From Spirochaetaceae bacterium (GTDB taxonomy: Bacteria; Spirochaetota; Spirochaetia; Treponematales; Breznakiellaceae), in NCBI GenBank assembly GCA_031265635.1, contig JAISCK010000061.1:1-33959 (forward strand): a stretch of DNA of 33,959 nt. The letters are read 5' to 3'. Shown here piece after piece: positions 1 through 33,959 of the stretch; within the stretch, counting starts at the first letter, position 1; the number at the start of each line of letters is the position of its first letter. The position numbers and the translations under genes were made by a program. The notes under the pieces were generated by a model. The model saw only the letters and a program-made list of their open reading frames with translations. It ran no database searches and was not told the DNA's origin.

Positions 1-311
1 GTATGCCTATGTTTCCCTGTACATCGCCGCCAGGGGCATGGACCAAAACTTTAATTCAATATATTCACGCCCGACATTTTTGGGCATATTGCGGCTTCCC
101 GATTAGGGTGATTGTGATATAGCTGAAAAATCTTTTTTTGCAGAGTGTAGTCCGGGAAAATAATGTGATTGTGCTGGAAATATAGGGTTTCCGGTACTGT
201 CCATAATGAAGATTCTGTCTACTTAAAAGTCGGGATGTGGGTGTGGGCACTCCAAAACTGTTTCCGTTCAGCCGGTTGACGTGGTAAACACCGGTCTGCT
301 ATATTTTTGTT
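1..311. other. Upstream region with possible 3' tail of a gene
   Basis: The first ~50 bases are GC-rich and read openly in the frame starting at base 2, ending at a TAG at 104-106 (34 codons, beginning YAYVSLYIAARG). This could be the last part of a plus-strand gene that starts outside the window, but two other frames are also open for a while, so I hold it loosely. From ~55 to 265 the sequence turns AT-rich and I see no credible gene; a 61-codon minus-strand frame at 65-250 has no ribosome binding site and an uninformative composition. The last 36 bases carry the RidA promoter. Confidence 0.3.
276..305 (+). promoter_or_regulatory. Sigma70-type promoter of ridA, leaderless layout
   Basis: A TTGACG -35 box (276-281) is followed after 18 bases by a TATATT -10 box (300-305). 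The ridA ATG at 312 lies six bases after the -10 box, where transcription would be expected to start. There is no Shine-Dalgarno sequence before that ATG. The arrangement therefore predicts a leaderless mRNA. The boxes are seen directly; use of the promoter is inference. Confidence 0.5.
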
Positions 312-689
312 ATGAGCAGGATAATCGTTACTGAAAAAGCCCCGGCGGCAATAGGCCCTTATTCCCAGGCCCTGGTCAGCGGAAAACTTCTTTTTACGTC
401 GGGCCAGATACCCCTTGATCCCCGTACCGGAGAAGTTAGCGGAACCACGGTTGCCGAGCAGACCAGGCAGGTTATGAACAATCTGCGGGCCGTGCTGGAG
501 GCTGCCGGCACGTCTTTTGAACGGGTGATAAAAACCACCTGTTTTCTTGTGAACATGGATGATTTTTCGGTCTTTAACGGGATTTACGCCGAGTACTTTG
601 TCAATAAACCGGCCAGGTCCTGCGTCGCGGTAAAGGCGCTTCCCCGGAATGTACTGGTCGAGATTGAACTCGTCGCCGAAACAGACTAA
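312..689 (+). CDS. ridA: RidA family enamine/imine deaminase
   Basis: A 125-residue protein, the normal length for the RidA (YjgF/UK114) family, which hydrolyses reactive enamine/imine intermediates such as 2-aminoacrylate made by PLP enzymes in the cytoplasm. The family pocket residues are all present: Tyr17 in GPYSQ, Ser30 in FTSGQ, Arg102 and Cys104 in ARSCVAV, and Glu117 near the C-terminus in LVEIEL. The family is known to form trimers with the active sites between subunits. The start at 312 is the only one that keeps the conserved N-terminus, yet it lacks a ribosome binding site and sits six bases after a -10 box. It is convergent with the response-regulator gene, 29 bases away, with no obvious terminator between them. 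Confidence 0.95.
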   Translation: MSRIIVTEKAPAAIGPYSQALVSGKLLFTSGQIPLDPRTGEVSGTTVAEQTRQVMNNLRAVLEAAGTSFERVIKTTCFLVNMDDFSVFNGIYAEYFVNKPARSCVAVKALPRNVLVEIELVAETD

Positions 690-718
690 CGGAAATTGGG
701 CTTTTCCTTAAAGAGTCC

Positions 719-2107
719 TCAGTCATCATTTGGGCGCTTATTGTTTCTGCTTTCTTCTTCATCTTCCGCGTCCTCACCTGAAAGTTTGCGGTGCAGGGTT
801 TTGCGGCCTATGGCGAGGACTTCCGCGGCCCTGCTTTTGTTGCCTTTCTGGGCGGCCAGGGTATTCCGTATGATAATCTTCTCAGCCTCTTCCATGGTTG
901 AACCAAGGGGGATGCGTATCCAGCCGTCTTCGATATTGACCTGCAGGGTCGGGGGAAGATCCCCCAGGGTGATGATGTTTCCCTTGCACATAACCAGGGC
1001 GCTTTCTATGCAGTTGCGCAGTTCCCGCACATTGCCCGGCCAGCCATAGGCGTAGAGTCTTGACCGGGCCTTGTCGTCTATGCCGGTAACGTTCTTGCCG
1101 TTTTCTTCGGCGCATTCCCTGAGGAAGGCGCTTATAAGGAGGGGCAGGTCGTCCTTTCTTTCCCTGAGCGGCGGGACCTGTATGTTGACCACGTTGAGGC
1201 GGTAGTAAAGGTCCTCGCGAAAATTCCCTTTTTCGATATCCGCCTTGAGGTCTCTGTTGGTCGCCGCGATGATGCGCACGTCCACGTCAATGGTTTCTTC
1301 TCCCCCTACCCGCTCGAACTGCCTTTCCTGCAGCACCCTGAGGAGCTTTATCTGTATGTTCTGGTCTATATCGCCTATTTCGTCAAGAAAGAGGGTTCCC
1401 TCGTTGGCAAGCTCAAAGCGGCCTCTCTTGCGGGCGACGGCGCCGGTAAACGCGCCCTTTTCATGGCCAAAGAGTTCGCTTTCCAGGAGGCTCGCGGCCA
1501 GCGCCGCGCAATGAACCTTGACAAGGGGGCCTAGAGCCCTGGGCGAAAGTTCATGAATGGCGTTGGCCACAAGTTCCTTGCCCACTCCCGATTCTCCGGT
1601 GATGAGTATGGACGCCCTGGTCGGCGCGGCGCGGTTTATGGTATCAAAAACCCGGCGCATGGGAAGGCTTGAGCCTATCATGGCCTTAAAATGCTTTTCC
1701 CGCTCCAGCTCTTCTTCCAGGCGGTGGTGCTGTATGGCAAGTTCCCGGTTGGCGAGGGCCCGTTTGACAAGAAGCGAAAGGCGGTCAAGGTTCACGGGCT
1801 TGGTGAGAAAGTCATAGGCGCCGTTTCGCATGGCGTCTACGGCGTTCTCGACAGTACCGTGGCCGGTAAGTACGATGACAGGAACGCCGGGAGTTTCCGC
1901 CCCTATGCGGCGGAGCAGTTCTTCTCCGGAAAGGCCGGGCATTTTAAGGTCGGTGATCACAAGGTCAATGTCGCCTTTTTCAAAACGCTTCCACGCTTCC
2001 TCTCCGTCCCGGGAAGTAACCACATCATGGCCGTCCATACGCAGCGCGTCGGCCAGTCCTTCGCGTATGTTTTTTTCGTCATCGGCTACAAGCAGTCTGA
2101 AGCGCAT
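719..2107 (-). CDS. Sigma-54-dependent response regulator (NtrC/AtoC type)
   Basis: Three-domain NtrC-family activator. Counted from a TTG one codon upstream of the ATG used here, the receiver domain (about 1-120) has the acidic pair at D10-D11, phosphoacceptor D54 in VITDLKMPG and K104. The central AAA+ domain (about 142-375) has Walker A GESGVGKE (172-179), the sigma-54 contact loop GAFTGA (219-224), Walker B GTLFLDE (238-244) and GWPGNVREL (356-364). A FIS-type helix-turn-helix lies at about 409-443, followed by an acidic/basic tail. It should activate sigma-54 promoters when phosphorylated. I chose the ATG at 2107 because it overlaps the kinase stop as TGATG and follows a GGAGAGG; the TTG at 2110 is possible. 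The partner is the kinase just upstream. Treponemes have a similar pair usually annotated AtoS/AtoC, from memory; target genes cannot be read from this window. Confidence 0.94.
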   Translation of the reverse strand: MRFRLLVADDEKNIREGLADALRMDGHDVVTSRDGEEAWKRFEKGDIDLVITDLKMPGLSGEELLRRIGAETPGVPVIVLTGHGTVENAVDAMRNGAYDFLTKPVNLDRLSLLVKRALANRELAIQHHRLEEELEREKHFKAMIGSSLPMRRVFDTINRAAPTRASILITGESGVGKELVANAIHELSPRALGPLVKVHCAALAASLLESELFGHEKGAFTGAVARKRGRFELANEGTLFLDEIGDIDQNIQIKLLRVLQERQFERVGGEETIDVDVRIIAATNRDLKADIEKGNFREDLYYRLNVVNIQVPPLRERKDDLPLLISAFLRECAEENGKNVTGIDDKARSRLYAYGWPGNVRELRNCIESALVMCKGNIITLGDLPPTLQVNIEDGWIRIPLGSTMEEAEKIIIRNTLAAQKGNKSRAAEVLAIGRKTLHRKLSGEDAEDEEESRNNKRPNDD

Positions 2108-3291
2108 CAAACACCATCCTCTCCGGCCGTATCCCTGGTATAGGAAATGAGCCTGGTCGTTGTTCTGGGCAGGGGCAGCGTAATCTGGAAACTAGTCCCC
2201 TTCCCTTCTTTTGAATTTACCGTTATTTCGCCCTGGTGTTCCTTTATGATTTTGAACACCAGGGTAAGCCCCAGGCCCGAACCGCTTTCTTTAGTGGTAT
2301 AATAGGGTTCGAAAATCTTGGAAAGATTTTCCTCGGGTATCCCTACACCGGTATCGCTGATATGTATGTACACTTCGCTCTCCGACGCTTCGGTTTTTAT
2401 GGAAAGCACCCCGCCGCTGTCCATGGCGGCCATGGCGTTTTTGATAAGGTTAAGGAGGGCCTGTTTCATATAACGCTCGTCGAATTCTATTGAAGCGAGG
2501 TCCCCGGCAAGGTCAAGCCTTGTCTCGATATGGGCCGCTTCAAGCTCAAAGCGGACAAAATCCACGAGGTCCTGTATGAGGGCGTTGATGTCCCCTTCCC
2601 TGACCTCAATGTTCATGGGCCTGACCGCGAAGAGAAAATCAACAACGATATGGTTGAGCCTGTCTATTTCCTCGTTCACCACGCTGAGGTACTTGTCGAG
2701 AACACCCCTCTGGTTCCGGGGAAGTTTTTTGATGGCTTTCTGGATGAGCTGTATATGAATCGATATTGAACCGAGGGGGTTTTTTATTTCATGGGCGACT
2801 CCCGCGGCAAGGGTGGTAAGGCTCGCCAGATTTTCCGCCCTGCGGAGCCGGGCTTCCCGCGTTTTGCGTTCAGTGATTTCCTGCACATGAACCAGCGAAC
2901 CGGTAACATGGCCGTCCTTGACCAGGGGAAGCACGCTGACGCTCAAAAGGCGGCGTATGCCTTTTATCTCGACAGTAAATTCCCTGTCCAGGGCCTTGTC
3001 GCCGTTTCGCAGGGTATGCTCAAGGAATTCGGCTATTGTATCGTCCCGGACAGAGGCCCATACAGGCTGGCCTCCGGGCTCATAGGCGCCTATGGGCAGG
3101 TAATGTTCGGCGTATTTATTGGTCAGGATGAGGTTGTGGTTCTGGTCGCAGACAAGGACCCCTTCGGTAAGGGAATTCATCACGGTTTCGAGCCGGTCTA
3201 TTTCTCCGGCGGACTGGATGAGCAGTTCTTCAACCTGGTCCCTGGTAAGTTTGGCAAGTTTTTTCAGCGCCCGCTCAATAAAATACCGCAT
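2107..3291 (-). CDS. Soluble PAS-domain sensor histidine kinase
   Basis: A 394-residue kinase with no membrane segment, so it probably senses a cytoplasmic signal. Order: basic N-terminus and helix (1-35), a PAS-like domain (about 36-140), the dimerisation/phosphotransfer helix with H167 in GVAHEIKNPLG, then the ATPase domain with the N box (Q277-N285), the G1 box DTGVGIPE (313-320) and the G2 box GSGLGL (337-342). This is the NtrB/AtoS layout expected to partner a sigma-54 activator, which is encoded directly downstream with a one-base TGATG overlap, so the two are almost certainly a translationally coupled pair. The start ATG follows GAGG four bases away, and that site touches the holB stop codon six bases upstream, which ties the pair to the holB-cvpA-murG transcript. 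Confidence 0.93.
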   Translation of the reverse strand: MRYFIERALKKLAKLTRDQVEELLIQSAGEIDRLETVMNSLTEGVLVCDQNHNLILTNKYAEHYLPIGAYEPGGQPVWASVRDDTIAEFLEHTLRNGDKALDREFTVEIKGIRRLLSVSVLPLVKDGHVTGSLVHVQEITERKTREARLRRAENLASLTTLAAGVAHEIKNPLGSISIHIQLIQKAIKKLPRNQRGVLDKYLSVVNEEIDRLNHIVVDFLFAVRPMNIEVREGDINALIQDLVDFVRFELEAAHIETRLDLAGDLASIEFDERYMKQALLNLIKNAMAAMDSGGVLSIKTEASESEVYIHISDTGVGIPEENLSKIFEPYYTTKESGSGLGLTLVFKIIKEHQGEITVNSKEGKGTSFQITLPLPRTTTRLISYTRDTAGEDGV

Positions 3292-3297
3292 ATATCC

Positions 3298-4632
3298 TCA
3301 CTGCCCGCCTGAACGCAGGACGGGCCCCGGGGGAAACACCGGGCAGGAGACGAGCCCCTCTTTTAATTCCACAAAGAGCCGTTCCAGCGCCAGGGAAGGA
3401 TTCTGGTTATACACCATGTGGGCGTTTCCCGCGTCGCTGATTCTTTTTAAGGCATACTCGCGGAACACAAGAGCCTCGGGTCCGCCGTCCCTAAGCGCGC
3501 CTGAAATAAGGAACAAAAGCCGGGCAAGAAAACGGCCAAAAAGGCCCCGTACCTTGAACCTGCCGGCACGTTTCATGAGTTCGCCGATAAGCTCTCCCAT
3601 GTCAACGGGACGGCCAAGCCCGCCCTCTTCGGCCAGGGGGCTTGCGTATTTTCCCAGGGCCAGCAGCACCGGGGAAACGCCGTCCCGTTCCCGCCGGGAG
3701 GAAAAAGCCCCGGCCGCGAAGGACGCGGCGAACCACGCCGCCAGGGGAAGGAGTTCTTCTTCGGAAGGGGGAATAAAGGCGTTAAGGTAGTCCGTGAGCG
3801 TTCCCGGCAATACGCCGTCTTTGTCCCTGAATACCCTGCGCAGCACTTCTTCTTCCACGGCCTTTTCGCGCCGGACAAAACGGTACACCCTGAGCCGCGA
3901 GCGTATGGTGGGGAGCAGGTCTCCCTCGCGCACCGCGCAGAGTACGATGACAAGGTAGGGCGGCGGTTCTTCAAGAATTTTAAGCAGTGAATTTCTGGCC
4001 CCTTCCTGCATGCGGTCGGCGTTCTCGATGATGAGAATTTTTCTTTTGCCTCCGGGCGCGAGACGGCTCCAGTAAGCGGCCCGCCGTATCAGGTCAACAG
4101 GTATGCGTCCGCTGACGCCTTCGGCTTCAAGATCAACGGCAAGGGAAAGCACGGTATCGGCAAGGACCAAAAGCGCCCCGTCTTCAGGCGACCGGGAGAA
4201 ATCCTCAAGTTTTTCGTCCAGGTCAAGAAGGACGCCGTTAATTTTTTTCAGCTTGGAGTCCCCTTCCCAGAGTACGGGGGAAAAACGGAGAAGGAGCTTC
4301 CGCACGGCCCGTATGAACAGAAGCCGCGTTGAACTGTTGGCGCGGTCCTTTGCGAGGCTGTGCCTGCACGCGGCGATTTCAGCCGAGAAGGGTTTGGAAC
4401 CCAGGACCAGCATGTCCTGGCTGCCGAGATGGCGGTGGGAAGCGCAGGAAGGGCAGAGGCAGTTCCAGCTTCCGTTTTCGCTGCAGGAAAGGACGCGGCC
4501 AAGTTCCAGGGCGGCGCTGCCCTTTCCCGACGCCTCGGGCCCGGCAAAAAGTATTGAAGGGGCGAGTTTTTCCCCTTCAATATCCCGGATAAGCTGGTTT
4601 GTTATCTCCTGGCCAAGTATGTTCTCAAACAT
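3298..4632 (-). CDS. holB: DNA polymerase III delta' subunit-like clamp-loader protein
   Basis: A 444-residue AAA+ clamp-loader subunit. The start MFENILGQE is typical of HolB/DnaX proteins. The P-loop GPEASGKG (31-38) ends in Gly where Ser/Thr binds ATP in active members, matching the degenerate P-loop known for delta'. A four-cysteine zinc module follows (C50, C58, C60, C63). The later RNSLLKILEEPP stretch and the IRSRL sensor-1 segment, where the family often has SRC, are clear. It is longer than the E. coli protein (334 residues, from memory), largely because of an inserted helical, charged region at about 100-185. Its role would be loading the sliding clamp with DnaX and HolA. It lies 11 bases after cvpA and 6 before the kinase, in one run. 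Confidence 0.88.
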   Translation of the reverse strand: MFENILGQEITNQLIRDIEGEKLAPSILFAGPEASGKGSAALELGRVLSCSENGSWNCLCPSCASHRHLGSQDMLVLGSKPFSAEIAACRHSLAKDRANSSTRLLFIRAVRKLLLRFSPVLWEGDSKLKKINGVLLDLDEKLEDFSRSPEDGALLVLADTVLSLAVDLEAEGVSGRIPVDLIRRAAYWSRLAPGGKRKILIIENADRMQEGARNSLLKILEEPPPYLVIVLCAVREGDLLPTIRSRLRVYRFVRREKAVEEEVLRRVFRDKDGVLPGTLTDYLNAFIPPSEEELLPLAAWFAASFAAGAFSSRRERDGVSPVLLALGKYASPLAEEGGLGRPVDMGELIGELMKRAGRFKVRGLFGRFLARLLFLISGALRDGGPEALVFREYALKRISDAGNAHMVYNQNPSLALERLFVELKEGLVSCPVFPPGPVLRSGGQ

Positions 4633-4643
4633 CGTTTCCCCGC

Positions 4644-5126
4644 TCAGGCCGCTCGGCGCATCAGGAATTCCCTGAAAGCGCCGATAAGCGGAATGAGGTG
4701 CCTGGCGAAAAAACTGCTTTCCAGCAGTTCGCCGGTCCTAAAAACAGGCTGGACATATATAATAAAAATCAAAATTGAAATAACGGCAAAACCTTCAACA
4801 AAACCGAAAATAAAACCCAAAAGCCGGTCCAGCCAGACAAGGCTGATGCGTATGATTATATCCCTGAGCATATATTCGACTATCTTAACCAGTATGAAGA
4901 TGAGTACGAAGATGCCCACAAAGGAAAGTATTTCGGGAATGAAACGCATGGCAAGGGAATTCCTTACAAAGGCGGCTCCGCCCCGGTAGAGAAAAAAAGC
5001 GCCGGTAATGCTGAGAAGCAGGGCGGCCATGGACATCACTTCCTCTATGAGTCCCCGCAGGGTACAGCGTATGATGATGATGGCAAGGAGGCCGGCAAAA
5101 ATAAAATCCAGAACCGTAAAACTCAT
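4644..5126 (-). CDS. cvpA: CvpA family inner-membrane protein
   Basis: A 160-residue membrane protein with four hydrophobic segments (about 5-20, 30-46, 66-84 and 103-125), the layout of the CvpA/colicin V production family. Typical sequence marks are the short N-terminal helix, RGLIEEVMSM after the first segment, and DRLLGFIFGFVEGF, which matches the family's conserved D-x-x-x-G-x-x-x-G pattern. The function of the family is not well defined; envelope stress and virulence roles are reported. The ATG at 5126 overlaps the murG stop as ATGA, so it is likely translated by coupling. A longer reading frame extends upstream in this frame, but it only overlaps murG and has no family character. Confidence 0.88.
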   Translation of the reverse strand: MSFTVLDFIFAGLLAIIIIRCTLRGLIEEVMSMAALLLSITGAFFLYRGGAAFVRNSLAMRFIPEILSFVGIFVLIFILVKIVEYMLRDIIIRISLVWLDRLLGFIFGFVEGFAVISILIFIIYVQPVFRTGELLESSFFARHLIPLIGAFREFLMRRAA

Positions 5127-6214
5127 GACGCGCTCCCGCCTATGGAATGTACCATGGTTTCGGCGATACAAGAGGCCGCGCTGGTCCTGCCCGTTTCCTC
5201 GGAACAGGCGGCCATGGCGGCCAGCTTTCCGGCGTCGTCCGCGAGGGCGAGTACGCGGGAAAGGCCCTGCCCGTTCCGCAGCTCTTCGGGAGAAAGAACT
5301 ATGGCGGCGCCGGCCTTTCTGAACACTTCGGCGTTTTCCACCTGATCGCCCCTGGTTCCCCTTCCCCGCAAGGGTATGAGAACCATGGGCCTGCCCAGGA
5401 CAGCGCATTCCCAGAGAGTGCCCGCGCCGCTCCTGCCGAGGACCAGGTCTGACGCGGCAAGCACATGGGGCATTTCCCGGTTAAGGTACTGGCAGGGCCT
5501 GTAGCTTTCCGTAGCGGCCGGGGCCTCCCATTTGTTTCCCGTCTGATGCACCACGGTAAAACGGGACACAAGGCCGGGCAGCCACGCGGCGACCAGTTCG
5601 TTGATTTCCAGGGCGCCCTGGCTTCCCCCAAGAACAAGCAGTACGGGCTTTTTGTTTGCGAGGCCGAGAAAGGCCCGCCCTGTTTCCCGGTCGGCCTTGA
5701 AAAAGGCCCCGCGCACGGGATTGCCCGATACTTTTACCCGGGAGGCGTATTTTCCAAGGCGGCGCGCGGTTTCGCCGTAGGCGGTAAAAATTACCCTGGC
5801 AAAGCGGGCGTTTATCCGTGTCGCCAGTCCCGGACTCAGATCCGACTCGTGGGTAAAGACCGGAATCCCCAGGGACCGGGCAGCGGCGCAGGGAGCCACG
5901 CTCACAAAACCGCCCTTGGAAAAGAGCGCCGAGGGCCTTTCTTTTTTTAATATACGGCGGGAGGCAAAAAAGCCCGCAAGAACCCTGAACATGTCGGGAA
6001 CGTTTTTAAGGGTAACATAGCGGCGGAGTTTTCCGGCTGGAACGCCGTAAAAGGAAATGCCCGCTTCCTCAACAATGGACCTGTCCATGCCGTTACGGGA
6101 ACCTATCCAAAAGACCGTCATCCCGGAATCCGCGGTTTTAAGGGCCTCGGCCACGGCTATACCGGGATAGATATGTCCTCCGGTTCCCCCTCCGGTCAGG
6201 GCTATTTTAAGCAT
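5123..6214 (-). CDS. murG: UDP-GlcNAc:lipid I N-acetylglucosaminyltransferase
   Basis: MurG makes lipid II from lipid I on the inner face of the cytoplasmic membrane. The 363 residues show the GT-B fold signatures: the GGTGGH loop at 9-14 with IYP following, SKGGFVSVAP (99-108), HESDLSPG (122-129) and the C-terminal domain loop GGSQGA (196-201), with the UDP-sugar region GAGTLWE further on. One difference from the usual family text is ESD at 123-125, where many MurGs have EQN. The ATG at 6214 is the natural start because it begins the first beta strand. It overlaps cvpA by four bases and follows the cyclase gene by 35, so one transcript is likely. The other peptidoglycan precursor genes are not next to it. 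Confidence 0.96.
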   Translation of the reverse strand: MLKIALTGGGTGGHIYPGIAVAEALKTADSGMTVFWIGSRNGMDRSIVEEAGISFYGVPAGKLRRYVTLKNVPDMFRVLAGFFASRRILKKERPSALFSKGGFVSVAPCAAARSLGIPVFTHESDLSPGLATRINARFARVIFTAYGETARRLGKYASRVKVSGNPVRGAFFKADRETGRAFLGLANKKPVLLVLGGSQGALEINELVAAWLPGLVSRFTVVHQTGNKWEAPAATESYRPCQYLNREMPHVLAASDLVLGRSGAGTLWECAVLGRPMVLIPLRGRGTRGDQVENAEVFRKAGAAIVLSPEELRNGQGLSRVLALADDAGKLAAMAACSEETGRTSAASCIAETMVHSIGGSAS

Positions 6215-6249
6215 GCGTATACAATACAGGATTTTTCTGTTTTCCGCAA

Positions 6250-7908
6250 TTATAGGGAATTCACCCTGCCGGGACCGGCCGGGTCATCCAGTTTGGCCAT
6301 ACACTGGCCCATATAGGCAAGGGTGGCGCCGTCTTCCGGGAGAAGTTCCAGGACCTTGCGGAAGTTCAGCAGGGCTTCCGAGTATTTCTTTTTTCTGAAA
6401 CTCATCATCCCTTCCTCAAAGAAGCGGTTCGCCTTCATCTTGAGTTCAAGGATGTCGGGAGTTACGGCGTCGAGTATTTCGTAGAAAGGTATGGGCGTAC
6501 TCTTGCCCCGCAGCTTTACCGCGCCGAGATAGCGGTACATATACGCGCCCGGATTTTCAAGCTGCTTAAAGGTATCTCCGGAAATAACCAGCGATACATT
6601 GTAGGCCTTGCACATGCCCTCGATGCGGCTCGCCAGGTTTACCGCGTCGGAAATAACCGTACTCTGCATGCGGTCCTCGACGCCCACAACGCCTATCATA
6701 AGGGGGCCCGTATGTATGCCTATGCCCATGGAAAGGGGCCTGTAGCCCATATTTGCCCGGTGGCCGTTGTATTCAAGTATCTTTTTCTGAATCTCTATGG
6801 CCGAGCGCACGGCCTGGTCCGCGCCGTTGTTCTGGGGAAAGAGGGCCATGATGGCGTCGCCTATGTACTTGTCCACAAAGCCCCCGTTCGCGCTGATAAT
6901 GGGAACAATGCGGGAAAGATAGGAATTGATGAATTTGAAACTCTCCTCGGTGGAGAGGTTTTCCATCAGGGCTGAAAACTGCCTGATGTCGGAAAAGAAA
7001 ATGGTCATCTCTTTTTCAACATGGTCCCCCAGTTTAAGGTCGGCGACGGAGACACGGTTCAATATTTTAAGAAAGGCCTGGGGTACAAAGGGACTGTACT
7101 CATCGGAATCCTCAGGGGTGATTTTCTTTTCCTTGTCGTCAAAATCCAGGGGCATTTCAATCGCGTCTTCGGCAAGGGGCGCGGCAAGAGGCTCGGCGGG
7201 GGAAAACGCGGCGTCAGGCGCGGCGTCAGGTACCGCGTCAGGCACGGCGTCCGGCTTCTGGTTGTAAGAACCTTTAAGGTCAAGGCAGTTCCACAGAAAC
7301 CATGACATGGTCCAGAACAGGACGCCTAAAAGGGTATAGCCTGAAAGAAGGGAAAGGCCGGTAAAGAATATACATACCGAAAGATAGATATAGCTTGGCC
7401 CCGGTTTTTTCCGCCCTCCCCTGTACCGGTACTGGCGAAACAGGGCAAGGAAAAGTTCGCAGCCAAGGGCCGCCGCGGCAAAGCCGTTGACCGGCCTCCC
7501 GGAAAGCAGGACCGCCGGAAAGGGAACGATGCTTAAAAAAACAAGAAGCGCGTTTTCTTTCCGCGAGGCTCCCCTCCCCCCGAGATGCCAGGAAAGCAGG
7601 TTAAATGAACAAAGAAAAAACAGAAACAGGCCGGTAAAACAAAATAGGGAACCCAGGCCGGTAAAGCCAAAAAAGGCGGCAAAAAAACCAAGGACCGCGA
7701 CAAACTGGGCGGCCGCGCTGATAATCCTCAGCCGGCCGGCGGCCTTTCCGGCAGCGGGCCGGGAGGAAATTCCCCGGCGGAACAGGCAGGCGGCGGAAAG
7801 CAGCAGCAGCCCGGCAAGGCAGCCCAGGAAAAAAGTACGGGCCCCTTCAACATTTATATCCGCGGCGCGGGAAATCCAGGCAATAGTATAGATCCCTTGG
7901 TTTTTCAT
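6250..7908 (-). CDS. Membrane-bound class III adenylate cyclase
   Basis: A 552-residue cyclase that should convert ATP to cyclic AMP. The first ~205 residues carry about six hydrophobic segments. A low-complexity linker (about 219-250) contains PDA repeats. The catalytic domain (about 298-470) has metal-binding D307 in FFSDIRQFS and D351 in YIGDAIMALF, purine-reading K347 and T417 (a Lys/Thr pair typical of adenylate rather than guanylate cyclases), and N424/R428 in DAVNLASR for transition-state contacts. The C-terminus (about 500-545) looks like a TPR helix pair. Residue roles are from family knowledge. The start ATG follows GAGG two bases away. It is the first gene of the minus-strand run and diverges from the MalT-like regulator at 8075. 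What the membrane part senses is not visible. Confidence 0.92.
   Translation of the reverse strand: MKNQGIYTIAWISRAADINVEGARTFFLGCLAGLLLLSAACLFRRGISSRPAAGKAAGRLRIISAAAQFVAVLGFFAAFFGFTGLGSLFCFTGLFLFFLCSFNLLSWHLGGRGASRKENALLVFLSIVPFPAVLLSGRPVNGFAAAALGCELFLALFRQYRYRGGRKKPGPSYIYLSVCIFFTGLSLLSGYTLLGVLFWTMSWFLWNCLDLKGSYNQKPDAVPDAVPDAAPDAAFSPAEPLAAPLAEDAIEMPLDFDDKEKKITPEDSDEYSPFVPQAFLKILNRVSVADLKLGDHVEKEMTIFFSDIRQFSALMENLSTEESFKFINSYLSRIVPIISANGGFVDKYIGDAIMALFPQNNGADQAVRSAIEIQKKILEYNGHRANMGYRPLSMGIGIHTGPLMIGVVGVEDRMQSTVISDAVNLASRIEGMCKAYNVSLVISGDTFKQLENPGAYMYRYLGAVKLRGKSTPIPFYEILDAVTPDILELKMKANRFFEEGMMSFRKKKYSEALLNFRKVLELLPEDGATLAYMGQCMAKLDDPAGPGRVNSL
7211..7255. repeat. 12-bp tandem repeat inside the cyclase linker
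   Basis: Nearly four copies of a 12-bp unit with core GCGTCAGG lie head to tail (7211, 7223, 7235, 7247, the last partial). On the minus strand they encode four PDA(V/A) units at residues 219-234 of the cyclase. Units of 12 bp keep frame, so copy number could change linker length between strains without breaking the protein. Confidence 0.8.
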
Positions 7909-8074
7909 ATCCTCGATTGAAATACTATATGAAAATAATTAAAAATTGAAGGGTAAAAAACCGATTTATGCTCTTTTAATGATTTTTTTCGTGAATTTAC
8001 CCTGATATGAGGGGATTTTTTCCATGCTTTTCCACTACTATGTTTCCTAATAATTTCGCGGACGGGGATAGTAT
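7909..8074. promoter_or_regulatory. AT-rich divergent intergenic region
   Basis: 166 AT-rich bases separate the cyclase (minus) from the MalT-like regulator (plus), so both promoters should lie here. A 7-bp inverted pair, GGGTAAA near 7951 and TTTACCC near 8006, is visible. On the minus strand a TATAGT-like -10 candidate lies close to the cyclase start, without a good -35. On the plus strand TAATAAT (8048-8054) could be a -10 for the regulator. None of the boxes is strong; an activator-dependent promoter is possible. Confidence 0.35.
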
Positions 8075-10636
8075 ATGGACAGCACAGGATTTTTCACCGG
8101 CCCCCTTGCGGACGGACAGCTTTACCTGGAACGGCAGCGGATAAACAACCTCCTGGACAAGGCCGTTCACCGCCCTATAATTACTGTTGTCGCCGGGGCC
8201 GGATACGGAAAAACCCGCGCCGTGCACTCGTTTGTTCACAAGAAAGGAATCCCGGTTACCTGGATGCTCCTTACCGAGCGGGACAATATAGCCGAGCGCT
8301 TCTGGGAAGACCTTACGGCGGCCGTGGGGATGCTCCACTACGACACGGGCCTTGCCATGGGCGCCGTTGAATTCCCCCCGGCGGAACGGCAGTTTATCAA
8401 CTACCTGCGTATCCACCTCCAGAATCTGGGACGCGACAGAAAGCACGTGCTTGTTTTTGACGATGTACACCTCATTCATAACAAGGAAATACTCCGCTTT
8501 ATTGAACACTGCGCCACGGCGGCCTTTTCCGGCGTTACCGCCGTACTCATCTCCCGCACCGGCCTGCCCATCAACCTCATGGCCTATGAGTCAAAGGGCC
8601 TTATCACCGCCATAACTGAAGAAGAACTCCGGTTCAGCCGGGCGGAAATGCTTGAATATTTTTATATCCAGAACATACGGCCCGGTCCCGGAACAGCCGA
8701 TTCCATTTACCGGGATACCGAAGGCTGGGCCTTTGCCATATACCTGGCCGCCCAGACCCTGCGGCGCCAGGCCCCGGAAACCCAGTACATACCCCGGGCC
8801 TTCAAGTCCAATGTGTGGCGGCTTATCGAGAGCGAAATCATGGCCGAAATACAGATGCCCCTGCGGCAGTTCCTCATCAAACTTGTGTTTCTGGAGCGGC
8901 ACCCCGAAGAACTTCTCTCCGAGATAGGAGACTCAAGCCTCATTGCCGCCCTGGAAAAAATCGGCTCCTTCATACGCCTCGATTCCTATACCGGGTCCTA
9001 TCAGATTCATCCGCTGCTTCTTGAATACCTGGGAAGCCTCAGCGGGGAACTTTCACCGGAGGAAAAAAAGGACGTGTGGCTCAAGGCCGCGCGGTGGTGC
9101 GCCGCCAACAGGCAGAAGATAAACGCCATTCATTATTATGAAAAAGCGGGAAACTACAACGAAATCATCGCCATGATGTATACGGAGTTTACGCCCCTCA
9201 TCCCCGCCGCCAGCGCCAGGCCCCTCCTCGCCATTATGGAAAGGACGCCCAGGCGGGTCTACGGGGAAAATCCCGAACTGTACCTGATACGGGCATGGCT
9301 GTATACCTCCATGGAGATGCTGGAAAAGGCGGAGGAGGAACTTTCCGTCGTCATTTCCTCGCTGGAAGAGCGGCCCCCCTGCCCCCGGGTACACCAGATA
9401 CTGTCCGGCTGTTATATCAACCTGGGCTTTGTCCGCGTGCTCGCGGGCACCTATACCGGGGATTACGATTATATTTCAAATTTTGAAAAAGCCGCTTTTC
9501 ACGCCCAATACCGCGAGCGGGATTTTTCCCCTCCCCTCACCGTGGCTTCCCTTGGGTCCTATATATGCAGGGTTAATTCGGCGGAAAAAGGGGAGATGGA
9601 ACGGTACATAGAAGCTCTCGCAAAAACCATACCCCATCTTGAAAGCGCCCTGGGAGGCTGCCGTTACGGCATGGACGACCTTGCCCGGGGGGAACTGGCT
9701 TTTTTCAGATCGGACCTGTACCGGGCCGAAGAATGCCTGCTCACCGCGGCGGTCAAGGCGCGGCGGAAAAACCAGTACGAAATCGAAAACAGGGCCCTGT
9801 TTTACCTCATGCGGGTATACCTTAACCGGGGGAACAGCCGGGAACTTTCCCGGCTCAGGGAACAGTTTCTCGCCCAGCTTGACAAGGAAGATTTTGTAAA
9901 CCGCTACACCTGTTTTGACATCACCACAAGCTGGTTTTATATACAGATAGGCCGCCTGGCCGCCTGGCTCAAAAACGACCTTGAGAAAAGCGACCTCAAT
10001 TCCATGGCCTACGGCCCCGGACTCCTGGTCAAGGCCAAATACCATTTTGCCGCGCGGGAATACCCGGCCGCCCTGGCGGTTCTCCAGAGCGGGGAAAACA
10101 GATTCGGCCCCAGGGCCTATAATCTGGGGAGAATCGAAATAAAAGTCCTTGAGGCCCTGTGCCGGTACAGACTGGGCGACCAAGAAGAGAGTTTTTCCGC
10201 TCTGGAAGAAGCCTGGGAAGAAGCGCGGCCCAACGGTTTTTATATGCCCTTTACCGAACAGGGCAAAGACATGCGGGCCCTCACCGGCGCCATGCTGAAA
10301 TCAGGCTCCGCGCGGATAAACAAAAAAACCCTTGAACGCCTACACTTTTCCGCATCGGCCTACGCGAAACGCCTGGTCATCGTCATGAAAGAATACCGGT
10401 TTCTGGATAACCGGCGGAGCGCGGTCCCCTCGGAATCCCTTTCCTACCAGGAACTTTCGGTCCTCAAAAGCCTCTCCCAGGGACTCGCCAGGGAAGAAAT
10501 CGCCGTGGAAGGGGATATCTCCATCAATACCGTAAAAAGCGTCATCAAAAGCATCTACAACAAACTCGGCGCCATGAACCGGGCCGACGCCGTGCGCATA
10601 GCCACGAATTCCGGCTTTCTTGAACGGGAAGCATAG
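8075..10636 (+). CDS. MalT/LuxR-family STAND ATPase transcriptional regulator
   Basis: An 853-residue regulator with the MalT layout. The N-terminal NTPase has Walker A AGAGYGKT (40-47) and Walker B VLVFDDVH (125-132). A long helical middle (about 330-720) resembles the repeat/sensor domain that binds an inducer in MalT. The C-terminus (about 785-850) is a LuxR helix-turn-helix with the family's SYQELSVLKSLSQGLAREEIA opening and INTVKSVIKSIYNKLG recognition region. Known members oligomerise with ATP plus a small inducer and then activate transcription. No sugar or other catabolic operon is next to it, so its target and ligand are unknown. The ATG at 8075 has only a weak GGGGA upstream. No terminator is seen after the stop; the next gene has its own promoter 35 bases on. 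Confidence 0.87.
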   Translation: MDSTGFFTGPLADGQLYLERQRINNLLDKAVHRPIITVVAGAGYGKTRAVHSFVHKKGIPVTWMLLTERDNIAERFWEDLTAAVGMLHYDTGLAMGAVEFPPAERQFINYLRIHLQNLGRDRKHVLVFDDVHLIHNKEILRFIEHCATAAFSGVTAVLISRTGLPINLMAYESKGLITAITEEELRFSRAEMLEYFYIQNIRPGPGTADSIYRDTEGWAFAIYLAAQTLRRQAPETQYIPRAFKSNVWRLIESEIMAEIQMPLRQFLIKLVFLERHPEELLSEIGDSSLIAALEKIGSFIRLDSYTGSYQIHPLLLEYLGSLSGELSPEEKKDVWLKAARWCAANRQKINAIHYYEKAGNYNEIIAMMYTEFTPLIPAASARPLLAIMERTPRRVYGENPELYLIRAWLYTSMEMLEKAEEELSVVISSLEERPPCPRVHQILSGCYINLGFVRVLAGTYTGDYDYISNFEKAAFHAQYRERDFSPPLTVASLGSYICRVNSAEKGEMERYIEALAKTIPHLESALGGCRYGMDDLARGELAFFRSDLYRAEECLLTAAVKARRKNQYEIENRALFYLMRVYLNRGNSRELSRLREQFLAQLDKEDFVNRYTCFDITTSWFYIQIGRLAAWLKNDLEKSDLNSMAYGPGLLVKAKYHFAAREYPAALAVLQSGENRFGPRAYNLGRIEIKVLEALCRYRLGDQEESFSALEEAWEEARPNGFYMPFTEQGKDMRALTGAMLKSGSARINKKTLERLHFSASAYAKRLVIVMKEYRFLDNRRSAVPSESLSYQELSVLKSLSQGLAREEIAVEGDISINTVKSVIKSIYNKLGAMNRADAVRIATNSGFLEREA

Positions 10637-10670
10637 AACCGGCCTAAACGGTTGTATGGTGAACTTGCTG

Positions 10671-10698
10671 TTGACAAAGGCGCATACGGTGCTACAAT
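10671..10698 (+). promoter_or_regulatory. Near-consensus sigma70 promoter of the lipoprotein gene
   Basis: TTGACA (10671-10676) is a perfect -35 box and TACAAT (10693-10698) a five-of-six -10 box, with a 16-bp spacer. It is the strongest promoter I see in the window. Transcription should start near 10705, leaving only about five bases before the ATG at 10710. Either the mRNA is nearly leaderless or start-site choice differs; the AGAAAG in that gap is a poor ribosome binding site. Confidence 0.65.
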
Positions 10699-10709
10699 TT
10701 TCAGAAAGC

Positions 10710-11102
10710 ATGAAAAAAATCATTATGCTCTGTATGGTCTTTTTTCTATTCTTCGCGGCATGTGAAATAACAGAAGAAAGGAGCCCAAAATCACGCACCA
10801 TAAAATATGAAGTTACCGGCGCCGGCTTAACGGTAGATATAACCATGAGAAATTCCGGACTAAGCACCAAATATCTTTATGATGAAATTCTTCCTGAGTC
10901 TGGGTCTTGGTCTGAATCATTTACTGTTAAGGGTTACAGGGATGATCTTTTTGAGGCGTATATTTCCGCCAAAAATAAAAATCATCCATCAGGAACAGTA
11001 ACGGTAAGCATCTCTGTAGATGGTACCCGTGTCGAAACAACCAGTTCTGCGGCAGACGGTATTGCCACCGCCTCTTACGATATTTACTTCCCAATGTTTT
11101 AG
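10710..11102 (+). CDS. Small lipoprotein with MmpS-like fold
   Basis: A 130-residue predicted lipoprotein. The N-terminus has two lysines, a hydrophobic run and a lipobox ending FFAAC with Cys18 as the acylated residue. The mature part (about 28-130) resembles the MmpS/transport-accessory beta-sandwich: a KYEVTG opening, a VDITM strand, SGSWSESF, an EAYISAKNK strand and a final GTVTVSISVDG / ATASYDI pair. This is pattern recognition from memory, not an alignment. MmpS proteins assist RND transporters in mycobacteria, but no transporter is adjacent, so I do not assign that role. The start at 10710 is chosen because it gives the signal peptide; a longer frame from 10620 overlaps the previous gene. 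It is the first gene of the AT-rich island and codes for more Lys and Ser than its neighbours. Confidence 0.7.
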   Translation: MKKIIMLCMVFFLFFAACEITEERSPKSRTIKYEVTGAGLTVDITMRNSGLSTKYLYDEILPESGSWSESFTVKGYRDDLFEAYISAKNKNHPSGTVTVSISVDGTRVETTSSAADGIATASYDIYFPMF

Positions 11103-11375
11103 CCTGATTACGGCAAAGTAGCGGCCGGCCGCCCCATAAACATACCCCCGAATTTGGTTATTCCTATCCCCGAACCCCTCCTCAAAGGGGATAAAACCAG
11201 GTACTTCTCGATAGAAGTCAAGGGAACCTCCATGACTAAGGCCGGAATTAAGGACGGCGACTTTATTGTCATGCGCCGGGCCGAAGAGCCGGAAGACGGG
11301 AGCGGAAAGACTATTGAAGTTGATTCCTCTGACTACGAAATTCAGGGGGAATTCGTGAAACTGAGGGTGGGCTAG
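11103..11375 (+). pseudogene. Decayed S24 (LexA/UmuD/phage repressor-type) peptidase
   Basis: The frame that follows the lipoprotein stop codon directly, in the same frame, reads YGKVAAGRPI (the Ala-Gly self-cleavage region of LexA-type proteins), then IEVKGTSMTKAGIKDGDFIVM, the strand with the nucleophilic Ser and the GIxDGD turn. It then jumps from EEPEDG to a DYEIQGEFVKLRVG segment, which matches the very last strand of the fold. The roughly 35 residues between these, which in intact proteins include the catalytic Lys, are missing, and so is the whole N-terminal DNA-binding domain. There is no start codon at the beginning of the homology; the first possible one is a TTG at 11154 without a ribosome binding site. 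I read it as a relic of a prophage or SOS-type repressor with a 5' truncation and an internal in-frame deletion. Confidence 0.72.
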
Positions 11376-11402
11376 GCTGAACCAAAAACCCCATAATGTT
11401 CA

Positions 11403-11440
11403 CAAAAAGTCAAAATAGTGCCAAAAAGTCAAAAATTAGT
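11403..11440 (+). repeat. Two direct repeats upstream of the island promoter
   Basis: CAAAAAGTCAAAATAGT (11403-11419) recurs as CAAAAAGTCAAAAATTAGT (11422-11440), a 19-base period just upstream of the -35 box at 11451. The position suits a pair of activator or repressor sites, but A-rich sequence makes chance similarity more likely than usual. Confidence 0.5.
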
Positions 11441-11450
11441 AAAAAAGAGC

Positions 11451-11478
11451 TTGTCTTTTGTGAATATTTGAGTATAAT
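11451..11478 (+). promoter_or_regulatory. Promoter of the unknown gene at 11558
   Basis: TTGTCT (11451-11456) and a perfect TATAAT (11473-11478) are separated by 16 bases. The -10 box lies inside the left arm and spacer of a perfect palindrome, so a bound protein would block RNA polymerase. The start point would be near 11485, giving a leader of about 73 bases that ends in AAGGGGG before the ATG at 11558. Confidence 0.6.
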
Positions 11479-11495
11479 GGACTATACTCAAATAT
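11464..11495. promoter_or_regulatory. 13-bp perfect inverted repeat, likely operator
   Basis: ATATTTGAGTATA (11464-11476), a 6-base spacer ATGGAC, then its exact reverse complement TATACTCAAATAT (11483-11495). It covers the -10 box and the expected transcription start. Such layouts are typical of autoregulated toxin-antitoxin, phage-repressor and restriction-controller operons. No intact DNA-binding protein is recognisable beside it; the S24 relic just upstream could be what is left of one. It could also form a hairpin in RNA, but it lies around the start site, so a DNA operator is more likely. Confidence 0.7.
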
Positions 11496-11557
11496 AGATA
11501 AGATAGACCGCGATGTGATTAATAGCCCGTTGCTTTATTTAGGAAGGGGGCAAATAC

Positions 11558-12409
11558 ATGGCTTATGAAAGAAAAATCGACCTTATGGATAAATCGCTTT
11601 TTCCAACGGTTTCTCTTTATGCGCAGAAAAAGAATCCCAAAGAGTCTATAACCACGGATGTCCGCCGGGTAGAACAGACTAATGATGAAATCATCGAATT
11701 TGTTGCTAACGAAATGTCTGGAACCCTGGGGGATAGCCGTGGCCCTAAAGCTAACTGATATTGTCTTAAAGGATTTTATTTATAAGCAAAACCCTGATTA
11801 TTCATATATATTTAATCCTGACGGAAGTCTCCAGTCTAATGACAGAAATGAGATTATCGATACTTTCTTATCAGTTTTGAAACAAATTTATACGACTATT
11901 ATTGCTGATGCTAAAATCAATCCGGGGAGGATAGAGTGTAATGAATATCTTCTTGCTCAGGCTCTTGCCCGGTACTCCCGTGATATTTTTGGTGAGTTGC
12001 GTCTTTCGGGTAAAATCGAACATTTACAAATTCTTGGGGTTCTAACAGAAACACAAAAGAATCAGCTTGCCCAATTTTCCGATTACGGATTAAAAATAGA
12101 TTCATGCAGTCCATATATCCATAGACAACTGGCCGCTCTTTTGTATTGGCTTGCGTATTAAAACCATTTGCCATTTATCCCGATAGAAATAACCCCATAA
12201 GGGAGCTAGGTGTTGCTTTTGAATTTCATAATGAATATGTATCCTACCTCCTCTGTCTTTCATCCTTGAAAGTGTTTAATTATTATCTCGATATACATAA
12301 AAGCAGAGATAGTTTTTACGATTTTCTTTATGATTTGCATTTCCGAAGTCTTTCAAGATCATCGCTTGAATTTTTCCTGGGGGAACACATGAAGGAAATA
12401 TCCTCCTGA
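11558..12409 (+). pseudogene. Unknown ~283-codon gene broken by two frameshifts
   Basis: Three open stretches follow one another: 11558-11758 (starts MAYERKIDLMDK after AAGGGGG), about 11735-12161, and about 12150-12409 (ends FLGEHMKEISS). First and last are in the same frame; the middle is shifted by one. Removing one G from the GGGGG run at 11728-11732 joins the first pair as GTLGIAVALKLTD, and adding one base near 12153 joins the second as LLYWL-x-VLKPFAIYP. Both joins read as smooth protein, so I infer one ancestral 283-residue, helix-rich, soluble protein that I do not recognise. As written, the middle part could also be translated on its own from a GTG at 11739 after GGGGGA (140 residues), overlapping the 66-residue first part. 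The defects could be real decay or sequencing errors. Own promoter and operator lie upstream; the nuclease gene follows 74 bases later. Confidence 0.6.
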
Positions 12410-12483
12410 CAACGGAAGTATGTCATGCCTGTAGTGGCGGGAAAGGTTAGCTGAGAAATTTTTATAGAAAAGGAGTGAACGCT

Positions 12484-13341
12484 ATGAACATACCAGCCAA
12501 GTTTGCCAAAAGGATCAATGAAAATCTCAAAAAATATCAGGGAGTTATTGCCCAAATCAAGAAAAAAGATGCTAATGAATCTGATACTGTTACCGTGATA
12601 ACCGATATGCTGCAAGATATTTTCGGGTATGATAAATACGCCGACATAACATCCGAATACGCTATCAGGGGGACCTATTGCGATTTGGCGATTCTCGATA
12701 GCCATAAAAAGATAAAATTTCTTATTGAAGTTAAAGCTATTTCCGTTGTCTTAAACGATAGTCATATAAAACAGGCCCTGGATTACGGCGCAAACGCGGG
12801 TGTGAACTGGGTATTATTAACCAACGCCGAAACATGGATGCTTTATAAAATCAAATTCGGAAAACCGATTGACAAAGAACTTATATCGGAATTCAATCTG
12901 TTGACGATTAATTCCAAAACAGATAAAGAGCTTGAAGCGCTCTTTGTAATTAGTAAGGATGGGCAGGAAAAATCAAGCATAGAGGATTTCTATTCAAATA
13001 TTCAGGTAAAGAATAAATTCATAATAGGATGCCTGTTAAATAGCCCAGATGTTTATGTGTTAATTCGCAGAACAATGAAGAAATTATTTGACGATGTAAA
13101 AATCAGCGAACAGGAAATCGCGGACATTATCATGAACGATATTATCAAAAGAGAAATAATAGATTCTGAGGAATCAAAAAAAGCAAAAAAAGATATTGAT
13201 AAAATATACAAAAAATTGGAACGGGTAAAAGAAAAAAGCAGCACGGCGCCTCAAGACAATGAGATTTCCAAACCGGAAGAAATACCGGATACCCAGGTTC
13301 AGCAAGATGTTGTTGAAAAAGACAGCGAGACAAACGGATAG
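12484..13341 (+). CDS. Stand-alone HsdR N-terminal-type PD-(D/E)xK nuclease
   Basis: A 285-residue protein whose first ~140 residues match the type I restriction enzyme R-subunit N-terminal nuclease fold. A helix with E32 and TVITDMLQDIFGYD (35-50) is followed by D67 in IRGTYCDLAIL and E82-V-K84 in FLIEVKA, the D...ExK catalytic set, then QALDYGANAGVNWVLLTN, the Q-rich helix and strand usual for the family. After that come a helical region and a highly charged coiled-coil-like tail (about 230-285) rich in Lys and Glu. There is no helicase, methylase or specificity gene here, so it is not a complete type I system. The ATG at 12484 is chosen because AAGGAG lies eight bases before it; a GTG at 12475 overlaps that site. 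Strong A/T codon use sets it apart from the core genes. It may work with the broken gene upstream. Confidence 0.8.
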   Translation: MNIPAKFAKRINENLKKYQGVIAQIKKKDANESDTVTVITDMLQDIFGYDKYADITSEYAIRGTYCDLAILDSHKKIKFLIEVKAISVVLNDSHIKQALDYGANAGVNWVLLTNAETWMLYKIKFGKPIDKELISEFNLLTINSKTDKELEALFVISKDGQEKSSIEDFYSNIQVKNKFIIGCLLNSPDVYVLIRRTMKKLFDDVKISEQEIADIIMNDIIKREIIDSEESKKAKKDIDKIYKKLERVKEKSSTAPQDNEISKPEEIPDTQVQQDVVEKDSETNG

Positions 13342-13481
13342 AGAAAGCCAAGAAGAAGCTGGAGCAGGGGGAATAATGCTAAATTACGATACTTTTTTGA
13401 AAAAAGCCAAAAACAGCCCAAACCCGCTTGACTCGCCGTTTTTTTTATGGTATGTATAGATGCGTCAATATAATGACTTAC

Positions 13482-13554
13482 GCCACCTTAGCTCAGTTGG
13501 TAGAGCAAAGGACTGAAAATCCTTGTGTCTAGAGTTCGATTCTCTGAGGTGGCA
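13482..13554 (+). tRNA. tRNA-Phe (GAA)
   Basis: A complete cloverleaf: acceptor stem GCCACCT/AGGTGGC, D arm GCTC...GAGC, anticodon stem AAGGA/TCCTT around loop CTGAAAA with anticodon GAA at 13515-13517, T arm TAGAG-TTCGATT-CTCTG (one U-G pair), and discriminator A at 13554. CCA is not encoded. A terminator follows at once. The tRNA marks the right edge of the AT-rich island, but the island lies on its 5' side, whereas integrating elements usually sit at the 3' end. Confidence 0.96.
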
Positions 13555-13556
13555 AA

Positions 13557-13584
13557 GGACCCTCCGCAAGGAGGGCCTTTTTTT
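13557..13584 (+). terminator. Rho-independent terminator of tRNA-Phe
   Basis: GG, a bulged A, CCCTCC (13560-13565), loop GCAA, GGAGGGCC (13570-13577), then seven Ts. A very stable tetraloop hairpin with a proper T tract directly after the tRNA. Confidence 0.9.
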
Positions 13585-13655
13585 ATCGGGAAGCGGACAG
13601 GTGGAATTGGATTAAAGTAAGTGTTTTAGCTTGTCCACCAGCAGTGGAAAGGCGG

Positions 13656-16076
13656 CTAGCCTTGGACAGTCCTCCCGTACAGTCTCCGGTACAGTTCAAA
13701 ATAATCCGTTCCATCTTCTCCGGCCAATACGCTGTCCCGTATAAGGCCGTAGACGCCGCCCTGTTCCGCGCGGTAGGATTTTTCATTGGTTTTTTTGATT
13801 CTCTTTCCACCGTATTCAAAACCCCAGAGCAGGGCCGAGACAGAATATTTTTTTTGCCCGCCGGGTATGTGGTATTGTTCGGCCCTGGTAATCCGTATGC
13901 CGTCGGGAAGCGCGGCGTTGAGGGCCGAGGCGAAAACAGCGGGGGCCACGGCTTTGTCAAGATCAGAGGAGGCGATTTCCGCCAGGGCGCCTATGCCTAT
14001 GGACAGGGGAGAAGCTATATCAAGCCGGGGCAGGGGGTTAAAGCCCCGGCTGTACTGTATCGGCAGGCCGGAGCGGACAAAGGCCATGGAAAAAACTTCA
14101 ACCAGGGAAAGATGGGACAAAAAAACCGCTCTGCCTGATTTTGAAAAGCTGAAGAGCATCCTCAGCGTGTCAGGGTCCCGCTTGTGCGCTCCGGTTGCGG
14201 CAGTATCAGGAAGGGCGGAGAAAGCAGCAGGGGCGTCCGCGCCTTGAGAGGAATCAGGTTCCCTTGAATCTGGATCATAAAGTATTTTCTCATCATGTAT
14301 AAAATTATAGACGATTTTATTGCCGCCCTTGCATATTCCGCAGGGATTAGTGCAGTTTTCCATACATGGTGAAGTAAGTTCATGGGTTTTTGAACGCAGA
14401 GACTCTCTTTTCAAAAAGCCCTTGCCTGTTCCCGGATCAATAAAATCCCAGGGGAGCTTTTCATCCAGGTCCCTTGCCGCCCAGCCCGGCATTTCGGGGT
14501 TTTCGCGTATCAGGTCCAGCCACAGTTCGCGCTTAAAAAAATCGGTCCAGGCGTCAAGCCTCGCGCCCCGGGTAAAAGCCTCCAGGGCGAGCTCCCCCGC
14601 CCCTTCATCGCCCCGGGAAAAAATGCCTTCAACAGCCGAAACAAGGGGGTCGTGTATGCCTACCTTAAAGCCCCGTGGTTTGAGGCGGTCCCGTATATAG
14701 GTGAGTTTTTTTGCCGCCGTTTCAATATCAAGCTGCGGCGACCACTGGTAGGGCGTATGGGCCTTGGGAATAAAAGTCCCTACATTCACGCTGAAATGCA
14801 CGCCGGTTCTGCGGAATACCTCGATTACGAAATCAACGATAGCCTGTTCCTCTGGTATGCCTTCCCCGGAAAGACCCGCGGGCGGCAGGCCGATCATAAA
14901 ATAGAATTTGGCCCCCCTGAACCCCTGGCGCTTTGCTTCGGTGAGTATGGCGCTTACGCTGTCAAGGCTTACTTCCTTGTTGATTGAAAGCTGCCATGCG
15001 TCAAGGGGGGTCTCGACGGCAAAGGTAAGGCCGCTTTTGCGTACCTCGGAAACGCTTTTCAAAAGGGGAAGCGAAAAGCCCGATACCTTTAACGAGGGAA
15101 GCTGAAAGGAAATATGGGCCTTTCCGTAGAGCCGGTTAAGAAGCGAGACAAGGTTCCCTATGCCCCGGTAGTCCCCTGACGAGAGGGACGAGAGGCTTAT
15201 TTCCCGGTAGCCGCCCGAGCGGATAAAGGCCCCGGCCTCGGCTTCGGCCCGGTCAAGGCTTTTCTGCCGCATGGGCCTGTACCAGATTCCCGCGTGGCAG
15301 AAACGGCAGCCGTTGGGGCAGCCCCGCATTATTTCCACGGCGCCGTGATGCTGGACTATCTTCATGCTCGGCACCGGGAACACCGCCGCGCCCGCGGACC
15401 CGGCGGCAAAATCCCAGTCCACCGCCCTCTTCGCCCCGGCTTTCCCCTTGAGCCATACCGAAGGATGGGCCGCGAGTATTTCAAGCAGCGCGCCCCTGCC
15501 TGATTTTTTCGCGTCCCGCAGTGCGGCGCACAGCCCGAAAAAACCGGCCTCGGCCTCCCCTATCCAGAAGGCGTCCACAAAAGGAACATAGGGCAGGGGG
15601 TTTGAAACGCAGGGGCCGCCCATGATGACCAGCGGGTCCTGTTCCGCGCGGGAAGATGCCCTGATGGGGATATGGCCGCTTTTAAGAACGCTCAAAAGGC
15701 CGGTGATGCCCAGTTCATAACCCAGGGTAACGCCGAGTATGTCAAGGTTCCCAAGGGCGATGCCGGAGTCAAGGCCGTAAAGGGGAATGGCGTTTTCCTC
15801 AAGGAGCAGCTCGAAATCAGGAGCGGGGGCAAACACCCGGTCGCAGGCTATGCCCTCGACGCGGTTGAGGCCGTTGTACAGTATGCGCAGGGCCTGGTTT
15901 GACATGCCGATTTCGTACAGATCGGGAAAGGCCACGGCCACGCGGAGAACGCTTTCTTCCATGGCCTTTCTATCGGTCAGCGTGCCGTATTCGCCGCCGG
16001 TATAACGGGAGGGCTTTTCCGCGCCGAGGAGCTTTCCGCCCAGTTCATTTTGAATATCAACAAAACGAAAAGCCAT
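13656..16076 (-). CDS. Radical SAM protein fused to a DUF2344 domain
   Basis: An 806-residue two-part protein. The N-terminal part (about 1-235) resembles the B12-binding-like front of the TIGR03960 family, with VAFPDLYEIGMSN and MGGPCVSNP. The radical SAM core has C253, C257 and C260 in MRGCPNGCRFC for the 4Fe-4S cluster. A second Cys group lies after it in MENCTNPCGICKGG. The C-terminal part (from about 660) is a DUF2344-type domain, starting MLFSFSKSGRAVFLSHL and containing SRGFNPLPRLDIASPL. In many bacteria these are separate neighbouring genes, as I recall; here they are one chain. The reaction is unknown; an RNA-modification role has been suggested for relatives. It starts 4 bases after rodA, so it is probably transcribed with the elongasome genes. 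There is no obvious terminator after its stop. Confidence 0.9.
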   Translation of the reverse strand: MAFRFVDIQNELGGKLLGAEKPSRYTGGEYGTLTDRKAMEESVLRVAVAFPDLYEIGMSNQALRILYNGLNRVEGIACDRVFAPAPDFELLLEENAIPLYGLDSGIALGNLDILGVTLGYELGITGLLSVLKSGHIPIRASSRAEQDPLVIMGGPCVSNPLPYVPFVDAFWIGEAEAGFFGLCAALRDAKKSGRGALLEILAAHPSVWLKGKAGAKRAVDWDFAAGSAGAAVFPVPSMKIVQHHGAVEIMRGCPNGCRFCHAGIWYRPMRQKSLDRAEAEAGAFIRSGGYREISLSSLSSGDYRGIGNLVSLLNRLYGKAHISFQLPSLKVSGFSLPLLKSVSEVRKSGLTFAVETPLDAWQLSINKEVSLDSVSAILTEAKRQGFRGAKFYFMIGLPPAGLSGEGIPEEQAIVDFVIEVFRRTGVHFSVNVGTFIPKAHTPYQWSPQLDIETAAKKLTYIRDRLKPRGFKVGIHDPLVSAVEGIFSRGDEGAGELALEAFTRGARLDAWTDFFKRELWLDLIRENPEMPGWAARDLDEKLPWDFIDPGTGKGFLKRESLRSKTHELTSPCMENCTNPCGICKGGNKIVYNFIHDEKILYDPDSREPDSSQGADAPAAFSALPDTAATGAHKRDPDTLRMLFSFSKSGRAVFLSHLSLVEVFSMAFVRSGLPIQYSRGFNPLPRLDIASPLSIGIGALAEIASSDLDKAVAPAVFASALNAALPDGIRITRAEQYHIPGGQKKYSVSALLWGFEYGGKRIKKTNEKSYRAEQGGVYGLIRDSVLAGEDGTDYFELYRRLYGRTVQG

Positions 16077-16080
16077 ACCG

Positions 16081-17394
16081 CTAATGCTGAAACCTTCTGC
16101 TGTAGATACTGAGGGAAAGGCCTATGCCTGTCATGGCGCTGATTAAGGCGGAGCCTCCGTAGGACATAAAGAGCAGGGGAATACCGGTGATGGGCATGAT
16201 GCCCATGGTCATGCCGACATTGACGATAAAGTGAAAGGATACCACGGCGGCAAAACCGGCGGCGATATAGGAACCAAAGGGATCGGAAGTCGTGCGCATG
16301 ATACGCACAAGCCTCAGCAGCATGGTGAGAAAGAGGGCGAAAACCAGGAGACCTCCGATCAGCCCCCATTCTTCCGAAAAAATTGAAAAGATAAAATCCG
16401 TACTCTGCTGGGGAAGAAAACGGTAATGGCTCTGGGTTCCCTGGAGATACCCTTTGCCAAGCACTCCCCCGGAACCTATGGCGGTAATGGACTGTATGAT
16501 GTGCCAGCCCGATCCCCTGGGGTCCACGTTGGGGTCCAGAAAAACAATGAGCCTCATGATCTGGTAGTCCTGGAGTACCTTGCCCGACGCGAAAGAGGCT
16601 CCCAGGGACACGGTCAGTATGCCCGACACATAAATTATCCAGTAAAAATACCGTTTTTTGAACCGCATAAACCCGTACAGGGCAATAGCGAACACCGTTA
16701 TGAGAAAGAATCCGGCAAGGACAATAAAGCGCGCGTTGGAGAGTATCATCAGCGACGGAAAGGCGCCCCGCAGTATGTGGATATGCCAGAGCGGCAGTAC
16801 CGTAAGCAGGCCGGTAAAAATGATGCACGCCGCCGTAAAAAGCACATAACGCAGCGAAAGCCCGGCTATAAATGTCATGGTCAGCAGTATGGGGATAAAC
16901 ACCAGGGCCGTGCCGAAGTCGGGCTGGAGCAGTATGATGCCCATGGGAACAAAGACCAGAACCGAGGATATCACAAAGCGCTTGAATTCGTTTTGTTCGT
17001 GCCGCGTGGAATCAAGATACCGCGCCAGTACAAGTATTGTGGCGATTTTGGCGAACTCCGACGGCTGTATGCCGAAACTCCCTATGCCTATCCATGCCTT
17101 GGCGCCGTGCACCATGCGTCCGAAAAACAGCGTGTACGCCAGGAGCAGCAGCATGGCAAGGTACAGGTATCCCGAAAAATCGTATATTCTCCTGTAGTCC
17201 AGTATGGATATGAAGAGGGCGATGACTATGCCGGAAACAGCCCACACTATCTGGCGTATGTATTCGGAAGAAACCAGGGTCCGCGTAGAGGTAATCCCCG
17301 ACGAATAAATAAAGAGTATGCCGAAACAGGCAAGGAGCAGGGAACTCAAAAAGAGCGGCAGGTCTATATCCAGTATATTCCGCAGCCGTATCAT
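16081..17394 (-). CDS. rodA: RodA, SEDS peptidoglycan glycosyltransferase
   Basis: A 437-residue polytopic membrane protein of the SEDS family that polymerises lipid II during cell elongation together with PBP2. About ten hydrophobic segments are visible. Conserved segments include the amphipathic GMVHGAKAWIGIGSFGIQPSEFAK-type loop, here split as MVHGAKAWIGIG and QPSEFAKI, the LLQPDFGTALVF helix, and the loop QQSTDFIFSIFSEEWGLIGG with its acidic residues. The C-terminal SYGGSALI motif is also there. The start codon directly abuts the PBP2 stop, and the stop is four bases before the radical SAM gene. Confidence 0.95.
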   Translation of the reverse strand: MIRLRNILDIDLPLFLSSLLLACFGILFIYSSGITSTRTLVSSEYIRQIVWAVSGIVIALFISILDYRRIYDFSGYLYLAMLLLLAYTLFFGRMVHGAKAWIGIGSFGIQPSEFAKIATILVLARYLDSTRHEQNEFKRFVISSVLVFVPMGIILLQPDFGTALVFIPILLTMTFIAGLSLRYVLFTAACIIFTGLLTVLPLWHIHILRGAFPSLMILSNARFIVLAGFFLITVFAIALYGFMRFKKRYFYWIIYVSGILTVSLGASFASGKVLQDYQIMRLIVFLDPNVDPRGSGWHIIQSITAIGSGGVLGKGYLQGTQSHYRFLPQQSTDFIFSIFSEEWGLIGGLLVFALFLTMLLRLVRIMRTTSDPFGSYIAAGFAAVVSFHFIVNVGMTMGIMPITGIPLLFMSYGGSALISAMTGIGLSLSIYSRRFQH

Positions 17395-19272
17395 TTACTC
17401 CCGCCTTGTCTGTACGGGCATGATATACTGGAAGCCCAGGGCCTGGACAGCTTCTTCGTAGCTCTGATTGGCGAAGATGCCCTGGAAGATAATGGCCGAG
17501 GCATAGGGCGCCCACCATTCCCACTGGTTGGCCGCTTCCACGATAACCGACACCACGACGCGTTCTTCCGGGATGGCGGTTTCATAGGGGGCAAAGGCGG
17601 CAAACCAGGAATGCCAGCGGTCGGCCAGCCCTACTTCGCCCGTGCCGGTCTTGCCGGCTATTTCTACCGCCCTGATGTTCAGGGGATACTGGGCGGTTCC
17701 CTCGCTGATGACCGAGCGCATGTTCCGCCGCAGGGTCCTGTACACCTCGCTCCTTATGTCATCGCTTCTGTGCAGGACTTCCGGCCGGGTGGTCCTGATG
17801 ACAGCGCCGGTAAGGGGATCGCGCACTTCCTTGAGCAGATAGGGCTTATACACTACCCCGTCGTTGACCACCATGGATACCATACCGGCCATTTGTATGG
17901 GCGTTACCAGGGTATAGCCCTGGCCTATGGACATATTCATGGTGTCGCCGTCGAGCCATTTTTCATGGAAGCGCCGGTCCTTCCACTGGGGGGTGGGGAT
18001 AAAGCCCGATATTTCACCGGGAAGGTCTATGCCGCTGGCCTCGCCAAAGCCGAATTCCCTGGCATAGGCGACGATGCGCTCCACCCGCAGATAGTCCCTT
18101 CCCGCTATCCAGAAATAAATGTCGCAGGACTGGGCAAGGGCCTGCTGGAGATTGAGGTAGCCGTGGCCCGGCCGCCTGATGTGGCAGCGCCAGTCCCGGT
18201 CGCCGTAACGTATCTCTCCGGGACATTCAATGGTCTTGTCCTGGGGAAAGGCGTCCTCGTTGAGTATGCCGGCGCTTAAAGGTATTTTGAAGACCGACGC
18301 CGGAGGGTAACTGGACTGGATGGCCCGGTTAAGAAACGGTTTGTTGGGATCGTTGATAAGGGCCTGGTATTCGCCTGAGGAATTGCTCCGGTTAAAAAGA
18401 TTGGGGTCATACCAGGGATAGGAAACCATGGCGAGCACTTCCCCGGTGGCCGGCCTGGTTACCACGACGGCGCCCATGCGCCTTCCCAGGGCCTTTTCGG
18501 CCAGGAGCTGTATGTCCCTGTCGATGGTGAGGACCAGGTTTCTCCCCATCGTGGCGGGCTCCCGTATATTGGCGTCTCCGGCTATGCCCCTTCCCTGGGC
18601 GTCAACCGTGCGGATTTCCCTGCCCTCCCTGCCCCGCAGGAGTTCGTCGTACTGCCGTTCTATGCCCGCCTTGCCTATAATATCCCCCTGGTTATAGCCC
18701 ATGTTGTACAGCATGGTCAGTTCGTCACGGGTAATATCCCCGACATAGCCGACGATATGAGAGAGGCTTCCGGAATCGACATAGTTACGCATGGGCTTAC
18801 TCTGCCAGGAAACGCCGGGGAGTACGTCTACCCGTTCAGCCAGGGCCGCTATGGTCTGGAAGGGAACATTGGCGGCAAGTTCCACCGGCTGGTACAGGTA
18901 ATAATTCTGGGGCGGAACCCTTCTGGCCATCTGGTCTTCGCTCAAATTGAGAAGGCCGGCTGTTTCCTTGAGCACGGACTGGATTTCGCCCCTGGGAACC
19001 TCGGCGGGAATGATGCTGACCGCGAAGGAATCGGTATTGAGTACCATGGGCTGGTTGAAATTCCGGTCGTAAATTTCCCCCCGCTGGGCGGGTATTATCG
19101 TGGTCCGCCGCGCGATGTTCCTGGCCTGGCGGCGGTAGGTTTCCCCGCTTACAATCTGCATGCTGAAGAGTTTGATTCCGTAAATGGCAAAGGCGGTTAT
19201 AAAGAGAACCTGGAGCAGTTTGATTCTGAAATCCGAACGGTCGTCATCGGGCAGGTGGCTGAAACTTGACAT
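17395..19272 (-). CDS. mrdA: Penicillin-binding protein 2 (elongation transpeptidase)
   Basis: A 625-residue class B PBP that cross-links peptidoglycan in the periplasm as RodA's partner. One N-terminal membrane anchor (about 17-40), then the dimerisation/pedestal region starting RRTTIIPAQRGEIYDRN, then the transpeptidase. Its catalytic marks are all present: S326-x-x-K329 in PPASVFKI, S382-C-D384 (PBP2 proteins commonly have Asp in this SxN position), and K541-T-G543 in AGKTGTGE. The WRC of DWRCHIR is the cysteine-containing loop common in PBP2. The ATG overlaps the mreD stop by one base (TGATG) and its stop touches the rodA start. Confidence 0.95.
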   Translation of the reverse strand: MSSFSHLPDDDRSDFRIKLLQVLFITAFAIYGIKLFSMQIVSGETYRRQARNIARRTTIIPAQRGEIYDRNFNQPMVLNTDSFAVSIIPAEVPRGEIQSVLKETAGLLNLSEDQMARRVPPQNYYLYQPVELAANVPFQTIAALAERVDVLPGVSWQSKPMRNYVDSGSLSHIVGYVGDITRDELTMLYNMGYNQGDIIGKAGIERQYDELLRGREGREIRTVDAQGRGIAGDANIREPATMGRNLVLTIDRDIQLLAEKALGRRMGAVVVTRPATGEVLAMVSYPWYDPNLFNRSNSSGEYQALINDPNKPFLNRAIQSSYPPASVFKIPLSAGILNEDAFPQDKTIECPGEIRYGDRDWRCHIRRPGHGYLNLQQALAQSCDIYFWIAGRDYLRVERIVAYAREFGFGEASGIDLPGEISGFIPTPQWKDRRFHEKWLDGDTMNMSIGQGYTLVTPIQMAGMVSMVVNDGVVYKPYLLKEVRDPLTGAVIRTTRPEVLHRSDDIRSEVYRTLRRNMRSVISEGTAQYPLNIRAVEIAGKTGTGEVGLADRWHSWFAAFAPYETAIPEERVVVSVIVEAANQWEWWAPYASAIIFQGIFANQSYEEAVQALGFQYIMPVQTRRE

Positions 19273-19775
19273 CAGGCGTCTTCCTTTCCCATGAGTATGG
19301 GCTTAAACTGCCGCAGAAGGCCGAAAACGAGGGGGGCGCTGAGGGTATTGAGGACCAGTTCTACCCAGAGTTTGGGAGCGGTAAAAGAATACGCGGGAAC
19401 GGCGCCGGCAAAAAGCAGATGAAGCGCGAACACAAGGAGGGCCTTTGCAAGGGTCGCCGAAGCGCAGAGCGCCATCGGAAGAAATACCGCGTCAAGGAAA
19501 AACATTCCCTTTACGCATCCCGTTGCGGCGGCGATGAGGGTGCGTATAAAGGCATTGAGTCCCAAAGGCGCGGCGGAAAGAAAATCAAGCAGGAGGCCGG
19601 AGCAGAACCCGGTAAGCTGGCCTGTCATGGTTCCGTTCACATAGGAAACAAAAACCAGTATCACCAGGGCAAGGTCGGGCCGGGCCTGATAAACGGTCAT
19701 ACGGGGAAGTATAGTGGATTCCAGTATGGCGGCAAACAGTATGATGACACAGGCCCAGACAACGTTTTTAACCAT
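19272..19775 (-). CDS. mreD: MreD rod-shape membrane protein
   Basis: A 167-residue protein with five or six membrane segments, in the standard place between mreC and pbp2. Family marks are RPDLALVILVFVSYVNG, where the P-D pair is conserved, and GFCSGLLLDFLSAAPLGLNAF, the G-x-x-x-D-x-x-x-x-x-x-G stretch of MreD. It links MreC/MreB to the cell-wall machinery. The start is uncertain. The ATG at 19775 overlaps mreC by 8 bases and has a GGGGAGG touching it, which is too close for normal initiation; an in-frame ATG at 19793 would place no better site. I keep 19775 because the hydrophobic start then fits the family. Confidence 0.88.
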   Translation of the reverse strand: MVKNVVWACVIILFAAILESTILPRMTVYQARPDLALVILVFVSYVNGTMTGQLTGFCSGLLLDFLSAAPLGLNAFIRTLIAAATGCVKGMFFLDAVFLPMALCASATLAKALLVFALHLLFAGAVPAYSFTAPKLWVELVLNTLSAPLVFGLLRQFKPILMGKEDA

Positions 19776-20634
19776 CCTCCCCGCCTTCGGCATCCAGAAC
19801 AAAGACATATTCAAGCCGTGAAAAATCTATGGCGCTTTCCAGTTCGACTCCCATGGACGTTTCGTATTCCTGGTAGAGTACGCGGCTTGCCCGGCCTATA
19901 GTGAGGCCCGGAGGATAGATGCCGCCGAGTCCGGCGGACACTATCACGTCCCCGGCGCTGATCTCGTCCATGGCCCGCTTTCTGATAAAACGCATAACCA
20001 GGGGAAGATCGGGATTGCCCTGCCCTTCCACAATGCCCTCATACCGGGATTCGGCAAAACGGGCCGAGATGAAAGAACTCCCGTCATAGAGGGGCATCAC
20101 CAGGCTTTCCATCCGGGCCGCCTGAATGACCTTGCCCACCAGGGCCTGGGCGCCGTCCTGAAAGGCTATGACCGGCATGTTTACCCGGACCAGGTCCTGG
20201 GTACCCTTGTTGATGACCAGGGCCGAAAAAAGATTGTCAGGGTCCCTGCCGATAAGCCGGGCCGGAATATGGCGGTAACGCAGGACTTCGGAAAAGCCGA
20301 GTTGTTCTCTGAGACGGTTGTTCTCCTGCCGTATTTCCGCGGCGCTCCGTTCAAGCTGTTCGTACCGGGTCATGCGGCCGGCAAGCTCGTTGTACTCGCG
20401 CCTGAGGCTTGCCAGTTCCCGTATGGAGAGCACGGTCCGCGACATAAAGGACGAAACGCCGTATATGCCGCCTCTGATGCCGGAAAAGGCGGAAAGCCCC
20501 GCGTCCCTGACAGAGGTGATAAAACTTCTGGTGGAAAACAGCAGCAGCGAAAAGGAAACCAGGGTCAGAGCGGCAAAAACATAGGCGTCCCGGCTGAAAC
20601 GCCTTCCGCGTTTTCGGTTCTCCCTGATGCGCAT
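19768..20634 (-). CDS. mreC: MreC rod-shape scaffold protein
   Basis: 288 residues: a very basic N-terminus (RKRGRRF), one membrane anchor (about 17-37), a coiled-coil region (about 65-105) and then the beta-rich periplasmic domain. That domain carries recognisable MreC text: LIGRDPDNLFSALVINKGTQDLV, here split as RDPDNLFSALVINKG, GLVGKV-like ALVGKVIQA, and DVIVSAGLGGIYPPGLTIG near the end. MreC is a single-pass scaffold that connects cytoplasmic MreB to PBP2 and RodA. Its ATG lies two bases after the mreB stop, so translation is coupled. Confidence 0.93.
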   Translation of the reverse strand: MRIRENRKRGRRFSRDAYVFAALTLVSFSLLLFSTRSFITSVRDAGLSAFSGIRGGIYGVSSFMSRTVLSIRELASLRREYNELAGRMTRYEQLERSAAEIRQENNRLREQLGFSEVLRYRHIPARLIGRDPDNLFSALVINKGTQDLVRVNMPVIAFQDGAQALVGKVIQAARMESLVMPLYDGSSFISARFAESRYEGIVEGQGNPDLPLVMRFIRKRAMDEISAGDVIVSAGLGGIYPPGLTIGRASRVLYQEYETSMGVELESAIDFSRLEYVFVLDAEGGEDG

Positions 20635-20636
20635 AA

Positions 20637-21665
20637 CTATCCGTTCAGGCTGTCATAAATACTGTGGGTATTGTCAAAGCCCTTGGCGTTCTCAAAGTAT
20701 TTGCCCGCGCCCAGGGCGACGCATTCAAGGGGCCGCTCGGCAAGTATTACCGGCACCCCTGTCTCCTTGGAAATCAGTTTGGGAAGCCCCTTGAGCAGGG
20801 ACCCTCCCCCGGTCATCACAATGCCCCGCTCCACAATGTCGGCGGCGAGTTCCGGCGGGGTCTTGCCCAGGGTGGCTTTTATTTCGTCGATGATCTGGAC
20901 TATGGGGTCCTTGAGGGCTTCCCGCACTTCCACAGAATCTATCTCAAGCCTGCGGGGAAGCCCGGTGATGGCGTCGGTTCCCTTTATCTCCACCTTCTCG
21001 ATGGTTTTGTCGGGAGAGGCGTTTCCGATTTCTATCTTGAGCCTTTCGGCGATATTGGGGCCTATGATGAGGTTGTGGACGCTTCTGACATATTTGATGA
21101 TTGATTCGTCAAATTCATCGCCGCCCAGGCGTATGGCATTGGTAACTACCATGCCGCCCAGGGAAATGACCGAAATTTCCGTGGTGCCGCCGCCTATATC
21201 GCAGACCATGTGGCCGGCAGGCTCCCAGATCGGAATATCCGCCCCTATGGCCGCGGCGCGGCTTTCTTCAATAACGTACACTTCCCGGGCTCCGGCCTTG
21301 TAGGCGCTTTCTTCCACGGCCCGGCGTTCAACCTCGGTGATGCAGGAGGGTATGCCGATAACCATACGGGGTTTTATGAAACGGTAACGGGGAATCACCT
21401 TGGAGATAAAATACCGTATCATCTTTTCGGTGGACTCAAGGTCGGCTATAACCCCGTCCCTGAGGGGCCGTATGGCGATGATATTGCCGGGGGTCTTGTA
21501 AAGCATGCTCTTCGCTTCGGCGCCCACCGCCATGACCTTCTTGGTTCCCCTCTCGACAGCGACGACCGAAGGTTCATTGATCACAATGCCCTTTCCCCGT
21601 ATGTAAATAATCGTATTACAGGTTCCCAGGTCTATGCCTATATCCTTTGATATTTTTCCAAACAT
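20637..21665 (-). CDS. mreB: MreB actin-like cytoskeletal protein
   Basis: 342 residues, the standard MreB length. The nucleotide site is intact: phosphate-1 loop [11 protein letters not shown] (8-18), phosphate-2 loop [13 protein letters not shown] and adenosine loop [14 protein letters not shown]. It also has the membrane-binding style N-terminus (MFGKISKD) and [19 protein letters not shown], which is nearly invariant in MreB. It forms membrane-bound filaments that orient wall synthesis. A strong GGAGGAAAT precedes the ATG. The gene follows a TPR protein after 42 bases and leads mreC-mreD-pbp2-rodA. Confidence 0.97.
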
Positions 21666-21707
21666 ATTTCCTCCGCAGCCTATGGCTTAATTCTTGTTTT
21701 GTCCTGT

Positions 21708-22661
21708 TTATGGCATATATATGCCAAGTTTTTCCCGTGCTTCCCCGTGGCCTGGATTGATACGCAGGGCCCTCCGCCACTCGGCCCTGGCGCGGGTCGC
21801 GTCTCCCAGCGCGGCGTACAGTTCGCCCAGTTCAAAATGGGCGTCGGCGTTCTCTCCGCTTTCGTCGAGAATGGCCCGGAACTGTTCTTCCGCCTCTTCC
21901 GCTTCTCCTTCTCCGGCCAGAACCTTTCCCAAAAGGAGCCTTGCCTGGATTACCACAGTAGCGTCCTTGGAATTTTCAATACAGCGGACAAGGTAGGCCC
22001 TGGCGGAATTCCCCTCCCCCAGTCCTATATAGGACCTGGCTATGGCCAAAAGCCGTAAATCCGAAACATAGGACCCGTCTTCGCTGTTCAGGGACTCCGA
22101 CAGGGAGGCCACGCTGTTCCGGTAATCGCCGAGTTCCGCGTAGGCCAGCCCCAGATACTCGGCAATGTCCGGCGCCCTGAAACCGTTCCCCCTGGCTTCT
22201 TCCAGATACCGGACAGCCAGATCCGCGTAAGAGGCCCCCTTGTGGTAATAGGCCTTGCCCAGAACATAGCGCAGGTCCGCGTCCCTTTCCCCCTCTCTGG
22301 TAAGAAGGGCTTTTCTGAGGGACACGACGCAGTCGTCAATATAGCGGAGGGTACTGGACGCGTTAATCTGGGCCGCGGCAAGCTGATATGACGAAAACCC
22401 CCGCAGACTCAATAAAAAAAAGTCCAGGGGTTTTTTCTCAAGCCATTGTCCGCTCAGGACATACACATCTTCGTAGGTCCCTTCTTCCCAGCAGCGCAGC
22501 AGTTCTCTCCGGTCCCTGCCCCATTCATTCTTGTTCCGTATACCCAAAAACGCCAGAGACAGGACCAGCATGGCCGCTATAATGACCGTCAGCCCGGTCA
22601 AAACAGGGTTTTTCCGGTAAACTTGTATATCAAGCCACTGTCCCGGCTTCTTTTTGAACAT
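21708..22661 (-). CDS. TPR-repeat membrane-anchored protein
   Basis: 317 residues. A short cytoplasmic, basic N-terminus is followed by one membrane segment (about 20-41). The rest is helical with several tetratricopeptide repeats, most clearly ADLRYVLGKAYYHKGASYADLA, AEYLGLAYAELGDYRNSVASLSESL (each visible as shorter pieces) and the last one ADAHFELGELYAALGDATRAR. TPRs bind other proteins, so a scaffold role in the elongasome complex is plausible from its position 42 bases ahead of mreB, but this is inference. No strong ribosome binding site; AGAAGA precedes the ATG. Confidence 0.85.
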   Translation of the reverse strand: MFKKKPGQWLDIQVYRKNPVLTGLTVIIAAMLVLSLAFLGIRNKNEWGRDRRELLRCWEEGTYEDVYVLSGQWLEKKPLDFFLLSLRGFSSYQLAAAQINASSTLRYIDDCVVSLRKALLTREGERDADLRYVLGKAYYHKGASYADLAVRYLEEARGNGFRAPDIAEYLGLAYAELGDYRNSVASLSESLNSEDGSYVSDLRLLAIARSYIGLGEGNSARAYLVRCIENSKDATVVIQARLLLGKVLAGEGEAEEAEEQFRAILDESGENADAHFELGELYAALGDATRARAEWRRALRINPGHGEAREKLGIYMP

Positions 22662-22916
22662 AAGTCTTCTGTTGATTTAATACTGTTTCCGGGGAAAAGT
22701 CAACGGAGGATTCCGGTATAGCAGGCGGGCGCATATAAAATTTAGTACGTGTACCGTCGGATCTTTACCCGGCTTAAAAGCGAATCCAAACCCCTTGCCG
22801 CCCTGAAAAACCGTATCCCCATCCGTATTGGCATTTCGGAGCCACGCCATTGACCCTTATCGTCCCCGGGGTGTACGCTCACAAAACCAGAATATATTTT
22901 TCAAGGAGGACACAGT
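22662..22916. promoter_or_regulatory. Divergent intergenic region, TPR gene / flavin reductase
   Basis: 255 bases with no gene. On the minus strand TTGACT (22698-22703) and TATTAA (22677-22682) could drive the TPR-mreB operon, but their spacing is only 15 bases. On the plus strand the last bases before the reductase hold AAGGAGGAC (a strong ribosome binding site) and an AT-rich ATATATTTTTC that may contain a -10. The middle part (22720-22870) is GC-mixed and shows nothing I can name. Confidence 0.35.
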
Positions 22917-24638
22917 ATGAAGAGATTCTTGTTACCCGGCATCGCGGCAGCGCTTGTTTTTAGCCTTGTTCTGGCCTGCGGTTCCACAGGTTCCGCCGCG
23001 GGCGGTATGACTCCCGGTACTTACCGGACAGAACAGCGGGGTTATGTAGACCAGATCAAGGTTGAAACCGTGGTAGACGGATCAAAAATTGTATCCGTGC
23101 GTATTACGGAAAACCACGAAACCAACGGCATCGGTTCCTTCGCCATACAGTGGCTGCCGGAACGTATAGTGCAGGCCCAATCGGTGGGAATTGATATAGT
23201 CAGCGGGGCGAGCTTTTCCAGCCGGGCCATTCTCGGCTCGGTAACCGAGGCTCTGCGGCAGGCCGGCGCCGATGTGGACAAATTTTCCCGTCCGCCGCCC
23301 AAACCTCCGGCAAGGGACCAGGAACTCTCGGTGGATGTTATCATAGTCGGCGCGGGAGGAGCGGGTTTAACCGCCGGAGTTGAGGCAAGAGTAAAGGGAA
23401 AAGATACCCTGATCATCGAAAAGATGGATATTCCCGGCGGAAACACCATACGTTCATCGGGGGGCTTTAACGTGGCGGGCAGTCCGGAACAGGTAGCCGC
23501 CCGCCGGGGCCGTTACAGTATTGAGGATTTTATCACCTATACCATGGAAGGGGGCCATAACCTCAACAACCGGGAACTTGTTACCTACATGATACAAAAT
23601 TCATCCGGGGTGGTAGACTGGCTCAAGACCCAGGGCATGAATCCCCAGATAGGAGAAACCTACGCCAGCTATACCGTGGACGGGGAAGCCAAGGGGCTGA
23701 TTCTGGACCTGCTCCGCCGCTATGAGTCCCAGGGGGGAAAGATCATGTACGGCGTAAGGGGTACGGATATTATCATGAATGGCGGCCGGGCCGCGGGTAT
23801 TGTGGCGGTAGACAAGCTGGGCGGAAAACTTACTATCCGCGCCAGGGCCGTGATTCTCGCTTCGGGAGGTTTTGGCGGCGATTTGGAAATGTGCGCCCGG
23901 CTGGATCCCAGCCTTGAGGGTTTTGTTACCGATAACAGCCTTGGCGCTACCGGAGACGGTATCAAGATGGCCGAGGCCATAGGCGCCGCCACCGTTGATA
24001 TGGAGCAGATACAGAGCCATCCTACAATACACCAGGCCAGTTCCACCATGCTTACCGAAGGGATACGGGGTTCGGGCGGTATTCTGATTAACACCGCGGG
24101 AAAGCGTTTTACCAACGAAAACACCTACCGTGATGTGGTCTCCGCTGCCATTTTGAGCCAGGATCAGGCCAAGGCCTGTATTCTCTTCAACAAAGAACTT
24201 ATGGATCACAATCCCAATGTACAGGGCTATTACGAGCAGGGACTGATTACCCCCTACAATACCCTGGACGATGTAGCCAGGTATATGACCGTGGACCCTG
24301 CGGTCTTAAAACAGACCGTAGCCACCTGGAATACCTATGTGGCAAATAAAAACGACCCCGAGTTTGCCAGCAGCTTTTCCTGGATACGGGATCTTTCCCA
24401 GGGGCCCTATTTTGCCCTTTGGGTCGCCCCAGGGATACATCATACCATGGGCGGCATAAAGATCAACGTGCGGACGGAGGTTCTTTCCGCCGGCGGTTCC
24501 ACCATTCCCGGTCTTTTTGCCTGCGGCGAAGTTACCGGAGGCGTCCACGGGGGTAACCGGGTCGGAGGAAACGCGATTCTGGATATACTGCTGTATGGCC
24601 GGGTAGCGGGAGAAAACGCCGCGGCCTATATACGCTAA
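22917..24638 (+). CDS. Lipoprotein FMN/FAD reductase, fumarate reductase type
   Basis: 573 residues. A signal peptide ends in lipobox LVLAC (Cys21), so it should be lipid-anchored outside the cytoplasm. An FMN-bind domain (about 33-122) has D93-I-V-S-G-A-S99, the site where ApbE-type transferases attach FMN; the acceptor here would be Ser rather than the usual Thr. The FAD domain starts with VDVIIVGAGGAGLTAG (about 139-153). By comparison with soluble fumarate reductase FccA, from memory, H368 (QSHPT), R405 (TYRDV), H508/H509 (IHHTMGG) and R548 (GNRVGG) are spaced like the four substrate and proton-donor residues. UrdA-type urocanate reductases have Tyr for the first. So fumarate or a similar unsaturated acid is the likely electron acceptor. 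There is no haem domain and no partner gene here. Confidence 0.88.
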   Translation: MKRFLLPGIAAALVFSLVLACGSTGSAAGGMTPGTYRTEQRGYVDQIKVETVVDGSKIVSVRITENHETNGIGSFAIQWLPERIVQAQSVGIDIVSGASFSSRAILGSVTEALRQAGADVDKFSRPPPKPPARDQELSVDVIIVGAGGAGLTAGVEARVKGKDTLIIEKMDIPGGNTIRSSGGFNVAGSPEQVAARRGRYSIEDFITYTMEGGHNLNNRELVTYMIQNSSGVVDWLKTQGMNPQIGETYASYTVDGEAKGLILDLLRRYESQGGKIMYGVRGTDIIMNGGRAAGIVAVDKLGGKLTIRARAVILASGGFGGDLEMCARLDPSLEGFVTDNSLGATGDGIKMAEAIGAATVDMEQIQSHPTIHQASSTMLTEGIRGSGGILINTAGKRFTNENTYRDVVSAAILSQDQAKACILFNKELMDHNPNVQGYYEQGLITPYNTLDDVARYMTVDPAVLKQTVATWNTYVANKNDPEFASSFSWIRDLSQGPYFALWVAPGIHHTMGGIKINVRTEVLSAGGSTIPGLFACGEVTGGVHGGNRVGGNAILDILLYGRVAGENAAAYIR

Positions 24639-24656
24639 GGTAAAATATACGGAGTT

Positions 24657-24685
24657 TTTCCCAAAACCCGTCTGGTTTTGGGAAA
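24657..24685. terminator. Perfect 12-bp hairpin after the reductase gene
   Basis: TTTCCCAAAACC (24657-24668), loop CGTCT, then the exact complement GGTTTTGGGAAA (24674-24685). The stem is perfect but no T tract follows on the plus strand. It may stabilise the 3' end or act with the second hairpin 11 bases on. Confidence 0.45.
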
Positions 24686-24695
24686 GCGCGGATAC

Positions 24696-24722
24696 AGGGT
24701 CCCTCTTTCAGGGACCCTTTCT
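24696..24722 (+). terminator. Terminator-like hairpin between convergent genes
   Basis: AGGGTCCCT (24696-24704), loop CTTTC, AGGGACCCT (24710-24718), then TTTCT on the plus strand. It lies between the reductase stop and the PAP2 stop and overlaps the latter by a few bases. It is a reasonable terminator for the plus-strand transcript; the T tract is short and interrupted. Confidence 0.6.
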
Positions 24723-25557
24723 ATATCCTGAACGACACCATCACCGAGCCCGGCGTGATATACAGGGAGTGGTTTTTGGGGGTTCCGCCGTTTACGAGGG
24801 GGCTGAAGCTACGGCCTACCGCCCTTCCCAGGGCATAGCCGATGAGGGCGCCGGCGACGCAGTCAGAGGCCCAGTGGGCAAAGAGGGACATGCCAAGGCC
24901 GATACAGGCGGCGTAGGTGTATGACGCGGCGACCAGAACAGGTTTGTCATGGTGGAGTTCCGCCATAACCGCGGCCATGGCAAAGGCGGTGGCGGTGTGG
25001 CCGCTCGGCCAGCCGTTAAAAACGCCGCGCCTGAAAAAGCCAAAGGCAAAGTCATCGCTGTAGTCAGGCCCGGCCCGTTTGTTCCCCAGTCCTATGCCCG
25101 GTTCTTCCCGTCCGGTAAAAACCTTTATTGCCGACGTAACGCCCATGCCCAAAAGAACCGCCTGCCCAAGGGCAAGCCCGGTTATGGCGAGGCCCGGATC
25201 GTTTTGGCTGTTCCCGTAGAGATACAGGCCCAGAGGCAGCGCCGCCGGAAGCAGGGTGCCCAAAAGACCGGCGGGCATGGCGGCGTAGGCAAGATTGCCG
25301 TTATTGTACGACATGCGGTTCCAGCGCCAGTCAATGCCGCTTTCCACGGCCCCGTAGGTAGCCAGGGAAGCGGCGAGGAAATTCAGCCCGTAATTATCGC
25401 TGAACGAATGGAGCGTATTGGTCCCTATCTTGTAAAATACCAATGAAAAAGGTACTTTTCCGCCCTCAGGCTGCCCCCCTCCGGGGAGAAGGGGTTCTCC
25501 GGCAGCCGCGCGGACAAGGCCCAGGACGATGTACAAAACAACGGCTCCGCGCCTCAT
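24721..25557 (-). CDS. PAP2-family membrane phosphatase
   Basis: 278 residues counted from the ATG at 25557, chosen because it opens with a signal-like MRRGAVVLYIVLGLV and lies 31 bases after the upstream stop; a longer frame to 25653 overlaps that gene. The three phosphatase motifs are present: K145-x4-R150-x2-P153 in KVFTGREEP, PSGH (184-187), and H228 with D232 in AHWASDCVAG. In the third motif the usual Arg after Ser is replaced, giving MSLFAHW. About six membrane segments fit a lipid or undecaprenyl-type pyrophosphate phosphatase, but substrate cannot be read. After the last segment there is a 25-residue tail ending in Phe-Arg-Ile. It probably shares a transcript with the zinc-ribbon gene. 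Confidence 0.85.
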   Translation of the reverse strand: MRRGAVVLYIVLGLVRAAAGEPLLPGGGQPEGGKVPFSLVFYKIGTNTLHSFSDNYGLNFLAASLATYGAVESGIDWRWNRMSYNNGNLAYAAMPAGLLGTLLPAALPLGLYLYGNSQNDPGLAITGLALGQAVLLGMGVTSAIKVFTGREEPGIGLGNKRAGPDYSDDFAFGFFRRGVFNGWPSGHTATAFAMAAVMAELHHDKPVLVAASYTYAACIGLGMSLFAHWASDCVAGALIGYALGRAVGRSFSPLVNGGTPKNHSLYITPGSVMVSFRI

Positions 25558-25588
25558 ACCGCCTGACAGCCGCTTTTCCGTCAAAAAA

Positions 25589-25813
25589 TTAAAATTTGCC
25601 CTTTGAAATGGCTTTTTCAACAGAGTCGGTAACAACCTTGTCATACCAGTCATAGCTAAAGGGCTGTTGGGCCCTGATTTCGGTCCTCAGAACGCCTTCG
25701 AGGCTGTCTTTACAGCCTTCGCATATATCGCGGGTTCCGATATGCCAATACGTCCGGTTGGGGACGGCGTTTTCAAGCGTGTGCCCGCAAACATCGCAAT
25801 ACAGGGTTTTCAT
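25589..25813 (-). CDS. Small zinc-ribbon protein, function unknown
   Basis: 74 residues with two CxxC pairs, C6/C9 in YCDVCG and C31/C34 in ICEGC, spaced like a zinc ribbon. The second half (about 45-74) is a short helical stretch with aromatic residues. A good AAGGAG precedes the ATG, so this is a real gene despite its size. I cannot name a family or role. It sits 31 bases upstream of the PAP2 gene on the same strand and diverges from the NeuB-like gene, with an inverted repeat in the shared region. Confidence 0.75.
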   Translation of the reverse strand: MKTLYCDVCGHTLENAVPNRTYWHIGTRDICEGCKDSLEGVLRTEIRAQQPFSYDWYDKVVTDSVEKAISKGKF

Positions 25814-25840
25814 AAAAAGCTCCTTGGGTATTAAAAAATA

Positions 25841-25866
25841 GCGATTTTTTATACTATCAAAATCGC
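25841..25866. promoter_or_regulatory. 8-bp inverted repeat between divergent genes
   Basis: GCGATTTT (25841-25848), a 10-base spacer containing TATACT, then the exact complement AAAATCGC (25859-25866). It lies in the 131-base AT-rich space between the zinc-ribbon gene (minus) and the NeuB-like gene (plus), where promoters of both should be. It could be an operator. For the plus gene the only translation signal is GGAGAG just before its ATG. Confidence 0.4.
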
Positions 25867-25944
25867 GTTCATATCACAAGAGTAATCATACCGTAAAACT
25901 TTGCAAATGTCGAGATAATATGATAAAAATCTTATGGAGAGAAT

Positions 25945-27075
25945 ATGAACCCTATAATCTGCCCCTGGGAACAGGAGCGCCCTTTTATCATTGCCGAACT
26001 GGGGACCGGCCACGGCGGGGACCGGGCCAGGGCCAGGGAACTTATAAACGCCGCCGCCGAATCAGGCGCGGACTGCGTTAAATTTCAAATGGTATATGCT
26101 GAAGAAATACTCCACCCCAAGACCGGGACGGTACGCCTTCCCGGAGGGGATATAGCCCTCTTTGAGCGCTTCAGGGACCTGGAACTGCCCCCTGATTTCT
26201 ATGCCGAAATGAAGGAAAAGGCCGAAAAACAGGGGCTTTTCTTCCTCTGCACCCCCTTTGGCCCCCGGAGCGCCGGGGAACTGCGCGGCCTCGCTCCCGG
26301 CGCGGTCAAGATAGCCTCGCCTGAACTCAATTATAGCGCCCTGCTCGAACTCGTAGGCGCCTGGGATCTTCCGGTATTCCTCTCAACGGGAATTTCCCTC
26401 CTTGCCGATATTGAGGCGGCCCTGGGCTTCTTTCCCAGGGAGAAGGTATGCCTCCTTCACTGCGTTACCAGTTACCCCGCGCCGCCCGAAGACTACAACC
26501 TCCGCCTCATCCCGAACCTTTCGGCGGTTTTCGGCTGCGCGGCGGGCCTGAGCGACCACAGCATGGACGCCTGCCTGGTTCCGGCCCTTGCCTCGGCCCT
26601 TGGCGCCAGGGTGATAGAAAAGCACTTCTGCCTTTCCCGTTCAGACCCCGGCCTTGACGACCCCATAGCCCTGCCGCCCGGGGATTTTTCCCGCATGGCG
26701 CGCCGGATAAGCAGCGTCTCCGACGCGCGGCGTTCCCTGGTTCCGCCCGGACCCGCTTTCAGGGGAATCCCGGCGCGGCTCCTTGGGGAACTGTACCGCG
26801 AATGGGGAAAAGGCCGGGTGGAAGAGGTTCTTGGCAGCGGCGTCAAGGTCCTTGCCCCTTCGGAAAAGGCCAATTACCTGACCACCCGGCGTTCCCTCCA
26901 CGCCATGAGGGACATACAGGCCGGGGAAACCATGGGAAAAGGCATGATAGGGGTTCTCCGCAGCGAAAAAAAGCTCAAACCGGGGCTTCCCCCTTCTTTT
27001 GAGGCGCTGGTAAGCGGGAGAAAGGCCCGGCGCTTTATTCCCGGCGGCCAGGGCATCGGCTGGGACGATATTTAG
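25945..27075 (+). CDS. NeuB/SpsE-type N-acylneuraminate synthase
   Basis: 376 residues. The TIM-barrel synthase part (about 1-290) has IAELGTGHGGD near residue 17, SGADCVKFQMV, TPFGPRSAGEL, KIASPELN, LSTGIS, LLHCVTSYPAP, GLSDHSM and ARVIEKHF, in the order expected for PEP-dependent sialic acid synthases. A C-terminal SAF domain (about 310-376) starts around YLTTRRSLHAMRDIQAGE, the antifreeze-like lid. Reaction by family: a 2-acylamino sugar plus phosphoenolpyruvate gives a nine-carbon acid. No NeuA, NeuC or other sugar gene is nearby, so the product and its use are unknown. Flagellin or surface glycan modification is a guess. A strong hairpin terminator follows. Confidence 0.88.
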   Translation: MNPIICPWEQERPFIIAELGTGHGGDRARARELINAAAESGADCVKFQMVYAEEILHPKTGTVRLPGGDIALFERFRDLELPPDFYAEMKEKAEKQGLFFLCTPFGPRSAGELRGLAPGAVKIASPELNYSALLELVGAWDLPVFLSTGISLLADIEAALGFFPREKVCLLHCVTSYPAPPEDYNLRLIPNLSAVFGCAAGLSDHSMDACLVPALASALGARVIEKHFCLSRSDPGLDDPIALPPGDFSRMARRISSVSDARRSLVPPGPAFRGIPARLLGELYREWGKGRVEEVLGSGVKVLAPSEKANYLTTRRSLHAMRDIQAGETMGKGMIGVLRSEKKLKPGLPPSFEALVSGRKARRFIPGGQGIGWDDI

Positions 27076-27097
27076 GCCCGGCCCCGGGCTTATTTTT
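27076..27097 (+). terminator. Terminator of the NeuB-like gene
   Basis: GCCCG (27076-27080), loop GCCC, CGGGC (27085-27089), followed by TTATTTTTG, directly after the stop codon. The stem is short but entirely G-C. Confidence 0.6.
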
Positions 27098-27293
27098 GAA
27101 CAGCCGCCTTCAATAATAGCAAATTCTGAAACCGGCCTATAAATTAAGGGTTTCCAAAAACAAAAAAAAAGGGTAGAATTAACAGTAGAAACCGCGCTTT
27201 GGCCGGTTTTTCAAAGCCGGTTTCATCAGAATCAGGTCCGTATTGACCGGATTTTGAAATTGGCTTGATATAAGAAAGTTGCCCGGAGTTTGT

Positions 27294-28097
27294 ATGGTCA
27301 ATATACCTACCGGACCTGCCCAGTATCTGGCCAGGTTCGCGGATCAAAGCGTAGCGTGCAGCCAGTATGCCCTGGCAAAACTGGGAGTAGACCGCTCGCA
27401 TTGTTTTTTGAAGATGGACGACTATATCATACTCTGCGCGCCCTTTCAGCTTGGATTCAAGCGCGCGATCTTTCTCGCTTCCCTTTCCAAACAGGAACTG
27501 ACTTTTTTCCAGCGCTATGTAAACGGCATCGTGGGGCTTTCCATAGCCTTTGCCCCGGGCAAGCAGGAACCCATCAAGCTCTACATACGCTGCACCCTTG
27601 TCACCGTGGGCCCCATGAAGGGCAGGGACAATGTGGGGCTTTTCGTGGTTGATTTCAAGAATACCCCCGACGACATGGCAAGCATACTGGGTAATTACCT
27701 TGAAACCCAGGAGCGCTTTAAGATACTTTCCGAGGACTACGGCAAAACCCTGATACGCATGAGCGCCGAAGTAGCCAAGCTGCTTGGGTATAATATGTAC
27801 GCCACCATTACCGAACCTGCCGGGAGCAGGCGCATCCAGATATACAACTTCAACACAAAAAAGCTGGAACACCTCGAAGCCGGTCTCGCCCAGGCGCGGA
27901 CGGCGGGAACCTCGGTGGCCTACCAGTTGTACTTCAAGAAGTACCGTATTTCCACAGCCGGGTCTATCGAGAGCTCCACCATGCTGCCCAAGGGCATAGT
28001 GCGTACTGTGGCAAATCTTTCATTCAGCCCGGAGCTTGCCGAAATTGTGGACGATTACTGGTTTCATACCCGTTCCAATCCCTCGGCCCAGGCATAA
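27294..28097 (+). CDS. Uncharacterised protein with possible PilZ-like barrel
   Basis: 267 residues, no signal peptide or membrane segment. I do not recognise a named family. The middle region (about 70-145), FFQRYVNGIVGLSIAF through LYIRCTLVTVGPMKG to NVGLFVVDFKN, has the alternating strands and the VG/VGLF pattern of PilZ or YcgR-N-like barrels, but no RxxxR motif for cyclic di-GMP is visible. A second mixed region (150-265) holds a VAKLLGYNMYATIT-type strand and a charged helix. The ATG at 27294 is preceded by GGAG five bases away; a TTG at 27279 is an alternative. It lies 9 bases before hisS, so the two are probably co-transcribed. Confidence 0.6.
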   Translation: MVNIPTGPAQYLARFADQSVACSQYALAKLGVDRSHCFLKMDDYIILCAPFQLGFKRAIFLASLSKQELTFFQRYVNGIVGLSIAFAPGKQEPIKLYIRCTLVTVGPMKGRDNVGLFVVDFKNTPDDMASILGNYLETQERFKILSEDYGKTLIRMSAEVAKLLGYNMYATITEPAGSRRIQIYNFNTKKLEHLEAGLAQARTAGTSVAYQLYFKKYRISTAGSIESSTMLPKGIVRTVANLSFSPELAEIVDDYWFHTRSNPSAQA

Positions 28098-28106
28098 GAA
28101 GCAATC

Positions 28107-29429
28107 ATGACAGGCATCATAGAACCAAGGATACTTAAAGGGTTTAGGGATTTCCCGCCCGAAGCCGAGATTACCCGGCGGAGCCTGGTGGAACGCATTG
28201 AGGCGTCCTTCCGTTTATACGGCTTTGTTCCCATAGACACCCCGGCCCTCGAATACGCGGAGATACTCCTCGGTAAGGGGGGCGGCGAAACGGAAAAGCA
28301 GGTCTACCGCTTTACCGACCAGGGCGGGAGGGACGTGGCCCTCCGCTTTGACCTTACCGTTCCCTTCGCCCGTTTCCTTGCCGCGCACCGGAACGAACTG
28401 AGTTTTCCCTTCAAGCGTTACCACATCGCCAAAGTGTGGCGGGGCGAAAACACCCAGCGGGGCCGGTACAGGGAATTTACCCAGTGCGATTTTGACATTG
28501 TAGGAAGCGGCGGCGCGGCGTCTGATTTCGAGATACTTCTTATGATGAAAACCACCCTCGCGGCCATAGGCGCCGGGGACTGTACCATTCATGTCAATCA
28601 CCGGGGCATTTTTAACCGCTTCCTCTCGCGGCTCGGCGCGGCAGGACAGGCGACAGACATACTGCGCATTGTGGACAAAATCGCCAAGACCGGCAGGGAA
28701 GAGGCCGCGCTCCAGCTTGCCGGGGTTCTGGACGAAAAAAAAGCCGGAGCCGTACTTGACTATATTGAACCCAGGGCGAATTTTGAGGAAACCCTTGCCC
28801 ATATCACCGAAGCGTCGGGCGGCGATACTCCTGAATCGCGGCACATGGAACGTATATGGCGTTATATGAACGACGCGGGCATCGCGTCTTCCTTCATTCT
28901 TGATCCTTCTATAACCAGGGGCCTTGACTACTATACCGGCATCGTCTACGAAAGTTTCCTTGCCGCTTTGCCTTCCATCGGTTCGGTATGTTCTGGCGGC
29001 CGTTACGACAACCTCGCCGGCCTCTATTCAAAAGAAGCCATAGGCGGCGTGGGCGCTTCCATAGGTCTTGACAGGCTTATCTCGGCCATGGAAAGCCTCG
29101 GCGTTTCAGGCCGGTCAGGAAGCTACGCGAAACTGGCCATTGCCTGCGTTGACGAGGAGGCGGGCGGCGCCTGCCAGAAACTCGCCGGATATTTCAGGGA
29201 AAAAGGCATAGCCTGCGAAGTAATGCTGGAAGCAAAAAAACTGGGCCAGCAGTTCATGCTGGCCGAAAAAAAGGGCCTTGCCTGGGTCATCATACCGGGC
29301 GAAAAACCCCTGTCCTCTCCCCTCTCGCTGCGAAACCTCGCGTCACGGGAAACAAAGGAAAACCTTTCCCTTGACCAGGCTATACTGGAACTGTCCGGGA
29401 CTTCGGGTTTCAGGACAGAGGATGCGTAA
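28107..29429 (+). CDS. hisS: Histidyl-tRNA synthetase
   Basis: 440 residues, a class II synthetase that charges tRNA-His. Motif 1 surrounds ETEKQVYRFTDQGGRDVALRFDLT, here in pieces: KQVYRFTD and LRFDLTVP. Motif 2 has KRYHIAKVWRGENTQRGRYREF with its conserved Arg residues (seen at 104-123), followed by QCDFDIVG. The histidine-specific GLDYYTG loop and motif 3 GGRYDNL and GVGASIGLDRL follow. The C-terminal ~90 residues are the anticodon-binding domain. There is only a weak AGAAG before the ATG. Confidence 0.96.
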   Translation: MTGIIEPRILKGFRDFPPEAEITRRSLVERIEASFRLYGFVPIDTPALEYAEILLGKGGGETEKQVYRFTDQGGRDVALRFDLTVPFARFLAAHRNELSFPFKRYHIAKVWRGENTQRGRYREFTQCDFDIVGSGGAASDFEILLMMKTTLAAIGAGDCTIHVNHRGIFNRFLSRLGAAGQATDILRIVDKIAKTGREEAALQLAGVLDEKKAGAVLDYIEPRANFEETLAHITEASGGDTPESRHMERIWRYMNDAGIASSFILDPSITRGLDYYTGIVYESFLAALPSIGSVCSGGRYDNLAGLYSKEAIGGVGASIGLDRLISAMESLGVSGRSGSYAKLAIACVDEEAGGACQKLAGYFREKGIACEVMLEAKKLGQQFMLAEKKGLAWVIIPGEKPLSSPLSLRNLASRETKENLSLDQAILELSGTSGFRTEDA

Positions 29430-29453
29430 ACTATCTTTTGCAAGGAGTGTACC

Positions 29454-30995
29454 ATGAAAATCTCCCTAGACCGCTTTTTTCTTGCCCTGATTCTTTCTTG
29501 TGGATTAACAGCCGGAATCAGCGCCCAGACCATACGGCCCGAAACAATCGCCGAACTTGATCTGGAAACCCAGCGTATCGCCGGCCTTATCGTCGCAAGC
29601 GTAAACGGCTTCCCCGGCGCGGACTCGATTACCCTGGGCGCTTCTTCGTTTTACCGTTCAGGAGAAGAGCCGCCTTTTGGTACCTACTGGAGCAGCGCCA
29701 TGCTCCAGTCATTAATCAACAGCCCCGGCAGGAATTTCAAGATACTTGATCCCTACTCCAATGCCGGCGGCGCGGGTACCCGGTTCAGGATAGGGGGAGA
29801 AATTGTCGCCATAGACCAGATCGTAAGAGTCTATACCAGGCTTGTGGATACCGAAGACGCCGCCATCATCGCCGCCTGGCAGAGCGATTTTGAGAACACC
29901 CCCCTTGTTTTTGAACTCATGAGAACCAACTCGGGCTCTTCATCCAACGTGCCCAGGGACAGCTATGAACCCGACAGCAGCCAAAATCCCGTGATCCTCG
30001 CGCCGGACCGGAGCCTGCGCAGGACCCTCCATAACGGCGACGAAGACTGGTTCTCAATACGTTCCTCAGGCCAGGGCGTTATTACCATAGAAATAGACGG
30101 GGACTTTGACGGCTACCTCGAACTCTACGACTCGCCGAACAACAAGATTGACGAAGACGACGATTCAGGAGAAGGGACAAACCCCCGCCTTGAGTTTTTC
30201 GCCGAAACCGGGACAACATACCTGATAAAGATGCGCGGCTACTCCGACAGCGCTACGGGAAGCTATACCATACAGGCGCTTTTTTCCAGCGTTCAGGAAA
30301 CTCCCATGGAACCGAACAATACCCGTAACCAGGCCTTTGCGGTGGGAATAGGCGATGTCATAACGGGGATTTTCCAGGGCAGCAATGACGCCGAATGGTT
30401 CAGGGTACAGGTTCCGCAGCAGGGGCTGCTCAAAGTCTACACCAGCGGTTCGCGGGACACCTGCCTCAAGCTGTACGACGGGCGGGAAAATCTTCTGTCC
30501 GAAGACGATGACGGCGGCGACAATCTCAACGCGCGGATCTCCTCGGTAGTGGAGCCGGGACTCTATTATATTGAACTCACCGAGTACAACGGCACTTCCG
30601 GCCTCTATACCCTTTATATTGAACTTACCGAAGCCCTGGGCACCGATGAATACGAGAACGACAACACCGCGGCAAACGCGAAACCCATAGAGGCAGAGGC
30701 CCAGAGGCGCACCTTTACCGACGGCAATGACGTTGACTGGGCCCGCTTTACCGTTGCCCGCGGAGGCTATTACGGCATCAGGGCCAGGGGAGAAAACAAC
30801 CTCCGCCTGGACACCTATATTGAACTTTACGACGCCGATGAAAACCTCATCGGAGAAGACGACGACGGCGGCGAAAACTACGATTCGTATCTCAGCGTTA
30901 ATCTGGAACCCGGCGACTATTACATCAAGGTTACAACCCTGGACAGTAACCCGCCCGAAGATTATTACCTGCTCAGCGTAGAGTTTTTGCGGTAA
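29454..30995 (+). CDS. Secreted protein with three PPC-like repeats
   Basis: 513 residues. A signal peptide ends around GISAQ (25), with no lipobox, so it is exported and probably periplasmic or surface. The N-terminal part (26-155) resembles the CsgG/LpoB-type alpha/beta fold: a paired SLINSPGRNFKILDP, then FRIGGEIVAIDQIVRVYTRLVD in pieces. Three repeats of about 110 residues follow (170-276, 284-391, 398-513). Each has a DEDWF/DAEWF/DVDWA turn, a LELYD or IELYD strand, an acidic DEDDDSG, SEDDDGG or GEDDDGG loop that could bind calcium, and a final YYIKV- or YLIKM-like strand: the pattern of bacterial PPC (pre-peptidase C-terminal) domains. No protease domain is present. AAGGAGTG lies before the ATG. 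Its partner and role are unknown. Confidence 0.82.
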   Translation: MKISLDRFFLALILSCGLTAGISAQTIRPETIAELDLETQRIAGLIVASVNGFPGADSITLGASSFYRSGEEPPFGTYWSSAMLQSLINSPGRNFKILDPYSNAGGAGTRFRIGGEIVAIDQIVRVYTRLVDTEDAAIIAAWQSDFENTPLVFELMRTNSGSSSNVPRDSYEPDSSQNPVILAPDRSLRRTLHNGDEDWFSIRSSGQGVITIEIDGDFDGYLELYDSPNNKIDEDDDSGEGTNPRLEFFAETGTTYLIKMRGYSDSATGSYTIQALFSSVQETPMEPNNTRNQAFAVGIGDVITGIFQGSNDAEWFRVQVPQQGLLKVYTSGSRDTCLKLYDGRENLLSEDDDGGDNLNARISSVVEPGLYYIELTEYNGTSGLYTLYIELTEALGTDEYENDNTAANAKPIEAEAQRRTFTDGNDVDWARFTVARGGYYGIRARGENNLRLDTYIELYDADENLIGEDDDGGENYDSYLSVNLEPGDYYIKVTTLDSNPPEDYYLLSVEFLR

Positions 30996-31002
30996 ATGAA
31001 AA

Positions 31003-31057
31003 CAACAACCGCGCGACAAAGTGGCTGCTTACGCAACGCCAAGGGGCGCGGTTGTTG
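31003..31057. repeat. 12-bp inverted repeat after the PPC gene
   Basis: CAACAACCGCGC (31003-31014) and its exact complement GCGCGGTTGTTG (31046-31057) are separated by 31 bases. It begins just after the stop codon at 30995 on the plus strand. No T tract follows, so a simple terminator is unlikely. The rest of the 171-base gap to the SDR stop holds nothing I can identify. Confidence 0.6.
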
Positions 31058-31166
31058 CTGAGGGGCGGTTACAGGGCCCCACCCCGCCGCCGTTTTTGAG
31101 CATGAACGGAAGGGCACAGCGTAAAGCTCTTTCCCTTAAAATACCCGAATGCGCTCTGCTGTAAAT

Positions 31167-31934
31167 CTAAGCCAGCATCTGGACACCGCCACAGACACCG
31201 ATAAACTGACCGTTCATATACCCGGCACCTTCACTGGCCATAAACGCCACAACCGGAGAACAATCCTCGTAAGCATCACCCAAACGACCGACAGGGCTGT
31301 AGGCAATGGTGGCTTTTTCGGCGGCGGCACTTTGCTCATCTGTGCCAAAGACATCATTTTTTATTACCGGCAGAAAACAATTGGTCACAACCCCAAATTT
31401 CCCGAACTCTTTTGAAGCTTTTCGTGTAATAGCCATAATAGCCGCTTTTGCCATCGCATAGCCGGTAAACCCGGGAGTATTTGATACTCCCGAACCAGAA
31501 GCACAGGTAATAATGCGCCCGTAATGCTGCTGCTGAAAATAAGGCATACACTTTTGAATCATTCGCATGGTGTAGATCGGGCCAGTCTTGTAAAAAACCT
31601 CGGCCAGTTCAGGAGTCGTATCCATGAAATAGGTTTGCTGATAAAGGCCGCCCTGGGCAATACAAGCCAGGATATCCACTTTGCCGAATTCTTTGATTGT
31701 TACGTTGAGAATCTTATCCAAATCCGTCTCATTGGCCACGTCGCACTTGACAGGGATGATTTTTCCGGGAAATCCCCTTTTTTGGGCGTCAGCCCGCAGT
31801 TCTTCCAACCGTTCAAGACGGCGGGCCCCGGCAACCACATCCGCTCCTTCTTCGGCAAACCGCAAAGCGCAGCCATAGCCTACCCCGGAACTGGCTCCGA
31901 CAAGAATCGCTTTTCTGTTTTCGAGAATACCCAT
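31167..31934 (-). CDS. Divergent short-chain dehydrogenase/reductase
   Basis: 255 residues with a full Rossmann fold: GASSGVGYG (13-21), R38/R39 after strand two (suggesting NADP), CDVAN (64-68) and the Y159-x3-K163 pair in YAMAK with Ser146/148 before it. Two usual SDR marks are altered. The NNAG motif reads IAQG (92-95), and the position of the active-site Asn in the following helix appears to be aromatic or polar (FYKTG, 114-118). It may still be active, but its substrate is not readable. GGAGAG precedes the ATG. It is the last gene of the apparent GltD-MFS-SDR operon; the 117-base gap to the MFS stop holds nothing clear. Confidence 0.85.
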   Translation of the reverse strand: MGILENRKAILVGASSGVGYGCALRFAEEGADVVAGARRLERLEELRADAQKRGFPGKIIPVKCDVANETDLDKILNVTIKEFGKVDILACIAQGGLYQQTYFMDTTPELAEVFYKTGPIYTMRMIQKCMPYFQQQHYGRIITCASGSGVSNTPGFTGYAMAKAAIMAITRKASKEFGKFGVVTNCFLPVIKNDVFGTDEQSAAAEKATIAYSPVGRLGDAYEDCSPVVAFMASEGAGYMNGQFIGVCGGVQMLA

Positions 31935-32051
31935 AATAACTCTCCTCTATAGTTTTATTAGTAACGGCGCATACCGCCGAATACTTCTGGCATTGGGACC
32001 GTTTCAAGTGCTTTGTTAAAGCGCCAACTACCTCCATAAATACATGAAACT

Positions 32052-33488
32052 CTAATTGTTTACCGGAGCGCTTTCCTGTTTCAGCGGGTTCAGGCTCAAA
32101 CCCATGACAAGCGCGGCCACCGCTGTAACGGCAGCGATGATAAACGCCGTCCTAATGCCGTTCTCAATACCCTGCGCCCCAATGACCGATGTATACACAG
32201 CCAGACCGACAGCTCCGCCGACTGTCTGAGCAAGCTGTACCACGGAATTTCCCATAACGCGAATTTCCGCGGCAATTTGAATCTGCGGACCAGCGGAAAT
32301 TGTCACGCTGTGCTGACTATTGTAAAAACCGGCCGCAAGAATCAAGACATATATGGCCAAAAGCGATGTTGTTGGTTTTAACACAAGCAACAACACAAGC
32401 GTCACGCCGATACGAACAATCGATCCAACGGCAATAACGCCACGCGCGCTCTTTTCTTTTGCGATTTTGCTGCCAAAAAAAGGGCTAATAAAAATACCCA
32501 GGACAGCAATCATCGTTGTAGTGAGCGCGGCCTGAGTCGCCGATGTTTGCATGACGTACCGGGCGAATGAGGGCATGAAAAACATAACCGCCATTGATGA
32601 GCAGGTGGCAAAGAAGTTGTACAGCGTGAGGCAGACCGTATTTCTGTCTTTTAACACGCGTGCGGGCAGCACGGCGCTGTCGCCTTTTTTACGCACGATA
32701 AAGAACAACGCGATCAAACTGACCGCCGAAAGCGCCAGTAGTGCGGTATTGCCGATGGAGCCAAAAATCAACGCCGGAAGGCCGGAAGAGCCGGGGCCAA
32801 ACGAAAGCGCGAGTACGAGTCCGCCCATGAACAACATGAGTATAACGCAGCCCGCCACGTCGAACTTTCTGCCGCCCTGGCCCATTGCGGCGCCTTCTTC
32901 TTTTGTAATTTTAACGCCAAAGAAAATAAGTACCGCCGCTGCAAACATCAACATCCAATTCATGTGGCATACGACCCGCCAGCCTGCAAAGTCAATAAGA
33001 AGCCCGGTAATAGCTGGACCAACGAGCATACCAAGACTCATCACAGTGCCACTCGCGCCAAGAAACAGGCCCGCTTTCTTTTCGTCGTACATATCACGAA
33101 TCATCGAAAAACCAAGCACGTAAATTCCAGCGCTCACCAGGCCCCAAAGCGTACTGACTGCCACGATGGTCATCATGTCAGGTGCAATCGCCCGTACCAG
33201 GTTGACCACGACGCCGGCGAGCAGCGAAAAAGACACGAGTGTCCGTTTTACCGACGGGTTTTTTGACGCCATATATCCGTAGAGCGGCATCGCAATAATG
33301 CTGATAAGCCCGCTGATGTTCGATGCCAGCGGATAGAGCGTCCTGCCGCCGATTTCTTCCGCCGCGAGCGGCAGCAGGGTTGAAACGCCGGTAGATACAA
33401 AAAGCTGGCTGATTAAAGCAAGATAAATGCCTACAAGCGTAATTGTTTTTTTGCCGTTAGGTACATCAAGAAACGGGTTTGTACTCAT
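32052..33488 (-). CDS. MFS permease, DHA2-like
   Basis: 478 residues with about 14 hydrophobic segments, the size and layout of drug:H+ antiporter-2 (EmrB/QacA) transporters. Visible family features are the early GVSTLLPLAAEEIGG loop, the SAGIYVLGFSMIRDMYDEKKAG loop (in pieces) and the GTVMSLGMLVGPAITG helix, the typical antiporter motif G-x-x-x-G-P-x-x-G. The ATG at 33488 follows a near-perfect GGAGGTGAT; a longer frame to 33530 has no support. The ribosome site and codon use look more like a Firmicute gene than its neighbours, so transfer is possible. Substrate unknown. Probably co-transcribed with the dehydrogenase downstream and the GltD-type gene upstream. Confidence 0.85.
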   Translation of the reverse strand: MSTNPFLDVPNGKKTITLVGIYLALISQLFVSTGVSTLLPLAAEEIGGRTLYPLASNISGLISIIAMPLYGYMASKNPSVKRTLVSFSLLAGVVVNLVRAIAPDMMTIVAVSTLWGLVSAGIYVLGFSMIRDMYDEKKAGLFLGASGTVMSLGMLVGPAITGLLIDFAGWRVVCHMNWMLMFAAAVLIFFGVKITKEEGAAMGQGGRKFDVAGCVILMLFMGGLVLALSFGPGSSGLPALIFGSIGNTALLALSAVSLIALFFIVRKKGDSAVLPARVLKDRNTVCLTLYNFFATCSSMAVMFFMPSFARYVMQTSATQAALTTTMIAVLGIFISPFFGSKIAKEKSARGVIAVGSIVRIGVTLVLLLVLKPTTSLLAIYVLILAAGFYNSQHSVTISAGPQIQIAAEIRVMGNSVVQLAQTVGGAVGLAVYTSVIGAQGIENGIRTAFIIAAVTAVAALVMGLSLNPLKQESAPVNN

Positions 33489-33532
33489 GCAATCACCTCC
33501 ATAATAATTTCCCCCCTCTTGCCGCCGCATTT

Positions 33533-33959
33533 TTAATGCTTTTTTGTCAAAAGCTGATTAACCGCCGCGGCGGCCCGGCGGCCTTCGCCCATAGCCAGGA
33601 TCACGGTGGCGGCCCCCAGGACTATATCGCCCCCGGCGTAGACCTTTTCCAGTGAGGTTTTTTGATCCTCCCCCACCAGAATCCGGCCCCGCCGGTCCAC
33701 CGAGAGGCCGTTCGTGGTCCGGGACACCAGCGGGTTGGACTCGTTCCCCAGGGCCACAATCACCGTGTCACAGTCAAACACATATTCCGATCCGGGTACG
33801 GCCACGGGGCTCCGGCGGCCCGAAGCGTCCGGTTCCCCCAGCTCAAACTTTTGCAATTCCATGCCCGTGATTTTTCCCTGGCCGTCCCCGAGAAAACGGT
33901 TGGGGTTCCGCAGAAAGTTGAAGACGATCCCCTCTTCCATGGCGTGGCCGATCTCCTCC
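33533..33959 (-). CDS. GltD-type FAD/NAD(P)H oxidoreductase, C-terminal part
   Basis: Only the last ~142 codons are in the window; the frame stays open to the edge, so the start lies beyond base 33959. The text is that of the small subunit of glutamate synthase and related NADPH oxidoreductases: an EIGHAMEEGIVF-like start, then CDTVIVALGNESNP, RGRILVGEDQKTS, VYAGGDIVLGAATVILAMGEGRRAA. These are the FAD- and NADPH-domain closing motifs. It passes electrons from NADPH through FAD in that family; without the N-terminal iron-sulfur part I cannot say which subgroup this is. It ends 44 bases before the MFS start, so the three genes may be one operon. Confidence 0.82.
   Translation of the reverse strand, partial: EEIGHAMEEGIVFNFLRNPNRFLGDGQGKITGMELQKFELGEPDASGRRSPVAVPGSEYVFDCDTVIVALGNESNPLVSRTTNGLSVDRRGRILVGEDQKTSLEKVYAGGDIVLGAATVILAMGEGRRAAAAVNQLLTKKH

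Follow-up and report, generated by a model that had tools for sequence, protein, structure and literature searches.

The gene at positions 22,917 to 24,638 of the analysed stretch of DNA (the window, 33,959 nucleotides long) codes for a protein of 573 amino acids that fuses an FMN_bind domain to a flavocytochrome c-type FAD domain and carries the complete set of fumarate residues of the Shewanella reductase FccA. It is probably a periplasm-facing lipoprotein reductase with an unsaturated dicarboxylate as electron sink, most likely fumarate, which would be reduced to succinate. In its assembly (1.98 Mb, 72% complete) the window makes up contig C25, and the close relatives of this genome are Spirochaetaceae MAGs. 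The style of the MAG names hints at a possible termite-gut origin. The gene alone is ordinary, and more interest lies in the array of paralogues to which it belongs.

Gene, domains and flavinylation motif

The open reading frame is intact (Table 1). Divergent mre/TPR genes lie on one side and a convergent PAP2 gene on the other, and together with the hairpin past the stop codon these neighbours make the gene look like a single-gene (monocistronic) unit. Two sister genomes contain copies with 91–95% identity, and the active site is conserved in an Eubacteriales protein that is 55% identical, which rules out a chance occurrence. The neighbourhood of the gene is not conserved and differs between genome G002 and the window. 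At another locus (L037, BNUU01000006.1, 3476–11698), the orthologue is found on the same strand downstream of a GntR gene, the TRAP genes DctP-Q-M, a DHDPS-family gene, an HpcH/HpaI aldolase gene and a PfkB kinase gene.

Table 1. Positions of the reductase gene and its features in the window
Feature	Position	Strand	Basis
573-aa lipoprotein FMN/FAD reductase, fumarate-reductase type (predicted)	22917..24638	+	translation, domain matches, TIGR01813, PDB search
Shine-Dalgarno AAGGAGG	22903..22909	+	sequence; 7 nt upstream of ATG
Signal peptide, Sec-type, ending in relaxed lipobox LVLA-C21	22917..22979	+	sequence; LVLGC/LVLAC in L034 and L037
FMN_bind domain, residues 42-113	23040..23255	+	profile match 7e-13
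Flavinylation motif D93-I-V-S-G-A-S99; FMN predicted on Ser99	23193..23213	+	sequence; published motif (PMC12052999)
FAD_binding_2 / flavocytochrome c catalytic domain, residues 140-553	23334..24575	+	profile match 3e-78
Shortened segment, about residues 247-260, at FccA RxHRPxGG stretch 243-251	23655..23696	+	alignment
H368 = FccA H365 (UrdA Tyr373)	24018..24020	+	alignment
T380-E381 = FccA T377-E378	24054..24059	+	alignment
R405 = FccA R402, catalytic proton donor	24129..24131	+	alignment
H508-H509 = FccA H504-H505	24438..24443	+	alignment
R548 = FccA R544	24558..24560	+	alignment
Terminator-like hairpin, 3' of stop codon	24696..24718	+	sequence

The preliminary description had called the product a lipoprotein that lacks a haem domain, and both statements were borne out, the former by the Sec-type signal with its relaxed lipobox and the latter by the absence of CxxCH from the translation, FMN_bind being present instead. 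FMN in place of haem is a well-known architecture. The fusion of FMN_bind and FAD_binding_2 is thus located in a protein predicted from its signal peptide to be exported, and with 392.8 bits it scores above the curated cut-off (285.45) of the flavo_cyto_c family TIGR01813.

The motif recognised by ApbE, D-x-x-[S/T]-G-A-[S/T], accepts Ser or Thr (PMC12052999, PMC8238504), although a Thr to Ser swap cut flavinylation by 10–55% in reported tests (PMC12052999). The reductase contains it as DIVSGAS, and apbE is found elsewhere in the genome, on contig C238. Ser99 had been pointed out as standing where most flavinylation sites have Thr. This is correct as a count, since the 27 FMN_bind domains recovered from the genome, the window's included, hold Thr in 15 cases, Ser in 11 (three as GVS) and a degenerate motif in one. 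Ser is canonical in the published motif, and with 11 of 27 domains sharing it, the idea that Ser99 is unusual was discarded.

Active site compared with FccA

A phmmer search against the PDB identified the FccA structures 1d4c and 1qjd as the best solved relatives (E ~1e-88). H368, R405, H508/H509 and R548 had earlier been placed on the FccA active site, with the reading made dependent on this placement, and a MAFFT alignment with FccA puts all of them there (Table 1). R384 and D406 are additionally paired with R381 and D403. The FccA-type set H, T, E, R, R, H, H, R is complete and is also whole in aligned relatives from Spirochaetota, Eubacteriales and Synergistaceae. In the tree, the protein groups with FccA and the HTERRHHR proteins with a support of 0.99. 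Because none of the substrate and catalytic residues of FccA is changed, fumarate is the likely substrate. Confidence in the predicted structure is low, with a mean pLDDT of 64.7 and values below 50 in the active-site segments, and the top PDB matches of the model in Foldseek, again FccA structures, confirm the fold only. A Synergistaceae relative from goat reticulum (L038, 5597–7837, + strand) has two flavinylation motifs, apparently in tandem FMN_bind domains, ahead of the FAD domain.

Between W235 and the next helix, the reductase falls short of FccA by about nine residues and has lost the clamp-side segment RxHRPxGG (243–251) of FccA proper. The loss is common to the relatives with 91%, 81% and 55% identity, whereas the segment is kept in 15 of 15 other aligned fumarate-set proteins, a sample that includes FccA and near-identical sister copies. 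Its absence from this clade could alter the substrate.

Electron supply and reductase paralogues

The reductase had also been described as an orphan, with the proposal to locate apbE and membrane donors elsewhere in the genome. The term is apt locally, where no electron-donor gene adjoins it among the scanned open reading frames of the window, but not for the genome, which holds apbE, an RNF operon, small FMN_bind proteins and at least 22 sister reductases. The apbE gene on C238 is the single copy in the assembly; it is cut by the contig end and is complete in sister genomes. The RNF operon on C174 has the order D-G-E-A-B, in which RnfA was recognised by eye in the translated frame, and RnfC and the start of RnfD are lost at the contig edge. 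Small FMN_bind lipoproteins adjoin reductases on C96 and C140, and the pairing on C96 recurs in two sister genomes.

A donor of the CymA/NrfH type was rejected, as PF03264 gave no match to such a quinol cytochrome in four genomes of the genus. As to menaquinol, which may also be a donor, late menaquinone genes are present, but MqnC was not found in four genus genomes. On C99 (L095, 1802–7218), mqnL (UbiD), mqnP and ubiX are directly followed by an SsuA-type ABC transporter, an order largely retained in sister genomes, and together with the lack of MqnC this makes salvage of a menaquinone precursor possible. A second, diverged rnf-like cluster on C150 (L104, 1818–5892) has RnfC and then an RnfD broken by an in-frame TAG, and the membrane proteins that follow RnfD match nothing in NCBIfam, nor was an FMN_bind domain detected in them. 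Because of the interrupted RnfD and the undetected FMN_bind, this cluster was set aside as a donor.

Given RNF and the small FMN_bind lipoproteins, the lack of a CymA/NrfH match and the failure to find MqnC, transfer from RNF to FMN is the preferred, hypothetical route. Electrons from ferredoxin or NADH would enter at the RNF complex (RnfG-FMN) or a different membrane donor and would reach, directly or via the small FMN_bind lipoproteins, the FMN that ApbE is predicted to attach to Ser99. From there they would pass to FAD N5 and as hydride onto the C=C bond, with R405 giving the proton. We infer a respiratory role as terminal reductase, in which energy would be conserved.

Profile matches in the genome number 29 for FMN_bind and 38 for FAD_binding_2, and at least 23 open reading frames fuse both domains, a count that includes the window gene and some frames cut at contig ends. 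In most sampled genomes of the order 0–16 FMN_bind matches are found, and this level is reached by just one other, G105, with 34 matches. G105 belongs to the same family (genus g37) and apparently represents a separate expansion. Paralogues (L073–L096) lie on contigs C40, C244, C145, C123, C157, C237, C215, C155, C254, C248, C96, C236, C6, C196, C119, C136, C23, C12, C122 and C90. Among the at least 22 further reductases the fumarate residues are altered or lost in most, and FMN_bind is C-terminal in four. According to the tree, two genes of the genome have the full fumarate set, the window gene and the C96 paralogue; a second group retains R402/HH/R544 with changed His/Thr/Glu positions, and a third is without most of the set. 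The C96 paralogue is far nearer to FccA (435 bits versus 305 for the window protein) and could be the principal fumarate reductase of the genome. The paralogue on C119 (L089, 1015–2991, − strand) has UrdA as its best PDB match and a Tyr at the position of UrdA Tyr373; the alignment shows no equivalent of Asp388, and it is not claimed as a urocanate reductase.

Sugar fermentation or acetogenesis is the usual view of this spirochaete group. In a genome of about 2 Mb, 72% complete, at least 23 flavin reductases with predicted export point to a wide use of organic electron acceptors, and the active-site classes among the paralogues yield testable substrate predictions.

Alternative readings and known systems

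A putative extracytoplasmic FMN/FAD reductase with the FccA site and no haem is supported. For the external unsaturated acid that had been proposed as the substrate, the choice narrows to unsaturated dicarboxylates, with fumarate as the first candidate. The lost 243–251 segment, the closer C96 paralogue, the lack of a linked donor and the weak structure model weigh against the fumarate reductase reading. The main rival, possible if rather doubtful, has the enzyme reduce another unsaturated dicarboxylate, such as mesaconate, itaconate or an aconitate-like acid; the lost segment would then reshape the pocket, and the C96 enzyme would serve fumarate. Such a reading draws on the confinement of the loss to the window clade, on the C96 enzyme combining an identical first shell with a far greater similarity to FccA, and on the MS495-87 orthologue, which lies behind co-directional genes for a TRAP transporter, two aldolase-family proteins and a PfkB kinase; however, nine of nine aligned first-shell residues equal those of FccA, and the neighbourhood varies between G002 and the window. 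Fumarate is still the most likely substrate judged by these residues. Tentatively, the window gene may stand in an FMN-linked clade that kept the fumarate first shell, lost the nearby segment and uses a different dicarboxylate, as part of an array of 23 or more reductases, the majority with changed or missing substrate residues, through which a gut-type genus of spirochaetes could respire numerous organic acids in the manner of Eggerthella-type human gut bacteria.

It is unlikely that the enzyme is an electron sink without energy conservation, disposing of surplus reductant or of an unsaturated acid that is toxic, and fed by free reduced flavin or partner cells instead of RNF. The unlinked donor and the missing CymA/NrfH-type cytochrome in the four genus genomes would fit, but the genome has RNF and small FMN_bind lipoproteins, and known relatives serve respiration (PMC8238504). 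A reductase for urocanate, methacrylate/acrylate or cinnamate-type acids is highly improbable. UrdA has the same architecture and itself carries covalent FMN, but His versus Tyr distinguishes fumarate reductases from UrdA (PMC7921117), and the window protein has His at the Tyr373 position and, at the proton-relay position, Glu381, which is missing in UrdA. Likewise, H368 and T380 stand where Trp/Val mark the methacrylate reductase Mrd (PMC4427408). Identity with UrdA (by H368, T380 and E381) and with Mrd (by H368 and T380) was thus rejected.

The fumarate reductase reading finds its closest counterpart in Shewanella FccA, which has the same catalytic domain with complete substrate and proton-relay residues. 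FccA possesses a tetrahaem domain and the segment 243–251, whereas the window protein has a lipoprotein FMN_bind domain and no such segment and, judged from its translation, is not a flavocytochrome. The extracytosolic FrdA of Listeria monocytogenes (FMN_bind and FAD) likewise has FMN_bind for haem, a likeness of architecture, and both FrdA and UrdA of Shewanella belong to the flavinylated relatives whose donors are encoded elsewhere in the genome (PMC8238504). The donor of FrdA is Gram-positive EET, whereas here RNF or another donor would take this part. UrdA (6t85) shares the FMN_bind and FAD architecture, R405/R548 and the His pair, and differs by Tyr373 and Asp388 in place of the fumarate-type His and T-E pair. 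FMN_bind fumarate-reductase-like enzymes comprise 3,070 proteins in 1,236 genomes (PMC8238504). By architecture, the window protein can be placed with them, as a further member of an already known enzyme kind. In an anaerobic spirochaete, it probably serves to discharge electrons outside the cytoplasm, onto fumarate or an acid like it. Little et al. (2024), cited in PMC13060105, reportedly described large sets of reductases in human gut bacteria. Many same-fold paralogues per genome, here seen in a genus of Spirochaetota, are likewise present in human gut bacteria such as Eggerthella lenta (PMC13060105).
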